Assembly: GCA_016125215.1 (NCBI GenBank)
Contig: WGMF01000010.1
Location: 1-64,000, forward strand
Direction of reading: 5' to 3'
Source: Phycisphaera sp.
Lineage (GTDB): Bacteria; Planctomycetota; Phycisphaerae; Phycisphaerales; Phycisphaeraceae
Length of the DNA: 64,000 nucleotides
In this document: piece after piece, positions 1-64,000 of the stretch
Numbering within the stretch: the first letter of the stretch is position 1
Layout: every line of letters begins with the position of its first letter
Position numbers and translations under genes: made by a program
Notes under the pieces: generated by a model
Databases searched by the model: none
What the model was told of the DNA's origin: nothing
Seen by the model: the letters and a program-made list of their open reading frames with translations, nothing else

Positions 1-134
1 ACTTTAGATCGATCACACCCGCTCGACTTGCACGTGTCGAGAAGATGCTCAACAATCGCCCCCGCAAGTGCCTCAAATACCGCACCCCCGCCGAGGTCCT
101 CAACCGCTTGCCCGGTGTTGCGCTTCGGATTTGA
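1..134 (+). mobile_element. IS30-family transposase, C-terminal end (partial)
   Basis: The reading frame starting at base 3 is open from the window edge to a TGA at 132-134. It ends with RPRKCLKYRTPAEVL, which matches the C-terminal signature of IS30-family DDE transposases (family usually has RPRKxLGYRTPxEV). Only the last ~43 residues are inside the window; the catalytic DDE core lies to the left. About ten bases after the stop, the sequence becomes coding sequence of a PEP-CTERM repeat protein, so the right end of the insertion sequence must lie at about 135-145. The terminal inverted repeat cannot be checked because only one end is visible. Confidence 0.75.
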
Positions 135-143
135 ATCCGCCCA

Positions 144-2435
144 GCTTCCAACACGATCACCATCAATACCAACCTGGCCTACAACGGCGCGGGTACTCGG
201 ACACTCACACTGCGAGGCAACAACACCGGCAATAATGCCTTCAACGGCAACATCACCGACAACGGGGCGTCGGCCGTAAGTCTTGCCAAGGTTGACGCTG
301 GCACATGGATTTTGTCAGGCAACAACTCGCACAGTGGTGGAACGTCGGCCACCGCAGGCAAACTCTTCATCAACAGCGCCACGGCGCTGGGCACCGGTAC
401 GTTCACTCTCGGCGCCCTGACCTCCTTAGACAACACCTCCGGCTCGGCCATCACCAACGCCAACAACAACACCATCGCCTGGAACGGCGACACCACCTTC
501 TCGGCCAGCAACGACCTGAACCTGGGCACCGGCAGCGTCACCCTCGGCGGCAACCGCGTGATCACCATCACCAACGCGCCGGGCGTGCTGACCTTAGGCG
601 GCGCTATCGCCGGCGCGTTCAGCATCTCCAAGGGCGGCGGCGGCACCATGGCCTTCACCGGTACGAACTCCGCCTACACCGGCTTCACCACCATCAATCA
701 GGGCGTGCTCATCATTAACTCGCTGGCCAACGTCGGCGGCGGAAACAGCTCGCTGGGCGCTCCGACCACCGTGGGCAGCGGCACCATCAGCCTGGGCTCC
801 ACCAACCTCAACGGCACCCTCCGCTACACCGGTACCGGCAACTCCACCTCCGACCGCGTCATCGACCTCAAGGGCACCACCGGCGGCGGTACCCTCGACG
901 TGTCCGGCACCGGCTCGCTACTCTTCTCAAGCAACTTCACCGCCACCGGCACTGGTTCCAAGACCCTCACCCTTACCGGCTCCAACACCGGCGTGGGCGA
1001 GATCCAGGGCGCTATCGTCAATAACTCCGGCACCAATACCACCGCGCTGGCCAAGTCCGGCACGGGCAAGTGGATCCTCTCCGGCACCAGCACCTACACC
1101 GGCGCCACCAACGTCAACGGCGGCACCCTGGCGGTCAACGGCTCGCTCACGGGCACCAGTGCCGTCACCGTCGCCGCCTCGGGCAAGCTCGGCGGCAACG
1201 GCACCATCAACACCAGCTCCAACCTCGTGACCATCAACGGCACGCTGGCCTCGGGCAACTCCATCGGCACCCTGAACATCAATGACGATCTGGTGATCAA
1301 CGGCACCGACGAAGTCGAGCTGGGCACCCCCGGCGCGACGCCGGCACTGGGCAACTCCGACCGCACCGTCGTCACCGGCGGCCTGACCCTCGGGGCGTCA
1401 AGCGTGCTGCAGCTGATCGACGACGCCAACGCCAGCTCGCTCGGCTCGGCCGGTGCGGGGGCCTACCGCCTGATCACCTACACCGGCTCACGCAGCGGCA
1501 CGTTTACGAACGTGACCAACCCGCTCTCCTCGACGCTTCACGAGAAGGTCGTCTACAACGGCGTGAGCAATGGGTCTGTGGACCTTGAGCTCTACCGTCT
1601 TGCGGCGGCCAACACGATCACGACGCCGGTGAGTTTGGGCATCGTACACGTGGGCGACACGTTCAGCTCCAGCGTGATCTCCGTGCTCAACAACGTGCTC
1701 AACGACGGCTACAGCGAGAAGCTCGACGCGGCGTTTGGCACACTCACGGGGGCCGCGGCGACCAACGGCGGCTCAATCAGCCTGCTGGGCGCTTCGTTGA
1801 CCGACAACACCTCGATGACGGTGACGCTCAACGACACGGCCACGGCCGGTGCCAAGAGCGGCACGGCGCTGGTGAGCCTCAACTCCAACGGCAGCGGCAC
1901 CAGCGGGTACGGGACGACGGCGTTGACGGGCCAGATCATCACGGTCAACGGCCAGGTGAACGAGTACGCCTCGCCCGCGTTCGCCCTGGTTAGCGGCGCG
2001 GACTCGCTGACGAACGACAACGTGCAGGCGCTTTCTTACCTCTTGTCCTTCAGCGGTACGGCGGTGGCCAGCGGATCGGCAACGCTGTCGCTCAACAACC
2101 TGCTGCTGGCGGCGGGGTATCAGGACACGCTCAGCGGCACGTTCGACCTTTCGAACCTGGGCGTGTTCAACTCGGGCGGGTTCGTGGACAACTTCGGACC
2201 GATCACGGAGGGCAACGGCCTGACGGGTCTGACGGTGAGTTACACGGGCCTGACAGCGGGTGTGTACAACGGTTACATCCTGTTCAACCCGGTGAGCGGC
2301 AACGGCAGCGGGGACAGCAACCTGTCACAGGTGACGCTGAACATCCAGGCGAACATCACGGCGATCCCCGAACCGATGACGATGGCCCTCTTAGCCACCG
2401 GCCTGCTCATGGTCGCCGGCCGACGCGGCAGGTGA
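144..2435 (+). pseudogene. PEP-CTERM autotransporter-repeat protein, 5' end removed by IS30
   Basis: An open frame with no credible start runs from the IS30 junction to 2435; the only nearby in-frame initiator is a TTG at 312 with no ribosome binding site. The product is rich in Gly, Thr, Asn and Ser and is built from autotransporter-associated beta-strand repeats (units such as KSGTGKWILSGTSTYTGAT and NVNGGTLAVNGSL). It ends in a PEP-CTERM sorting signal: the motif IPEP, a hydrophobic stretch, and the basic tail GRRGR. PEP-CTERM proteins are normally exported and then processed by an exosortase. The signal peptide is missing here, so the remnant should not be exported. It is clearly paralogous to the gene ending at 5644 (shared GVGxxQGAIVNNSGTNTT core and almost identical C-terminal tail). 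No autotransporter barrel domain is present. Confidence 0.8.
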
Positions 2436-2497
2436 TTGTCATAGTCGGTGCATCACCTGGACTTCGCACAGAAATTGATAGTTGAATCTTCCCATCG

Positions 2498-2532
2498 CTC
2501 CCGGTGTAACAACCGGGAGTTATGGTTTTATC
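2498..2532 (+). terminator. Rho-independent terminator-like hairpin
   Basis: A perfect 8-bp stem (CTCCCGGT at 2498-2505 with ACCGGGAG at 2512-2519) closes a 6-nt loop. A T-rich stretch follows at 2520-2532. It lies 63 bp after the stop of the truncated repeat protein. Confidence 0.6.
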
Positions 2533-2639
2533 TATGCTTTATTCGACTCAGTGAAACAATAACAAGACCACAAATATCGATTTCATTGTCGCTTCCGTAC
2601 ACCCCATTTTCCGCATTAAGACCATGATTATCTATTGTA

Positions 2640-2667
2640 TTGTCGGATGTGTGGTGTATTATATAAC
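2640..2667 (+). promoter_or_regulatory. Putative sigma70-type promoter for the PEP-CTERM gene
   Basis: TTGTCG (2640-2645), 16 bp, then TATAAC (2662-2667), in a stretch much richer in A+T than its surroundings. The -10 region sits inside a near-palindrome (GTGTATTATATAACAC), which could be an operator. The predicted leader before the start codon is about 150 to 280 nt depending on which start is used. This is a pattern match only. Confidence 0.4.
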
Positions 2668-2941
2668 ACGACTCGCGAAGGCTCTGTCACCGCTTTCTGC
2701 GGATAAAACACCCAGAACAACCAAGATTCCCAGCTCTTTTGTGGTCCCGTATCGCATAGCGCGGTTGTTGTGCGCGAACATCAGGTCCAGTGCACTGAAA
2801 AAAAGTGAAAAGGAGTAAACCATGCAAGACAACGACATACGGATTGGATTGGATACAAATTTAGAAGACGGAAAACCTCTCGTTACCGGATCAGCCCTAT
2901 CTCGTGAAAATACCACAGTGAGTCCTCGTTCGGTATCACAC

Positions 2942-2956
2942 AGGAGAAGCAATATG
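2942..2956 (+). promoter_or_regulatory. Shine-Dalgarno site supporting the start at 2954
   Basis: AGGAG at 2942-2946 lies 7 nt before ATG 2954, directly in front of a signal peptide. A second in-frame ATG at 2822 also has a good site (AAGGAG just upstream), so both starts are possible. Confidence 0.5.
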
Positions 2957-5644
2957 AACCGCCATTATTCTCGATGTTTGACATTCGGCATCAGCGCTCT
3001 GGGCCTCGCCGCAGCCAGCGCGATGCTTCTCAAATCTTTGCCAACCTACGCGGCGACCGTCTATTGGGACGCCACAAGTCCCACGGGGACCCCGGCCGAT
3101 GGCGGGAGCGGGACCTGGGTTGCTGGTGGGAACAATTGGCGCACCGCCACATCAGGCGGTTCACAAACCACTTTTACAGCAGGCAGCCAAGCCTACTTCC
3201 CCAACCCGGGTGCGGGGGATTACACGGTGACGGTCAGTGGTACGGTTCAGGTCTCCGGGGCCGCTACCAACACCGGTGCCGCGATCTTTTCGGCAGCCGA
3301 CTCGTCACATCCGTACACATACGACGGTACCGGCACCATTCAGCTCTCCGGCAACGGCTACATCCACGCCAACTCGGCGGTGTGGTTCAAGAGCGGTTTG
3401 AACATTGACAATAACAACTTTGTCCTCACTTTCTATAACGGCGCAAAAGTGGATGCGTTGGTCAAGGGTTCGGGTGCCGTCAACAAGAACTCCAGCGGCA
3501 CCGTCGCACTCAACAACACCGGTAACACTTTCTCGGGCAAGCTTACAGCCACAGAAGGAACCCTGGTCTATACCTCGATCAAGGACGTATCGGGCGGTGC
3601 CAGCGCGGTGGGTGCTCCTACCACGGCGGCCAACGGCACGATTGACCTGGGAAGTGGCGCACTGGCTATCAATTTCAAATACACCGGCACCGGGGACTCC
3701 ACAAACCGCGTCATCAACCTGGCCGGCACCACCGGCACCGTGACGCTGGACATGAGCGGCACCAACACACTGACTTACACTAGCGCATTGACCGCTACAG
3801 GCGCTGGTGCCAAGACTCTCGCACTCACCGGTTCGACAACGGGCGTGGGTGTCCTCCAGGGCGCGATTGTTAACAACTCAGGCACCAACACCACCGGCTT
3901 GTCCAAGTCCGGCTCTGGGAAGTGGACACTCAGCGGAACGAACACGTTCACCGGTGCCACCGATATCAGTGGCGGTACGCTGCAGATCGGCGGGTCTGGC
4001 AGGCTTGGTCCTGCAAACTATGCCGGCGCAATCACCCTCAGCAACAACGCGCTGCTCCAGTTCAGCAGCAGCACGGGCCAGACCTTCAGCGGAAAAGTCA
4101 GCGGCACAGGCAATATCACCAAAGACACCAGCAACAGCGACCTCACGCTGAGCAACACCACCAACAGCATCAATGGCACCATCACCGCCGGTTACGGCCG
4201 CCTCGTCGCCGGTGCCGCCACCAACGTGAACGGTGCCAACCTGGTCCAAACAAGCCTCGGACAGTTGACCCTCAATGGCAACGGCGCGACCTACGGCAAC
4301 GCGATCAATATCAGCACCACCGGGTATACGGCTACCTCCGGCGATGCCCAGAATAATGCCGACGGGGCTATCCGGCTCAACAATGGAACTCTCTCCAACA
4401 CCGTTACACTCTCGGGCAACTCGCGTATCGGCAGCTACGGCAGTACCACCAACACCGTCAGCGGTCAGATCACCGGCGGCTACGGGATTGACTTCTATGG
4501 TATCGCACAAGGAAACGCCTCGACCAATTTCGTCATCTCCAACACAAGCAACGATTACTCCGGCGACACGACGATCTACAACAGCCTCTATAACTTGACA
4601 TCCACCGCAAGCGTCACCTCGACAACACTCAAACTCGGGGCGTCTAACGTCATCCCCAACGGAACCGGCAAGGGCAATGTGGTCTTTGCCATCTTCAGCA
4701 ACGGGCTCAACCTCCCCAACGCCACCGATGTCCTTGACCTCAACGGATACAGTGACACCATCAACGGCGTCTCCGTGAGCAGCGGCACGTTCAACACCAA
4801 GATCACCAACAGCAGCACGACAACCGCCTCGACCTTGCAGATCGGTGACAACGACGCTTCCAGCACCTACGGCGGCACCATCACCGACACGGACGCAACC
4901 GGCTCCCTCGCACTGACCAAGATCGGTGGCGGCACTTTGACGCTGACCAACGCCGGCACTTTCAACTACCACGGTGCAACCAACGTCACCGGCGGCACAC
5001 TCCTGGTCAACGGCACACTATCAGCTAACTCCAATGTGACCGTCGGCACTAACGGAACCCTCGGCGGCACGGGCACGATCAACGGGGCAACGGTCGTTCA
5101 CGGCGTCCACTCCCCCGGCAACTCTCCCGGCATCCAGACCTTCGGCGGAAACCTGACTTACTCCAAGGCCCTCCCGGCTGACCCCTCGCCCTCCGTGCTC
5201 TGGCAACTCATCGGTAACACCACGACCAACGCCTTCAACCCCAACGCGATCTTCGACAGTGTGGTCGTCGACGGCAACCTGGCCTTCACCGATGCCACCG
5301 ACCTGGTCCTGAGCTTCGATAGTACTGGCACGGCGGTCGATTGGACCGATGCGTTCTGGGCTACCTCGCACACCGGCACAAACGGCTGGCTACTCTACAG
5401 CGTCACCGGTTCGATCACCAACGGCAGCAACCTGACCGTGGTGGCGGACAACTGGCTAGACAGCAACGCGGGTCAGTTCAACTCGCTTCGTGTCGGTTCG
5501 TTCTTTGATGTGTTCGTCGACCTCAATGGCGTTTACCTCAACTACAACTACGTCCCCGTCCCCGAGCCGATGACGATGGCCCTCTTGGCCACCGGTCTCT
5601 TCATGATCGCCGGCCGACGTGGCCGACCCACTGCGTCGCGGTAA
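2954..5644 (+). CDS. PEP-CTERM protein with autotransporter-associated beta-strand repeats
   Basis: Secreted surface protein of 896 residues from the start chosen here. The N-terminus is a typical signal peptide: basic MNRHYSR, a hydrophobic core, and cleavage after LPTYA. The middle is Gly/Thr/Asn/Ser-rich and carries repeated beta-strand units (GTGxxTLSGTNTFTGATxxxGGTL); a late unit reads GGTLLVNGTLSANSNVTVG. The C-terminus has VPEP, a hydrophobic helix and GRRGR, the PEP-CTERM exosortase signal. No barrel translocator is present, so anchoring rather than autotransport is likely. Known family role: cell-surface or exopolymer-associated; the ligand cannot be told. An alternative ATG at 2822 would add 44 hydrophilic residues before the signal peptide; it also has a ribosome binding site. 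It is a paralogue of the truncated gene to its left. Confidence 0.85.
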   Translation: MNRHYSRCLTFGISALGLAAASAMLLKSLPTYAATVYWDATSPTGTPADGGSGTWVAGGNNWRTATSGGSQTTFTAGSQAYFPNPGAGDYTVTVSGTVQVSGAATNTGAAIFSAADSSHPYTYDGTGTIQLSGNGYIHANSAVWFKSGLNIDNNNFVLTFYNGAKVDALVKGSGAVNKNSSGTVALNNTGNTFSGKLTATEGTLVYTSIKDVSGGASAVGAPTTAANGTIDLGSGALAINFKYTGTGDSTNRVINLAGTTGTVTLDMSGTNTLTYTSALTATGAGAKTLALTGSTTGVGVLQGAIVNNSGTNTTGLSKSGSGKWTLSGTNTFTGATDISGGTLQIGGSGRLGPANYAGAITLSNNALLQFSSSTGQTFSGKVSGTGNITKDTSNSDLTLSNTTNSINGTITAGYGRLVAGAATNVNGANLVQTSLGQLTLNGNGATYGNAINISTTGYTATSGDAQNNADGAIRLNNGTLSNTVTLSGNSRIGSYGSTTNTVSGQITGGYGIDFYGIAQGNASTNFVISNTSNDYSGDTTIYNSLYNLTSTASVTSTTLKLGASNVIPNGTGKGNVVFAIFSNGLNLPNATDVLDLNGYSDTINGVSVSSGTFNTKITNSSTTTASTLQIGDNDASSTYGGTITDTDATGSLALTKIGGGTLTLTNAGTFNYHGATNVTGGTLLVNGTLSANSNVTVGTNGTLGGTGTINGATVVHGVHSPGNSPGIQTFGGNLTYSKALPADPSPSVLWQLIGNTTTNAFNPNAIFDSVVVDGNLAFTDATDLVLSFDSTGTAVDWTDAFWATSHTGTNGWLLYSVTGSITNGSNLTVVADNWLDSNAGQFNSLRVGSFFDVFVDLNGVYLNYNYVPVPEPMTMALLATGLFMIAGRRGRPTASR

Positions 5645-5692
5645 CTTGTGATTCACCGCGGGCACGCCCCGACAAAACGATCCTCCAAATAT

Positions 5693-5730
5693 CCCCCGCC
5701 CAATCGAAACACGATGGGCGGGGGTTTTTT
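5693..5730 (+). terminator. Strong Rho-independent terminator
   Basis: A perfect 10-bp stem CCCCCGCCCA (5693-5702) / TGGGCGGGGG (5715-5724) is followed by six T (5725-5730). It ends the PEP-CTERM gene. Confidence 0.9.
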
Positions 5731-5868
5731 CGTGTGGTGTGGTCCAAGCCATATGCGAATTAACCGATTACCCACCCGGTCACGGACGACATCAAGCTCC
5801 GCGGCATGTCAAGCTCAGTCCGTAAAGGGTGACGCCTCGTAACAGCCCTCGACCTGGGCGACCCGGGG

Positions 5869-6296
5869 GTGATTGACAACCTCTCGGCCCACAAGGTCTA
5901 TGGTGTGCGTGAAGCGATCGAATCGGTCGGGGCACGGGCCGTCTACCTGCCGCTGTATTCGCCGGACCTCAGAGGGCGTGTGAGATGCTTGGGTGTGCCA
6001 CTGGCGGCTTGCCCGCCAGTGCTTAAAACGTACGGCTTTTTCACTGGCGGACAAGCCGCCAGTGGCACCCCAATACACACCATCTTGCTTTCACTCTGGC
6101 TTCTCACACACTTTCTCAACCCGCTCGAGTTGGCATCCGTCAAGCTCAAACATCAGTTGCGTTCAGCCGGCCACCGCGTGATGTTCGCGTTGTGGTCAGA
6201 CGTGTAACGCCTGCTCGACCAGATCACCCCAGGCGACGCCCGGGGGATTCTTTTCTCGCTGCGGATACTCGCTATGGGTGGAGTAGACACGCTCTA
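5869..6296 (+). pseudogene. Decayed IS630-family transposase
   Basis: The frame from 5869 reads [19 protein letters not shown] and then YLPLYSPDL, the second-Asp and YSPDLNP region of IS630/Tc1-mariner transposases. The N-terminal half with the first catalytic Asp is missing. YSPDL is separated from [15 protein letters not shown] by a 147-bp in-frame insertion (5971-6118). After LWSDV an in-frame TAA interrupts the frame, then RLLDQITPGDARG continues. A one-base shift is needed to read the expected end (FSRCGYSLWVE). It is therefore inactive by truncation, insertion, stop codon and frameshift. Confidence 0.8.
5971..6118. repeat. Palindromic MITE-like element inside the IS630 remnant
   Basis: A 147-bp insertion splits the YSPDL/NP codons of the transposase. 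It is flanked by CTCA (5968-5971 and 6115-6118), a possible 4-bp target duplication. Its ends are imperfect inverted repeats (GCGTGTGAGA near the left, TCTCACACAC near the right). Inside are two long arms with the core CCACTGGCGGCTTG and its complement, which would form a cruciform. Its length is a multiple of three, so the host frame stays open. A related core occurs at 27961-28037. Confidence 0.75.
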
Positions 6297-6344
6297 GAAC
6301 ACCTATCAAAATAAGCTGCTCCGTCAACACAAGGAGTATCGGCT

Positions 6345-6475
6345 GTAGGGAAGCCACCGCAGATTGCGTAGATTTCACAGATTGATACAGATTGATGTCA
6401 GAGGACATCAACCTTTATTCTGCGTCGAATCTGCGTCATCTGTGGAATCTGCGGCTTCTGTCTCGACACTCACGA
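6345..6475. repeat. Inverted CGCAGAT-type repeat pair
   Basis: The left arm has CCGCAGATTGCGTAGATTTC and the right arm the complementary type (AATCTGCGTCATCTGTGG, then AATCTGCGGC). They flank a short AT-richer core. This is one of four such pairs in the window (others at 29197, 31295 and 42702). It lies upstream of rsmG and artificially extends that reading frame to the left. Confidence 0.65.
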
Positions 6476-6549
6476 AAATCCCTTTGCATGATTGTCTACA
6501 GGTTGGTCATCCTGTCAGGGGGTCTTACTTTGTATATGATTTTTCTCTC

Positions 6550-7284
6550 ATGACCGACAGTGCCAACTCCATGCCGCCCTTTGTCACCGGTGAACTCGCG
6601 CAGCTCGGCGTTGTGGTGACGGACGAACAACTCTCGCAACTGGCCCGTTTTCTCGACCACCTTCTTGACGCCAACACGCGGATGAACCTCACCGGCATCC
6701 GAGAGCGTGACGCCGGCTGGCGCAGACACATCGTTGACAGCCTCACCCTCATGGCGGGACTCGATGGGATTGATCCGGGCGCAGCGGTCATCGACATCGG
6801 CTCCGGCGGCGGCCTGCCGGCGATCCCCCTGGCGGTCTTACTCCCGGGGGTGCGTGTCACGATGGTTGAGGCCACCGGCAAGAAAGCCGATTACCTGCGC
6901 AGCGCGATCGAGCACCTGGGGTTGAAAAACGCTGACGTGCTCAACGGCCGCGCGGAGAAACTCGCACACGACCCGCGCCACCGCGAGAGTTATGATATGG
7001 CCACTTGTCGAGCGCTGGGGCCGATGCGGGAGCTGCTCGAATACACCGTGCCTTTCCTGGCTGTCGGCGGGGTGTTATTAGCCATGAAAGGCCCGACCGC
7101 CGAGCAGGAACTCGAACTCGCCGGCGACGCGATGGACATCCTCGGCTGCGGCGACCTGGCGGTCTACGACGCTTACCCCGAATCGTTCAATAACCAGAGC
7201 GTGATCGTCCGGATCGTCAAGGACCGGCCTACGCCCGACAAATACCCAAGACTCCCGGGTGTCGCGCGGCAGTCGCCGTTGTAG
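6550..7284 (+). CDS. rsmG: 16S rRNA (guanine-N7) methyltransferase RsmG
   Basis: Cytoplasmic SAM-dependent methyltransferase that makes m7G527 in 16S rRNA; 244 residues, near the family's usual 205-240. The helical N-terminus (LDANTRMNLTGIRERD) is followed by the Rossmann SAM motif VIDIGSGGGLPAIPLA at residues ~80-95. Then come the family's VEATGKKADYLR and the GRAEKLA and CRALGPM blocks. ATG 6550 was chosen because the open frame to its left (from 6364) runs through an intergenic repeat. TATGAT at 6535-6540 is nine bases upstream, so the leader would be only a few bases. In many bacteria rsmG neighbours mnmG or parAB; here it is alone. Confidence 0.93.
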   Translation: MTDSANSMPPFVTGELAQLGVVVTDEQLSQLARFLDHLLDANTRMNLTGIRERDAGWRRHIVDSLTLMAGLDGIDPGAAVIDIGSGGGLPAIPLAVLLPGVRVTMVEATGKKADYLRSAIEHLGLKNADVLNGRAEKLAHDPRHRESYDMATCRALGPMRELLEYTVPFLAVGGVLLAMKGPTAEQELELAGDAMDILGCGDLAVYDAYPESFNNQSVIVRIVKDRPTPDKYPRLPGVARQSPL

Positions 7285-7290
7285 GAAGAA

Positions 7291-7440
7291 TGGGTGATGG
7301 ATAATTGATGATGGATGATGTAAGAGCTGATCGTTTCCCATCCGCCATCCCACATCCGCCAACATGCAAACCACTAGTCACCAGGCACTATTCACCACTC
7401 ACCCGTCACCACTCACCTCCTCCCCTCACCCCTTGGCGTT
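7291..7440. repeat. Heptamer-type short tandem repeats
   Basis: Intergenic sequence of degenerate 7-bp units: GATGGATAATTGATGATGGA at the left, then a run of CACCAxT/CACTATT/CACCACT/CACCCGT units at ~7380-7420. Related tracts occur at 9663, 12825, 41205, 53955 and 55405, and inside dnaG at 16680. Confidence 0.6.
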
Positions 7441-8304
7441 CTTGGCGAGCTTGGCGTGAAACCCGCTCCTCTCTCCCCCTGCGCTCTCCGCGTCCCCCGC
7501 GTGAAATTTCCCTTTCCCTCCCGGTCGGCTGTTGTGCAGCACGATCCTGTGCAGCAGTGTCGGGCTGATCGCCTGGAGCAGGTCGACGATGCGGTAGTGC
7601 CAAGGGACGGTGACTTCGAGTTGCGGGTGGTCGAGCAGGTGGGCAATGCGTCGGGCGACACGGCGGGGGCTGATGCCGTGGCGGTGGAGTTGGCCGGCTA
7701 AGGGCGTGTAGGTCGGGTCCTCGAAAAACTCGGTCCGCACGATGCCGGGGTTGATGTAGCTGAACTTCACCGGGCTTGCGTGGTACTCGGCGGCGAGCGA
7801 TTGCGTCATGGCCACCAGCGCCGCCTTGGCCGCCGCGTAGGCGCTGTGGCCGAAGGGCGCCATCTTCACCGCGATGGAGGTCACGTTCACCACGTGGCCC
7901 GCGCCGCTTTCGAGCATCCCGGGCAGCACCGCGTCGATGAGCATCGCCGGCGCGTGGTAGTGAAGACGCATCATCGCTTGGCGGTGTTCATCCGTTTGTT
8001 CACTGAACGGGATCAAACCCCCGGAGCCGGCGTTGTTGACCAGCACACGGACGGGGCTGAACTCGCTGCGCAAGCGCTGGGCCAGGGTCTTGACTTGTAA
8101 GGGATCGATCAGGTCCGCGGCCAGGGCCTGACTCGGGGCGGTGGTGGAAAGTTCATTGGCCAGTTCGTTCAGGCGGTCCGTACGACGGGCAACAAGCAGC
8201 GTGGCATACCCGCGCTCGGCCAGCACGCGTGCCGTCTCTTTGCCGATGCCCGAGGAGGCACCGGTGATGACCGCCAGTGGATGGCCCCGCCAGTCTGTGG
8301 ACAT
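7426..8304 (-). CDS. Short-chain dehydrogenase/reductase (SDR) family protein
   Basis: NAD(P)-dependent oxidoreductase of the classical SDR fold, 292 residues. TGASSGIG at residues 14-21 binds the dinucleotide. NNAG is at ~90, Ser in NVTSIAVK at ~140 and Y-x3-K (YAAAK) at ~155, so the catalytic Ser-Tyr-Lys set is complete. The substrate is unknown. ATG at 8304 (MSTDWRGH) was preferred over the upstream ATG at 8373, because GGGAG lies just before it and the fold starts at once. The last ~25 residues (from about KFHAGDAES) come from a dispersed repeat and are probably a neutral extension. It is divergent from the VWA gene. Confidence 0.85.
   Translation of the reverse strand: MSTDWRGHPLAVITGASSGIGKETARVLAERGYATLLVARRTDRLNELANELSTTAPSQALAADLIDPLQVKTLAQRLRSEFSPVRVLVNNAGSGGLIPFSEQTDEHRQAMMRLHYHAPAMLIDAVLPGMLESGAGHVVNVTSIAVKMAPFGHSAYAAAKAALVAMTQSLAAEYHASPVKFSYINPGIVRTEFFEDPTYTPLAGQLHRHGISPRRVARRIAHLLDHPQLEVTVPWHYRIVDLLQAISPTLLHRIVLHNSRPGGKGKFHAGDAESAGGERSGFHAKLAKNAKG
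7431..7510. repeat. TTGGCG-type dispersed repeat, copy 1
   Basis: Contains TTGGCGTTCTTGGCGAGC, then TTGGCGTGAAACC and, after a spacer, CTGCGCTCTCCGCGTCCCC. An inverted copy lies at 9582-9660 and a partial direct copy at 9731-9778. This copy overlaps the 3' end of the SDR gene and encodes its last ~25 residues. Confidence 0.65.
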
Positions 8305-8378
8305 GCTCCCACTATCGCGGTTTGTGTCCACAAGGTCAATGTCTGACGCGCGTGTGGATGTGTTTATGGACACGGGGC

Positions 8379-8390
8379 TATGATGAGTCC
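8379..8390 (+). promoter_or_regulatory. -10 box for a leaderless VWA mRNA
   Basis: TATGAT (8379-8384) followed by six bases and then ATG 8391. At the standard spacing, transcription would begin at the A of the start codon. No Shine-Dalgarno sequence or clear -35 box is present. Confidence 0.5.
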
Positions 8391-9578
8391 ATGCGTTACC
8401 AATACTCCGAGTGGGACGGCCAAGCGTTCCCGACGCCCGAGAGCCTCTTCCCCTCGCCCAAGGTGATGCAGTTCATCATGATGTACGGTGAGAAAGCCCT
8501 CGACGCGATGGAACAGGTCGACGGGGACGAGGAGAAGCAATACATCGAGGCCATGATCGAGGCCGGCCTGCTCGAACGCGACGAAGCCACCGGGCAGATC
8601 AAACTCACGCCCCGGATGGTGACGGGCCTGGAGCACAAGGCGCTTCTCGAAATCTTCGACGGCCTCAAGCAAGGCTCGCGCGAGGGCCACGCCACACTTT
8701 CGCCGGGGCGCAGCGACGAACGGACCGACGGCTCGCGTCCCTACCAATTCGGCGACGACCTTTCCGAGATCGACCTCAACACCACGTTGCGCAACGCGAT
8801 GGCCCGGCAGCGCAGCCAGACCCTCGACGGCCCGGTGACATTGCCCATCCGTTTTTCGGGGGACGATTTCGAGGTCTACCACACCGAGGGCCGCAGCGAC
8901 GTGGCGGTCTGCCTGCTCATCGACCAGTCCGGCTCGATGATGCGCTACGGCCGGTTCTACCACGCCAAGCGCGTCGCGCTGGGGCTGCGCGGGCTGATGC
9001 GAAAACGTTTCCCACAGGACACGCTCGACATCGTCGGCTTCTATTCACTGGCACAGAAAATCACGGAGGACCAGTTGCCCCTCGTGATGCCCAAGCCCGT
9101 GACGATCTACGACCACCGCGTGCGCCTGCGCATCCCGCTCGATCAGGCGATGCAAAACCCCAAACAGGTTCCGCTGCACTTCACCAACCTGCACCTGGGC
9201 CTGCGGCAGGCAAGGCAAATCCTCTCGCGGCGCGGCGCAGCGAACAAACAAGTCTTCATCATCACCGACGGCCAACCCACCGCGCACGTCGAAGCGTCGG
9301 CCAAGGGCACGGGCGACATGCTCCACCTCGTCTATCCGCCCTCGCAGCAGACCGCGGACATCACGCTGCGCGAGGCGCTGCTCTGCCAGCAACAGGGCAT
9401 CCGTGTGGCGACCTTCGCGATCACCGAAGACTACTTCGGCATGGACTGGGTCGGCTTCGTCGACCAGCTCACCCGCCTCACACGCGGCACCGCCTTCTAC
9501 TGCGCCAGCGACGACCTGTCCTCCACCGTGATCGAGAGCTACCTCTCCGGCAAGAAACGCAAGACGTTCACGGGGTAA
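8391..9578 (+). CDS. VWA-domain protein (orphan, COG4867-like)
   Basis: 395 residues; function unknown. The C-terminal half is a von Willebrand factor A domain with a complete metal-ion site: DQSGS at ~178-182, a Thr in FTNLHLGL, and ITDGQPT with Asp at ~293. The N-terminal ~150 residues are charged and helical. Such proteins often work with a MoxR or chelatase-type AAA ATPase as a metal-dependent adaptor, but no ATPase gene is adjacent, so the partner is unknown. It is flanked by inverted copies of the TTGGCG-type repeat (7431 and 9582). It has no signal peptide and is probably cytoplasmic. Confidence 0.85.
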   Translation: MRYQYSEWDGQAFPTPESLFPSPKVMQFIMMYGEKALDAMEQVDGDEEKQYIEAMIEAGLLERDEATGQIKLTPRMVTGLEHKALLEIFDGLKQGSREGHATLSPGRSDERTDGSRPYQFGDDLSEIDLNTTLRNAMARQRSQTLDGPVTLPIRFSGDDFEVYHTEGRSDVAVCLLIDQSGSMMRYGRFYHAKRVALGLRGLMRKRFPQDTLDIVGFYSLAQKITEDQLPLVMPKPVTIYDHRVRLRIPLDQAMQNPKQVPLHFTNLHLGLRQARQILSRRGAANKQVFIITDGQPTAHVEASAKGTGDMLHLVYPPSQQTADITLREALLCQQQGIRVATFAITEDYFGMDWVGFVDQLTRLTRGTAFYCASDDLSSTVIESYLSGKKRKTFTG

Positions 9579-9581
9579 GCG

Positions 9582-9660
9582 GGTTTCACGCGGGGGACGC
9601 GGAGAGCGCAGGGATAGGCAGAGGAATTTCTCGCCAAGCCCGCCAAGGACGCCAAGTTCC
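9582..9660. repeat. TTGGCG-type dispersed repeat, inverted copy 2
   Basis: The reverse complement of the arrangement at 7431: TTTCACGCGGGGGACGCGGA, GAGCGCAGGG, a spacer, then CGCCAAGCCCGCCAAGGACG. With copy 1 it brackets the SDR and VWA genes. Confidence 0.65.
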
Positions 9661-9778
9661 GAGCCATTGATGATTGATGATCTCAGATAACTCAATCAAC
9701 CATCGTTGTCCCTGCTCACTCCCCACTCACCACATTCTCTTGGCGTCCTTGGCGGGCTTGGCGTGAAACCCTCCTGAC
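9661..9778. repeat. Heptamer block plus partial TTGGCG repeat
   Basis: CATTGATGATTGATGATCTC at ~9665 matches blocks at ~12860 and ~41270. It is followed by CACT/CACC units at ~9715-9732. A partial direct copy of the TTGGCG repeat (TTGGCGTCCTTGGCGGGC, then TTGGCGTGAAACCC) is at 9737-9770. The whole spacer 9579-9834 has no gene. Confidence 0.55.
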
Positions 9779-9822
9779 CTTTCCCCGCGATCTGGGTGGC
9801 CCCCGCTTGAACCTCTTCCAGA

Positions 9823-9834
9823 TACAATTTCATC
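9823..9834 (+). promoter_or_regulatory. -10 box for a leaderless MBL-fold mRNA
   Basis: TACAAT (9823-9828), six bases, then ATG 9835. No Shine-Dalgarno site precedes the ATG. Confidence 0.45.
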
Positions 9835-10476
9835 ATGCCGCAACTTCACGTGGAAAGTTTCGCGCTCGGGCAGTGGATGACGAATTGTTATGTGCTGCAC
9901 GTCGGTGCGCGGGACTCGGCTTGCTGGATTGTCGATGCGGGGTTTGAGCCCCAGCCGCTTGTTCAATACATCCAATCCAGGAATCTTTTTCCGGGGGCGG
10001 TGATGCTCACGCACGCGCACCTCGACCACATCGCGGGGCTGCACACGATCCGCGCGCACTGGCCCGAGGTGCCGATCCACATCCACCCGGCCGAACGGCT
10101 CTTCCTGACCGAGCCGGAGCTGAATCTTTCGATCATGCTCGAAGAGCCGATCGTCTGCCCCCACGCCGACGCGACGCTCGGGCACGGACAGAAGATCGAG
10201 TTGGACGGGTTTGTCTTCGAGGTGCGACACACCCCCGGCCACAGCCCCGGCGGGGTGACGTTCTATCAAAGTGATAGCCACCTCGCGCTCGTGGGCGATG
10301 CGCTCTTTGCGGGGTCGGTGGGACGGACGGACTTCCCCACCTCTGACCCGGCTCAACTCGGGCGCAGCATCCGCGAACAGTTGCTCACACTGCCCGATGC
10401 GACGCGCGTGCTGCCCGGCCACGGACCGCAAACGACGATCGGCCGGGAACGCCAGAGTAATCCGTGGTTGCGATAA
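9835..10476 (+). CDS. MBL-fold metallohydrolase (glyoxalase II/YcbL-like)
   Basis: 213-residue metallo-beta-lactamase-fold hydrolase, probably cytoplasmic. The metal ligands are in place: THAHLDH at ~59-65, TPGHSPGG at ~127-134 (third His), VGDALF (bridging Asp) and LPGHGP (last His). GSVGRTDFP is the typical YcbL/glyoxalase II-like loop. The length fits the short, single-domain group lacking the C-terminal substrate domain of true glyoxalase II, so thioester hydrolysis is likely but the substrate is not known. Confidence 0.9.
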   Translation: MPQLHVESFALGQWMTNCYVLHVGARDSACWIVDAGFEPQPLVQYIQSRNLFPGAVMLTHAHLDHIAGLHTIRAHWPEVPIHIHPAERLFLTEPELNLSIMLEEPIVCPHADATLGHGQKIELDGFVFEVRHTPGHSPGGVTFYQSDSHLALVGDALFAGSVGRTDFPTSDPAQLGRSIREQLLTLPDATRVLPGHGPQTTIGRERQSNPWLR

Positions 10477-10543
10477 CTGCGTTGGATAGCGAGACGGGAT
10501 GAGCCTGTCGGGACCGGCGTGACACACGCCGGCTCGCCGAGGG

Positions 10544-11482
10544 TTACTCGGGCAACTCGAACGTGACGTAGACGGGCAGGTGATCGGAACCCTCTGCGTC
10601 TTTGTCGTCTTCGAGGATTTTGGCGGAACCCGCGACGACATGCTTGGCCAGCGCCGGTGAGACGAGGATGTAGTCGATCTTTTCCTGATAGGGCTTGATG
10701 CGATACGAGAAAGCCTCGGCGGGGAGGTCGGCGTGGACATCCACCAGCGCGGTCTTGCCGTCTTCTTCATCGAGTAGTTTTCGAACGGGCTTGCTTGCGG
10801 GGGTGTCGTTGAAGTCACCCAACACCGCGATCCAGGCTTCGGGGTCGTCTTGGAGCATCTTGTCGATGTGCCTGCGGACGGCGGTCGTCTCGGCAAGGCG
10901 CCAGGCGTCGGACTTCGTGTCGTTGCCGTATTTGGACTTGAGGTGCAGCACGACGACGGTGAGGTTGCGTGTGTCGCTGACGCCGAGCCGGTAGACCGCC
11001 ATGTCGCGGGCAAAGCGTTCGTGCGCGTCCGATCCGTCGGGGTTCTTGAGGTCCTCGAATCGGTACGAGGTGACGCTGCGGATCGGCAGGCGGGAGACCA
11101 ACCCGGTGTTCTGGCCGCGGTTGGAGTTGGTCGTGTCGACCGCGATGTCTTTGTAGTTGAGGTCCGAGAGCAGCTCGTAGGTCATGGCCTTGAGCACGCC
11201 CTCGTTCTCGACTTCCTCAATGCCCACCACGTCGGCGTTGATCTTCCGCAGGGCCGCGGCGATGTGTTCGATGTCCTTACGCGGCTTGGGTTGTTTGATC
11301 TCGTCCTGCGTGTAAGGGTCGTCGAAGACATCGGTCATCCACTCGACGTTGTAGGCGGCGAGGGTGATCTTTCGATCCTCGGCCAGGGCGTGTGTTTCAA
11401 ACGCGATGACCACCAACAGGAAAACACCCAAAAGCAGTCGGTGATTAGGCAATCGAAGCGATCGGCGTGTGTTGCGGGCCAT
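10544..11482 (-). CDS. Secreted or anchored endonuclease/exonuclease/phosphatase-family protein
   Basis: 312 residues. The N-terminal basic segment and hydrophobic helix (LLLGVFLLVVIAFETHALA) form a signal peptide or anchor. The remainder is an EEP-fold Mg-dependent phosphoesterase: LAAYNVEWM, VVGIEEVEN (metal Glu), VVVLHLKS, VLGDFNDT (Asp/Asn pair), and the terminal catalytic SDHLPV. The substrate could be extracellular nucleic acid or a phosphoester. AAAGGT before ATG 11482 supports the start. It lies leftward after carA, with a 70-bp gap. Confidence 0.88.
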   Translation of the reverse strand: MARNTRRSLRLPNHRLLLGVFLLVVIAFETHALAEDRKITLAAYNVEWMTDVFDDPYTQDEIKQPKPRKDIEHIAAALRKINADVVGIEEVENEGVLKAMTYELLSDLNYKDIAVDTTNSNRGQNTGLVSRLPIRSVTSYRFEDLKNPDGSDAHERFARDMAVYRLGVSDTRNLTVVVLHLKSKYGNDTKSDAWRLAETTAVRRHIDKMLQDDPEAWIAVLGDFNDTPASKPVRKLLDEEDGKTALVDVHADLPAEAFSYRIKPYQEKIDYILVSPALAKHVVAGSAKILEDDKDAEGSDHLPVYVTFELPE

Positions 11483-11552
11483 CCGTGGACCTTTCGAGAT
11501 GGGTTGTGCCGCCGGTCAAGTCGCCGGTGGCACCCAGTTCAGTGGAGCTGAC

Positions 11553-12785
<1,233 letters not shown>

Positions 12786-12797
12786 GGGGGGATTATA
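12786..12797 (-). promoter_or_regulatory. -10 box for a leaderless carA mRNA
   Basis: On the minus strand TATAAT (12797-12792) is followed by CCCCCC and then the ATG. Transcription would begin at the start codon. No Shine-Dalgarno and no -35 box are seen. Confidence 0.55.
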
Positions 12798-12814
12798 GGG
12801 CAGGGAGGGGAGGC

Positions 12815-12957
12815 GGGGGGGGAATGGATGATGTTTGATGTCAGAGTGGGGAGGGGGAGATTGATGATTTATGATTGATGATCTCAGAGGGTGTTTCCGA
12901 GACCTGCGAATAACATTGCCAATCACCAGTCACCAGTCACCAACCCCACTCCGGGGG
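12815..12957. repeat. Heptamer-type repeat spacer
   Basis: Gene-free spacer with TGATTTATGATTGATGATCT (~12862) and CAATCACCAGTCACCAGTCA (~12920), units shared with other intergenic tracts in the window. Confidence 0.55.
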
Positions 12958-13632
12958 TCATCCCAGTCGGAAGGCGCGGTAGACCTGGAAGGCGTCGCGG
13001 TAGAAGGGGATGAGTTTGTGGTTGGGGGTGACATGGTCGGGACGGTAGACGACGAACCACCTGCTGCCGGCTTCGACGCACCAGCCTGGGTGGTGCCTGA
13101 GGAACTCGACAACCTTGGGGTGAAGGAGTTTTTCGACCGCGGCGGGGTTGGGGCCAAAGAGGTGGTAGGGGCGCAGGGACAGGGCCTGCGTGGTGGTGAT
13201 GGGGTGTTCGTGCGGGTCGAGGGGGAATTCTTCCGCGTGCGGGAAGTGTTCCGGTCGGAGGATGAAGCGTGGCAGCTTCTGGCGTTTGAGTTTGAAGACC
13301 ACCACGGTGCATCGGTGTCGGTGCAAGCCGTTGCGTGTGGTGATGCCCAGGTCGAACGCGCGGAGGTCCGCGTTGAGGAATCGTCCCTTGACCGCGTTGC
13401 GGACGGTGTGTGAATGACCCGATCGGAAGAGGGGGAACCTTGCGAACCAGGCGCGGAGCAGGCCCTGAGCGGATTGGCGGGCCTTGAAATCGAACCGACC
13501 GGCCATGGCCCGGATGACGCCCCATCGCCGCAGTTCGGAGTGTCGGTAGAGTTCGCTGGCCGTGCCGACGGAGAAAGCCAGCACCGCCAAGAAGGTCAGC
13601 GCCTGCGTCCAGGCTTGCGTGGTGTATTCCAT
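12958..13632 (-). CDS. Hypothetical membrane-anchored protein
   Basis: 224 residues, family not firmly recognised. One N-terminal transmembrane helix (ALTFLAVLAFSVGTA) is followed by a soluble domain. That domain has the pattern MAGRFDF, FARFPLFRSG, AFDLGIT and LPRFILRPEHF, resembling planctomycete proteins that often carry an FDYxY motif and LRPE. The C-terminus (WCVEAGSRWFVVYRP, PFYRDAFQVYRAF) looks like the end of a folded domain. ATG 13632 is preceded by AAGGGG; upstream codons in the same frame belong to a hairpin. Function unknown. Confidence 0.6.
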   Translation of the reverse strand: MEYTTQAWTQALTFLAVLAFSVGTASELYRHSELRRWGVIRAMAGRFDFKARQSAQGLLRAWFARFPLFRSGHSHTVRNAVKGRFLNADLRAFDLGITTRNGLHRHRCTVVVFKLKRQKLPRFILRPEHFPHAEEFPLDPHEHPITTTQALSLRPYHLFGPNPAAVEKLLHPKVVEFLRHHPGWCVEAGSRWFVVYRPDHVTPNHKLIPFYRDAFQVYRAFRLG

Positions 13633-13640
13633 GAGTTCAC

Positions 13641-13691
13641 CCCTTGTGACCGGTTCGGCCTGCCGTGATGGGCAGGCCGTTCCCACAAGGG
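13641..13691. repeat. Large inverted repeat upstream of the 12958-13632 gene
   Basis: CCCTTGTG at the left matches CACAAGGG at the right. The inner arms CGGCCTGCC and GGCAGGCCG close a five-base loop. On the minus strand it sits in the 5' leader about 10 nt before the start codon; the ribosome binding site lies within its lower stem, so it could affect translation. Confidence 0.6.
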
Positions 13692-13851
13692 TTATCGGGG
13701 ATATGTTCAGCGACTTGGAGTTTACCGAGCCGGGACAGGCGATACAGGCCACATAGGGGTACGTTTGTATCGAATCGACAAGCGGGGGTAATGGAAAGAA
13801 ATCCGCTGCATTGACTTCCGGGATTACATTCCAGCGGCTGACCTCCCAGCG

Positions 13852-13911
13852 TTTTATCTTCCGGGGTTTTAACTTCCGGGGGTTTACCTTCCGGGGGTTT
13901 ACCTTCCGGGG
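13852..13911. repeat. Four tandem 15-bp repeats carrying in-frame stops
   Basis: Four contiguous 15-bp units of the type GTTTACCTTCCGGGG (two exact, two with 2-3 changes). On the minus strand each unit reads CCCGGAAGGTAAACC. The period is five codons, so every copy presents TAA in the frame of the gene ending at 13899; the first copy supplies that gene's own stop. A looser copy lies at ~13811-13824. Confidence 0.8.
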
Positions 13912-15383
13912 GGGGGGAGTTTGATGAGGACGGGGGAGCCTTTGCGTGTGGCCAGGTCGCAGCCGCCGACGTAGAAGTTGCCCTCGTTGTCGCGGACGAT
14001 TGAGCCGTAGAGGAGCGGGCGTTGGATGGGGTTGCCCTTGATGTCGGTCAGGTCGATGTGTGTGATGGTGGGGGTTCTGGTCGGCAGGTCGTAGGCGATC
14101 CAGTCGGAGATTTTTTCGCGTTTTTCGCCGTCGGCTTGCAAGCCAAAGAGGGTGTTGGTGCCCGCATCGGTGAACATCGTGGGGACGTAAGCGGAGTTTT
14201 TATCTCCGCGGTAGAAGCCTATCGGTTCGACCTTGGCCGCGGTGAGTGTTTCGCCATCGGGCGGGGGGATGACGTGGTAAAGGTAGCCCTCGTGTGTTGC
14301 AAAGACGACGGTCTTGTCTGCCAGGGGTTGGAAGGCGACGATCCCGTGCGACTGTTCCGGGGTTCCCGAGCCCAGGTAATGTTCGAGCGGGGTCTGGGCG
14401 AGCTTGTTGAGCTGCGGGTCGAACTCGACGAGCCAGACGCGAGGCGGGTCGCCGGTGAGCAGGCCCGGTTCGACACGTGGGACGTAGACGTGGCCGCGCG
14501 AGTCGGTCACGATGTTGCGGGAGGTGTGCGCCCCGACCGACCCGACGACGACGCGCCGCCACGTCTTGTCTAACAGGCTGTAACAGTAGAGCACGTGGCC
14601 GTAGTACCCCAGCGCCCAGAGGTGTTCGCCGTCGCCTGTGCCCAGTGCGATGAGCGCTTCGTCGGCCCGTGCCACGTGTTCCCATTCGCATCCGGGAAGC
14701 GTCAGACGCCAGAGGTGCGAGCCCCACTTGGGCAGGGTCTGCGTGGCGTCGTCTTCGCCCTCTTCGTCCATCGAGGTGAAATACATGTGCCCGTCGTTGG
14801 CCTGCACGATGCGCGAGTGGATCTTCATCTGGCTGATGCCGAAGTCCTGCGCCGTGCGGACGCCGGTGTTGTCCAGTGCGCTGACCACGTCGCCGTGGGG
14901 GACGATCTCGTCGGTCTCTGGACGGTACTCGTAGAGCCTGGCCGACCCGGACGAGTGCATGGAGACGCCGAAGTAGATGTGGCCTTTGTCGTCGTGGCCG
15001 AGGCTGCCCCAGATGGCAAAGGCGTTGTCGATCAGGGGGATGTTGAGGATTCTTGCGCCGGGCACTTTGAGCGGGTCGGTCAGGGACTGGGTGAACAAGG
15101 CGTTGTCCGCGGTATGGGATCGGGGCGGGGCGGTGGTGGGGACGAAAGGCAAGACACCGGGGTCGGTTCTTGTCACGATCGGCGAGTTCAGCGTGTCATC
15201 GTGGCGAGGCGCAGCGTTGAACGTGCGGGGCAGGGGTTCTTTTGTGTTGAAGTTGTAAAACGTCATCAGGCTCAGGACCAGAACGATGGCCCCGGCGAAC
15301 ACGCAGAAGAGCCAGATCGCCAGCGCCGGCCCCTGGAACCTGCGGACACGGTAGCGGGCGCGTTTTCGCTGCGGGTAGGGCAT
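13899..15383 (-). CDS. Membrane-anchored, propeller-like hypothetical protein
   Basis: 494 residues. A basic N-terminus (MPYPQRKRARYRVRR) precedes one transmembrane helix (LAIWLFCVFAGAIVLVLSLMTF), giving a type II anchor. The extracytoplasmic part has repeated blade-like strands with small Gly/Asp turns (SLGHDDKGHIYFGVS, DGHMYFTSM, DSRGHVYVPR, DNEGNFYVGG), so a beta-propeller sensor or binding domain is likely. No catalytic motif is recognised. ATG 15383 is chosen over far upstream codons; TAAGAT lies seven bases before it. The C-terminus PPPGR is encoded by the 15-bp tandem repeat. Confidence 0.65.
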   Translation of the reverse strand: MPYPQRKRARYRVRRFQGPALAIWLFCVFAGAIVLVLSLMTFYNFNTKEPLPRTFNAAPRHDDTLNSPIVTRTDPGVLPFVPTTAPPRSHTADNALFTQSLTDPLKVPGARILNIPLIDNAFAIWGSLGHDDKGHIYFGVSMHSSGSARLYEYRPETDEIVPHGDVVSALDNTGVRTAQDFGISQMKIHSRIVQANDGHMYFTSMDEEGEDDATQTLPKWGSHLWRLTLPGCEWEHVARADEALIALGTGDGEHLWALGYYGHVLYCYSLLDKTWRRVVVGSVGAHTSRNIVTDSRGHVYVPRVEPGLLTGDPPRVWLVEFDPQLNKLAQTPLEHYLGSGTPEQSHGIVAFQPLADKTVVFATHEGYLYHVIPPPDGETLTAAKVEPIGFYRGDKNSAYVPTMFTDAGTNTLFGLQADGEKREKISDWIAYDLPTRTPTITHIDLTDIKGNPIQRPLLYGSIVRDNEGNFYVGGCDLATRKGSPVLIKLPPPGR

Positions 15384-15533
15384 GGGCCGTATCTTAATCG
15401 GTCTGATCCCGTGTGCGATGCAAATCTTCGGGATATGGCCCCGACAGGGGGTTTCTGGTCCGCCTGAGCCGGGTGTGAGGGGGGTAGGGGTGGGCAGGAA
15501 GAGCCCAAGGCCCAAGCCCGTGTCCGGGGCGAT

Positions 15534-15561
15534 TTGCATCCCCTTGGTGGGTGGGTACAAT
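15534..15561 (+). promoter_or_regulatory. Putative promoter of rpmB (and rpmB-dnaG-rpoD)
   Basis: TTGCAT (15534-15539), 16 bp, TACAAT (15556-15561). The predicted leader before rpmB is about 42 nt. Confidence 0.5.
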
Positions 15562-15609
15562 ATGTGGCTCGACCTGACCCGCCTTAGCCCCCCTGCGTGA
15601 GAGCCCGCC

Positions 15610-15894
15610 ATGCCACGAGTATGCCAGTTCACCGGACGCAAGACCGCCACCGGCAAGAGCTATACCCACCGCGGTAAAGCCAAGTACCTCGGCGGCGTCG
15701 GCACCAAGGTCACCAGCAAGACCCTGCGCAAGTTCAAGCCCAACATCCACACCGTCACCGCGATGGTGGACGGGTCGCTCAAGCGCGTGAAGGTCTCGAC
15801 CAAGGCCATGCGCATGGGCCTGGTCGTCAAACCGCTCAAGCGCAAGTACGCCTACCGCCCCGAGGCGCAGCCATCCCCGACCGCCGAGAACTGA
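15610..15894 (+). CDS. rpmB: Large ribosomal subunit protein bL28
   Basis: 94 residues. The family start MPRVCQFTGRKTATGKSYTH (CxxTGKxxxxG type) and the basic middle (KVTSKTLRKFKPNIHTV, RVKVSTKAMRMG) are typical of bL28, with a short acidic tail. It lies directly before dnaG and rpoD, the place that rpsU holds in the enterobacterial macromolecular-synthesis operon. Confidence 0.95.
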   Translation: MPRVCQFTGRKTATGKSYTHRGKAKYLGGVGTKVTSKTLRKFKPNIHTVTAMVDGSLKRVKVSTKAMRMGLVVKPLKRKYAYRPEAQPSPTAEN

Positions 15895-16088
15895 AAAATA
15901 ATTTGTCGATCACCCGCCCCGGTGCGCCACGACGCCCGCCGGTGTGTGGCCTATGATTCGATAAGCGATGCAAGGGTCGTCCCGCGAGCCATCTCACACA
16001 CACACACGCCGCGCGCCGAACAGACCCCGTTGGACAGTTACCGACACACGACCATTGAACCCCGCATGAAGATGCGTGAAACTCTCCC

Positions 16089-18071
16089 ATGAACGACCGC
16101 GACGACGCCAAACGTCAGGTCCAGCAGGCCACCGACATCGTCGAGCTGGTCGGCTCGGACATTGCGATCAAGCCGCGCGGCCGGGAGTTCGTCGGACTCT
16201 GCCCCTTCCACGACGACTCCAAGCCCTCCATGACCGTCGTCCCCACCAAGCAGATTTTCTACTGCTTCGTCTGCAACACCGGCGGGAGCGTCTTCGACTG
16301 GATGATGAAGTATCACAAGATGACCTTCATCGAAGCCCTCAAGGCCCTGGCCGACCGCGCGGGCATCAAGCTGCCGGAAAGGTCGCGCTCTCAAAGCCAC
16401 ACCGGTGAAAACGCCGGCCCGACCGACCGCGAACTCATCGCCGCCGCCAACGAAAAAGCCGTCCTCTTTTACCAGCACATGCTCCGCGACGCGCAGCTCG
16501 GCCAACTCCCCCGGAAGTACCTCGAAGACCGCCACATCAACGCCCAGATGATCGAAGAGTTCCAACTCGGCTACGCCCCCGACAAATGGGACGCATTAGC
16601 TAACTACCTTAAAGAAAAGAGCCACGACCCGCGCCCCTTCGAGCTGGCGGGCCTGATCGCCCAACGTGACTCTTCACATCAGACATCAGACATCAGACAT
16701 CAGACATCCCACTTCGACCGCCTCCGGCACCGCCTGATCTTCCCCATTGCTGACGCCCTGGGCAGGCCCATCGCCTTCGGCGGCCGCATCCTGCCCGGCT
16801 CGACCCGCGAAGACAAATCCGACGCGAAATACCTGAACTCCCCCGAGCACGCGCTCTTCGATAAATCCGCCACGCTCTACGGCCTGCACCTGGCCAAGAA
16901 GGCGATCATCGACTCACGCACCGCCGTCATCGTCGAGGGCTACACCGACGTGATCGCCTGTCACCAGGCCGGCGTCCGTAACGTCGTGGCCACGCTCGGC
17001 ACCGCGCTGACCGCCAAACACGCCGCGGTCCTCAAACGCTTCGCCGAGAAGGTCGTGCTCATCTTCGACGCCGATGAAGCGGGACAGAAGGCCGCCGACC
17101 GCGCGGTGGAGGTTTTCTTCACCGAGAGCCTGGACGTGGGGGTGTCGGTTCTGCCCGATGAGATGGACCCAGCCGAGCTCCTGGAGACCTCCGACGGCAA
17201 GGAGCGTTTTGAGCTTTGTGTCGCCCACGCCAGCGATGCGATCGACTACCAGTTTGCCCGACTTCAGCAAAAGTTCGATAACCTCGACACGCTCACCGGT
17301 CGGCAGAAGTTGGCTGAGCAATACCTCCAGACGCTGGCGCAGCTAGGCATCCACCGCTCGAGTGCGATCCGCCGGGGTTTGATCGTGCAAAGGTTGGCCG
17401 CCATGCTCCACCTGAGCGAAAACACGGTGGAACAGGCCCTGGCAAAGGCTGCTCGCCGTGCGCCGTCCGCACCCCCGTCAACCCCGGAACAGTTTGACCA
17501 GATTACCCAACCGCCGGATCAGCAAGGTTTAACCGGCCCGCAAGATTTGTTGCAGGAAGAACTTGCCGCGACGATAAGCGCGACTAGACTTAACGCCGTT
17601 CGTCAGGCCCAGCGACACCTGATCGGTTGCCTGATCCAGAAGCCCGAGTTGTTCCACACGCCTCTCAAAGATGGCCGAACACTCGACGAGGCCCTGCCCC
17701 CCAGCGACCTGCCGGGGCTTGACGAACGCAGGCTCTACCAGCGCCTGTACGATCGGCTGTGTGAGGCCCAGTCGTGCGACCTGGCGGACCTGCTGACGGA
17801 ACTGGCTTCCGACGGGCAGGCGGTGCTGACTCAACTGGCCACACGCTCCGACCACGAAGTCGCCAGCCAGATCGGTGCCAACACGGAGGCGCTTGTTTCA
17901 ATGTTGATCGACGCGGCCGAGTGCATCCGCCAACTGCACCGCGAGAGGGAGTACGAGCAGACCAAACACATGGCCTCCACCCACACCGACAACGACGCCC
18001 ACCTCAAGCGTCTCATGGAGCACCACCTGAACAACCCGTCCCGCACCCGCATCGCACGAGTCAGACACTAA
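16089..18071 (+). CDS. dnaG: DNA primase
   Basis: 660-residue primase that makes RNA primers for replication. The CHC2 zinc finger is at the N-terminus (CPFHDDSKPSM at ~38, YCFVCNTGG at ~58). The RNA-polymerase core follows with GYAPDKWDAL and IAFGGRIL. The TOPRIM domain has VIVEGYTDVI at ~280 and LIFDADEAGQ at ~325. A C-terminal helical region would bind the DnaB helicase. Residues ~197-207 (HQTSDIRHQTSH) are encoded by an in-frame heptamer repeat absent from usual primases. Upstream is rpmB (195-bp gap), downstream rpoD (104-bp gap, no terminator seen), suggesting co-transcription. Confidence 0.96.
   Translation: MNDRDDAKRQVQQATDIVELVGSDIAIKPRGREFVGLCPFHDDSKPSMTVVPTKQIFYCFVCNTGGSVFDWMMKYHKMTFIEALKALADRAGIKLPERSRSQSHTGENAGPTDRELIAAANEKAVLFYQHMLRDAQLGQLPRKYLEDRHINAQMIEEFQLGYAPDKWDALANYLKEKSHDPRPFELAGLIAQRDSSHQTSDIRHQTSHFDRLRHRLIFPIADALGRPIAFGGRILPGSTREDKSDAKYLNSPEHALFDKSATLYGLHLAKKAIIDSRTAVIVEGYTDVIACHQAGVRNVVATLGTALTAKHAAVLKRFAEKVVLIFDADEAGQKAADRAVEVFFTESLDVGVSVLPDEMDPAELLETSDGKERFELCVAHASDAIDYQFARLQQKFDNLDTLTGRQKLAEQYLQTLAQLGIHRSSAIRRGLIVQRLAAMLHLSENTVEQALAKAARRAPSAPPSTPEQFDQITQPPDQQGLTGPQDLLQEELAATISATRLNAVRQAQRHLIGCLIQKPELFHTPLKDGRTLDEALPPSDLPGLDERRLYQRLYDRLCEAQSCDLADLLTELASDGQAVLTQLATRSDHEVASQIGANTEALVSMLIDAAECIRQLHREREYEQTKHMASTHTDNDAHLKRLMEHHLNNPSRTRIARVRH
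16677..16712. repeat. Heptamer tandem repeat inside dnaG
   Basis: Four contiguous CATCAGA units (plus partial flanking ones) lie within the coding sequence. They fall between the core block ending GLIAQRD and the block starting FDRLRHRLIFPI. The same CATCAGA units occur intergenically at ~53960. Confidence 0.8.
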
Positions 18072-18175
18072 CACACGCAAGTTAACCCACAGTGACCCGA
18101 ACGTCACCATTGAGCTAAATCCACAAGCGTCCACGACCGACAACACCACGACACAATGACCCTGGAGCACCCCCT

Positions 18176-19987
18176 GTGACCATGACCGACCTTCATCCCG
18201 CGGTGGCAGAACTCATCGAAGCCGGCAAGACCCGGGGTTTCATCACTTACGACGACCTCAACGCGCTCTTGCCCGACGAGATGGTCGACCCCGACAAGAT
18301 CGACGAACTGCTCATGACCTTCGAGGGCCTGGGCGTGCGGATGCTCGACGCCTATGCGCCCGAGGCCCGCGCCGCCGCACCGGTGGTCAAGCCGACCATC
18401 GCCGCGATCAAGAAGCAAGAGCACCCCAAGACCGCGCCCAAGCCCGTGCTCGACCCCGAGCTTGCGGCCGAGGGCGTCGACCCCAATGAGCCCGAACCCG
18501 TCATCGATGAAGAGGAGATCAAGAAGGACCTGGCACAGGCGATCCAGGAAGCGACCAGCCGCCGCATCGACGACCCCGTCCGCATGTACCTCACGCAGAT
18601 GGGCGAGATCAGCCTGCTCACCCGCGACGAGGAAATCCGACTGGCCAAGAAGATCGAGACCACGCGCATGATCTTCCGCCGCATGGTGCTTGAGAACGAT
18701 TACTCGATCCAGTCCTCCGTGGAAGTCCTGGAGATGGTCAACGAGGGCGACCTGCCCTTTGACCGCACAATGAAGATCTCCACCGCCGAGGAAGACGCCA
18801 AGGGCAAGATCGCCTCGCGTATCCCCGAAAACCTCAAGACCGTGCGCAAGCTTCTCGAATTCAACCGCGAAGACTGGACGCTGCTCGAAGAGAGCCGACC
18901 CAACAAGAAGACCGCTGAGGAAATCCACGCCCGCATCCGCACCCGTCGGCGAAAGATGGCGACCCTCATCGAAGAGCTTTCTCTCCGCACGAGCAAGATC
19001 CAGCCCCTGCTCAAGAAGCTCCGCGCCATCAAGGCCAAGATGGTCGAACTCCGCGACACCCTCGCCGACGCCCAGAAGAACCCCAACCGCCACGACCCCG
19101 AAGACATCATGGTCATGCGCGAAGAACTCTCGGGCCTGCGCTCGCTCGTCCTCGAAGAGCCCGAAGACCTCGAACGCCGGGTCCGCAACATCACCACCGT
19201 CTTCGACGAATACGAGCGTGCCAAGCGCGATCTGTCCGGCGGCAACCTCCGACTCGTCGTCTCGATTGCCAAGAAGTACCGCAACCGCGGCCTGTCCTTC
19301 CTCGACATCATCCAGGAGGGCAACACCGGCCTGATGCGCGCGGTGGACAAGTACGAGTACCGCCGCGGGTTCAAGTTCTCGACCTACGCCACGTGGTGGA
19401 TCCGCCAGGCCATCACCCGCGCGATCGCCGACCACGCCCGCACCATCCGCATCCCGGTCCACATGATCGAGACGATGAGCAAGCTGCGCAACATTGCCAA
19501 GGACCTGTTGCAGGCGCTGGGTCGTGAACCCACGATCGAGGAGATCGCGGAAAAAGCCAAGATGCCCGTCGCCGAGACGCGGCGCGTGATGAAGATCTCC
19601 CGACACCCCATCAGCCTCGACCGTCCCGTCGGTGAGAGCGAAGACTCCTACTTCGGCGACTTCATCGAAGACGAATCGGCTGACAACCCCTCCGACTCCG
19701 CCACGCAGGAGATGCTCCGCCATCGCATCGAACAGGTGCTCAAGACGCTGACCTACCGTGAACGCGAGATTATCAAGCTCCGCTACGGCATCGGCGACGG
19801 CTACACCTACACGCTTGAGGAAGTCGGTCGCATCTTCAAGGTCACCCGCGAACGTGTCCGCCAGGTCGAAGCCAAGGCCATCCGCAAGCTCCAGCACCCC
19901 GTGCGTTCGCGCAAGCTCGCGGGCTTCATCGACGGCTCGTGGGAGCAGGAAGAAGAAACCCCGGCAGCCGAGACCGCCGAGGCTTGA
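18176..19987 (+). CDS. rpoD: RNA polymerase primary sigma factor (RpoD/SigA)
   Basis: 603 residues. Region 1.1 is at the N-terminus ([20 protein letters not shown]). Region 1.2 has [22 protein letters not shown], and a non-conserved insert follows (~170-320). Region 2 has [37 protein letters not shown] and [13 protein letters not shown]. Region 3 follows, and region 4 ends with [16 protein letters not shown]. It recognises -35 and -10 promoters. The start may be GTG 18176 (TGGAG about 9 nt upstream) or ATG 18182, two codons later. Confidence 0.96.
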
Positions 19988-20002
19988 ACGGTTACACGCA
20001 AC

Positions 20003-20035
20003 AAAAAAGCCGACCCGCGAAGGTCGGCTTTTTTT
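20003..20035. terminator. Bidirectional Rho-independent terminator (rpoD / kinase)
   Basis: Stem GCCGACC (20009-20015) / GGTCGGC (20022-20028) with six A before it and seven T after it. It serves rpoD from the left and the kinase gene from the right. Confidence 0.93.
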
Positions 20036-20042
20036 ATGCATA

Positions 20043-21896
20043 CTATCTCTGCCGGGGCGGGGGTCGTCGGCCGTCGGGGGCGTTGGCCGGCGGGGCGGGT
20101 GGCCTGTTGGGATCGTTCGGTTCGGCCTGGCCTTCACCCTCACCGGGCGGCGGGCCGGGGTCGAAGTTCGTGATACCGGGGCGGTATTTTTCAGCAAGGT
20201 TCTTTGCCACTTGCGCGGCCTCGCGTGTCTCTTCTTCGGGCGCGTCCTTGTAACGGTGATAGAGTTCGTTGAGCCGACGCGCGGACATTTCCACCGCGTT
20301 GTCGTGGCCGCTCTCGACGGCTCGCTCCGTGACGAGACGGATGCGGATGACCTGCCGCATGAGCGGGTTGAGGCCCGGCCGATCCGGGTCGTCATTTGAA
20401 TCGACCGAAGGGGGCGGGGTCATCGTGCCATCGTCGGTCGGCCCGAAATTTTCCTGGGGCAGCGGGTCGGTCGACGGGCTGGGCGTGGGCAAATCCTGCG
20501 GCGGTGCTGGGAAGGCAGGCTCAGACGGCCCGGTCGGGGGCGGGATAGTTGGCGGATTGATGACGTCTACAGTTGGCTGTCTATCGCCAGTGAGATCGTG
20601 CGGTTCGATAGGCGGCGTGTTGAGATTCGCTGACGTGTCGGGCGTGTTCAACGGTGATGGGTTTGTCTGCGCAATTGTGGAAACCGCCGAGGGGCTGTTG
20701 CCGGTGACCGTTGATGGTGTCGTGGTCTGTAGCGTGGTGAAGCCGGCCATGAGTCGATAGAGGATCATCGCCAGCAGCCCGACGACGATGCACGCCGCCA
20801 CAACTCCGCCGACGATAAGCATGGGGAGCACACCCGATTTTTTGCGCTTCCTGCTTGTCTCATAGATCACGGTGCCAGCCGTGGGCGCGGGGGCTTGCGT
20901 GGCACTGGACAGCGCATCGAGCAGGGGCGACCCATCGTCGCGCGGCGGCGGGGAGGGCCTGGGGTCTTGAAGCGGTTCGCTGCCGGCCAGCGCTCGCTCG
21001 AGGTCCTTGAGCATGTCGGCTGCACTCGCGTAACGGTCGTCCCGTCGTTTGGCCATCGACTTCTGGATGATGTGCGCACCGATGAGCGGGAGGTCGGCGA
21101 TGGTCGAGCGCGGGTCGGGCGGCGGCTCGGTGCAGTGGGCGTAGAGCATCTGCAGCGCGGTGTCGCGCTCGTAGGGTACGCGACCTGTGAGCATGGCGTA
21201 GTACGTCGCGCCCAGCGCGTAGATGTCCGTCCGTGCATCGACGTCGGTGTTCTGGCACTGCTCGGGGCTCATGAAGGTCGGGGTGCCGAGCACCGCGTTT
21301 TTCTGCGTGATGGCCAGGTCCTCGGTGTTGAGCGATTTGGCCAGGCCGAAGTCCGCGACCTTGGCGTGGCCGTCGGGCGTGACGAGCAGGTTGGCGGGCT
21401 TGATGTCGCGGTGGATCAGGTCGGCCCCGTGCGCCGCGATCAGCGCCCGGCAGGCGTCGGCGGTCAGGCGCGTCGCCTGTTCAAACGCCATACGGCCCTT
21501 GCTGTCGAGAAGGTGTTGCACACTGACACCGTCGACAAACTCCATCGCCAGGACGCAGGTGGTCTTGGTGCGTGCCACGTCGTAAACGGTGACGACGTTG
21601 GGGTGGTTGAGCCGGGCGGCTGCGCGGGCCTCACGGACAAAACGCTTGAGCGCTTTGTCATCGTTGGCCACCGCTTCGGGCAGGAACTTGAGCGCGACCT
21701 TGCGGTGCAGCACGGTGTCGGTCGCTTCGTACACCGCGCCCATCCCGCCCTGTCCGAGCAGTCGGTCGACCTGGTATTTGCCGAGCTTCGACCCCACCTT
21801 GATCGACGACTCCCCGCTGATCGTGCGGGGACGCGACGAGGGGCCCTGCGAGGTGAGGGTCAGGTCCGAGGAGTGGGAGGGGGGTTTGTCCGCCAA
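20043..21896 (-). CDS. Transmembrane Ser/Thr protein kinase (Hanks type)
   Basis: 617 residues. The kinase domain (~40-305) is complete: GQGGMG loop at 48-53, VALK Lys70, HRDIKPAN with catalytic Asp164, DFG at 182-184, and GTPTFMSPEQ in the activation segment. A single transmembrane helix (~355-380) follows an Ala/Pro-rich link, and then a Pro/Thr-rich external region. No PASTA repeats are present. The start codon is TTG (21894-21896), the only usable one before the conserved N-terminus. A TATAAA box lies ~40 bp upstream. Targets are unknown. Confidence 0.92.
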   Translation of the reverse strand: MADKPPSHSSDLTLTSQGPSSRPRTISGESSIKVGSKLGKYQVDRLLGQGGMGAVYEATDTVLHRKVALKFLPEAVANDDKALKRFVREARAAARLNHPNVVTVYDVARTKTTCVLAMEFVDGVSVQHLLDSKGRMAFEQATRLTADACRALIAAHGADLIHRDIKPANLLVTPDGHAKVADFGLAKSLNTEDLAITQKNAVLGTPTFMSPEQCQNTDVDARTDIYALGATYYAMLTGRVPYERDTALQMLYAHCTEPPPDPRSTIADLPLIGAHIIQKSMAKRRDDRYASAADMLKDLERALAGSEPLQDPRPSPPPRDDGSPLLDALSSATQAPAPTAGTVIYETSRKRKKSGVLPMLIVGGVVAACIVVGLLAMILYRLMAGFTTLQTTTPSTVTGNSPSAVSTIAQTNPSPLNTPDTSANLNTPPIEPHDLTGDRQPTVDVINPPTIPPPTGPSEPAFPAPPQDLPTPSPSTDPLPQENFGPTDDGTMTPPPSVDSNDDPDRPGLNPLMRQVIRIRLVTERAVESGHDNAVEMSARRLNELYHRYKDAPEEETREAAQVAKNLAEKYRPGITNFDPGPPPGEGEGQAEPNDPNRPPAPPANAPDGRRPPPRQR

Positions 21897-22203
21897 GGCA
21901 AGGTGTCCCGAGGAGGGGTGCTCGTTGATTTATATCGGCCGCTCGCTGAGCCCGCACCAACAGAAGGGTAGAAATAAGCCTTATCCTGACATCATCTTAC
22001 CCAGCGGACGCACGCCACGGGCTGCCCCTGTCAAGTTTCTGGGCTCCGTGTTGTTCAGCCCCAGCGAATAAAACACCCACAGTCGGCGTTATCCATGCAA
22101 AGGCTGTTTCCCGGCGTACCCTCCACACCCCGACCAGCCCAGCCTATGATTCCCACATCGAGTTGTTGACTTGGATACACCCAACCCTACAAGGAGCCTT
22201 GTG
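21897..22203. other. Divergent intergenic region, kinase / redoxin
   Basis: This 307-bp spacer has no coding signal. It holds a leftward AT-rich element (TATAAATC type, ~21931) for the kinase. It also has TATGAT at 22145-22150 and AAGGAG at 22191-22196 for the redoxin. No hairpin or repeat was seen. Confidence 0.5.
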
Positions 22204-22815
22204 ATGACCAGACGAATCGCTTTGCTGATGACCGCCGTGTTGCTGTCGCTCTCTTCGATCACGCTCGCCGGTGCCAAGGTCGGCCAGGCTGCGCCGCAAT
22301 TCGAACTCAAGGATGTGAAGACCGGCCAGACCCACAAGCTTGCCGACTTCAAGGGCAAGGTCGTGGTCCTCTTCTGGCATTCGACCTCGTGCCCGTGGTA
22401 CCGCATGCGTGAGAACGGCGGGTACGACCGCGTCCTCTCCCCGATGGCCACGGAGTACGCCGGCAAAGACGTGGTCTTCCTTGCCATCAACTCCAACAAG
22501 ACCGAGGACGTGGACAGTATCAAATCCTACATCACAGAACACAACACGCCCTACCCCATCCTCAAAGACCCGGGTAACAAGGTCGCGGATGAATACGGTG
22601 CCCGCACCACGCCCCACGTCTTTGTGATCGACAAGGACGACAACCAGACCGTGCGCTACATGGGCGGCCTGGAAAAATCCCCACCCACCCCCGAGAAGTG
22701 TGGCCAGATGGATGAGCAATACCTCAGGCCCGCCATTGATGCCGTCCTCGCCGGCACCGAGGTCGCGGTCAAGGAATCGCCGAGCAAGGGCTGCTCGATC
22801 AAGCGCGAGCGTTGA
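22204..22815 (+). CDS. Secreted thioredoxin-fold/redoxin protein
   Basis: 203 residues. The signal peptide MTRRIALLMTAVLLSLSSITLA is followed by an AhpC/TSA-type redoxin domain: VGQAAPQFELKDVKTGQ, FKGKVVVLFWHSTSCPWYRM (active-site Cys, no CxxC partner), and the cis-Pro block ARTTPHVFVIDKD. The GCSIK close to the C-terminus is typical of this redoxin group. It probably acts in periplasmic peroxide or thiol reduction. ATG 22204 has AAGGAG 7 nt upstream; GTG 22201 is an alternative. Confidence 0.88.
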   Translation: MTRRIALLMTAVLLSLSSITLAGAKVGQAAPQFELKDVKTGQTHKLADFKGKVVVLFWHSTSCPWYRMRENGGYDRVLSPMATEYAGKDVVFLAINSNKTEDVDSIKSYITEHNTPYPILKDPGNKVADEYGARTTPHVFVIDKDDNQTVRYMGGLEKSPPTPEKCGQMDEQYLRPAIDAVLAGTEVAVKESPSKGCSIKRER

Positions 22816-22848
22816 ATCCCGCGTAAGTCTTGTTAAAAGTCAGACCCC

Positions 22849-22902
22849 CCAACCCCACTTGTCCGCTCCGTGAAAAACGGGATGGGCATGGGGTTTTTTT
22901 CA
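22849..22902. terminator. Terminator between redoxin and hpnE
   Basis: An interrupted stem (AACCCCA ... CCGT / ACGG ... TGGGGTT) ends in seven T. It lies between convergent genes and overlaps the hpnE stop codon region. Confidence 0.65.
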
Positions 22903-24351
22903 GCGCGCGATCATGCGATACAACAGGCTCGGTTCGAGGTCGTCCACCAGTGATTTGGGGGGGTGTCCGATATCCTCCAGCAGCGCGTGGGCCGCAAGGT
23001 ACCCGCTGCGAACCGCGCCCTCCATCGTGGCGGGCCAACCGGTCTGGCACCAGTCGCCTGCGAGATAAAGATTGCCTATCGCCCCCCGCGCGCCGGGGCG
23101 GAGCTTCGCACTCCCGGGGGCCGCAGAAAAAGTCGCTCGCTTTTCCTTCACCACGCGACCGGTGATGAGCGTTGCACGTTGCGCGCCCGGCACGGAGGAG
23201 CGTACTTCACGCTCAGCCATCGACAGGATCGACTCAGCCGACTGGTCCACAAGGCCGTGCGCGGCGCTCACCACGGCGTGCAGGTGTTCGCCCCCGACCT
23301 CGGTATCGTGGCCCTTTTGGAAGACCCACTGCAACGGGCTGTCCATCAGCACCAGGTGCGGGTGACGCATCACCGTCGAGCCGTCCGGGTTTTTCATCCA
23401 CAGGTGGATGCCGATGATCGGACTGACGGCAAAACGGTCGCGGGGTGTGAGTCTTGCGTCGTCCCGCGCCATCGCCTCGTTGCAGAGTTTGTCCAGCCGA
23501 TCGAAGGGTAACGCACTGAGATAATCGTCGGCGTAGATTGTGCCCGAGCGTGTGGTTTGTAGACCGGCAACCCGGACTGCGTGATACGTGAACCGCTCCG
23601 CGCCGGTCGAGAGCATAACCCTCCCGCCGGCGGCCTCGATGACCCGCTGGGCCGCGTCGTAGAGTTGGACCAGCGGCACAGCCGAGACGCCCATGACGTA
23701 GGCGTCGGGGTGGTTGAGGAAGCCCTCCTGAAAAACCTGGATCGCGTGCGACGCGGCCATACGCTCGGGCAGCTCGTTGATCGCGCTGATGGCAATCACC
23801 GCCCAGAACTTGCGGATCAATTCTTCGCCCTGGTTGTGGGCACGGAGCCAGTCGAGGAATGAAATCTCTTCAAGTGCTTGCGCGTCGCGCCCCCGGAAGT
23901 CGGCCTTCATCACCGCCAGCATGCCCAGCGACAGTTCGAGCTTCTGCTTGAGCGTGAGCGTCCTGAACGCCATGAGCGAGCGCGTCATGTGCAGCGGCGC
24001 GGGCAGGTCATCAGCCACGAGTGTGTCCACCGCGCCGCTGTGGTCGGTGAAGTAGAGCGTTCTGTGCCACCGGATGCAGTGCTCGACGCCCAGCATACGG
24101 TAGAGGTCGAGCAGGTTGGTGCAACAGCCCAGGAGCACGTGCTGGCAGTTGTCGAGGGTTCTGCCGGTCTGCGGGTCTTCAAAACTTGTCGCCCGACCGC
24201 CGAGGCGCTGGCGTGTCTCGATGAGCGTGACCTTGACCCCCGCGCGCGCCAGGCGAACCGCCGCGGCGATGCCCGCAAGACCGCCCCCGACGACGAGCAC
24301 CGTGTGAGGCGAATCGGCCTGTGATGTTGAGTGTGTGTCTCGGACGATCAT
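22900..24351 (-). CDS. hpnE: Hydroxysqualene dehydroxylase HpnE
   Basis: FAD-dependent amine-oxidase-fold enzyme (483 residues) that converts hydroxysqualene to squalene, the last step of the HpnCDE route from farnesyl diphosphate. The N-terminal FAD motif is VLVVGGGLAGIAAAVRLARAG, followed by ETRQRLGGRATSF. NCQHVLLGCCTNLLD and the C-terminal NLYLAGDWCQTGWPATMEGAVRSG are family signatures. ATG 24351 overlaps the hpnD stop (ATGA), so translation is coupled. The frame continues upstream only inside hpnD. It is the third gene of the operon. Confidence 0.93.
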   Translation of the reverse strand: MIVRDTHSTSQADSPHTVLVVGGGLAGIAAAVRLARAGVKVTLIETRQRLGGRATSFEDPQTGRTLDNCQHVLLGCCTNLLDLYRMLGVEHCIRWHRTLYFTDHSGAVDTLVADDLPAPLHMTRSLMAFRTLTLKQKLELSLGMLAVMKADFRGRDAQALEEISFLDWLRAHNQGEELIRKFWAVIAISAINELPERMAASHAIQVFQEGFLNHPDAYVMGVSAVPLVQLYDAAQRVIEAAGGRVMLSTGAERFTYHAVRVAGLQTTRSGTIYADDYLSALPFDRLDKLCNEAMARDDARLTPRDRFAVSPIIGIHLWMKNPDGSTVMRHPHLVLMDSPLQWVFQKGHDTEVGGEHLHAVVSAAHGLVDQSAESILSMAEREVRSSVPGAQRATLITGRVVKEKRATFSAAPGSAKLRPGARGAIGNLYLAGDWCQTGWPATMEGAVRSGYLAAHALLEDIGHPPKSLVDDLEPSLLYRMIAR

Positions 24352-25304
24352 GTTTGCGTGGCTCGTCGGGCTTGCCGGGCGGACTTGATCGCAATGACCG
24401 CCTTGGACCAGCTCGAAAGGCGGACCCGTTGCGTCAGGACCGAACGCGGTGAGCGGGCGATCTTCTCCAGCAACCCCCGGTAGATCCGCATGATCGCCAG
24501 GCTCGTCCCCCGGCAGTGCGGGTCGACCATCGCGTCCAGCGGCGCGGAGCGTTCGTAAAAATCCATCGCACGCTCGCACTGGAACGCCATGAGCTTGTCG
24601 AAGCGCTCGTCCGCCTCACGCTTGCCGATCTTTTCTATGAATTCGTCGCCGTGGTATCCAAAGCGTTCAAGCTCGTCCTGCGGGAGATAGACGCGGTCGC
24701 GGTGCGCATCTTCCACCACGTCGCGCAGGATGTTGGTCAGTTGCAGCGCGTAGCCCCGGTCGATGGCCAACTCTTTCGCTCGATCACCGCCCGACTGGCC
24801 CCACACCGCGATGCACACCAGGCCCACCGTCGACGCCACCTTGTAGCAATACCCCCGCAGCGCCTCGAACGATTCGTAACGGTGTTTGACAATGTCGTCG
24901 CACTGGCCGTCGAGCATCGCGTGCAGGTGCGCCGGGTCGATGGGGTAGTGCGCCATGACGTGCCTGAACGCCGGCCAGAGTGTCGGTTCGGATAGGTCCT
25001 CTCCCGGGACCGGTTGACCCTTCAGGGCCTTGTGCATGTGACCGCGGAACTCACCGATCCTCGCAATCCCCGCGTCGCCGCCCGACCGCTGGACCGCTTC
25101 ATCGGCCAGGTCGTCGCAGGCACGCATGAAGGCGTATACCGCGTAGAGCGCGCTGCGCTTCGGCTCGGGCGTGAGCTTCAATCCGTAGTAAAAATTCCGC
25201 GCCCGGCAGCGCGTAATGGATCGGCAGAGCCTGAGCGACTGGGCCACCGTCTCGGGTGAGTCCGCACGCCCCTCCAACACGGGATTTTGCACCGCCAAAC
25301 TCAA
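24348..25304 (-). CDS. hpnD: Presqualene diphosphate synthase HpnD
   Basis: 318-residue squalene/phytoene synthase family enzyme that joins two farnesyl diphosphates into presqualene diphosphate. First Asp-rich motif is ACDDLADE and the second is TNILRDVVEDAHRDRVYLP; YCYKVASTVG is also typical. The start is TTG 25304, overlapping the hpnC stop as TTGA and preceded by GGAGGA. The residues before RNFYYGLKL are a normal short N-terminus. Its place between hpnC and hpnE fixes the assignment over hpnC. Confidence 0.92.
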   Translation of the reverse strand: MSLAVQNPVLEGRADSPETVAQSLRLCRSITRCRARNFYYGLKLTPEPKRSALYAVYAFMRACDDLADEAVQRSGGDAGIARIGEFRGHMHKALKGQPVPGEDLSEPTLWPAFRHVMAHYPIDPAHLHAMLDGQCDDIVKHRYESFEALRGYCYKVASTVGLVCIAVWGQSGGDRAKELAIDRGYALQLTNILRDVVEDAHRDRVYLPQDELERFGYHGDEFIEKIGKREADERFDKLMAFQCERAMDFYERSAPLDAMVDPHCRGTSLAIMRIYRGLLEKIARSPRSVLTQRVRLSSWSKAVIAIKSARQARRATQT

Positions 25305-26320
25305 GCTCGTCCTCCACTCAATCCCACCGACGATGCCAGCTTCCCCGCGATGGCCCGCATCATCAGCACCACCTTGGCCCCCTTGGACAACGAGGGGCGG
25401 TGTTCGAGCGTGTTGTAGTTCAATCGCTCGATCATGCGCAGGATCGACTCGCCCCCGAGCGAGAAAAGTTGGATATCCGGCCGCACGTCCGACGCGACCA
25501 TCGGCAGAAGCGCCCGGCCCTCCTCAAACATCGGCCACGTCCGGCCCACAAGCTCACGCAACGTCGCACGGTAAGCCGGCAGCAGCGCGGTCACCTCCAC
25601 CCCCGGCGGACACGCACGACACGACACCGCTCCATCCTTGTGACACGCTTCATCGCTGCGCACGAGCTTGACCATCGTGTCGATATCTAATCCATGATTA
25701 GACGCCACTTGCGAGGGGAGGTAGACGCGGTCGCGTTCGAGGATATCCCGGCGGACGTCCTGCCAGAAGTTGGCCAGTTGCAGCGCGGTACACGTCGCGT
25801 CGCTCAGGCGCTGTCGCTCGTCATCCCGGTACCCGCAGAGGTAGAGCACCAGTCTGCCCACGGGGTTGGCGCTGCGCGTGCAGTAGTCGACCGTCTGCTC
25901 CCACGTGCGGTAGCGCGTCACGCTCTGGTCCTGTACAAAGGCGTCAATCAGGTCGTCGAACGGCTTGCGTGGGATGTCGCACTTTTCAATCGTTCGGCTC
26001 AGTGCCACGAAGACGGGGTGGCGTGGGTGGCCGTCGTAACACCGGTCCAGCTCCCGCCGCCACCACGCGAGCAGTTCCCGGCTCTTGGCCGGGTCGCCCG
26101 TCTCGTCACCCAGGTCGTCCGCCCATCGGCAAAACGAATAGACATGCCGAAAATCCTCACGCAAACGCCCGGGTAAAAACCAGCTCACCACCGTGAAGTT
26201 TTCGTAATGCGATTCGGCCAGCCTGCGCGTGTAGTCCGCTGCGCGGTCGTAGTCGAGCTCTTCGCAGCGCTCGGGGCCGAAGCGGTCGAGTTCGGGCAGG
26301 ATGCTCTGGGAAAGGGCCAT
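25301..26320 (-). CDS. hpnC: Hydroxysqualene synthase HpnC
   Basis: 339-residue squalene/phytoene synthase family enzyme; the HpnC type turns presqualene diphosphate into hydroxysqualene. It has ENFTVVSWFLPGRLR, the first Asp motif RWADDLGDE, CTRSANPVGRLVLYLCG, and the second motif ANFWQDVRRDILERDRVYLP. A Cys-containing segment (CHKDGAVSCRACPPG) lies in the later helices. It is the first gene of the leftward hpnC-hpnD-hpnE operon, with four-base overlaps. Squalene would feed hopanoid or carotenoid-like lipids; no cyclase gene is in the window. Confidence 0.92.
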   Translation of the reverse strand: MALSQSILPELDRFGPERCEELDYDRAADYTRRLAESHYENFTVVSWFLPGRLREDFRHVYSFCRWADDLGDETGDPAKSRELLAWWRRELDRCYDGHPRHPVFVALSRTIEKCDIPRKPFDDLIDAFVQDQSVTRYRTWEQTVDYCTRSANPVGRLVLYLCGYRDDERQRLSDATCTALQLANFWQDVRRDILERDRVYLPSQVASNHGLDIDTMVKLVRSDEACHKDGAVSCRACPPGVEVTALLPAYRATLRELVGRTWPMFEEGRALLPMVASDVRPDIQLFSLGGESILRMIERLNYNTLEHRPSLSKGAKVVLMMRAIAGKLASSVGLSGGRA

Positions 26321-26337
26321 GAAGTCGATTTCCTCGA

Positions 26338-26350
26338 ATCCATTATCATA
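26338..26350 (-). promoter_or_regulatory. -10 box for the hpnCDE operon
   Basis: On the minus strand TATGAT (26350-26345) lies 24 bp before the hpnC ATG, with GAGGAA as the ribosome binding site between them. The -35 region is weak. Confidence 0.35.
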
Positions 26351-26414
26351 ACAGGCCCGCTCTACCGAGTGACCCCGCCCCCGTTGATATAAGCCCCCCG
26401 GAGATTCCCCCTCG

Positions 26415-27941
26415 ATGTCAGACGCTTACCCCCGAGTCGGCCACCTCAAGACCCCCGAAGCCTTCAAGGCCCGCCTCGGCGAGCTGGGCCTCCACCTGCC
26501 GATGGACCAGACGATCATCAGCCGGGCCGACGGCTCGCCCATGTCGCAGCCGATGACGCTCAACGCCCATGGCCAGACCTTCACCGTCGGCAACCGATGG
26601 TGCATCCACCCGATGGAGGGATGGGACTGCACACGCGAGGGCAAACCCACCGAGCACACCACCCGCCGATGGAAGCACTTCGGCCTCTCCGGTGCCAAAC
26701 TCATCTGGGGCGGCGAGGCCTTTGCCGTCCAGCACGACGGTCGCGCCAACCCTAATCAACTGTTCTACACCCCCGACAACGTCGAGCCGATGCGCGACCT
26801 CCTGCGCACGCTCACCGACGCCCACGTCGAGGCTTTCGGGTCGCACGACGGGCTGATGGTCGGCCTGCAACTGACCCACTCCGGCCGATTCAGCAGGCCC
26901 AACGACAAGAAAAAACTCGAACCCCGCATCGCCTACCACCACCCGCTCCTCGATGCCAAGTTCCACATCGACCCCGGCGACACCGCGGTCGTCCTGACCG
27001 ACGACGAGATCAAACGCCTGATCGACAACTACATCGTCAGCGCCAAGATGGCCTACGACCTCGGGTTCCACTTCGTCGACGTCAAGCACTGCCACGGCTA
27101 CCTCGGGCACGAGTTCCTCTCGGCCTACGACCGGCCCGGCGAGTTCGGCGGCGACCTCATGGGACGCACCAACTTCCTCCGACGGATCATCCAGGGGATC
27201 CGGGCCGAGTGCCCGAACCTCTTCGTCGGAGTCCGTCTATCGCTCTTCGACATGCCCCCTCATCACCCCGACCCCCGCCCCCGGAAGGGTTCCCCCGGGA
27301 AACTCGGCCCCGGTGTGCCGGATGATTTCTCGGGCACCCTCCCCAGCTACCCCGGCTTCGGGTGCAAACGCGACAACCCCCTGGAACTCGACCTCGACGA
27401 GCCTATTCAACTGTTAGAGATGATGCGCGACGAACTCGGCGTGGCGATGGTCAATCTCTCCGCCGGCTCGCCTTACTACAACCCCCACATCCAGAGGCCC
27501 GCATACTTCCCGCCCAGCGACGGCTACCAGCCCCCGGAAGACCCGCTCGTCGGTTGCGTCCGTCAGATACAAGCCGTGCGCGAGGTCAAACAACGCGTCC
27601 CCGGCCTGCCCATCGTCGGCACGGCCTACACCTACTTCCAGGAGTGGCTGCCCCACGTCGCTCAAGCGGTGGTCAGGGATGGGTGGGTCGATTCGGTTGG
27701 GCTTGGGCGCATGGTGCTTTCCTATCCCGACATGCCCGCCGACTGCGAACTCTTCGGCGAGCTTCGCCGTGCCAAGCAGATCTGCAGGACGTTCAGTGAC
27801 TGCACCACCGCCCCACGCAACGGGATCATCTCCGGCTGCTACCCGCTGGATGATTTCTACAAGAAGAGCACCGAGCAGAAAGACCTCAACGACGCCAAGG
27901 CGGCGCTGCGCGAGCGGTTGAAAGTGCTGTCACAAGAATGA
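26415..27941 (+). CDS. NADH:flavin oxidoreductase (Old Yellow Enzyme family)
   Basis: 508-residue FMN-dependent TIM-barrel enzyme. NRWCIHPMEGWDCT and LIWGGEAFAVQ are near the N-terminus, LQLTHSGRFSRP is the FMN region, and FVDVKHCHGYLGHEFLSAYDRPGEFGG is the family's active-site/His block. VDSVGLGRMVLSYPDMP is the phosphate-binding end. It is longer than classical OYE but lacks the NAD-binding and full Fe-S domains of 2,4-dienoyl-CoA reductase; CRTFSDCTTAPR may be a remnant of that Cys region. The natural substrate is unknown. CGGAG before ATG 26415 supports the start. Confidence 0.88.
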   Translation: MSDAYPRVGHLKTPEAFKARLGELGLHLPMDQTIISRADGSPMSQPMTLNAHGQTFTVGNRWCIHPMEGWDCTREGKPTEHTTRRWKHFGLSGAKLIWGGEAFAVQHDGRANPNQLFYTPDNVEPMRDLLRTLTDAHVEAFGSHDGLMVGLQLTHSGRFSRPNDKKKLEPRIAYHHPLLDAKFHIDPGDTAVVLTDDEIKRLIDNYIVSAKMAYDLGFHFVDVKHCHGYLGHEFLSAYDRPGEFGGDLMGRTNFLRRIIQGIRAECPNLFVGVRLSLFDMPPHHPDPRPRKGSPGKLGPGVPDDFSGTLPSYPGFGCKRDNPLELDLDEPIQLLEMMRDELGVAMVNLSAGSPYYNPHIQRPAYFPPSDGYQPPEDPLVGCVRQIQAVREVKQRVPGLPIVGTAYTYFQEWLPHVAQAVVRDGWVDSVGLGRMVLSYPDMPADCELFGELRRAKQICRTFSDCTTAPRNGIISGCYPLDDFYKKSTEQKDLNDAKAALRERLKVLSQE

Positions 27942-27960
27942 GACGTGGGCTCGATCTATG

Positions 27961-28037
27961 TGTGCCACTGGTGGCTTGTCCGCCAGTGAGATCGTTGCAC
28001 ATGGGAACACTGGCGGACGAGCCGCCAGTGGCACACA
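27961..28037. repeat. Palindromic CCACTGGCGGC-type element, copy 2
   Basis: Two hairpin arms (GTGCCACTGGTGGCTTGTCC and CACTGGCGGACGAGCCGCCA) separated by ~20 bp form a cruciform with the same core as the element at 5991-6070. It lies between convergent genes and could also act as a terminator. Confidence 0.75.
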
Positions 28038-28052
28038 CAGACTCACACTTTG

Positions 28053-28628
28053 TTACACCGCGGCCCTTGCCCGCCACGAGCGCCTGACCCACACCGTGCG
28101 CACAAGCAGGAAGACGAGCACCCCGGCCAGCAGGATCGCCAGCGGTGCGAGGATGATCGCCAGGAACGACAGCAGCGTTGACGCGGCGGCCTCGACACTC
28201 GATACGATGAAGTTGCCAAACCCGGCTGTGGCGACACTCGACGCGGCGCGTGTGGTGACCGTGGCGGATTGCACGACCGCCGCGACCCCGCCGCCGGCGA
28301 TGATGGCCAATGACCATTGAAGCATCGGGCTTAATCCCGCGACGGCTGCCGCGGTCAGGACCGTGCCCGCGACGACGGCGGCGGGTGTGGCCATCGAATC
28401 GAGCAGGTTGTCCAGCCAGGGGATGTAATAGGCGCAGATTTCCAGAACCGTCGCCACGCTGAACGCGACGATGGCCGGCCACGAGCCGATCCATTCAAAC
28501 CCGTGTGCAAGCTGCAGGTGCCCGCTGTGGGCAGCCAGGCTCATCACGAGCAGGGGCACAAAGATGCGAAACCCCGCCGCGGCCGCGAGGCCCACACCCA
28601 CACAGACCGCTAACAATGCTTCGACCAT
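28053..28628 (-). CDS. DUF4126 family membrane protein
   Basis: 191 residues, almost all hydrophobic with about five transmembrane helices. The N-terminus (GLAAAAGFRIFVPLLVMSLAA) is the DUF4126 signature, and the glycine-rich IIAGGGVAAVVQSAT is a second family block. The function of the family is unknown. AGGAG lies just before ATG 28628. Confidence 0.82.
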   Translation of the reverse strand: MVEALLAVCVGVGLAAAAGFRIFVPLLVMSLAAHSGHLQLAHGFEWIGSWPAIVAFSVATVLEICAYYIPWLDNLLDSMATPAAVVAGTVLTAAAVAGLSPMLQWSLAIIAGGGVAAVVQSATVTTRAASSVATAGFGNFIVSSVEAAASTLLSFLAIILAPLAILLAGVLVFLLVRTVWVRRSWRARAAV

Positions 28629-28787
28629 CTCAGGCTCCTCTCAGAGGGATTGTGCGTCGACGGATTCTATGCGATACCCCCCCGGCTTGTCACGCTTTTT
28701 TTCACTCGATGCCCAAACTCGTTTCCAGCCGGCACGTCGCGTTCAATATCAACGGCTTGCTTGACCACCCGATCCCACGCGCAACGC

Positions 28788-28793
28788 TACAAT
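28788..28793 (+). promoter_or_regulatory. -10 box before the cNMP-binding gene
   Basis: TACAAT with a predicted leader of about 34 nt to ATG 28834. A TTGACC lies 21 bp upstream, too far for normal spacing. Confidence 0.35.
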
Positions 28794-28833
28794 CACCTTC
28801 GTTAAGACGAACCCCGACCCGCGGAGCACCTCC

Positions 28834-29196
28834 ATGAGCACCGGCCCCATCACGATTTTTCAGCGCACCGAAGACGCTGTCGCCTATCCCGCGGGGTCGG
28901 TGGTCTTCAAGGTCGGCGACCCGGCGGACTGCCTCTTCGCGGTCAAGACCGGCAGTGTCGACATCGTCGTCCACGGCAAGGTCGTCGAGACGATCGGCGA
29001 GAACAACATCTTCGGCGAGATGGGCCTGATCGACAACACCGTCCGCAGCGCCGACGCCATCGTGAAGACCGACGCCCAACTCGTCAAGGTCGACCGCAAA
29101 CGGTTCATCTTCCTCGTGCAGCAGCACCCGTTCTTCTCACTGCAGGTCATGCAGCTATTGGCCGACCGGCTAAGGAAGATGAACGAAAAGGTCTAA
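28834..29196 (+). CDS. Small cyclic-nucleotide-binding-domain protein
   Basis: 120 residues forming a single cNMP-binding (CRP-like) domain without a DNA-binding or catalytic domain. The beta-roll is clear (YPAGSVVFKVGDPADCLFAVKTGSVDIV) and the phosphate-binding cassette is IFGEMGLIDNTVRSADAI, which has the conserved GE and R. The C-terminal helix follows (FFSLQVMQLLADRLRKM). It could be a stand-alone regulator acting through a partner protein. No partner is adjacent. Confidence 0.88.
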   Translation: MSTGPITIFQRTEDAVAYPAGSVVFKVGDPADCLFAVKTGSVDIVVHGKVVETIGENNIFGEMGLIDNTVRSADAIVKTDAQLVKVDRKRFIFLVQQHPFFSLQVMQLLADRLRKMNEKV

Positions 29197-29376
29197 GAGA
29201 TTAGCCGCAAATGAACGCAAATGAGTGCAAAACAATCCCGATGTCACGGCGGGATGGCTCTCAGGTCAGCAACAAGACAAACGATCTTTTCTCTGATACC
29301 GGCCGCCGGATCGCATGGATCGATCCGCGTTTATTCGCGTTTATTCGCGTTCATTCGCGGCCAATCCCGGCCCCTT
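29197..29376. repeat. Inverted CGCAAATGAA-type repeat pair
   Basis: The left arm is CCGCAAATGAACGCAAATGA and the right arm GCGTTTATTCGCGTTTATTC followed by GCGTTCATTCGCGGCC, around a ~90-bp unrelated core. It lies between convergent genes. Confidence 0.7.
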
Positions 29377-29381
29377 TATTT

Positions 29382-30710
29382 TCAATCATCCGGCAGGTCC
29401 ACAATGCGCAGCCAGACCGGTTTGCCATGGATCACGTCGAGGGCTTCCACTTCGCCCAGCGCCTTGATGAGGTCGCCCAGGCGGGCCTCGTGCGTGGTGA
29501 TGACCACGGGCACGACCTGGCCCGCATTGGTCTCGTGTTGAAGAACCGCTGAGAGTGAGATGCCGTGGTGGCCCAGGATGGTGGTCACCTTAGCCATCAC
29601 CCCCGGGATGTCCAGAGCGCCGATGCGGATGTAGAACCGGCTCCAAAGATCGTCGAGCGCGATGACCTGTGCGTGCGGGGCCTGGTCGCTGGTCAGGTGC
29701 ATGTGAGAGAAGGCGATCGGGTACCCGCCGGAGGCCACGTTGAGGATGTCGCTGACCACAGCCGAGGCGGTGGGGAATCGGCCGGCGCCGCGTCCGTAGA
29801 ACATCGTCTGCCCGACCGCGTGACCACGCACGACCAGCGCGTTGTAAGCCCCGTGGACCTGCCCGAGCAGTTCCTTGCGCGAGATGAAGCAGGGCATCAC
29901 GTTGCAGCTCAGGCCGACCTCGCCCGGCCAGCGTTCGCTGATGGCCAGGAGCTTGACATCGTAACCCAGCTCCGCGCCGAAGCGGATGTCTTCGAGCTGG
30001 AGCTGATCGATCCCGTGACAGGCCACCGCGTCACCGCTCACACGGACGCCGAACGCCAGCGACGCCAGGATGGCCAGTTTCTGCGCCGCGTCGGCGCCGG
30101 AGACGTCGAGCGTCGGGTCGGCCTCGGCGTAACCCAGGCGCTGCGCCTCCTTGAGCGCGTCGGTGTAGGACTCGCCGAGTTGGGTCATCTGCGTCAGGAT
30201 GAAATTGCACGTGCCGTTGAGGATGGCAAAAAGCCCCTCGCACCGGTTGGCCATCAGGCCGAATTGAAGCGCGGTGATGATCGGGATGCCCCCGGCACAA
30301 GAGGCCTCGAACGCGATCGAGACGTTGTGCTTCCTTGCCAGCGCAAAAAGGGCCGGCCCACGCGCCGCCAGGAGGCTCTTGTTGGCGGTCACGACGTGTT
30401 TGCCGGCTTTGATCGCGCGTTCGACGTAACCGCCCACCGGGTCGATCCCGCCGGCCACCTCCACCACAATCGGCATGTCGGGCGTGGCTAAAAACGCATC
30501 AAAATCCCGCGTGACCTGGGACGTATCAAACAACGGGCCTCTGTCGTCGCTGCACGCCTTGCCCGAACGTGTGAGCACACGGCGGATCGCCACAGGCTGA
30601 CCCAGTCGGCCGGCGTAAAGGTCGGCTTCATCGCGCAACAACGCCGCGACGCCGCCGCCGACGGTACCGCAACCGATCAAACCGATGCCAATGGATGGTG
30701 AACCCGACAC
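29382..30710 (-). CDS. hom: Homoserine dehydrogenase
   Basis: 442-residue NAD(P)-dependent enzyme that reduces aspartate semialdehyde to homoserine for Thr and Met synthesis. The N-terminal Rossmann motif is IGLIGCGTVGGGVA. The catalytic domain has VVTANKSLLA, FEASCAGGIPII, LNGTCNFILTQM and GYAEADPTLDVSGADAAQKLAILASLAFG. A C-terminal ACT domain (RIGALDIPGVMAKVTTILGHHGIS) suggests threonine feedback. GTG 30710 (GGAG upstream) is chosen since the conserved fold begins seven residues later. Divergent from fur. Confidence 0.95.
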   Translation of the reverse strand: MSGSPSIGIGLIGCGTVGGGVAALLRDEADLYAGRLGQPVAIRRVLTRSGKACSDDRGPLFDTSQVTRDFDAFLATPDMPIVVEVAGGIDPVGGYVERAIKAGKHVVTANKSLLAARGPALFALARKHNVSIAFEASCAGGIPIITALQFGLMANRCEGLFAILNGTCNFILTQMTQLGESYTDALKEAQRLGYAEADPTLDVSGADAAQKLAILASLAFGVRVSGDAVACHGIDQLQLEDIRFGAELGYDVKLLAISERWPGEVGLSCNVMPCFISRKELLGQVHGAYNALVVRGHAVGQTMFYGRGAGRFPTASAVVSDILNVASGGYPIAFSHMHLTSDQAPHAQVIALDDLWSRFYIRIGALDIPGVMAKVTTILGHHGISLSAVLQHETNAGQVVPVVITTHEARLGDLIKALGEVEALDVIHGKPVWLRIVDLPDD

Positions 30711-30787
30711 GCAAGCACACTCCGTGACGAAAAGATGGGGCAGGATACCATCGGTCCACACGCACAGCCACCCGCGCCTCAACAGGC

Positions 30788-30799
30788 TACAATGACCGC
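30788..30799 (+). promoter_or_regulatory. -10 box for a leaderless fur mRNA
   Basis: TACAAT (30788-30793), six bases, ATG 30800. No Shine-Dalgarno site. Confidence 0.5.
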
Positions 30800-31294
30800 A
30801 TGCCCGTCTCCGTGTCGACGCAAACTCCCGATGAACCGATGATCCAGCCCCTGTGTGCGGTCTTCAGGCGATTCATCAAGCAACAGGGTCTGAAGTTCAC
30901 AAGCGAACGCGCGAAAATCCTCAACGCGGTGCTCTCGAAAAAAGGCGTCTTCGAGGCGGAGGAACTGCTCTACGAGATGCGTCAGGGCAACGACCGCGTC
31001 AGCAAAGCCACCATCTACCGAACCCTCAAGCACCTGATGGAAGCGGGCATCATCACCGAGGTGCTGCTCGACTCGCGCCAGTCGCACTACGAGCTGACCT
31101 TCGGCAAAAAACCCACCGGCCACCTCGTCTGTGTCGAGACAGGAAAAGTCGTCGAAATCCCCAGCCCCTGGCTCGAACCCGTCCGCGACCGCATCTGCAA
31201 AGAGCACGGTTTCGAGCCGCTGAGCCACCGTTTCGTGATCTACGGATTGTCACCGGAGGCGAGGCGTTCCTCGGATATAAAAAGCAGAGAATGA
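30800..31294 (+). CDS. Fur-family transcriptional regulator, without zinc-site cysteines
   Basis: 164 residues. The winged-helix part is canonical (LKFTSERAKILNAVLSKKGVFEAEELLYEM; RVSKATIYRTLKHLMEAGII). The dimer domain has SHYELTFGKKPTGHLVCVETGKVVEI. The usual HHDH is reduced to PTGH, the CxxC is reduced to one Cys (CVET), and the C-terminal CxxC is absent (GLSPEAR). Structural Zn binding is therefore doubtful. Iron, zinc or peroxide specificity cannot be told. The last ~10 residues approach an intergenic repeat. Confidence 0.88.
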   Translation: MPVSVSTQTPDEPMIQPLCAVFRRFIKQQGLKFTSERAKILNAVLSKKGVFEAEELLYEMRQGNDRVSKATIYRTLKHLMEAGIITEVLLDSRQSHYELTFGKKPTGHLVCVETGKVVEIPSPWLEPVRDRICKEHGFEPLSHRFVIYGLSPEARRSSDIKSRE

Positions 31295-31488
31295 TCCGCA
31301 GATGACGCAGATGGGGAATTGCTCTTGCATTCAACAATATCTCTGGAAGCCGATTGCGCTTATTTTTATGCGATAGTGGGTCATCAGGCTTTGCTTGAAT
31401 GGCTTGACAAAAAATCAAGGCAATCGGTGTTCTGTTTGATCCGACATCAATTCAAACTTTTTAAATCTGCGTCATCTGCGGATACTCT
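31295..31488. repeat. Inverted CGCAGATGA-type repeat pair with AT-rich core
   Basis: The left arm is ATCCGCAGATGACGCAGATG and the right arm is ATCTGCGTCATCTGCGGAT, a near-perfect match, around a ~140-bp AT-rich core. It lies between convergent fur and tsaE-yacG. Confidence 0.75.
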
Positions 31489-32328
31489 TCACTCCCCCTC
31501 ATCCAGGTCCGATTCCTCGATCGCGCGGCTGACCTTGTAGTCGCCGCTGATCCATTTGCCCAGGTCGATAGTACGGCACCGATGGGAACAGAAGGGGAAG
31601 TGGGGGGTGTTGGGCGTGACGGGTTTTTCGCAGATCGGGCAGGACGTTGCGGATGTGCGGGTGCCTGACAGGATGTTAGGGTGTGGAGTAGCGGGCTTGA
31701 TTTGGCTCCCCTCCCCTCTTAGGGGAGGGGCCGGGGGAGGGGTTGTCTTCTTGTTCATTGGGCTTGTGTTATTCGAAACACACCCTCCCCCAACCCCTCC
31801 CTCTGAAGAGGGAGGGGGGCTTGACGACGCCAATCTCCGCGTTGTCAAGGCTTCGATTCGTTTGGCCCAGGCCTTTCCCGCGCGGGCGGTGATGCGGCGG
31901 TGCTGTTCGCCGGCGTGTTCGAGTTCGAGCCAGAGGGTGTCGTCTTCGGAGAGGTCAGCCAAACGATCAGCCCATTCGATCACGACGATGGCGTGGTCGG
32001 TGAACTCGCGCGTGCCCGTCGAGCCGTCCCAGCCGATCGATTCGATCTCGCCCAGGCTTGTCAGGCGGTACGCATCCACATGGACGAGTGTGAGATCGTT
32101 GTTGCGTGTGGGGTATTCGTGAACGAGGACGAATGTCGGGCTGGCGACGAGTTTGGGGTCCACGCCCAGGCCCTGTGCCAGGCCGCGCACGAGTTGCGTT
32201 TTGCCCGCGCCCAGTTCGCCGACGAGCGCGATCACATCGCCGCCGCGCAGGAGTCGGGCAAGCGCTTTGCCGAGGGCCTGCGTCTGTTCGACGCTTTGGG
32301 TTTCAAACTCGAAAGACCTTGCGTTCAC
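31489..32328 (-). CDS. tsaE: TsaE-YacG fusion protein
   Basis: 279 residues joining two normally separate proteins. Residues 1-~155 are TsaE, the ATPase of the t6A37 tRNA-modification complex: Walker A GELGAGKT at 37-44, SPTFVLVHEY, HVDAYRL, and IEWADRL. Residues ~228-279 are a YacG domain (DNA gyrase inhibitor family): zinc ligands CPIC and FCSHRC, then IDLGKWISGDYKV and an acidic tail. The ~55-residue linker is encoded by a palindromic repeat at 31707-31819. GTG 32328 overlaps the thiL stop (GTGA), so it is translationally coupled. Whether the product stays fused or is processed is unknown. Confidence 0.85.
   Translation of the reverse strand: MNARSFEFETQSVEQTQALGKALARLLRGGDVIALVGELGAGKTQLVRGLAQGLGVDPKLVASPTFVLVHEYPTRNNDLTLVHVDAYRLTSLGEIESIGWDGSTGTREFTDHAIVVIEWADRLADLSEDDTLWLELEHAGEQHRRITARAGKAWAKRIEALTTRRLASSSPPPSSEGGVGGGCVSNNTSPMNKKTTPPPAPPLRGEGSQIKPATPHPNILSGTRTSATSCPICEKPVTPNTPHFPFCSHRCRTIDLGKWISGDYKVSRAIEESDLDEGE
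31707..31819. repeat. Palindromic G/C-tract repeat in the tsaE-yacG linker
   Basis: Two hairpins (CCCCTCCCCTCTTAGGGGAG type, and CCCTCCCTCTGAAGAGGGAG type) separated by ~40 bp. It is translated in frame as Pro/Gly/Ser-rich peptide (SSPPPSSEGGVGGG; TTPPPAPPLRGEG). Confidence 0.8.
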
Positions 32329-33251
32329 GTGTGATGCTCCCAGCCGAGTTCGGTCGCGGCAATCTTCTGGCCGTTGGGCAGTTGCACGGTCACGCCCGGT
32401 GGGCCGGGTTGCATCACGCCGATGGTGGTGATCCGCACACCCTCGACGCCCGTGGGAAGAAGCGTGCCGGCGGGGACGGTGAAACACAACTCGTAATCCT
32501 CACCGTCCGCCAGCGCGTGTCGCCACGCCGCTTGACCGTCACGCGCCGCGGCGTGTTTGGCGGCGGTACTGATCGGGAGTTTAGAGGCTTCGATCACCGC
32601 GTGCAGCCCCGACATCTCGGCGATGTGACCCAGGTCCCGTCCCAGCCCGTCGCTCAGGTCGATCAGGCTGTGCAGGGTCTCCATTTTGGCCAGCTTGCGC
32701 GCCAGATCGATACGGGGTTCGAAATCGAGGTGGTGGACGCAGCCGGCCAGGTCTTCCATCGCGCCGCCCAGTTCACCGGTCACACACACCAGGTCGCCCG
32801 CTTTTGCTCCGCTGCGGAGGATCGGCGTCACTCCGCCCGGCTCAGCAAAGAGCGCTACGGATAGCACCATAGGCCCGTCGTGCATCGAGACATCGCCGCC
32901 GATCAGCGGGCAGCCGAAGGCCAGCGAGGTGGCTCGCATGGAATCAAACAGTTGATTAGCTGTGGCTTCGGCCATCGACCGGGGCAGGCACCCCGCCGCG
33001 ACCGCCGCGACCGGCAGCGCCGCCATCGCCGCGACATCCGAGAGGTTGCGCGTGACCACCTTGCGGCCGATTTTTTCAATGGGGGTGTCGGGGGCAAAGT
33101 GGACGCCCTCGACCAACTGGTCCACGGTAACTAACAGTGTGTTATTGCCAAACCGCACCGCGCCCATGTCGTCGCCGGGCGGGATAACCACCGACCCGGG
33201 CAAGCGGGCGTTGGCGTCGTAGACGTGCCTGAGCAGCTCGAACTCGCGCAT
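32325..33251 (-). CDS. thiL: Thiamine-monophosphate kinase
   Basis: 308 residues; phosphorylates thiamine monophosphate to the diphosphate cofactor. The PurM/AIR-synthase fold is clear: PPGDDMGAVRF, LVTVDQLVEGVHF, KVVTRNLSDVAAMAA and LIGGDVSMHDGPMVLSV. LIDLSDGLGRDLGHIA and ADGEDYELCF are further family motifs. Its mRNA is predicted leaderless (TACAAT six bases before ATG 33251). The downstream tsaE-yacG start overlaps its stop. Confidence 0.95.
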   Translation of the reverse strand: MREFELLRHVYDANARLPGSVVIPPGDDMGAVRFGNNTLLVTVDQLVEGVHFAPDTPIEKIGRKVVTRNLSDVAAMAALPVAAVAAGCLPRSMAEATANQLFDSMRATSLAFGCPLIGGDVSMHDGPMVLSVALFAEPGGVTPILRSGAKAGDLVCVTGELGGAMEDLAGCVHHLDFEPRIDLARKLAKMETLHSLIDLSDGLGRDLGHIAEMSGLHAVIEASKLPISTAAKHAAARDGQAAWRHALADGEDYELCFTVPAGTLLPTGVEGVRITTIGVMQPGPPGVTVQLPNGQKIAATELGWEHHT

Positions 33252-33263
33252 GACGGGATTGTA
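33252..33263 (-). promoter_or_regulatory. -10 box for a leaderless thiL mRNA
   Basis: On the minus strand TACAAT (33263-33258), CCCGTC, then ATG 33251. No Shine-Dalgarno site. Confidence 0.5.
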
Positions 33264-33272
33264 TCCGACATG

Positions 33273-33713
33273 TCACTTTGCGAGCTTCGCAATCACACGC
33301 CACGCGTCGTGGGGCGAGAGGCTCAGGCCGGTCTGGGCGTTGAAGTCGGTGACGAGCTGGTCGAACTCGGGCGTGTAGGGCAGACGGTCCCGCAACGAGA
33401 GCTTGCCCACCACGGCTTCGACGAGTTGCGTCAATATTTCTTCATGCTCGCTCGAAACCGCCGGTGGCTTGGTCGCCGCTCGACCCATGCGGGGCAGGTT
33501 CCCCGCTTTGCGCAGGTTGTGCAGCCGATGAAAAAGCTCCGATCGGCTCATCCCCCCGCGCGGCTCGTCGTCGTCGCCCGTTCCCACCACCGCGGTGTAG
33601 ATTGCCTCGAACTCATCCGTGTAAGGCAGGTCATCGAGTGTGCGTCCCTGTTTCTGGTAAACGCTGATGAGCAAGCCGTCGTCGGAGGTGTCGAAGAGGG
33701 TGGGGTTGGTCAT
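33273..33713 (-). CDS. Hypothetical protein with two similar halves
   Basis: 146 residues, cytoplasmic, not recognised. The motif LPYTDEFEAIYTAVVG (~29-44) is echoed by LPYTPEFDQLVTDFNAQTG (~110-128), suggesting an internal duplication of a small helical unit. The ATG lies 3 bp after the stop of the upstream isomerase gene, so it is probably translated from the same message. Confidence 0.6.
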   Translation of the reverse strand: MTNPTLFDTSDDGLLISVYQKQGRTLDDLPYTDEFEAIYTAVVGTGDDDEPRGGMSRSELFHRLHNLRKAGNLPRMGRAATKPPAVSSEHEEILTQLVEAVVGKLSLRDRLPYTPEFDQLVTDFNAQTGLSLSPHDAWRVIAKLAK

Positions 33714-33716
33714 AAT

Positions 33717-34751
33717 TCACCGATCAAACTGCGCATCGAACGCCAGTGACGACGGCTTGAAGTCGGCTTTCTTGACGAAGGCCGCGGCCTCGGTGGCGCC
33801 GTGTTCGCGGTCCATTCGGCCGTCTTCCCACTCGACGGAGAGCGGGCCGGCGTAGCCCACGTCGTTGAGGGCGACGATGATCTCCTCGAAGTTGATGTCG
33901 CCGTGGCCCAGCGAGCGGAAGTCCCAGTATCGCCGCGGGTCGGCAAACGATGCGTGACCGCCGAAGACGCCGACCGTCCCGTCGCCGTGGCCCCACCACA
34001 CGTCTTTCATGTGACAGTGATAGATTCGGCCGCCGAACGTGCGGATGAACTTGACGTAGTCCACGCCCTGATAGCCCAGGTGGGACGGGTCGTAGTTGAA
34101 ACCGAAGCGTTTGTGGTTCTTGACCGCGTCGAGGGCGCGCTGGGCGCTTGCGGTGTCGAAGGCGATCTCGGTCGGGTGGACTTCCAAGCCGAAGTTGATG
34201 TCCTGTTTGTCGAACTCGTTGAGGATCGGCGTGAAGCGTTTGGCAAAATCGTCAAAGCCCTTCTGCCAATACTTCTGGTCCGTGGGGGGGAAGGCGTAGA
34301 TGGAGTGCCAGATGGATGAGCCGGTGAAACCGTTGACCACACCGGGGAAGTCGTCCTTGTTTTTCCTGCCCGGCTTGGCGTTGAGGAAAAGCCGACACGC
34401 CTTGGCGGTCTCGATCATCTTCTTGGCGGCGCGCTTGCGGACGCCTTCGGGTTCGCCGTCGCCGTACACATCGGGCGGGAGGATCGACTTGTGACGTTCG
34501 TCGATGTTGTCGCAGATCGCCTGGCCGACGAGGTGAGATGAAATCGCATACGCGGTCAGGCCGTGGTCGTTGAGGATTTCCCAGCGGGTCTTGACGTAGT
34601 TCTTGTCCTTGAGGGCCTTGTCGACATCGAAGTGGTCGCCCCAGCAGGCGAGCTCGACGCCGTCGTACCCGAAGGACTTGGCCTTGGCGCAGATGATGTC
34701 AAAAGAAAGGTCAGCCCATTGACCGGTGAAGAGCGTGACGGGACGTGCCAT
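33717..34751 (-). CDS. Sugar phosphate isomerase/epimerase (xylose isomerase-like TIM barrel)
   Basis: 344 residues. The N-terminus ([31 protein letters not shown]) and the metal ligands ([47 protein letters not shown]) fit the AP_endonuc_2 superfamily. The reaction is unknown; such enzymes often act on inositols, tagatose, erythrulose or keto-sugars. AAGGAG 9 nt before ATG 34751 fixes the start. It follows the GH78 gene by 37 bp and may share its operon. Confidence 0.88.
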
Positions 34752-34788
34752 GTGTGGACTCCTTGTGGCTGAAAGGTGGGTGGACGGG

Positions 34789-37224
34789 TCAGATAGTTTG
34801 CGCTGCGTCGAGAGGACGATCAAACCTGTGATCGCCTGCGGTCCATTTCTGGGTCGATTGATCGGGGAAGACGACAGCCATCGTGACTCCCTCGGGCACG
34901 TGAGCCTGACCGATGAGCCGACCGTTTTCTCGTCGCCACTGGACCTGGATCTCCCCGACCGGAGAGGGCACCGTTGCCGCGGCGTGGTCGACTTCTCGGC
35001 AGCGGCCGGGTGTGAATGCGACGCCCGTCCAACCGGGGGCCGTCTGTGTCAGGCCCGCCGCTGAGTGAACCAGGTGGTAACTCGGGTGCGCCGACCATGC
35101 GTGTGAGCAGGAGAGGCCCTGATCGGATGCGTATTCCCAGTCTTCCCAGGTGGTGCCGGTGGGGATCATGCGTGCCCAGTATTGGCGGATGTGTCGCACG
35201 ACATCGTCGTGATACCCCATGCGGTCGAGCGCTTCGAACACATAGGTCGCCCAGAACGCCGACGGCAGCGCCGCGTCGGGCTTCTCGTCGCGCACCCACG
35301 GCAGCAGGAGCTCGGCGGTCCACATGGGATGGCGTTCGGGGCACAGACCCGTCAGGATCGCCAGCGTGGCGTCATGTACGCTGCGTGGCCCCACAGGCTC
35401 TCCGCGCTCATCGAGCGCGCCGACGATCAAACCCTGTCCCGGTTCGATCAGGTGCTTTTTCACCAGAGCGGTGTGCTGGTCCAGCCGTGCCTGCCACGTT
35501 CGCGCATCACTCGTTTTGCCGGTCACGTGCAGGAGCGTGACGAGGTGTTGCAGGGTGTAGAGATACCAGATGTTCAGGAACGTGGGCACGTGGCTCTTGG
35601 GCAGTTTGCTCCAATCTTCAAACAGCCAATATCGTCTGTCGTAAGCGAGCAGGCCGGTGCGTTGATCGCGCGCCTCGGGGCTATCGAAATACTTGAGGAC
35701 TCTCTTGATCCCCAGCCAATGCTGCTTGAACAGGCGAGGGTCCGCGGTCTGGAAGTAGTGGTCGTAGACCGTGAGAATCCAAGTCAGCGAAAAGTCGGGC
35801 AGGATGCAGGAGTAGGCGATGGTCGGCGCGTGACCGAAGGTCAGACCGTTGGCGGTGGTCTGGCCGGCGATGGAATTGATCCCTCGTGCGAACAACCGGT
35901 CGTCGCCGTCGAGGTAGAAGGTGTTGCATGCCTGCACCCTCGCATCGCCCCACCACTGGGCCTGCTCACGCCACGGGGTGTCGACGTAAGCATCCAAAGC
36001 GCAGACCTGCTGGGTGTGTCGGCTGATGGCGTGGATGTCGTTGAGCACGCCGTCGGAGCACTCAAAGCGTCCACGCATGTTGAACGGGTAGCCCGCCGTC
36101 CGCACCGACAGACGCACCCGCAAGGGTGACGTGCATTCCCGAGCAATCACGGTGAGGTGACGGAAGCCCAGGAGGTGGAAGAACTCGTGCCGGTTGTCCC
36201 CGGCGCGAAGGGTGAGGCGGTTTGCCAGGGCGATGTGACAGGCCTCCCCCGGTTCGATCGCTTCGGGCCGACCGGTCGTCAGGCACTGATCGTGTTGGAA
36301 GTCGATCACCTCGCCGCCGGTCGCGCCCCGGATTTCCACGATCAGGTTGCCCACGATGAGTCGGCCCATGTCCAGTGTCACCGCGCGCAGGCTTCCCGTG
36401 CCGGTGGGTTCGAGCGTAAACCCCGCTTCATGACCGTCGTGTTCCATCGCCGGGGTTGGCTCGACGTCCCAGCGGGTGATTTTCCGCAGTTCATTGACCC
36501 AGCCCCATGAGACGTTTTCCCACGAACGGTAGGCCGGGTCCACCGCCGACGTGGTGTGGGCGGTGACACGTTGTGGCGCGACCAGGGCCTCGCGAAGCAG
36601 CGGGATACCGCGTTCTTCGAGGGTGGGATAGGGCTCCCGGCTGGCGGGGAAGGCGGTCATGTTCTGGCCGCGCAAGACCTGTGTCCGTGTGCTCCACCCG
36701 GAGACAGGGGTATCGCCGCGAACCCACGACCCATCGTCGATGCGCAGGTCCACGTGCTCCTGGAAGTCGAGTTGCATCGACAACCGGGCGGTATGTGGGG
36801 CGTGGGCGGGTGATCGGCGCATGTGCCATTTGACCGCGTCAAAAGCCTGCGCAACCGTCTTGTCCTTGAATGCGCACAGCAAACCTGCCACGTTCTGGTG
36901 GAGGTATTGAAACGTGGAGATGCCGGGGTTGTAACCGATCACCGCCAGCGTGTTCGCGCCCATGCGCAGGTGTGGTGCCAGGTTGATCTCGTCGTAGGGC
37001 CAGTGGGCCTGATACCCACGGGCCGGCCCCCGGCAGACGAACGTGCCGTTGACATACAACTTGTAAGCCTTGTCCGCGGTGATGAAGAAAGGGCACCGCC
37101 CCGGCACGCTTTGAAGCTCGAAATCCTTGCGGAATTGGGCGTAGTGGTTGTGCAGGTAGAGCATGCACTCGGGCCAGACCCAGGTGGCATTTCGCAGCGG
37201 GTGTTTGCGGGGCAGTGGCTTCAT
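34789..37224 (-). CDS. Glycoside hydrolase family 78 (alpha-L-rhamnosidase-like)
   Basis: 811 residues, with no signal peptide, so probably cytoplasmic. It contains N-terminal beta-sandwich domains ([43 protein letters not shown]) and then the (alpha/alpha)6 barrel. The barrel carries the GH78 signature [20 protein letters not shown], with the acidic residues expected for the catalytic and sugar-binding positions. The C-terminus ([24 protein letters not shown]) is also typical. It would release rhamnose from plant or algal polysaccharide fragments. Leftward it is followed by a sugar-phosphate isomerase. Confidence 0.85.
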
Positions 37225-37257
37225 GGGGTGTTCCAGGTGTCGGCGTCGTGACCGGGA

Positions 37258-37440
37258 TTATCTCGCGGGGATGTGGCGGGAGAGGGCTTCGAGCGCATCG
37301 CGCAGGCGGGTCACGATGGCTTCGGGGTAGTCTTCCCGTGTCGGGGTGATCGGTCTGCCGAAGATCACGGTCGATCGGCTGGGAGTCAGGAAGTGCCAGA
37401 GCATGTTGTGTTTACGGGGCGTGCCATAGAGAAACTCCAT
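37258..37440 (-). pseudogene. Duplicated 3' fragment of the MFS-acyltransferase gene
   Basis: A short frame reads GTPRKHNMLWHFLTPSRSTV and then FGRPITPTREDYPEAIVTRL. It is nearly identical in protein and DNA to the last ~60 codons of the gene ending at 38413 (GTPRKHHMLWHFLTPSRSTV). The upstream acyltransferase core is absent, so it is a non-functional remnant of a partial tandem duplication. A pseudopilin gene separates it from the full copy. Confidence 0.85.
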
Positions 37441-37527
37441 TTCAAATGGTTGACAGGGCAAAAACATGAACAGGTGTAGAAAGAAGTGCGAGCCTTCTGC
37501 TGATCCGTGGGCCTGGCGCGGTAACTC

Positions 37528-38367
37528 TCATTGCAGCGGACACCCACAGGGAGCTCTGAGCGGCCCGACCGGGATTGTTTCGGGACCGGAGATGCTGGGC
37601 GTCGGGGAGGGATTGGCACCGGAGGGCATGCTCATGTTGCTCGGTTGGCCGTCCGGGTCGGCCTGCGCGGTGTCGCCGACCAAGGCGTCCCACCAGTACC
37701 AGTGCCCCGCTCCGCGCGTCAGTTCATGATCCAGCAGCGTGCGGACACTCCCGTCCGCCATGGCGAAGTTCGCGCCGTCCTTGCGTGTGTGCCGATAGCC
37801 GCGGGATGGATCGTGCGATTCAACGCCGTACCAGTTTGCGTAGTTTTCGCTCGCCCACGTGCCGTACGAATCTGACGTCACGAGTGTCTCTACGATGTCG
37901 GTCGGCTGGTCGCCCAGCGTGATGATCTCCGACGGGTTGGGGATGCGTTCGCTGATCCCGCTCCACTTTTTGAACCGCATCAGCCCACTGAGCCCGATCG
38001 AGTTGACAAACTGATCGTTGGTGGCGTCGTTGTAAGATTCTCGTCGGCGTTCGTCATCGTCCTCGGGGCACCTGAGCACACCGACGGGCGAGACGCCGAC
38101 CCGGTTGGCCACGTACGGGGCGAGCCGGGTTCTCCAACTCACTTTTTCAGCCTGAGTCCAGACCGTGGTCCACTGGCCGTGGTCGGATTCGTACTGCGTC
38201 TGGGCGAGGTGGGTCTGGCGGAGGTTGGAACCGCACACGCTCTCCCGGGCGACCGACGAGGCCCGGGACATCTCGGGCAGCAGGATCGCGGCCAGTACCG
38301 CCATGATGCCCAGGCTCACGAGCACCTCGATAAGCGTGAATCCGATTTGTCGCCCGCGCTGAAACAT
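37528..38367 (-). CDS. Pseudopilin-like protein with H-X9-DG motif
   Basis: 279 residues. The prepilin signal is canonical, RGRQIG|FTLIEVLVSLGIMAVLAAILLPE, with Gly at -1 and Glu at +5. The C-terminal HTRKDGANFAMADGSVRTL is the H-X9-DG type seen in many planctomycete pseudopilins (DUF1559-like). It is a membrane-anchored, periplasmic, probably exported fibre or scaffold subunit. ATG 38367 is preferred over the ATG 12 codons upstream. TATAAT (38382-38377) lies nine bases before it, leaving almost no leader. Confidence 0.82.
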   Translation of the reverse strand: MFQRGRQIGFTLIEVLVSLGIMAVLAAILLPEMSRASSVARESVCGSNLRQTHLAQTQYESDHGQWTTVWTQAEKVSWRTRLAPYVANRVGVSPVGVLRCPEDDDERRRESYNDATNDQFVNSIGLSGLMRFKKWSGISERIPNPSEIITLGDQPTDIVETLVTSDSYGTWASENYANWYGVESHDPSRGYRHTRKDGANFAMADGSVRTLLDHELTRGAGHWYWWDALVGDTAQADPDGQPSNMSMPSGANPSPTPSISGPETIPVGPLRAPCGCPLQ

Positions 38368-38382
38368 AAGTTCGCCATTATA
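38368..38382 (-). promoter_or_regulatory. -10 box of the H-X9-DG pseudopilin gene
   Basis: On the minus strand TATAAT (38382-38377), nine bases, ATG 38367. The predicted leader is about 3 nt. Confidence 0.45.
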
Positions 38383-38412
38383 CCGCAACACGCCCCGGGG
38401 CACGTGGCACGG

Positions 38413-40335
38413 TCATTCTTCAATCGGCTGAACTTTTGATAGTTCAAGCATGGCCTTGCGCAGTCGCTCAACGATCTCTTCCGGATTCTCATCCGGAGTG
38501 GTGGGGAGCGGTCGCCCAAACCGCACGGTGGATCGGCTGGGCGTCAGGAAGTGCCAGAGCATGTGGTGTTTGCGTGGGGTGCCGTCGATCCAGACCGGCA
38601 CGATAACCGCCTTGCCGCGCTTGGCGATGACGCCGACGCCCTGCTGGAATTCTTTGAGATCACGGTGCTCGCGCTGGAGGGCACCCTCGGGGAAGAGCCC
38701 GACGATGTCGCGCTCCTGGAGGGCCCGGATGATCGCGCGGATCTTGCCCATGTCCGAGCCGTCTTTCTCCAGCGCGATGGGCTTGATGGCGTTCCACAAC
38801 GGTTTGGCGAACCAGAACTGGTATTCAGTAAGCATGAGCCAGCGGACGGTGCGTGGTGTGGCAGCCTGCATGAGAAACGGGTCGAGGCCTGTCGTGTGGT
38901 TGGCACACAGGAGCACCGGCCCGTCGGCGGGGATGTTCTCCTTGCCGATGACCTCAAGCCTGTGCCAGACGAAGACCAGCGCCCGGTCGAGCCGCCAGAA
39001 GAAATTGACCAGGCGGTCCCTGCCCGGCCGGGGCGTGGTGTGCCGCCACAGCGCGTAGACCACGATGCCGAACATCGACACCGCAAGGGGGTAGAGGCTG
39101 TAGATCAGGATCGTGTCCGAGTCGGGCAGACCGGGGACGCTTCGTTGAACGGCCGGCATCTGCCAGATCATCAGCAGCACAAGCACCGCGACGATATTGG
39201 AAAACACCTCGCGCACGCCGCTGACACGCCCGAGGACGAAGTTGGGCACGATCGCCTGTGTCATGGTCGTGACGAGGATCATCACCGAACCGCCCGCAAA
39301 GCCGATGAGCAGTGCCATGGCCATGCCAAACGCATAGATCGGGATCGCGGCCAGCAGCGCCATGCCCACGCCCGTCAGTGCGATCATCACCAACAGCATC
39401 ACGTCCACTTCCCTGCGCATGTTGCTCCACGCGACGAAGCCCGCGCCGAGCAGCATCCCCAGCCCAAGCATCGCGCTGATGTTGGCAAAACTGCTGAGGT
39501 AGCGGTCCGGCGGGACCAGGTAACTGACCTTGCACAGCGCCCCGACCGCCTGCGACACGACCATGGCCACGGACCAGATGACCGCGTTGAGCAACACGAG
39601 CCTGAACACGGGGCGGTGGATTTGGATGTAACGGATCGCGCGCGAGAGGCGCACCCATGTGCTCAATGTCATGTCGGTTTCAAGACCGACGTGGGGCTTG
39701 GGGCGGATGAAGGCCCAGAAGGTGCCCGTGACGAAGTAACACGACAGGCCGACCATCACCGCGGTGCGGAGCGAGACCATCTCCAGGAGTTTTCCGCCCA
39801 CGACCTGTCCGATCATCGAGGCGATGACGCCGATGCCCACGATCATGGCGTTGGCGGGGTTGAGCTGTTGCGGGGGGACGATCTGGGGGATCAGGGCGTT
39901 GCGTGTCGGGCTGAAGACCGCGGCGCAGCAGCCGACGCCGAAGAGGATGGCGTAAACCTTCCACGCATCGGTCTGGGGGATGGCGGCGGCCATGAGGTCG
40001 GGCGGGATCATCCACCACGCCAGCAGCAGCAGCAGCGCGCGTCCCTCGTCGCAGGCGAGCATGAGCCACTTGCGTGGAACCGTGTCGGCCAGCCACCCGC
40101 CGATGGGCGAGATCAAAACATAAGGCAGGAAGAACCAGAAATAGATCGCCGCGCCGATGGCCGAGGCGCTGGCCCCCGCCGCCAGCACGCCGAGCATCGG
40201 CAGCGCCGCCATTTCGATCATGCGGTCGCCGAATCCCGAGGCGGCGACGCTGGACCAGGTGAGTTGGAAGTTGACGTTCCGCCAGATGGGGCGGGGGCGG
40301 TTGGGTGCGGCGCTGCTTTCGTTTGCGTCACTCAT
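38413..40335 (-). CDS. MFS transporter fused to 1-acylglycerol-3-phosphate acyltransferase
   Basis: 640 residues. Residues ~20-425 form an MFS transporter with ~12 helices (GGWLADTVPRKWLMLACDEGRALLLL is the loop-2 motif). Residues ~445-640 are a PlsC acyltransferase: NHTTGLD (the HX4D motif) and GLFPEGAL. The arrangement resembles the LplT-Aas lysophospholipid flipping and reacylation system without the acyl-ACP synthetase part. The likely job is membrane lysolipid import and reacylation. The 3' end is partly duplicated at 37258. Confidence 0.88.
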   Translation of the reverse strand: MSDANESSAAPNRPRPIWRNVNFQLTWSSVAASGFGDRMIEMAALPMLGVLAAGASASAIGAAIYFWFFLPYVLISPIGGWLADTVPRKWLMLACDEGRALLLLLAWWMIPPDLMAAAIPQTDAWKVYAILFGVGCCAAVFSPTRNALIPQIVPPQQLNPANAMIVGIGVIASMIGQVVGGKLLEMVSLRTAVMVGLSCYFVTGTFWAFIRPKPHVGLETDMTLSTWVRLSRAIRYIQIHRPVFRLVLLNAVIWSVAMVVSQAVGALCKVSYLVPPDRYLSSFANISAMLGLGMLLGAGFVAWSNMRREVDVMLLVMIALTGVGMALLAAIPIYAFGMAMALLIGFAGGSVMILVTTMTQAIVPNFVLGRVSGVREVFSNIVAVLVLLMIWQMPAVQRSVPGLPDSDTILIYSLYPLAVSMFGIVVYALWRHTTPRPGRDRLVNFFWRLDRALVFVWHRLEVIGKENIPADGPVLLCANHTTGLDPFLMQAATPRTVRWLMLTEYQFWFAKPLWNAIKPIALEKDGSDMGKIRAIIRALQERDIVGLFPEGALQREHRDLKEFQQGVGVIAKRGKAVIVPVWIDGTPRKHHMLWHFLTPSRSTVRFGRPLPTTPDENPEEIVERLRKAMLELSKVQPIEE

Positions 40336-40371
40336 GCCCGCGTGAAGATACCAGAAGGCCGCGAAAACAGG

Positions 40372-40408
40372 GCGATAAAAACGAAACAGCCCCGCGCGAA
40401 CGGGGCTG
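40372..40408 (-). terminator. Rho-independent terminator of the 40445 gene
   Basis: Stem CAGCCCCG / CGGGGCTG (40387-40394 and 40401-40408). On the minus strand it is followed by TTTCGTTTTTAT. Confidence 0.8.
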
Positions 40409-40444
40409 CCCGGTGTTATTCGTTTGTCACGCGCTTGTGGGGAT

Positions 40445-41179
40445 TCAGAAAACCTTCTTCATCGCCTCGACGCACTTGGTCAGCGCGGGGACGGGGTTCT
40501 CGACGTCGCCCTCGTATTCGAGGATGAGCGGTCCGGCGAAGCTGACTTTCTTGAGCGCGTCACGAAGCTCGGTGAGGTTGATGTTGCCCTCGCCGACGAC
40601 CACATCGGTCGGCTTGCGGTCGCGTCCGAAGACAAAGTCCTTGACGTGGACGGAGTAGAGCCGATTGCCCGCCAGTTCGACATACTTGAGCGGGTTCTCG
40701 CCTGCCGCCAGCGCCCAGGCGGTGTCGAGGCACAGGCCCACGTGCTGCGTCTTGGAGAAGACGTACTTGAGCATGCGGGTCGATCCGAGCCAGTCGTACC
40801 CGCCGTGGTTGTGGATGGCCAGGTGGATGCCGCTTTCCGTGGCGACCTTGTCCGCCAGCGCGAAGTTGTCGGGCATGTGGTCGGGGTTGAAGGTGATGCT
40901 CATCCGCTTGGCACCGGCCTTTTTGCAGAAGTTGATGCGCTTCTGGATGGCCGCCTCGTCAAGGCTCAACCCTTCGACGCCGATCGACACGATGCCGACG
41001 CCCGCGTCCTTGTAGGTCTTGATGACACTGTCGAAGGTCGATTCATCGTTGAAGTTGGCGTGGGCACCGCAGACCTCGATGTTGGACAGGCCGATCTCTT
41101 TGACCAGCTGCGCGACCTTGGCGTTGTCCTTGAAGTGACGGAAGCACCAGCTCTGAACAGCGAACGTGTTGGCGGACAT
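40445..41179 (-). CDS. Sugar phosphate isomerase/epimerase
   Basis: 244-residue TIM-barrel protein of the xylose-isomerase-like superfamily. Metal-ligand regions are SNIEVCGAHANFNDE, LAIHNHGGYDWLG (His and acidic site), GLCLDTAWALAAGENPLKYVE, YSVHVKDFVFG and LILEYEGD. It is a single domain about 100 residues shorter than the one at 33717 and probably a different enzyme. The substrate is unknown. It appears monocistronic, with a terminator on the left. Confidence 0.87.
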   Translation of the reverse strand: MSANTFAVQSWCFRHFKDNAKVAQLVKEIGLSNIEVCGAHANFNDESTFDSVIKTYKDAGVGIVSIGVEGLSLDEAAIQKRINFCKKAGAKRMSITFNPDHMPDNFALADKVATESGIHLAIHNHGGYDWLGSTRMLKYVFSKTQHVGLCLDTAWALAAGENPLKYVELAGNRLYSVHVKDFVFGRDRKPTDVVVGEGNINLTELRDALKKVSFAGPLILEYEGDVENPVPALTKCVEAMKKVF

Positions 41180-41199
41180 GGGGGAAGCCTTTCAGGGTA

Positions 41200-41320
41200 G
41201 GGGGGTGATGTCTGAAGTCTGATGTTTAATGTGTGATGTTTGGGGGAATGGACGATGTCAGAGAAATCCATTGATGCTTGATGATCTCAGATTGGGTTGT
41301 CACGGAAAATCATCGACTTG
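41200..41320. repeat. Heptamer-type repeat spacer
   Basis: Contains GATGTCTGAAGTCTGATGTT, then TCCATTGATGCTTGATGATC and GACTTGTCACTTGTCACC. The units match those at ~9665, ~12862 and ~53960. The whole 41180-41376 spacer has no gene. Confidence 0.6.
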
Positions 41321-41376
41321 TCACTTGTCACCGCAGGGGCACTGAAGTGCCCAAGCCCGCCAACCGCTCACCATTC

Positions 41377-42603
41377 TCAATGCGTGGCCGATCTCAGGAA
41401 CTCGATCACGGGCAGTTTGCCCACGATGGGGTTGAGGTATTCAGCAAAGCTGTCGGCGATGTTGTTGTCGTCGACGATGTACCGTCGGTCGAGCGTGCGG
41501 GTCTTGCCAGCCACGTCGGAAAGTTCGATGCGCTGGTACTCGACGCGGTAGGGGTCGTTGTTGACGCGCTGGATGGCGATCGATCCGTCGAGGTCGCCGC
41601 CGAGCGCAAGGTCCGCGGCCTTTCGGCCGGCCTTGCGGGCCTCGTGGGCGTCGGTCGCCGAGACACACCCCGCAAAGCTCCGCTGGAGATACCCGAACGT
41701 GTCCGCACGGACGCGCAGCTTCTTGCCGAGGTTGTTCTTGATGTGGATGGCCAGGAAGTCGCCCAGCGCACCGGAGCCGGAGAGCTGCACGTTGCCGTGC
41801 GAGTCCTTCTCGACGTGGTGACCCTGCTCGATGGCCAATCGGCTGGCGATCGGTTCGTGCTTGTCGTCGGCGATACCTTCGGAGACGGCGATCAGGCACC
41901 GGCCGTGTTTCTTCATATTGCGGTCCACGTCGGCGAGGAACTTGTCGCTCTTGAACGCGACCTCGGGGACGTAGATCAGGTGCGGGCCGTCTTCGGGGTT
42001 CTGGCGTGCGAGCATGGCCGCGGCGGTCAGGAAGCCGGCGTGCCTGCCCATGATGACGTTGATCTTCACCCCCGGGAGAGCGCGGTTATCCAGGTTGTCA
42101 CCCATGAAGGCACAGGCGACAAAGCGCGCCGCCGAACCGTACCCCGGGGTGTGGTCGTTGTGCATCAGGTCGTTGTCGATAGTTTTCGGTACGTGGAAGC
42201 ATCGCAGCTCGTAGTTCTGCTTGCGTGCCAGTTCGTTGACGATCCGGCAGGTGTCGGAGCTGTCGTTGCCGCCGATGTAGAAGAAGTAGCGCACGTCTTC
42301 CTTGGCAAAGCTCTCGAAGATGCGCTGGCAGTATTCCTCGTCGGGCTTGTCGCGTGAGGAGCCCAGGGCGCTGCTGGGGGTCTGGGCGATGCGGTCGAGG
42401 CGGTCCTGAGGGATGTCCTGCATCTGGATGTACTGGTGATCGACGATACCACGCACACCGTGCAGACAGCCGAGCACCTTGCCGATGTTCGGCTGACCCC
42501 GCAGCGCCTCGACGACGCCGACGAGCGATTGATTGATAACCACGGTCGGGCCACCGGATTGGCCGACCACCACGTTGCCCTTGAGGGCGGAAGACTGATT
42601 CAT
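41377..42603 (-). CDS. pfp: 6-phosphofructokinase, probably PPi-dependent
   Basis: 408-residue PFK-family enzyme of glycolysis. Phosphate-donor loops are VVGQSGGPTVVINQSL, FFYIGGNDSSDT and HVPKTIDNDL. The Asp in GGND and the Lys in PKTIDND are the residues that mark pyrophosphate-dependent enzymes; ATP enzymes have Gly at both places. MGRHAGFLTAAAML and EGIADDKHEPI complete the active site. ATG 42603 (GAGAG upstream) is chosen over ATG 42663. Reversible PPi-PFK would serve both glycolysis and gluconeogenesis. Confidence 0.9.
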   Translation of the reverse strand: MNQSSALKGNVVVGQSGGPTVVINQSLVGVVEALRGQPNIGKVLGCLHGVRGIVDHQYIQMQDIPQDRLDRIAQTPSSALGSSRDKPDEEYCQRIFESFAKEDVRYFFYIGGNDSSDTCRIVNELARKQNYELRCFHVPKTIDNDLMHNDHTPGYGSAARFVACAFMGDNLDNRALPGVKINVIMGRHAGFLTAAAMLARQNPEDGPHLIYVPEVAFKSDKFLADVDRNMKKHGRCLIAVSEGIADDKHEPIASRLAIEQGHHVEKDSHGNVQLSGSGALGDFLAIHIKNNLGKKLRVRADTFGYLQRSFAGCVSATDAHEARKAGRKAADLALGGDLDGSIAIQRVNNDPYRVEYQRIELSDVAGKTRTLDRRYIVDDNNIADSFAEYLNPIVGKLPVIEFLRSATH

Positions 42604-42661
42604 GGCGACTCTCGATAAGTTAGGGGAAAACAACGTCGTCCCGTTTGGGGACAAAGCGGTC

Positions 42662-42689
42662 ATTTTAGGGAGTGCGCGGCCGGTCGCAA
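42662..42689 (-). promoter_or_regulatory. Putative promoter of the phosphofructokinase gene
   Basis: On the minus strand TTGCGA (42689-42684), 16 bp, TAAAAT (42667-42662). The predicted leader is about 50 nt to ATG 42603. Confidence 0.5.
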
Positions 42690-42701
42690 GCGGGGAGAAT
42701 A

Positions 42702-42857
42702 TAGCCGCCGATGAACGCAGATGAACGCCGATAAGGCAGAGAGCAGAAACTTAGAACAGATTCAGGCTTTTGGCATCTGAGTTTTGTTTGCTCGATTTGA
42801 TGCGATACTCGGACGCCTCTTCATCTGCGTCCATCTGCGTTCATCTGTGGCTGGGCC
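42702..42857. repeat. Inverted CGCAGATGAA-type repeat pair
   Basis: The left arm is CGATGAACGCAGATGAACGC and the right arm is CATCTGCGTCCATCTGCGTT followed by CATCTGTGGC, around a ~90-bp core. It ends at the stop codon of the rhomboid gene. Confidence 0.7.
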
Positions 42858-43997
42858 TCACCCGATCTCGGCCAGCGTGCGTTTGGCCAGCTCGACCTGT
42901 TGCGGGTCGCTCAGGCGGGGCAGGGCGCTGGTGAGCAGTTCCTTGGCTCGCTGCTTGCGGCCGAGGTAGCGGGCGTGGAGCAGCGCGAGCATGAGCTCGA
43001 CCTGTTCACGGTGGGCGTAGCGGGGGTAATTGTTGACGAACAACTCGTAGGCGTGGGCGGCCTGTTCGTGCTTGCCCTCGTGCATGAGCTGGTTGGCCAG
43101 GTCGAGCTGCGTCTGCTCGGGCATCACCTGTCCGGGGTCGAGGGCCAGCAGCGCGAGGTATCTCTCCGCGGCGCCGGCCAGGTCGCGGTTGTGGACGAGC
43201 GTTTGAACCTGCGAGCGGGCCGCCATGAGTTCACGGTCGCGTTCGTTGATCTTCGGTGCTGCGCCTTTGGTCGGTGTGCCGGTCTTCGCGCCGGCTTCCC
43301 ACGGCTGGTAGCCCTGACGGGTGAGGGCTTTGAACTGTTCCCTTCGCCGGCGTCGCTCGGCCAGGGATAACAGGTCGTAAGGCTCGCGCGGGATGAGTCT
43401 GGAGAAGAGCAACCCCATCCCCACCGCAAAGCCCATCAGGTAGCCCGAGAGGTGCGCCATGTAGGCTACGCCGCCGCTGTGCATGAGCGAGAGCACAAGG
43501 TTCTCACCGAACTGCAGCAGGATGAGCAAAAACCCCGAGACCTCGAACGCCCCGATGAAAAAGAACCAGTAGGCGATGGTGATGTTCGTCAGCGGGAAGA
43601 GCGCCAGGAACGCGCCGGTGACGGCACAGACCGACCCGCTGGCGCCGAGGACCGGCGCGGTGTCGAGAAGGCTGTGCCCGATGCCCGCGACGACGCCGCC
43701 TGTGAGATAAAAGAGCAGGTAGGCCACGTGCCCGAAGCGGTCTTCGACGTTGTTGCCAAAGACATAGAGGAAGAGCATGTTGCCCGCGACGTGGAGCAGG
43801 CCGGCGTGGAGAAACTGGTAGGTGATGAACTGCCACCAGTGCGGGTAGCTGGGCATGAGCATGAATCGTGCCCACTGCTCCTGCGGGTAGAAGCGGTCGG
43901 TGAGCACGAAGACGACGATGTTGATGAGGATCAGCGCGCGGTTGACCCAGGGGGTTCGCTTGAGGGGGCGGTCGCTGCGGATGGGGAAGAAGAACAT
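42858..43997 (-). CDS. Rhomboid-family intramembrane serine protease with C-terminal TPR region
   Basis: 379 residues. The first ~220 form six or so transmembrane helices with the rhomboid motifs: HAGLLHVAGNM (the HxxxN region), the catalytic GASGSV, and the catalytic His in AYMAHLSGYLMG. The C-terminal ~140 residues are helical and TPR-like (DLAGAAERYLALLALDPG, KHEQAAHAYELFVNNYP). It would cut substrates within the membrane; targets are unknown. The start at 43997 (MFFFPIRSDRPLKRTP) gives the normal short cytoplasmic N-terminus. Confidence 0.9.
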   Translation of the reverse strand: MFFFPIRSDRPLKRTPWVNRALILINIVVFVLTDRFYPQEQWARFMLMPSYPHWWQFITYQFLHAGLLHVAGNMLFLYVFGNNVEDRFGHVAYLLFYLTGGVVAGIGHSLLDTAPVLGASGSVCAVTGAFLALFPLTNITIAYWFFFIGAFEVSGFLLILLQFGENLVLSLMHSGGVAYMAHLSGYLMGFAVGMGLLFSRLIPREPYDLLSLAERRRRREQFKALTRQGYQPWEAGAKTGTPTKGAAPKINERDRELMAARSQVQTLVHNRDLAGAAERYLALLALDPGQVMPEQTQLDLANQLMHEGKHEQAAHAYELFVNNYPRYAHREQVELMLALLHARYLGRKQRAKELLTSALPRLSDPQQVELAKRTLAEIG

Positions 43998-44063
43998 GTC
44001 GGTGATAAGAGCCGGGGGATAACAGGTTGTCAGGGTCGGGCGGCGGGGAATGGGTATCCCGCA

Positions 44064-44927
44064 TCAGGGTTCGGATTCACTCTCCCACGAGCCTGAGTCC
44101 GTGCCCGTTCCGGAATCCATTCCCTTTTCGGTGTCGGTACCCGTTCCGGTGTCCATTCCCGAGTCGGCGGGAGCGACGGCGGGTTGATCGGGTCCGGGCA
44201 TGGCTTCGTCCGATGGGGGCGAGTCCTGCGGAGCGGTGTGGCCGTCTTCGGGCAGGTCCGTCGTCGGCTGGGATTGGCTGGGATCGACCGGACCGGAACC
44301 CGGCGGGGTTTGAGCCTGCGTGGTCTGTGCGTGACCCACGGTGGAGGGCGACTTTCGACCGTAGCGCCACCACACGCCCACCCCCAGTGCCACGAGCAGC
44401 GCCATCATCGTCACCAGCAGCCAGACCGCGGTGCGTTGCGTGCGTTTGACCGCGATCATGTGCGCCAGGTGTCGCACGTTGGCCTGTGTGTGGGCGTTGA
44501 CGGGTTGCGAGGAGTTGATCGCGGCGGCAAGCGAGGCGGAGGGGTCCTCGGCAACGGCCTGGTTCTGTTGTGTTGAGCCGGTGACCCCACGCTTTTGTTC
44601 ACTGGCAATGGACTGTTCGAGCGGTTCAGCGTCACCGAAGCGCTGGGCGATCGGCAACATGCCGGCCCGTGTGCGCGGAAGGGCCGGGTCGTCGGCACTG
44701 GGCCAGATGGGGTCGGATTCCGTGGGCACGGATTCGGTGGGGGCCTCTTCGCTCGAAGGGGCTTCACCGCCGCCGACGGTGGTCGTGCTCACTTTCCGAA
44801 CGTAGCGCGGCTCGACCGCATAGTTGTGCTGGCAGTATGGGCACGTTGCCACCGCGCCCAGCCGCACGAACTGCGACTTGACCGTTTTTTTACAGCTTGG
44901 GCAGATGACCCGGTAAAGCATAGCCAC
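44064..44927 (-). CDS. Zinc-ribbon membrane protein of unknown function
   Basis: 287 residues. An N-terminal zinc ribbon (CPSCKKTV, CPYCQHNY) is followed by a low-complexity acidic stretch. One transmembrane helix (AVWLLVTMMALLVALGVGVW, ~165-185) follows, then a Pro/Gln/Asp/Gly-rich tail that ends in short repeats (MDTGTGTDTEKGMDSGTGTD). The ribbon would be cytoplasmic and the tail external. TACGAT lies eight bases before the ATG. Divergent from moaA. Confidence 0.65.
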   Translation of the reverse strand: MAMLYRVICPSCKKTVKSQFVRLGAVATCPYCQHNYAVEPRYVRKVSTTTVGGGEAPSSEEAPTESVPTESDPIWPSADDPALPRTRAGMLPIAQRFGDAEPLEQSIASEQKRGVTGSTQQNQAVAEDPSASLAAAINSSQPVNAHTQANVRHLAHMIAVKRTQRTAVWLLVTMMALLVALGVGVWWRYGRKSPSTVGHAQTTQAQTPPGSGPVDPSQSQPTTDLPEDGHTAPQDSPPSDEAMPGPDQPAVAPADSGMDTGTGTDTEKGMDSGTGTDSGSWESESEP

Positions 44928-44986
44928 CTATCGTAGCTCAATCCGCTGCCGCGTCCCAATGGCCACTGTGGGTAGAAACCTCGGCG

Positions 44987-44998
44987 TATAATCCAGCC
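44987..44998 (+). promoter_or_regulatory. -10 box for a leaderless moaA mRNA
   Basis: TATAAT (44987-44992), CCAGCC, then ATG 44999. No Shine-Dalgarno site. Confidence 0.55.
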
Positions 44999-46048
44999 AT
45001 GACCGTGGCGCTGCCGATCCTCGAAACCCAACCGATCCGCCCCGACTTTGCCACCGGGCCACGCGACCTGGACTCGGTCAGACTCATACGTTTATCGGTC
45101 ACCGACCGCTGCAACCTGCGTTGCGTGTATTGCATGACCGGCGACGGCATCGATTATGCGGATCGTGACGAACTTTTACACGCTGACGATTTCCTCGCGG
45201 TGGCCAGCGCCGCCGCGGAGATCGGCGTGTCACACTTCAAAATCACCGGCGGCGAACCGACCGTCCGCCACGACCTGCCACGCATCATCGAGGGTTTGGC
45301 TGGGCTTGACACACGTGAACCCCTCGACCTCTCGCTGACGACCAACGGCTTGAACCTCGAGCGCATCGCGCCCGACCTGTGCAGGGCCGGCCTGGGCAGA
45401 CTCACCATCAGTTGGGACTCGATGAACCCCGGGACGTTTGACCGCATCACCGGCGGCCACTTGGGGCATGAGGGATTACGCCGACTGCTCAGGGGCATCG
45501 ATGCGGCGGTCCGGGCGGGGTTTGAAAAACTCAAGATCAACGTCGTGGTGATGGCGGGCGTGAACGACCACGAGGCGGTCGATTTTGCAAGGCTCACGCT
45601 TGACAAGCCGTGGACGGTACGGTTTATCGAATACATGCCGTTGGGCGAGAGTGTCCTGACAGACGACCCGGCTCGGTACACAGTCGACAACGAGCTATTG
45701 CGAAACACCATCGCAAAGAGGCTGGGGCCATTGCAACGTGTTGAGCGCTCGAGCGAACCGGGCGTCGGGCCGGCGGAGGTTTACACGTTGTCCGGTGCGG
45801 TGGGGCGGTTGGGTTTCATCAGCGCCATGAGCAGGCCCTTCTGTGAAAACTGCAACCGTCTGCGTCTGACCGCAAGAGGCGAGCTGCGCAGTTGTCTGTT
45901 CGACGGGGGTGAGGTGAGCGTGCTCGACGCGCTGCGTCCCGTGCCCGACCCGGGAAGGCTTGTCGAACTCATGCGGCGGTGCGTCGCCCTCAAACCCGAC
46001 GTACACTCGGCCCGAGGCAACCGCGCCATGAGCCAGATCGGCGGTTAG
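44999..46048 (+). CDS. moaA: GTP 3',8-cyclase MoaA
   Basis: 349-residue radical-SAM enzyme of molybdenum cofactor synthesis. The SAM cluster motif is CNLRCVYCM at ~38. KITGGEPTVR binds SAM. The C-terminal cluster has CENCNRLRLTARGELRSC, and the protein ends in the essential Gly-Gly (AMSQIGG). It converts GTP to 3',8-cyclo-7,8-dihydro-GTP. Other moa genes are not in the window. Confidence 0.95.
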   Translation: MTVALPILETQPIRPDFATGPRDLDSVRLIRLSVTDRCNLRCVYCMTGDGIDYADRDELLHADDFLAVASAAAEIGVSHFKITGGEPTVRHDLPRIIEGLAGLDTREPLDLSLTTNGLNLERIAPDLCRAGLGRLTISWDSMNPGTFDRITGGHLGHEGLRRLLRGIDAAVRAGFEKLKINVVVMAGVNDHEAVDFARLTLDKPWTVRFIEYMPLGESVLTDDPARYTVDNELLRNTIAKRLGPLQRVERSSEPGVGPAEVYTLSGAVGRLGFISAMSRPFCENCNRLRLTARGELRSCLFDGGEVSVLDALRPVPDPGRLVELMRRCVALKPDVHSARGNRAMSQIGG

Positions 46049-46091
46049 CCCGAAGAGCGTTCTGAAAGACCCGAACACAGGTGCGTGTGAT

Positions 46092-46967
46092 ATGGTGAAT
46101 CTACCTTCCGGCGTACGACTCGAGCGCAGCGACATCGGCCACGAATACCTCAATGTGGCCACCGATGCCGCCGAGGCCACGGTCTATCTCCAGGGCGCGC
46201 ACGTCGCGCACTTCCAGCCCGTCGGCGAGCAACCGGTACTCTTCATGTCGAGCATGGGTCTGCCCCAGCCGGGCAAGGCGATCCGCGGCGGCGTCCCCGT
46301 CTGTTTCCCGTGGTTTTCCAGCCACAAAACCGACCCCTCGATGCCGATGCACGGGCTGGTCAGGCAACGCAACTGGCAACTCGACTGGGCTGACCGCGAC
46401 GAGCTGGGGCGCATCGTGCTCGGGCTTTCGATCTCGTGGGACGAGTCGATGTTCACCGCTTTCCCCGGCCGGTTCAAGTTGTCTTTGAACATCACCGTGG
46501 GTCGTGAAATGGAGCTGGCACTGACCGCGCTCAACACTGACAACCGAGCGTGGACTTTCGAGGAAGCGCTACACACTTACTTCCACGTGGGCGACATCCA
46601 GAAAGTCAGCGTCGAGGGTCTTGCCGGCGTGGGTTACAGCGACAAGGTCGACAACTTTGCCAAAAAGATTCAGAACGATCAGCCGATTGAATTCACCGGC
46701 CAGACCGACCGCGTCTACCACCAGACCGCCGCCACGTGCGTGGTCCACGACAGGGTGCTCAACAGGAAGATCGAGATTGCCAAGCAGCACTCTCTCACGA
46801 CCGTGGTGTGGAATCCGTGGATTGAAAAGGCCAAAGCGATGGATGACTTTGGCGATGACGATTGGCGGCGGATGGTCTGCGTCGAGACCGCCAACACGCA
46901 CGAACAGGCGGTCACACTCCAACCCGGCGAGTCCCATACGATGACGCTGGGCGTCCGTGTGATGTAA
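46092..46967 (+). CDS. D-hexose-6-phosphate mutarotase (YeaD-like)
   Basis: 291-residue galactose-mutarotase-fold enzyme that interconverts hexose-6-phosphate anomers. It shows AIRGGVPVCFPWFSSH, MHGLVRQRNWQLD, EEALHTYFHVGDIQKVSVEGL and VVWNPWIEKAKAMDDFGDDDWRRMVCVETAN, all signatures of the YeaD group. No strong ribosome binding site is seen; GTG 46095 is an alternative start one codon later. Confidence 0.9.
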   Translation: MVNLPSGVRLERSDIGHEYLNVATDAAEATVYLQGAHVAHFQPVGEQPVLFMSSMGLPQPGKAIRGGVPVCFPWFSSHKTDPSMPMHGLVRQRNWQLDWADRDELGRIVLGLSISWDESMFTAFPGRFKLSLNITVGREMELALTALNTDNRAWTFEEALHTYFHVGDIQKVSVEGLAGVGYSDKVDNFAKKIQNDQPIEFTGQTDRVYHQTAATCVVHDRVLNRKIEIAKQHSLTTVVWNPWIEKAKAMDDFGDDDWRRMVCVETANTHEQAVTLQPGESHTMTLGVRVM

Positions 46968-47001
46968 CCCCGGGACGCTCTCGTGGTGCGCTGCCGACGG
47001 T

Positions 47002-47511
47002 TCAACCGAGTTTGTCCAGCGCCACCCACAGCGCTTCGAGCAGGTCTGGCGGCGGGAGCACGTCTTCGTGGCCAAGCGTTGCCAGCGCCTTGACCATCGG
47101 TTTGACCGCCGAGAGGTGGCCCTCACGGTAGGCCTGCACGAGCAGGGGGACCGTGCCCTCACACTTGATGAAACTGAGTTTGGCTTTTTCTTTGATAGGC
47201 CCGTCGATGAGCACAAGCGACGCGGGCAACGCAATGGCCAGGCGCAGCGTCGCGGCCTCGGAGGGTGTGGCAGAGCAAACACGTTCGGGCAATTGTTGGA
47301 GCGGCTGGTCCTGCACAGGCACGATGTAACTTGGTAATTCCGGGATCACGTCGCGGACACACGAAGCGACCTGCGCCGAGATCGCCACACGACCGTAGAG
47401 TTTTTCCAGGAGTGAGTGCTTTCGGATCGCAACAAGGGCGCGTAGGGTTTTTTCGCTGATGACGACCGGGCCGTCGTCGGTGGTGAGTGTGCCGGGGCGG
47501 GTGGGGGGCAT
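47002..47511 (-). CDS. Degenerate PIN-like (DUF3368-type) protein
   Basis: 169 residues. The layout follows DUF3368 PIN proteins: VVISEKTLRALVAIRKHSLLEKLYGRVAISAQV, then TPSEAATLRLAIALPASLVLIDG and GTVPLLVQAYREGHLSAVKPMVKAL. The first catalytic Asp of the family's DTSPL motif is replaced (ISEKTL), so nuclease activity is doubtful. No antitoxin gene is adjacent. It may be a domesticated or decayed PIN domain. Confidence 0.6.
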   Translation of the reverse strand: MPPTRPGTLTTDDGPVVISEKTLRALVAIRKHSLLEKLYGRVAISAQVASCVRDVIPELPSYIVPVQDQPLQQLPERVCSATPSEAATLRLAIALPASLVLIDGPIKEKAKLSFIKCEGTVPLLVQAYREGHLSAVKPMVKALATLGHEDVLPPPDLLEALWVALDKLG

Positions 47512-47642
47512 GGATCGGTCCGGGGATGAATCTTTCGTGATGCGGTCAAAAGAAGCCCGCGTGTTTGTCTGTCACTTTACGCCCCGACCCGCTTCGGGTA
47601 AAAACTAGGGTCCGAGTCTGTGGGATCGGATTGGTAATCGCT

Positions 47643-49880
47643 ATGCAATTGATGACCTGGACGATGGCGCGACTGGGGAGCAGGTTCAACCTGCTGCTCG
47701 AGCCTCACAAGCAGCGGGTGCGTCACTCCGCGCTGGGTCGGTTTCTCGATCGACCGATGGACCTGATGGTCGGGCTGGTCGAGCCGGACGGCACGCTTCG
47801 CACACTCCCGTTTACCCGCCACGGCCAGACGCTCTACGGGGCAGAGCAGTTTGAGCGGTTCAACTCCATCACCTACCGCGCGTTCAGCGAAAAGTATCGG
47901 CTGCGCTTCGAGTTCAATATCCACAGCGTCTTCTACCCGCAGCATGAAGAGGTCTGCCTCCTGCCGGCCGTCTTTCTGGAGATGCGCGTCAGCCCGACCC
48001 CGCTGGTCCGGTGGATCAAACGCACCGGTCCGACGCCCGAGCACGTTAAGCTCGTGATCCAGCTCGACCGGCCGGGGACGAAGATCACGACCTCGACCGA
48101 CCTGGGCCCGCACATCGACATGAGTTACCGCAGCCCGATCAAGCCACGGCGGGAAGCGGGCGATGAGTTTGTCGATCAGGAAGTCCCGGAGGCCCAGAGC
48201 GTTCAAGTCTTCGAGCGCATCGTCAGCCTCAACGCGGATGCCAGGCCCGATGAGAGTGGTCGCGGACTGGAGATCGACCTGCCCGTCACCGAGGTCGGCA
48301 GCGGGACCAAGTGGCGTCTGGTCTGGGGGGCACACTGCGGCGATGCGGTCGCACACGTCGGCCCGCCCGGCACCGAGCCCAGGCCCGCACGCTTCCGCTA
48401 CACCCGGCACTGGAAAGACATCAACGAGGTCATGCGCGACGCCGTCGAGAAACGCGACGAATACCTCGCGCTCTCCCGTCGGCTGGAAAAGATCGTCGAG
48501 CAGGCCCCGCTCAACCAGACCCAGCGACACCTGATCGACCATTCCATGCAGGCCTACCTGAGCAACACGTGGTGGCTCGATGTCGAGGGGCAGGACAAAC
48601 ACAGCGACGGGCACTTCTCCGTGTGGGAGGGCAGTTGTTTCTTCCACTCGACGGTGGACGTGGAATACAACAACGTGTTGTTCTACCTCTCGCTCTGGCC
48701 GCAGCTCCTTGCGATGCAGCTCGACCAGTGGACAAGCCACGTCAAGGAGCACGCCAAATCCAAGGGCCTGGTCCTCAGCCACGACATGGGCGCGGGTGAA
48801 AAAATCAACGGGCAGGCCTACGACCACGACATGCCCGTGGAGGAGAACAGCAACTTCCTCCTGCTCATGCAGGCCTACACGCACTGGACCGGCGACACGA
48901 GCGAAGCGGCGCACCACGCCGAGGTGATCGAGAAACTGGCGCGTTACCTGCTGTGGACCGACCGCGACGCCAGCGGCTTCCCCAGCGAGGGCATAGCCAA
49001 CACGATCGACGACGCCCTGCCCGCTGTGCAGTTCTCACGCAAGCAGACTTATCTCGCGGTGAAAAGGGCCGCGGCGCTGCGAGCGGCGGCGGACATGCTC
49101 ATGCGCGTGGACCGCAAGCCCGCGGCCAGGGAGTTCGATGAAGCGGCTGACTTTGCCCTGCCTCGCATCGAGAGCGCCGCGTGGTTGGGCGACCACTACG
49201 CGGTGTGCGTCGACAAGAGCGCGATCGGCCTGACCGATGCGTGGACCGGCGAGGCGCTGCCCGAGGTCCAGCTCACCGGCCACGACGCCTACTCCATCTA
49301 CACAGGCAACGGGCTGCTCCTGCCGATGATGGTCGGTCAGGCCCCGCTGCTCGACCGCGAGCGGATGATCGAAGACTGCCTCAACGCCGCGCGCGAAACG
49401 CAAAGCCCCTACGGCTGCGGGCACACGTCGGCTGAACCCGAGAACGTCTGGGTCAGCCAGAACCTCTGGCGCGACCACCTGATCCGCTACCTCGGCCACA
49501 ACGGACCCAACCTTGCCCCACGCTACTGGGACATGCAGGTCGTCGGCAACACGGTCGGCCAATCGCTGGGTTATGTCGACACCTACATCACCAACAACCT
49601 GACCTTCTACCCGCGCGGCATCACGAGCATCGGCTACCTGCTCGCCGCCCCGAGGCTCGTCATCGACAGGCTCAGCGCCGGCGGGTCACGCATCACCGTC
49701 GAACCCACCTGCGACCGCCCCCAACGCTGGCCCCTGCTGCCTTTGGCCGACTGGAAAGCCGGTAAGGTCCCCGTCTGCGTCGTCGATGCCGACAACAAGA
49801 CCGTCCGCATCGAGGGCGAGTGCGACCCCGTCATCGTCCACGGCGGGGATAACTCGGCTTCAACCTCACTCATTGGTTAA
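47643..49880 (+). CDS. Glycoside hydrolase, GH52 beta-xylosidase-like
   Basis: 745 residues, no signal peptide. An N-terminal beta-sandwich precedes an (alpha/alpha)6-type barrel. Several blocks resemble GH52 beta-xylosidases from memory: HFSVWEGSCFFHSTVDVEYN (possible catalytic Glu), LVLSHDMGAG, and the terminal YPRGITSIGYLLAAPRL. The region expected to carry the acid/base Asp (TIDDALPAVQFSRKQTYLAVKR) is shifted. Activity is therefore uncertain; a related unclassified family is possible. ATG 47643 is used because the open frame to the left begins only with TTG. Confidence 0.55.
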   Translation: MQLMTWTMARLGSRFNLLLEPHKQRVRHSALGRFLDRPMDLMVGLVEPDGTLRTLPFTRHGQTLYGAEQFERFNSITYRAFSEKYRLRFEFNIHSVFYPQHEEVCLLPAVFLEMRVSPTPLVRWIKRTGPTPEHVKLVIQLDRPGTKITTSTDLGPHIDMSYRSPIKPRREAGDEFVDQEVPEAQSVQVFERIVSLNADARPDESGRGLEIDLPVTEVGSGTKWRLVWGAHCGDAVAHVGPPGTEPRPARFRYTRHWKDINEVMRDAVEKRDEYLALSRRLEKIVEQAPLNQTQRHLIDHSMQAYLSNTWWLDVEGQDKHSDGHFSVWEGSCFFHSTVDVEYNNVLFYLSLWPQLLAMQLDQWTSHVKEHAKSKGLVLSHDMGAGEKINGQAYDHDMPVEENSNFLLLMQAYTHWTGDTSEAAHHAEVIEKLARYLLWTDRDASGFPSEGIANTIDDALPAVQFSRKQTYLAVKRAAALRAAADMLMRVDRKPAAREFDEAADFALPRIESAAWLGDHYAVCVDKSAIGLTDAWTGEALPEVQLTGHDAYSIYTGNGLLLPMMVGQAPLLDRERMIEDCLNAARETQSPYGCGHTSAEPENVWVSQNLWRDHLIRYLGHNGPNLAPRYWDMQVVGNTVGQSLGYVDTYITNNLTFYPRGITSIGYLLAAPRLVIDRLSAGGSRITVEPTCDRPQRWPLLPLADWKAGKVPVCVVDADNKTVRIEGECDPVIVHGGDNSASTSLIG

Positions 49881-49900
49881 CACGCTGCGTCGGCTACAAT
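49873..49900 (+). promoter_or_regulatory. Putative promoter of the 49929 pseudopilin gene
   Basis: TTGGTT (49873-49878), 16 bp, TACAAT (49895-49900), with a leader of ~23-28 nt containing GAGGA. The -35 box overlaps the stop of the upstream gene. Confidence 0.5.
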
Positions 49901-49928
49901 GGATGGACTGACTTAACGAGGACGCACC

Positions 49929-50603
49929 ATGCCCCAAGCACGCCGACCGGCTTTTACCGTCATCGAGCTGATGGTCACGATCACCATCATCGTCATCCTC
50001 CTGGCGATCCTCGTCCCCCTTCTCGGCTCGTCCCGCAAGGCCGCCCGCGTCGCGGCCTGCGTAAGCAACGTCGGCAACATCGGGCAGGGGATGGCGATGT
50101 ATGTCAAGGACAACCGGGATATTTTCCCCCTCGGATGGAGCAACGCATCGGAATGGAACTGCGTGGGGATCAAAGGCTCACCCCTGCAGCGTTACCTCGG
50201 CTCGGAGTCGAATGTTGCGCACTGCCCGCTCGACGTGGGGTCGAGTGAGATCCCCGCAAACCAGGTCTTCAATGACACGACTTCGCTGAACACATTCAGG
50301 TCTTCATACCGATTCTTAGCCACACCTGCATCCGGTACCATCAATGCCGTTGTCGGGGTCTATCCGGTCAGTGGCAGGCGTTTCTCCGAGTTTTCATATC
50401 CATCAAAGAAGGTTGTGATCTCCGGATCGCCTTTTACAACCGGCACCGGAGGCGACTCGGATAAACGCAACCAATGGCACAACGCCATCACACCCATCGT
50501 GGCAGGCGTGGCTTTCGCCGACGGCAGCGGCAGGGAAACCGCCAAAGAGAGCACCTCGACAAGTTCCAACCTCAATACGCTCTCAAGACTCGTCTACTAT
50601 TGA
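49929..50603 (+). CDS. Pseudopilin-like protein
   Basis: 224 residues. The prepilin-type N-terminus is RRPA|FTVIELMVTITIIVILLAILVPLL, with Ala rather than Gly at the processing site and Glu at +5. The rest is a periplasmic domain with a Cys pair (CVSN..., HCPLD) and a C-terminal GVAFADGSGRET reminiscent of the H-X9-DG end. It is a single gene with its own promoter, not part of the large secretion cluster. Confidence 0.82.
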   Translation: MPQARRPAFTVIELMVTITIIVILLAILVPLLGSSRKAARVAACVSNVGNIGQGMAMYVKDNRDIFPLGWSNASEWNCVGIKGSPLQRYLGSESNVAHCPLDVGSSEIPANQVFNDTTSLNTFRSSYRFLATPASGTINAVVGVYPVSGRRFSEFSYPSKKVVISGSPFTTGTGGDSDKRNQWHNAITPIVAGVAFADGSGRETAKESTSTSSNLNTLSRLVYY

Positions 50604-50638
50604 TTTCCTCTGACTCCCATCACTCACCTGCCTAACCG

Positions 50639-51649
50639 ATGTCTCAAGTCCTAGTCACCGGCGGCGCGGGGTTTGTCGGATCGCACCTGACCGAGGCCCT
50701 CCTGGCATCGGGCGATCGTGTCGCCGTGCTCGACGACCTTTCCACGGGCAATCGTGAAAACCTGCGGGCTGTCCAGAATCATCCGGGGCTGACTTTCATC
50801 GATGGTTCGATTCTCGACCGCACGCTTGTTCACAGGCTTATCCACGAGAGTGATACCGTCTACCACCTGGCCTCGGCGGTCGGCGTTCGACTGGTCATCG
50901 AGCAGCCCGTACGCACCATCCAGACCATCGTCGAGGGCACGGACAATGTGTTGACGGTTGCAAGGCAGACAGGCTGTCGGGTCGTGCTGACTTCCACGAG
51001 TGAGGTGTATGGCAAGGGCGTTCGCGTGCCCTTTGCCGAGGGAGACGACGTGGTACTCGGCCCGACCACGAGGCGGCGATGGGTCTACGCCTGTGCCAAG
51101 ATGCTCGACGAGTTTCTGGCCCTGGCACATCGGCACGAAGGGGGGTTGCCCGTGACGTGCGTCCGTTTGTTCAACACTGTCGGCCCGCGGCAGTCGGGGG
51201 CTTACGGGATGGTTCTGCCGCGCTTCGTAAAGCAAGCCCTGGAGGGGGGGCCGATCACGGTCTACGGCTCGGGCGAACAGACGCGCTGTTTCTGCCACGT
51301 GCTCGATATCGTGCCGGCGCTGATCGAACTCGGTCGACGCTCTGGGATTGGCGACTGTCCGGACGTCGTCAACCTCGGGAGCGACGAGGAGGTCTCCATC
51401 AATGAACTGGCCCGGCGGGTCTGGCAGGAGGTCGAACTGACCCGTCAGAAGGGGGGGGATCCCGCAGCCGACGCTACCCGACAACGCATCGAACACATCC
51501 CATACGAACAGGCGTATGTGGAGGGTTTTGAGGACCTGGGCCGACGGGTGCCTGACCTGACCCAGGCCCAGCGTCATCTCGGGTTTAACGTCACACGTAA
51601 TCTGCAACAGATCATCCGCGACATGATCGAGTATTCCTGTGAACAATAA
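50639..51649 (+). CDS. NAD-dependent sugar-nucleotide epimerase/dehydratase
   Basis: 336-residue extended SDR. NAD motif VTGGAGFVGSHL, VYHLASAVGV, STSEVYGK, catalytic YACAK (Y-x3-K), and TVGPRQSGAYGMVLPRFV. It belongs to the UDP-glucose 4-epimerase / UDP-glucuronate decarboxylase / dTDP-glucose dehydratase superfamily. The exact sugar is unknown. It may supply a surface polysaccharide. Confidence 0.85.
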   Translation: MSQVLVTGGAGFVGSHLTEALLASGDRVAVLDDLSTGNRENLRAVQNHPGLTFIDGSILDRTLVHRLIHESDTVYHLASAVGVRLVIEQPVRTIQTIVEGTDNVLTVARQTGCRVVLTSTSEVYGKGVRVPFAEGDDVVLGPTTRRRWVYACAKMLDEFLALAHRHEGGLPVTCVRLFNTVGPRQSGAYGMVLPRFVKQALEGGPITVYGSGEQTRCFCHVLDIVPALIELGRRSGIGDCPDVVNLGSDEEVSINELARRVWQEVELTRQKGGDPAADATRQRIEHIPYEQAYVEGFEDLGRRVPDLTQAQRHLGFNVTRNLQQIIRDMIEYSCEQ

Positions 51650-52107
51650 TCCATAAAAAGTGACTGATGCGATTTATGCGTCTTCTGGTCGAATCAAATT
51701 AACGACATCAGGTATTGATTGACGTACAAAACGTCCCGAAAACCAGTTGGCATTTATTATTTGCCGCCTGTTTTACTCTTGTATTGACCGGAATTTTTCC
51801 TATGATCTAAGTGGATTCGAATAGTTCCTCATCATAAATGCTACGAATTCTCCTTCCCTCCTGCTCCGAGTCGTACAATCAAGACAAAGCACGCCAGGTT
51901 CAAAAGTCTTTAAGCACGATTTTGAAGCGAATATAAGATTATGACAATTAGTGTTTGGCGAATTCAACGCGGCATCCAGGACTGAATCGAACTTAATGCA
52001 ACAGGCAATAAGGCTTGCGTCCGGGTATGTTTTCAAAATGAAGGTAGCTCGCCTGTGTCGTTCCGTATGAAATTCAACTTTTGATCCATCAATCAGGGAC
52101 AGGTGGA
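51650..52107. other. AT-rich spacer before the secretion cluster
   Basis: A 458-bp stretch much richer in A+T than the genes on both sides. TTGTAT-N16-TATGAT at 51779-51806 could be a rightward promoter. The minus strand has an open frame at 51800-52036 (78 codons from TTG; contains CLDCTTRSRREGEF) that is not recognised. The codon use and base composition suggest a foreign or remnant segment. Confidence 0.5.
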
Positions 52108-53871
52108 ATGGAAAACAACAGTTCCAAGCCCGGCGGCAACGTGGGGAGTAGCGACCTCAAGGGCCAGCGGATCGGACGCATCCTCCGCAAGCAGGGCAAG
52201 GTCACGCGGGAGCAGGTCCAGGAAGCGCTGCAGATGCAGGCCCAGCGTCGGCTGCCATTAGGGCAGCTACTGGTCGAGTTGGGTTACATCAACAACGACG
52301 ATGTGAACTCCGCCTTGGCCGCCCAGGCGGGCATCGGGGAGATGGACCTCGAGGCCTCCGACATCCCCGCTTCCGCTCTCAGCGCGATCTCCCCCGAGAT
52401 GGCCCAGGCCTACCAGGTCCTGCCCCTGCAGTTCGACAAGGCGACCAACACCCTGACCGTCGCCCTCAAAGACCCCAACAACTTCCGCGCGCTGGACGAC
52501 CTCAAGCTCCTGATGGGCTACAACGTCAAGCCCGTCGTGGCCGACCCCAAGGTCGTCGAACGCCTGATCGCCAAGCACTACCAGGGCGAGGAGGAATCCC
52601 TCGCGGCCCTGGTGGGTGAACTGGCAGAGGACACCACGCTCGAACAACTGGCTGACCGGGGCGAGTCGATCGACCTCAACGTCCTGATCGAAGCCGCGGA
52701 GGACAACAAGGTCAAACGCCTGCTCAACCTCGTGCTCATGCAGGCCATCAAGGACAAGGCTTCCGACATCCACTTCGAGCCTTTCGAGGACGAGTTCAAG
52801 ATGCGCTACCGCATCGACGGCGTCCTCTACGAGATGATCCCGCCCCCGCGCCACCTGGCCATGGCGATCACCAGCCGTATCAAGGTTATGTCCGACCTCG
52901 ATATCGCTGAACGCCGACTGCCGCAGGACGGCCGCATCGAGTTGACCGTCGGCGGCAACCCCGTCGACCTGCGCGTCGCGGTGTTACCGACGATGTTCGG
53001 CGAGTCGGTCGTCATGCGTGTGCTCGACCGCTCCAACGTCTCGCTGGACCTCGAGCGCCTGGGCCTGCGTACGGATGACCTGGAAGTCTGCCGACAGCTC
53101 ATGCGCAAGCCCAACGGCATCGTCATCGTCACCGGGCCGACCGGCTCGGGCAAGACCACCACGCTCTACTCCGCGCTCAACGAACTCAACGACATCGAGA
53201 CCAAGATCCTCACCACCGAGGACCCTGTCGAGTACGACCTCGACGGCATCTGTCAGGTGCAGGTCAACGCCGAGGTCGGCCTGACCTTTGCCAAGGCCCT
53301 TCGCTCCTTCCTCCGGCAAGACCCGGACATCATCCTCGTCGGCGAGACGCGCGACCTTGAGACCGCGCAGATTGCGGTGCAGGCCTCGCTCACGGGGCAC
53401 CTGGTCTTCACCACACTGCACACCAACGACGCGCCCTCGTCGATTGCGCGTCTACTGGACCTGGGGCTCGAACCGTTCCTTATCACCGCCACGCTCGAAG
53501 GCGTCGTGGCGCAGCGTCTCGTGCGAAAGATCTGCACGCGCTGCAAAGAAGCCTACCAGCCGACGGAAGAGGAACTCATGGAACTGGCGCTCACCCCCGA
53601 CGACGTCGAGGGCCGGGTGTTCTACCGCGGCAAGGGCTGCGACTACTGCAACAACTCCGGCTACAAGGGCCGACTGGGCCTCTACGAGATCATGGTTCTC
53701 GACGACGAACTGCGAGAGATGATTATCCAGAGCGCCTCGACACAGTTGCTCCGCTCCGAGGCCCGCAAACGCGGGATGCGCACCCTGCGCGAGGTCGGGC
53801 TGATCTACATCTTCGACGGCCTGACCACCATCACCGAAGTCGTCCGCGAAACCCTGGCCGAAGAAGGCTAA
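52108..53871 (+). CDS. gspE: Type II secretion/type IV pilus assembly ATPase (GspE/PilB)
   Basis: 587-residue cytoplasmic hexameric ATPase that powers pseudopilus assembly. The N-terminal MshEN-type domain has RIGRILRKQG and PLGQLLVELG (~20-70). The catalytic domain has Walker A GPTGSGKTTT at ~343-352, the Asp box (TTEDPVEYDLDGICQVQVN), Walker B (DPDIILVGETRD) and His box (TGHLVFTTLHTNDA). The zinc site is CTRC (~475) and CDYC (~511). ATG 52108 follows AGGTGG. First gene of a rightward cluster. Confidence 0.93.
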   Translation: MENNSSKPGGNVGSSDLKGQRIGRILRKQGKVTREQVQEALQMQAQRRLPLGQLLVELGYINNDDVNSALAAQAGIGEMDLEASDIPASALSAISPEMAQAYQVLPLQFDKATNTLTVALKDPNNFRALDDLKLLMGYNVKPVVADPKVVERLIAKHYQGEEESLAALVGELAEDTTLEQLADRGESIDLNVLIEAAEDNKVKRLLNLVLMQAIKDKASDIHFEPFEDEFKMRYRIDGVLYEMIPPPRHLAMAITSRIKVMSDLDIAERRLPQDGRIELTVGGNPVDLRVAVLPTMFGESVVMRVLDRSNVSLDLERLGLRTDDLEVCRQLMRKPNGIVIVTGPTGSGKTTTLYSALNELNDIETKILTTEDPVEYDLDGICQVQVNAEVGLTFAKALRSFLRQDPDIILVGETRDLETAQIAVQASLTGHLVFTTLHTNDAPSSIARLLDLGLEPFLITATLEGVVAQRLVRKICTRCKEAYQPTEEELMELALTPDDVEGRVFYRGKGCDYCNNSGYKGRLGLYEIMVLDDELREMIIQSASTQLLRSEARKRGMRTLREVGLIYIFDGLTTITEVVRETLAEEG

Positions 53872-54029
53872 CCCCCGGAAGCCCCCCCCCGGAAGTATTC
53901 CCCGTAGCAAAAAGATCGTCGATGGCATAATAACAGCCTGTAAGTCAAAAAAATAAAATCCATCAGACATCAGACATCAGACAACCAGTCACTAGTCACC
54001 AATCACCAGTCCCCCACGGAGTTCCCGCC
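53872..54029. repeat. Duplicated spacer type A after gspE
   Basis: Begins on the stop codon with CCCCCGGAAG, then GGAAGTATTCCCCGTAGC, ATAACAGCCTGTAAGTCAAA, then CATCAGA and CAGTCAC-type units. The same order occurs at 55335-55433 after gspF. Confidence 0.75.
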
Positions 54030-55334
54030 ATGCCAACCTTCCAGTACGAAGCGCTCAACGACGCGGGCAAGCCCAAGAAGGCCACGATCGACGCGCCCTC
54101 GAGTGACGACGCCATCGCCAAGCTGCGGACGATGGGTCTGTTCCCGACGTCGATCCGCGAGCAGAAGGTCAAGAAGACCCGTGAAGCCGCGGCGGGGGGC
54201 AAGGCTGCGCCGGGGGCGGGTGCCAAGCCCGGCGGCAAGAAGAAGATGGGCGAGATCTCGATCCAGATTGGCGGGGTGAGCACCAAGATGCTCACGCTTT
54301 TCACCCGTCAGTTCTCGACGCTCCAGGACGCCGGCCTGCCCATCCTCCGATCCCTCCAGATCCTTGAACAACAACAGAAGCCCGGCCTGCTCAAGAACAC
54401 GCTCCGAGCCGTGCAGGAAGACGTCTCCGGCGGGGCCACGCTCTCCGACGCCATGGCCAAGCACCCCAAGGCCTTCGACAAGCTCTACACCAAGATGATC
54501 GCCGCAGGTGAGATCGGTGGCGTGCTCGACGTCATCCTCCAGCGTCTGGCCATGTTCATGGAAAAAGCCGCCAAGCTCAAACGAAAAATCATCGGCGCCA
54601 TGGTCTACCCGGCCGTGGTCATCACCGTCGCCGCCCTCATCGTGCTGGGCATCATGATCGTCGTCGTGCCCAAGTTCGAGAAAATCTTCGACGACTTCCA
54701 GACCGAACTGCCCGCCATGACGCAGTTGCTCATGGGGTTCAGTCGATTCCTCATGGGCAAGTCCGGCCCGCAGGCGCCCATCCCCGGCGTGCTCATCATG
54801 CTCCTCTCGCCGGTCATCATCTACTTCGTCATCAAGCTCGCGCGTAAAGCGACGCTCGGCCGAAAGATCGTCGACAACGGCATCCTCATGTTCCCCGTGA
54901 TGGGCAACCTCGTCGGCAAGACCGCCATCGCACGCTTCACACGAACGCTCGGCACGCTGATCTCAGCCGGCGTCCCCATCCTCGACGCCATCAGCATCAC
55001 CCGGGAGACCACCGGCAACTACGTCTTCTACAACGCCCTGGGCAAGGTCCACGACTCGGTCCGGCAGGGTGAGAGCTTCGCTGAGCCCCTGCGTCAGGCC
55101 AAGGTCTGCGACAACATCGTCGTCAACATGATCGACGTCGGCGAAGAGACCGGCGACCTCGACAAGATGCTCATGAAGATCGCGGACAACTACGACGAAG
55201 AGGTCGACGTCCTCGTCGACGCCATGGTCTCACTCCTCGAACCCTTCATGGTCGTCTCCCTGGGCGCCATCGTCGGCTTCATCGTCGCCGCACTCTTCAT
55301 GCCCCTCGTCAAACTCATCCAAGCCGTCTCCTAA
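54030..55334 (+). CDS. gspF: Type II secretion/type IV pilus inner-membrane platform protein (GspF/PilC)
   Basis: 434 residues. The N-terminus MPTFQYEALNDAGK is typical, followed by two GspF domains (TRQFSTLQDAGLPILRSLQIL, and TRTLGTLISAGVPILDAISI). Each is followed by the GE motif (AAGEIGGVLD; DVGEETGDLDKML). Three transmembrane helices lie at ~190-215, ~250-275 and ~405-430. An unusual Ala/Gly/Lys-rich stretch (~50-75) follows the first helix region. It recruits the ATPase to the membrane. Confidence 0.93.
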   Translation: MPTFQYEALNDAGKPKKATIDAPSSDDAIAKLRTMGLFPTSIREQKVKKTREAAAGGKAAPGAGAKPGGKKKMGEISIQIGGVSTKMLTLFTRQFSTLQDAGLPILRSLQILEQQQKPGLLKNTLRAVQEDVSGGATLSDAMAKHPKAFDKLYTKMIAAGEIGGVLDVILQRLAMFMEKAAKLKRKIIGAMVYPAVVITVAALIVLGIMIVVVPKFEKIFDDFQTELPAMTQLLMGFSRFLMGKSGPQAPIPGVLIMLLSPVIIYFVIKLARKATLGRKIVDNGILMFPVMGNLVGKTAIARFTRTLGTLISAGVPILDAISITRETTGNYVFYNALGKVHDSVRQGESFAEPLRQAKVCDNIVVNMIDVGEETGDLDKMLMKIADNYDEEVDVLVDAMVSLLEPFMVVSLGAIVGFIVAALFMPLVKLIQAVS

Positions 55335-55433
55335 CCCCCCCGGAAGTGTTCCCCTTAGCCAACTGGCCAAAGTCTGTGTAATAACAACCTGTAAGTCAAA
55401 AATAAACTCACCAGTCACCAGTCACCAACCACC
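55335..55433. repeat. Duplicated spacer type A after gspF
   Basis: The same elements as 53872-54029: CCCCCCCGGAAGTG, TTCCCCTTAGCC, AATAACAACCTGTAAGTC, CACCAGT units. Confidence 0.75.
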
Positions 55434-55949
55434 ATGCCCCCCACCCGCACCCAACCCGCCGCCATGACGCTCATCGAGATGATGCTGGCGATGGCGGTGA
55501 TTGCCGGCGTCCTGGGCGTGCTGGTGATGGTCAGCGAATCGCTCCGGGCTGAGAACGCCCAGAGCCGAACACGGGCAAGGCTCACCACGCTGCGTGCGGC
55601 GCTGGTGCGTTACCACGACAAGCACGGCGTCTGGCCCGAGGGCGATACCAGCCACGCCCTGGGCACGCTCCTGGCTGACAACGATGTCGCACAGTTGGTC
55701 ATCCCCCTCGGCCCGGTCTGCGGGATCGACGGCCGCTGGCGGCTGCGCGACGGATACGGTGGCGAGATCGTCTACCGCCTCAACACCACACACACCGACG
55801 ACCCCGACCACCCCACACGCACCGAGGCCGACTTCGTCTCGCCCGGTGCCGACGGGCACTTTGGCAACAGCGACTCAAGCAGCGAACCCCGCAGACAGGC
55901 CGCCGTCGACAACCTCTACGGCTCGGACCTCGAAGCCGTTGCACCGTGA
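55434..55949 (+). CDS. Pseudopilin (type II secretion GspG/H-like)
   Basis: 171 residues. The N-terminal signal ends in AA|MTLIEMMLAMAVIAGVLGVLVMV with Ala at -1 and Met at +1. A short periplasmic domain ends in a GspG-like segment (SPGADGHFGNSD, DNLYGSDLE). It is probably a structural pseudopilus subunit. It follows gspF in the same direction. Confidence 0.82.
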   Translation: MPPTRTQPAAMTLIEMMLAMAVIAGVLGVLVMVSESLRAENAQSRTRARLTTLRAALVRYHDKHGVWPEGDTSHALGTLLADNDVAQLVIPLGPVCGIDGRWRLRDGYGGEIVYRLNTTHTDDPDHPTRTEADFVSPGADGHFGNSDSSSEPRRQAAVDNLYGSDLEAVAP

Positions 55950-55980
55950 AACACAACCACACGGGGTATCGATCGACCCC

Positions 55981-56517
55981 ATGAGCCACACGACCATGTC
56001 CATGAACCTACCCGACTTCAGGAACCGACCACGACACGGGCAGAGGGCCTTCTCCCTGCTCGAACTGCTGGTCGTGATCTTCATCATCGTCCTGCTCGTG
56101 GGTCTGTTGCTGTCGGCCCTGTCGAAGATGAAGGAGCAGGCCAGGGAGCGGCGCACGCGGGTCATCCTCACGTCGCTGCGTGCGATCCTCGACGAATACA
56201 CGACCGCCACCGCTTCGCCGATCACCGCCACGTCGATGACCGACTTCGTGGCCACGGTCAGGCAGCTCCCGGCCGCCAACACGATGCTCGAGGGCCTGCA
56301 GCGTGACGCCTACGACCGCGACCAGGGCCGGGTGTACGACGCGTGGGGCACCGAGGTCGCCTACCGGCTCGTCTCCAACAAGGGCGGCACCGAGTTCCTG
56401 CCCGTCCACTCCACCCCGTTCTTCGCCTCGGCCGGCCCGGACAAGAAGTGGGGCAACGCCCAGACCAGCCCCACCGGCACCGCCGCCGACAACCTCTACA
56501 GCTACGACATCGAGTAA
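55981..56517 (+). CDS. Pseudopilin
   Basis: 178 residues. Signal RA|FSLLELLVVIFIIVLLVGLLLSAL, with Ala at -1 and Glu at +5. The C-terminus FFASAGPDKKWGN and DNLYSYDIE parallels the preceding pseudopilin. The open frame extends left only through the previous gene; ATG 55981 is the first that gives a normal leader, though ATG 55996 or 56002 is also possible. Confidence 0.82.
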   Translation: MSHTTMSMNLPDFRNRPRHGQRAFSLLELLVVIFIIVLLVGLLLSALSKMKEQARERRTRVILTSLRAILDEYTTATASPITATSMTDFVATVRQLPAANTMLEGLQRDAYDRDQGRVYDAWGTEVAYRLVSNKGGTEFLPVHSTPFFASAGPDKKWGNAQTSPTGTAADNLYSYDIE

Positions 56518-56521
56518 GCCC

Positions 56522-57451
56522 ATGAACAGCCGACCTTACAGATGGATAGTCACCGCCTTCACGCTTGTGGAGTTGCTTGTGGTGCTCACGGTGATCGTGA
56601 TCGTCCTGGGGATCGTCATCCCGGTGGTGACGACGTTCCTTGGCCGGGGCGAGATCGAGAGCGCGGTGAACACCATCAGCGTCGCGGCGCCGACGGCCCG
56701 AGCGTACGCCGGCAACGGAACGGATGATGCGACTATTGGTGCGACCTACAGCGGTGCCGCCATGCTCTTCACGCCGGCCAATGAAATCCGCTTCGTCCAA
56801 AACGACCAGAGGGCCAAGTCCACGGGCGGCAACTACCTCGAAGCACTAGGCACGCCCGTCAATGGTTACAGGGATGTCACGGACCTGGACTACCTCAAGC
56901 TCCCCGAGGACGTGGGCGTGGTCGGCATTGCACGCGGCGCTTCGGGCGCGGGTGGGCTTTACCTCTACGCCCCGCCCTTTGCCATCCGCTTCAACAAGAA
57001 CGGCGGATTGGTCGCGGGGATCAGCACGGGCACGGCGGGTGACGACCGGATTGTGTTTTACGACGCCAACTACGATGGCCAGTACCGCGTCAGTGCCGGA
57101 GCGGGTTACGACCGGGCCACATATTACGGGCAGTCCTCGAGCGCGCCGTACGACCCGGCGGGCTGGGACCCCAGTTCCTACAAATACCCCGCCTCCGGCG
57201 CGGGCCAGGACGCCAACACGGGTAAGTACAAGCTCCCGTTCGAGTACATCGAAACCGTCATCGGCGTCGCGGTCTTCTCCAAGTCCGAGTTGGAAGGGCA
57301 GGGGCTGGACCTCGCCTCCCAGGGGGTCACCGCCACCACCACGCAGGTTTCCAACGCCACCCGCAACTGGATCCTCAGCAACACCAACGGCACACCCAAC
57401 AGCAAGATCATCCTCTTCAGCCGACTGACCGGCAACATCATGCGGGAGTAG
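56522..57451 (+). CDS. Pseudopilin (GspH/FimT-like, long)
   Basis: 309 residues. Signal TA|FTLVELLVVLTVIVIVLGIVIPVV with Ala at -1 and Glu at +5. The following domain is long (Gly/Tyr/Asp-rich: YGQSSSAPYDPAGWDP, YPASGAGQDANTGKY). It starts 5 bp after the previous stop, so it is co-translated with the cluster. Confidence 0.82.
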   Translation: MNSRPYRWIVTAFTLVELLVVLTVIVIVLGIVIPVVTTFLGRGEIESAVNTISVAAPTARAYAGNGTDDATIGATYSGAAMLFTPANEIRFVQNDQRAKSTGGNYLEALGTPVNGYRDVTDLDYLKLPEDVGVVGIARGASGAGGLYLYAPPFAIRFNKNGGLVAGISTGTAGDDRIVFYDANYDGQYRVSAGAGYDRATYYGQSSSAPYDPAGWDPSSYKYPASGAGQDANTGKYKLPFEYIETVIGVAVFSKSELEGQGLDLASQGVTATTTQVSNATRNWILSNTNGTPNSKIILFSRLTGNIMRE

Positions 57452-57454
57452 ACC

Positions 57455-58855
57455 GTGACCGACCACACGCCTGACAACTTGTTACATCCCAAGCCCGTGC
57501 GCCGGTCCTGCGCCGCCGTCACGCGACATCCGACCGCCCGCCGCGGCCGCTGTGCGTTTACCCTCATCGAGCTCTTGGTCTCCGTCACGATCACGCTGAT
57601 CCTGTTTTTCATCATCAACCAGTTGCTCTATTCCTCGAGCCAGGCGGTGAGCATGGGCGCCGCCACGAGCGACATGATCTCCGCCTCCCGCGCGATCGGC
57701 GACCAGGTCCAACGCGACGCGAACAAGATGCTCGGCCCGTCGGACTCGGGCCTGCTCGTGATCGTCAACACGCAACTCCAGTCCACGCTTGCCTCGCCCA
57801 ACAACTACATCCCCATGGTCACACCCAGCGGCGGTGAGGCCAAACGCAAAAAAATCCGTTCCGACCACCTGGTCTTCTTCCGCGACGCCACGGGCATGGA
57901 GCCAATGACGGCATACGACAATACTTCGTATTCCAACTCGGTCTCGAACCCCGGCTCTGCCAAGGTCTGGTACGGGCACGTGCGTCGCGTCGGTCCGCAG
58001 GGTTTTGATTACACGGACGCAGACTGGACTACAGGCGCGGTAACCGGTACAGGTGCGGCTATCGGCGACCTGAACTCGGACACCACCGGTTACAACCAGT
58101 TGGCAAACCAATGGACTCTTGGCAGACAAGCGGTACTGACAAGCACGACATCGACAAAAAACGTGGCGTCGAGTTTTGCGTTTAACGCCACAATCAACAC
58201 GCCGTTGTTGGCAGGACACCTGATGTGGAACGGCACATGCGATGTCACCACATATACGCTCTCAACATTTGTTGGCACACTCACAGACGCCAACTACCTG
58301 ACCGAGGCCCGTAAACTGACCTACGACCCGTCGCAGACGAATGGCCAGCGGCTGCGTGCCAGTATCGTGCCGGGCTTCAACGCTACCGCCGGCTTTGACA
58401 ACTTCCAGAGTTGGCGCATCGCCCAGACGCACAGTGTGCTCGCGCCGCGTGTGAGTGATTTCATCGTAGAGTTCGCGGGGAAGTTCGACGCGGCCAACGC
58501 AGGCAGCCCCCTTGACACGGTCGGCGGTTCCGGTGCGGACAAGGACAACACCCTCTGGTATTTCGGGATCGGGGGTGCCAAGTGGTCCGGTACGGCCGTG
58601 CCTGCGGTGGGCGGGAATTTCCCGTTCGTAGGTGCCGGCGGGACCGGCCCAGCGCCCATTTTCGACACAAGTTCGGGCACGTTCGTCTTCCGCCACGGCG
58701 CTACCAACACCTGGCCCCAGCTTCTGCGCATCCGATACCGACTCTGCGACCGCAACGGCAATATCACCGACGGCAATCTCCTTGAACCCGCCGATGCCAA
58801 CGACCCCGGCGTCGGGCGGTGGTTCGAGGTGATCGTCAAGGTCAACCGCCAATAG
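57455..58855 (+). CDS. Pseudopilin (GspJ/PilW-like)
   Basis: 466 residues. An extended basic leader precedes the signal RCA|FTLIELLVSVTITLILFFIINQLL (Ala at -1, Glu at +5). The large exported part ends in LRIRYRLCDRNGNI and RWFEVIVKVNRQ, as in PilW/GspJ proteins. It is much longer than usual GspJ. The start overlaps the end of the previous gene closely (4-bp gap). Confidence 0.8.
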   Translation: MTDHTPDNLLHPKPVRRSCAAVTRHPTARRGRCAFTLIELLVSVTITLILFFIINQLLYSSSQAVSMGAATSDMISASRAIGDQVQRDANKMLGPSDSGLLVIVNTQLQSTLASPNNYIPMVTPSGGEAKRKKIRSDHLVFFRDATGMEPMTAYDNTSYSNSVSNPGSAKVWYGHVRRVGPQGFDYTDADWTTGAVTGTGAAIGDLNSDTTGYNQLANQWTLGRQAVLTSTTSTKNVASSFAFNATINTPLLAGHLMWNGTCDVTTYTLSTFVGTLTDANYLTEARKLTYDPSQTNGQRLRASIVPGFNATAGFDNFQSWRIAQTHSVLAPRVSDFIVEFAGKFDAANAGSPLDTVGGSGADKDNTLWYFGIGGAKWSGTAVPAVGGNFPFVGAGGTGPAPIFDTSSGTFVFRHGATNTWPQLLRIRYRLCDRNGNITDGNLLEPADANDPGVGRWFEVIVKVNRQ

Positions 58856-58880
58856 TTTCCTGGCCCTTTAGGAGTTTGCC

Positions 58881-61800
58881 ATGAAAACCACAAAACACAA
58901 CCAGCCGGTGATGACCGCGTCAGACCCGCGACGCAAAGGCTCTGTGCTGATCCTCGTGGTGGTCATCATCGTGATGCTCGTGCTGCTGGGCATCTCGTGG
59001 ATGGGCATGGCCCGGATGGACCGCAAGGCCACCGCGCTGGTGACACCCAACTACATCGACTCCGTCGTCGCCGCGATCATCAACCAGATCGCCGGTGTTC
59101 TGGCTGACGACGTACGCGACCCGACGACGGGGTACATGTTCCAGCAGTCGAAGAATATCGAGACATTCGACATGCCTTGGACCGATTCGACCGCGTCCTG
59201 GACAACCGCGCCATCTGCGGTGCTCAGCGGGGGCATCACAGGCCCGAGCGCGGACGGCAATAAGAACGACGACATCTGGCTGGCGTCCACCGCGCCAACC
59301 TCCGCCGGGGTCTGGCCTCACATTACCAACCTCAACGGCGTCTTCCTGCGTCTGCCCACGGGGGGTAACAAAACACCCACCGAAGCGATGGTGAACAACA
59401 CCGATTCAAACGAGAGGTGGCGACGCGACACCGACGCAGGCATCACGGGCGGCGGGATCTACGACATGGACAACAACACCGCGTCCTACACCTACGTCGG
59501 CACCGATGCCGACGGTGACGGCATCCGGGACAGCAAGTGGACCTGGGCCCCGATCACGCGCATCGGCAACGCGATGTTCGTCATGGCGGTGCGCGTCATC
59601 GACCTGAGCGGGCGCGTGAACCCGTATGTCTCGACTTATCGCTCGACCACGACACAGGCGGACTCGCCGCGCTGGTGGTACCCGGCGGACCTGGATATCA
59701 AGAGCGCGCTGGGCGGGGCCGGTGACGTCGACACGTGGGGCAATACCCTCTACGCCGGTATGGGTGGTCAGGCCGCGTGGCGTGAGGCGTTCTGGTTTGA
59801 CAACGCCGGGCCGTACTTCGGCTTGCCCGGTGGCGACACGACCGCGCCCCTCGTCAACCAGGGCCAGGCCGCAGGCACCGATGCGCGCGACGGCATGGAA
59901 CTGCTCAATGGTTTTGGCCTGAACAACACGGGCTACACCGCCAACATCGAAAACTTAAGCGATGGGATGCAATCCACGCTGCGTGGCAACGCCACCGAGG
60001 CGGACTACACCGCGGTCGGTGCCGGTACGGTCACGAATTTCTTCTACAACAACGCCCGTGCGCGGGTGACGCGGTACAACGGGACCGGGCAGGCGCAGCT
60101 CGACCAGACGGGCAAGGCGTATGCGTCGAACATCCGGGCTGACGACCTGATCTCGAACGACCCCGCCACCGCGCTGGCTGCGCGCACGGCACTGGTGAAC
60201 CTTTTGCAACAGACCGACATGCCGTTTAGCGCTTCAAACGCCGTGACACCGTTCGGCAACCCCTCGTCCCTCTCGTCGACTCAGGAACAGGCTGAGCAGT
60301 TTGTGGCCTGCCTCGTGGATTTCTTTGACAAGCCCGACACGACCGACCCCACGCTCCCGCAGGCCGACAGCACGATCACGAAGGTCGGCTCGCGCTACGG
60401 CATGGAGGCGCTGCCGTTCCTGACGGAGTGTTACATGCAGGGGCGTTACATCCTGCAGGCCAAGAACGGCACGTCGCCCAATTTCACCTACACCTTCCGC
60501 ATCGACCCCGGCACACCGATCGGTTACGCGATCGAGATGACCAACCCGTGGTCCTCGCCCGTGCGCAACCTTGAGCACGTGCGGATGCGTTTTATCATGA
60601 CCTACCCGGACAACTCGACAAAGACCGTCTACCTGCCCTCACTTCAGCAGACCCCGCAGGCCAACGACACCCTCTACCAGATGGTCAACGGCGACGGTAA
60701 GGGCAAGAGCATGGCGCCCAACACGGGGATGGTGTTCTACAAGAACCAGCCGGGTGCGGGGAACATGATCGGTTCCACGGCACCCAACAATCAGGTCGAA
60801 CCCATCGCGAACATGACCGGAAAAAACTGGCGTGTGATGGGGGATGCCTTTGCGATGCCCATGCCCACCGCGCCCTCGACCGAATACAACCTTGCCATCG
60901 AGCTGCAGGTGAAGGTCGATCCGACATCCAATGGCAACGTCGATGAATGGATCACCTATTCCCGAATGCAGCGCAAGTCCGACGACTCGGACAACCCGAT
61001 CAGCTACAGGACTCTGAATCTGCCCTTCGAGATGCTCTCGGGTTCCACGAATGTCGATGTCCCTCCGGCGTCCATTCCGAGTCCCAGTTGGGAGCGTTAT
61101 GCCCAGCGTGTAGCTTACGTTCAGTCCAGCACAACGACCGACCTGACACTCAACGTCATCGGTGCCGTGAGCCGATCGGGCCCAACGGTCAATGATTACG
61201 CGAGCAACGGGAAAGACGGCACGGGCACTGCCAGTTCCTCGCCCATCGCTGCGCCCACGACGACCACGGGCGACAATATCTCCCTGACCACCAACGTCGG
61301 GAAAGTCGGCAGGTACTTCAAGACCGGTGGCGCGGCGACCAACATCAGCTATTGGACAACCACGATCGATTCCGACATCAACACGAAGACCTACCGTTTC
61401 GACGATGTGGGGCTGCGTTACCCGACGGACCTGATGCGGGTGATGTGGGTCGGCCCGACGCCGACGCAGACGTATGCGGAGGTCTTCCGTCTTGCGGCGG
61501 CCCAGACCCCGGCATCGGATATCGCGGGGTTGGCCGACGCCCTGCGTGCCCGCATGATGCATCCCCGTTATAACGACACATCAACGAATCCGGGCAACCG
61601 TTGGATACCCAGCACGCAGCAACTCATGGACCGCATCACGACCGTGCCGTTGCTCAACGCCAATCAGGCGGTTCTCGGCAAGATGAATCTTAACGCGGTG
61701 CTCGACATGGACGACAACCGGGCTTTGCTCAAGGCGTGCCTGCCCTTGGTATCCACCTCCGTTGTCAACAAGGACAACCTGGTGAACAACCTCTTGAACA

Positions 61801-62324
61801 TGAGGCAAGCCACGGGGATTACCAATCGCCGACGCACGGGTCTCAAGGGGTACGCCAGCATCGGTGAGTTGCTGCAGGTCAGCAGGAAGTCCACAAGCAA
61901 CAGCCTGGGCCTCACCGACGGCACCGACGCCTGGGCGCAGGACGGAGTCTACACCGTTCAGGACCCCGTGGGCACCGGACAGCAGGTCGCCTTCGACGGC
62001 GGGGGCAAGGCGATCCGCCCTGTGTCCGGCAACTACTTCTACATCGATTCGGACGGCAACGGCGCGCAGGGGAGCAACGAGCCAACCTTCCGTGCCACGC
62101 CCAGTGACCGCGAAGAGGAGGTCCGTCTCGCGGGGTACCTGATGAATCTTTTCAGTGTGCGCAGCGATTACTTTGCGGCCTACGTCGTGGTGCAGGGTTT
62201 TGACGCCAACGACTTCACGGCACCCTACGGCGGGTCGGCTCGGTTCATGGTGATCTATGACCGCAGCAACGTGACGTCGTCGGTGGACGCGGCGCGTGTG
62301 GTGGCGGTGCGCAGGATTAATTGA
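58881..62324 (+). CDS. Very large PilX/GspK-like protein
   Basis: 1147 residues. The N-terminus RRKG|SVLILVVVIIVMLVLLGISWM is a prepilin-like signal that lacks Glu at +5, as in GspK/PilX minor subunits. The remaining ~1100 residues are exported; they carry a DxDxDG-like segment (GTDADGDGIRDSK) and are rich in Asn/Thr/Gly. Canonical GspK is ~300 residues, so this is an expanded form. AGGAG lies before ATG 58881. It is the last gene of the cluster. Confidence 0.8.
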   Translation: MKTTKHNQPVMTASDPRRKGSVLILVVVIIVMLVLLGISWMGMARMDRKATALVTPNYIDSVVAAIINQIAGVLADDVRDPTTGYMFQQSKNIETFDMPWTDSTASWTTAPSAVLSGGITGPSADGNKNDDIWLASTAPTSAGVWPHITNLNGVFLRLPTGGNKTPTEAMVNNTDSNERWRRDTDAGITGGGIYDMDNNTASYTYVGTDADGDGIRDSKWTWAPITRIGNAMFVMAVRVIDLSGRVNPYVSTYRSTTTQADSPRWWYPADLDIKSALGGAGDVDTWGNTLYAGMGGQAAWREAFWFDNAGPYFGLPGGDTTAPLVNQGQAAGTDARDGMELLNGFGLNNTGYTANIENLSDGMQSTLRGNATEADYTAVGAGTVTNFFYNNARARVTRYNGTGQAQLDQTGKAYASNIRADDLISNDPATALAARTALVNLLQQTDMPFSASNAVTPFGNPSSLSSTQEQAEQFVACLVDFFDKPDTTDPTLPQADSTITKVGSRYGMEALPFLTECYMQGRYILQAKNGTSPNFTYTFRIDPGTPIGYAIEMTNPWSSPVRNLEHVRMRFIMTYPDNSTKTVYLPSLQQTPQANDTLYQMVNGDGKGKSMAPNTGMVFYKNQPGAGNMIGSTAPNNQVEPIANMTGKNWRVMGDAFAMPMPTAPSTEYNLAIELQVKVDPTSNGNVDEWITYSRMQRKSDDSDNPISYRTLNLPFEMLSGSTNVDVPPASIPSPSWERYAQRVAYVQSSTTTDLTLNVIGAVSRSGPTVNDYASNGKDGTGTASSSPIAAPTTTTGDNISLTTNVGKVGRYFKTGGAATNISYWTTTIDSDINTKTYRFDDVGLRYPTDLMRVMWVGPTPTQTYAEVFRLAAAQTPASDIAGLADALRARMMHPRYNDTSTNPGNRWIPSTQQLMDRITTVPLLNANQAVLGKMNLNAVLDMDDNRALLKACLPLVSTSVVNKDNLVNNLLNMRQATGITNRRRTGLKGYASIGELLQVSRKSTSNSLGLTDGTDAWAQDGVYTVQDPVGTGQQVAFDGGGKAIRPVSGNYFYIDSDGNGAQGSNEPTFRATPSDREEEVRLAGYLMNLFSVRSDYFAAYVVVQGFDANDFTAPYGGSARFMVIYDRSNVTSSVDAARVVAVRRIN

Positions 62325-62375
62325 GAGACATGTCGGTTGAGGGTGCCGGGGGCAAAGGGTTCACGGGTTCAGGGA

Positions 62376-62396
62376 CCCACGGTCGGAGACCGTGGG
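62376..62396. terminator. Hairpin between the secretion cluster and apgM
   Basis: Stem CCCACGGT / ACCGTGGG with a 5-nt loop. T-tracts are weak, so this may not be an intrinsic terminator. Confidence 0.4.
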
Positions 62397-62404
62397 CATT
62401 CATT

Positions 62405-62430
62405 TCCGGATTTAACTTCCGGGGGGGGGT
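62405..62430. repeat. CCCCCGGAAG motif at the apgM stop
   Basis: On the minus strand the apgM TAA is followed by nine C, GGAAG and TTAAATCC. The reading frame has a second TAA four codons after the first stop codon's motif. It matches the motif after gspE and gspF and the 13852 repeats. Confidence 0.65.
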
Positions 62431-63656
62431 TAGCTCAGGCCGCTGAAGAGGAAGTATTCCATCAGTTCGTGACCGAAGGCGATGTGGAGGTCGGATAGAG
62501 AGGCGTTGCGTTCGTTGAAGGGGCGTTTGAGGACGCTGTGGATGCGTTTGCCTGCCATGGCAAAGGGGACGGGGGTGGCGTCGTGCTTGCGGGTTGAGAC
62601 GGAGGTGTAGTGATCGGGCATGACGAGCATGCGCCAATCGGGGCTGTGTTGTTCGAGGGCCGAGAGCAAGGGGCCGACGACGTGCTGATCGATGGCTTCG
62701 ATGGCGGCGACCTTGGTTTTGGCATCGCCCGCGTGGGAGGCTTCGTCCGGGGCTTCGACGTGGACGCAGACGAGGTCGTATTTGTCCAGCGCAGCGATGG
62801 CGTGCTTGCCCGTGGCGGCGTAGTCGTTGTCGTGGTAGCTCGTCTGGCCCGGCACGTCGAGGCGGTCGAAGCCGATGAACTGGGCGATGCCCGCTAAAAG
62901 ATCAACAGCGGTAATCATTGCGCCGCGCAGGCCGAAGCGAGACTCAAAAGTTTCCATCACCGGCTTGCGTCCCTGACCCCACGGCCAGACGTGCGTCGCG
63001 GGCATGACGCCGGCCTCGGTGCGTGCCTGGTTGATCTCGTGGTCCTGGAGGATGACCTGGCTCTGCGCGATCATGTCGTGGAGCAACTGGGCATACGGGC
63101 CGCCTTTGGGCAGGTGTTTGCGGATCGGCTCGCCGGGGATGTCGTGCGGCGGGGTGGTGACGAGTTCGGACCAGTCGCGTGGCTCGGCGTTGCGCAGGTG
63201 AGCGGAGGCGTCGACCATGATGTTGCGGTAGCTCACGCCCGGGTAGAGAGTCATACCGGGCAGGTCGAGTTGTTTGGCCAGGCTGCGCAGGAGTTGCTCG
63301 CCCTCGTCGGAGGAGATGTGGCCGGCGGAGTGATCCTGCATCAAGCCGTCGATCACGGTGACGAGGTTGACACGGAAGACCCAGTCGGTTTCGTGGAGTT
63401 CGATGCCCAGCGCGGCGGCTTCGAGCGGTGCCCGGCCCTTGTGGTAGTGGGTCGGGTCGTACCCGAGCAGGCAGAGGCTGCACACGTCCGAGCCGCAGGG
63501 CATGCCCTGTGGCGTGGTGGCGACGGTGCCCTGTCTGCCCTCTGTGCTGATGCGGTCGATGCTGGGCTTGCGAGCGGCCTCGAATGGGGATTGGCCCTCG
63601 AGTTCGTCGAGCGGGTGGTCGGCTGCCCCGTCGGGGATGACGATGACATATTTCAT
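62430..63656 (-). CDS. apgM: Cofactor-independent phosphoglycerate mutase, archaeal type (ApgM)
   Basis: 408 residues of the alkaline-phosphatase superfamily; interconverts 2- and 3-phosphoglycerate. Motifs: VIVIPDGAADHPLDEL (first metal site), GSDVCSLCLLGYDP (catalytic Ser region), HVEAPDEASHAGDA and MPDHYTSVSTRKHDATPVPF (second metal site). ATG 63656 starts directly at the conserved MKYVIVIPDGAAD. Upstream codons in frame are untranslated. Confidence 0.93.
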   Translation of the reverse strand: MKYVIVIPDGAADHPLDELEGQSPFEAARKPSIDRISTEGRQGTVATTPQGMPCGSDVCSLCLLGYDPTHYHKGRAPLEAAALGIELHETDWVFRVNLVTVIDGLMQDHSAGHISSDEGEQLLRSLAKQLDLPGMTLYPGVSYRNIMVDASAHLRNAEPRDWSELVTTPPHDIPGEPIRKHLPKGGPYAQLLHDMIAQSQVILQDHEINQARTEAGVMPATHVWPWGQGRKPVMETFESRFGLRGAMITAVDLLAGIAQFIGFDRLDVPGQTSYHDNDYAATGKHAIAALDKYDLVCVHVEAPDEASHAGDAKTKVAAIEAIDQHVVGPLLSALEQHSPDWRMLVMPDHYTSVSTRKHDATPVPFAMAGKRIHSVLKRPFNERNASLSDLHIAFGHELMEYFLFSGLS

Positions 63657-63669
63657 AGGCAAGATGATA
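63657..63669 (-). promoter_or_regulatory. -10 box of apgM, near-leaderless
   Basis: On the minus strand TATCAT (63669-63664), seven bases, ATG 63656. Confidence 0.4.
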
Positions 63670-63722
63670 TCAGCGCGAAAGTAGGGGGGTTTACGCAGAC
63701 GTCGTGTGTGTGTTCTCGGTCT

Positions 63723-63867
63723 GGCCAGTCCGCGTGGCCGTCGCAATCGTTACGCCTTTCCACCCCCGGCAGTTGGAAAGCGACAGGGCGTTAACCGGGG
63801 GAAGGGACAAGCCGATGGGAGAAGTGACGAGAGTCCGTTTGCTCACACCACCCTTGGGGGCTTTACC
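63723..63867 (+). promoter_or_regulatory. Structured, pseudoknotted 5' leader (candidate riboswitch)
   Basis: A hairpin GGCCA/TGGCC (63723-63739) is followed by a large hairpin. Its stems are GTTACGCC (63749-63756) with GGCGTTAAC (63787-63795), and TTTCCA (63757-63762) with TGGAAA (63774-63779). The loop contains CCCCCGG (63763-63769), which is complementary to CCGGGGG (63795-63801) just outside the hairpin. That is an H-type pseudoknot. Further on, AAGCC (63809-63813) can pair with GGCTT at ~63859-63863, which includes the ribosome binding site. The class is not recognised. It resembles no riboswitch consensus I could match. Confidence 0.5.
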
Positions 63868-64000
63868 TTGGCACAAGACATCCGCATCGGACAGATCCTG
63901 ATCGAACAGGGCGTGCTCAACGAGCAGCAGGTCTTCGAGGTCATCGAAGCCCAGAAGAAGCAGCACCTGCCTTTTGGCATTCTTGCCGAGCGCATGTTCG
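63868..64000 (+). CDS. MshEN-type N-terminal domain of an assembly ATPase (partial)
   Basis: TTG 63868 with GGGGG about 7 nt upstream. The frame is open to the window edge: MAQDIRIGQILIEQGVLNEQ then VFEVIEAQKKQHLPFGILAERMF. The pattern is the same as the N-terminal domain of the gspE product (RIGRILRKQGKV...LPLGQLLVELG). It is probably a second GspE/PilB-type ATPase or a stand-alone MshEN regulator. The remainder lies outside. Confidence 0.7.
   Translation, partial: MAQDIRIGQILIEQGVLNEQQVFEVIEAQKKQHLPFGILAERMF

Follow-up and report, generated by a model that had tools for sequence, protein, structure and literature searches.

A tsaE–yacG gene fusion in a Phycisphaera genome and the palindromic element in its linker

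In the planctomycete Phycisphaera sp., a single reading frame on the minus strand encodes a complete TsaE domain (the t6A ATPase) followed by a complete YacG zinc domain, and the linker between the two carries a palindromic repeat that is dispersed over the rest of the genome. From sequence comparison, the best explanation is that the fusion came first and that the mobile palindrome, which now makes its linker longer, was inserted later. The gene lies in a window of 64,000 nucleotides, positions 1 to 64,000 of contig WGMF01000010.1, which belongs to a draft assembly of 58 contigs. Both domains are already known, as are palindromes read in frame; the novelty lies in the conservation and history of the domain architecture. 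A literature search, thin on subscription papers, found nothing on point about a TsaE–YacG fusion or about a link between TsaE and gyrase.

The fused gene and its domains

The tsaE–yacG gene (31489..32328, minus strand) encodes a protein of 279 amino acids, from a GTG start at 32328-32326 to a TGA stop at 31491-31489. The start overlaps the stop codon of thiL within the string GTGA. This upstream gene (32325..33251, minus strand; Pfam AIRS N-terminal domain, 3.5e-20) is part of a gene order conserved in relatives, and on the other side lies a convergent gene for a Fur-family regulator (30800..31294, plus strand). That TsaE and YacG share one frame had been proposed in a preliminary description of this DNA, in which the strand went unstated, and Pfam confirms it. 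The TsaE domain (31894..32298, minus strand; PF02367, E 2.0e-35 to 5.9e-35) also lies above the curated cut-off of NCBIfam TIGR00150, and its Walker A motif, GELGAGKT (32220-32197, minus strand), is intact. The YacG domain (31501..31644, minus strand) passes the Pfam cut-off (PF03884, E 1.3e-16 to 4.1e-16) and aligns with PDB 4tma_I. It has all four zinc cysteines (CPIC...PFCSHRC) together with DLxxW (the DLGKW region), and its matches to the two NCBIfam YacG models are below cut-off.

TsaE (YjeE) is usually a stand-alone protein of about 150 amino acids, and E. coli YacG is a free protein of 65 residues. The protein described here shares with the former the complete domain and Walker A motif, but has a YacG domain at its C-terminus; it shares with the latter the four cysteines and the DLGKW region, but is tethered to TsaE. 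Relatives by sequence in the PDB are the bacterial TsaE structures 6n9a and 6nak and the E. coli YacG structures 1lv3 and 4tma, of which 4tma is the gyrase-bound form. In E. coli, YacG binds GyrB via its zinc domain, with a tryptophan inserted; it blocks DNA binding and appears to protect gyrase against poisons (PMC10886550).

The linker between the domains has about 83 residues, some 40-50 of which are encoded by a two-hairpin GC-tract element. An AlphaFold model, built from only 16 sequences, has good confidence for TsaE (residues 1-168) and for YacG from about residue 228, with pLDDT < 50 at residues 179-189 and 202-224; most of the linker is disordered, and the element begins at the end of the TsaE C-terminal helix. 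The low-complexity linker had been thought to be flexible, and the two folded domains and disordered linker of the model support that idea. Judging from the model, the two domains would act as independent modules.

A dispersed palindromic element

The core of the element (31705..31819, minus strand; translated as PPPSSEGGVGGGCVSNNTSPMNKKTTPPPAPPLRGEGS) is 115 nt long and consists of a palindrome, a GGGGGAGGGTGT arm, a spacer, a complementary arm and another palindrome, forming two hairpins around a variable spacer. With a weak outer inverted repeat included, the full element likely extends over 31681..31837 (minus strand), boundaries that were drawn by eye from the flanks of other copies and for which a target duplication is not proven. 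A 160-nt strand containing the core folds at −86.4 kcal/mol, compared with a shuffled mean of −57.1 (z = −7.6). The GC-tract repeat with two hairpins that had been described earlier is thus real, as both the folding energy and the dispersed copies attest.

About 30 related copies of ~102-150 bp, dispersed over the genome, were found by BLAST and by searches with a pattern that reads the same backwards. When aligned, the copies have two conserved ends and a spacer that varies in both length and sequence, and outside these ends many copies have another, weak inverted repeat (AGAGC..CTGGCGTCTT / AAGCCAGTTGCTCT), seen by eye in the alignment. Pattern searches gave 13-33 arm matches per strand in five relatives (G009, G014, G032, G045 and G054). 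Besides the copy in tsaE–yacG, at least two others lie in frame inside genes unrelated to it, one within a dihydrouridine synthase (Dus) gene (L047) and one in the C-terminal part of an MnmE-like GTPase (L056), a label that rests on the GTPase domain and the layout, with no family-level match. The copies at TruA (L049), GcvT (L044) and a LolA-like protein (L043) stand upstream of the domain and may precede the true start codons. A manual count over 27 copies gave 73 stop-free frames out of 162 (about 45%), and three of the six frames through the copy at this locus are stop-free. Since open frames are common through the element, the open frame here needs no special explanation.

What kind of element is this? 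The closest likeness is one of behaviour, to the Rickettsia palindromic elements (RPE), mobile palindromic repeats of about 100-150 bp that are found within unrelated genes and read there in frame (PMC10969869). The element, which has a GC-tract sequence, differs from these in having a planctomycete host and in that only a minority of its ~30 copies are in genes. REPINs and MITEs, too, occur as dispersed copies in which two inverted hairpins enclose a variable spacer. The dispersed inverted hairpin doublet of a REPIN is indeed present, but a cognate RAYT was not found: none of seven Y1-transposase (Y1_Tnp) loci has paired GC-tract arms on its two sides within a search range of ~1.5 kb, which sets the element apart from REPINs and leaves a RAYT origin unsupported.

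A second palindromic doublet, of ~78 bp (GTGCCACTGGCGG...CCGCCAGTGGCAC), is dispersed as well, occurring in the window at 5993-6070 and 27959-28037 and also in L047, L056, L060 and L166. Copies of this doublet lie within the ORFs of Dus and the MnmE-like protein, and in L166 it flanks a Y1-transposase (RAYT-like) match on both sides, a REPIN-like arrangement.

Relatives and the order of events

Both domains were searched for in 61 genomes, which belong to the family and order of the genome studied and all lie outside its genus. Fifty genomes of the order yielded 51 tsaE/yacG pairs: in 28 the two domains share an unbroken frame, and in the other 23 the genes are separate. The GC-tract repeat is absent from 27 of the 28 fused pairs, being carried only by the gene studied, and the linkers of the other 27 range from 10 to 119 residues. 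The gap in separate pairs is mostly tens to about 230 bases, with about 0.7 kb in G032; in G004, which is outside the 51 pairs, the two genes are 13 kb apart. The Walker A/TsaE active site (with G..GxGKT invariant) and all four YacG cysteines are conserved in 22 aligned fused proteins. The order thiL–tsaE–yacG is kept in fused and merely adjacent cases. Nearly all have thiL upstream, and in many relatives, fused and separate alike, yacG is followed by a convergent fur gene. Among the fused relatives from a genome scan are MAGs of Phycisphaeraceae and of other Phycisphaerae (L196, L197, L198, L200, L207 and L209) and one locus labelled Planctomycetaceae (L205). Outside the order, no adjacent tsaE and yacG were seen by eye among the matches listed for a sample of the class, and plasmid records gave only partial matches, to the TsaE region.

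Several other forms of the locus were observed. In four genomes of one genus (G037, G042, G050 and G046; loci L104, L109, L102 and L132, respectively), TsaE is joined to a YacG-like domain by a linker of ~10 residues. This domain retains the tryptophan and the SRP region but, after the loss of three, just one of the four zinc cysteines (TCPTTGKRV..PFIDERAQ..ADLxGWF), and is either a zinc-less YacG remnant or a domain with a new function. The fused gene of G024 (L024) has a methionine (MVSPNTRRSDKTQCPICGK) ahead of the zinc domain, about as far from it as the start of a standalone yacG typically is; this may be the relic start codon of a once-separate yacG. G036 has two different tsaE–yacG pairs (L126 and L010) on two contigs of one assembly, possibly through duplication or a mixed bin.

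Did the repeat make the fusion? In the rpoB tree, the genome studied (G000) has G024 as its sister (SH-aLRT 92), and the G024 gene is a fusion that lacks the repeat. The smallest well-supported clade around the two has seven members, of which five are fused, one is separate and one is undetermined, and Fitch parsimony assigns the fused state from the node of these seven down to G000. Since many relatives, including the sister, are fused without the repeat, and the ancestor is reconstructed as fused, the repeat would be a later passenger. On the other hand, fused and separate states interleave over the tree, with six changes; fusion or fission thus recurs, and a private fusion in the lineage studied is conceivable.

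The preliminary description had the repeat inserted between adjacent genes, removing the stop and thereby creating the fusion, and looked to relatives for separate, repeat-free genes as a check. Separate pairs do exist, often with the genes only tens of bases apart, and in this lineage an inserted repeat with a stop-free frame, as nearly half of the frames through its copies are, could have joined two such neighbours. Moreover, the ORF reading found no in-frame ATG, GTG or TTG between the element and the zinc domain, so the former yacG start, if there was one, has been lost. The 27 other fused loci speak against this origin, however, as do the fused sister, the largely fused clade and the ancestral state under parsimony, and it is improbable that the fusion arose in this way.

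Two further explanations concern the product and the assembly. TsaE could end in the linker, through drop-off or cleavage at the hairpin, which is very stable, with YacG supplied by proteolysis or from an internal start at the ATG at 31756..31758 (minus strand). This codon lies inside the spacer of the element, is the sole in-frame ATG between the two domains, and begins a sequence, MNKK, similar to the N-termini of some standalone YacGs, such as MNDQ or MNER. Inspection of the sequence in front of it revealed no obvious Shine-Dalgarno-like sequence, however, and cleavage, which the preliminary description had raised for a polyprotein, is purely hypothetical and unsupported; because the element is absent from the other fused genes, an internal start within it cannot be a general mechanism. 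Two separate products are accordingly quite improbable at this locus. An error of sequencing or assembly that joined two separate frames is very improbable indeed: GC-rich inverted repeats are error-prone and the assembly is a draft, but both domains are in frame, as expected of a fusion, the sister is fused, and the copy of the element found here shares its layout with other copies.

A tethered protein and what it may do

The explanation that we prefer, and consider quite probable, is that an inherited, order-level tsaE–yacG fusion later received a mobile palindromic element, inserted in frame into its linker, yielding two tethered modules. It draws on the complete domains in one frame, the conserved neighbourhood, the repeat-free fused relatives and the dispersed repeat family. 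The TsaE module would drive the TsaB/TsaD t6A cycle, and the YacG module would reach gyrase B via a disordered tether that tolerates added length. The main effect of the fusion would be to lock in the co-expression and the dosage of a pair of genes that lie side by side throughout the order, and the element would be a tolerated passenger, adding length to the linker and a strong hairpin to the mRNA. Most likely, we infer, the fused protein is a tethered bifunctional product in which each domain has its own job.

A more far-reaching proposal is that the order-wide fusion constitutes a regulatory device. The t6A ATPase would respond to ATP and to the state of tRNA modification, carry a tethered gyrase inhibitor and thereby couple translation capacity to DNA supercoiling, the tether having been altered here by the palindrome. 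We regard this as unlikely.

For palindromic repeats, the element offers a planctomycete case that behaves like those of Rickettsia in being read in frame. For the gene pair, fused, adjacent but separate, and zinc-less versions coexist within one clade. That a t6A ATPase is joined to a gyrase-binding domain in a conserved fusion, and recurrently so, hints at a link between the making of t6A and the control of supercoiling in such bacteria, one that can be put to the test.
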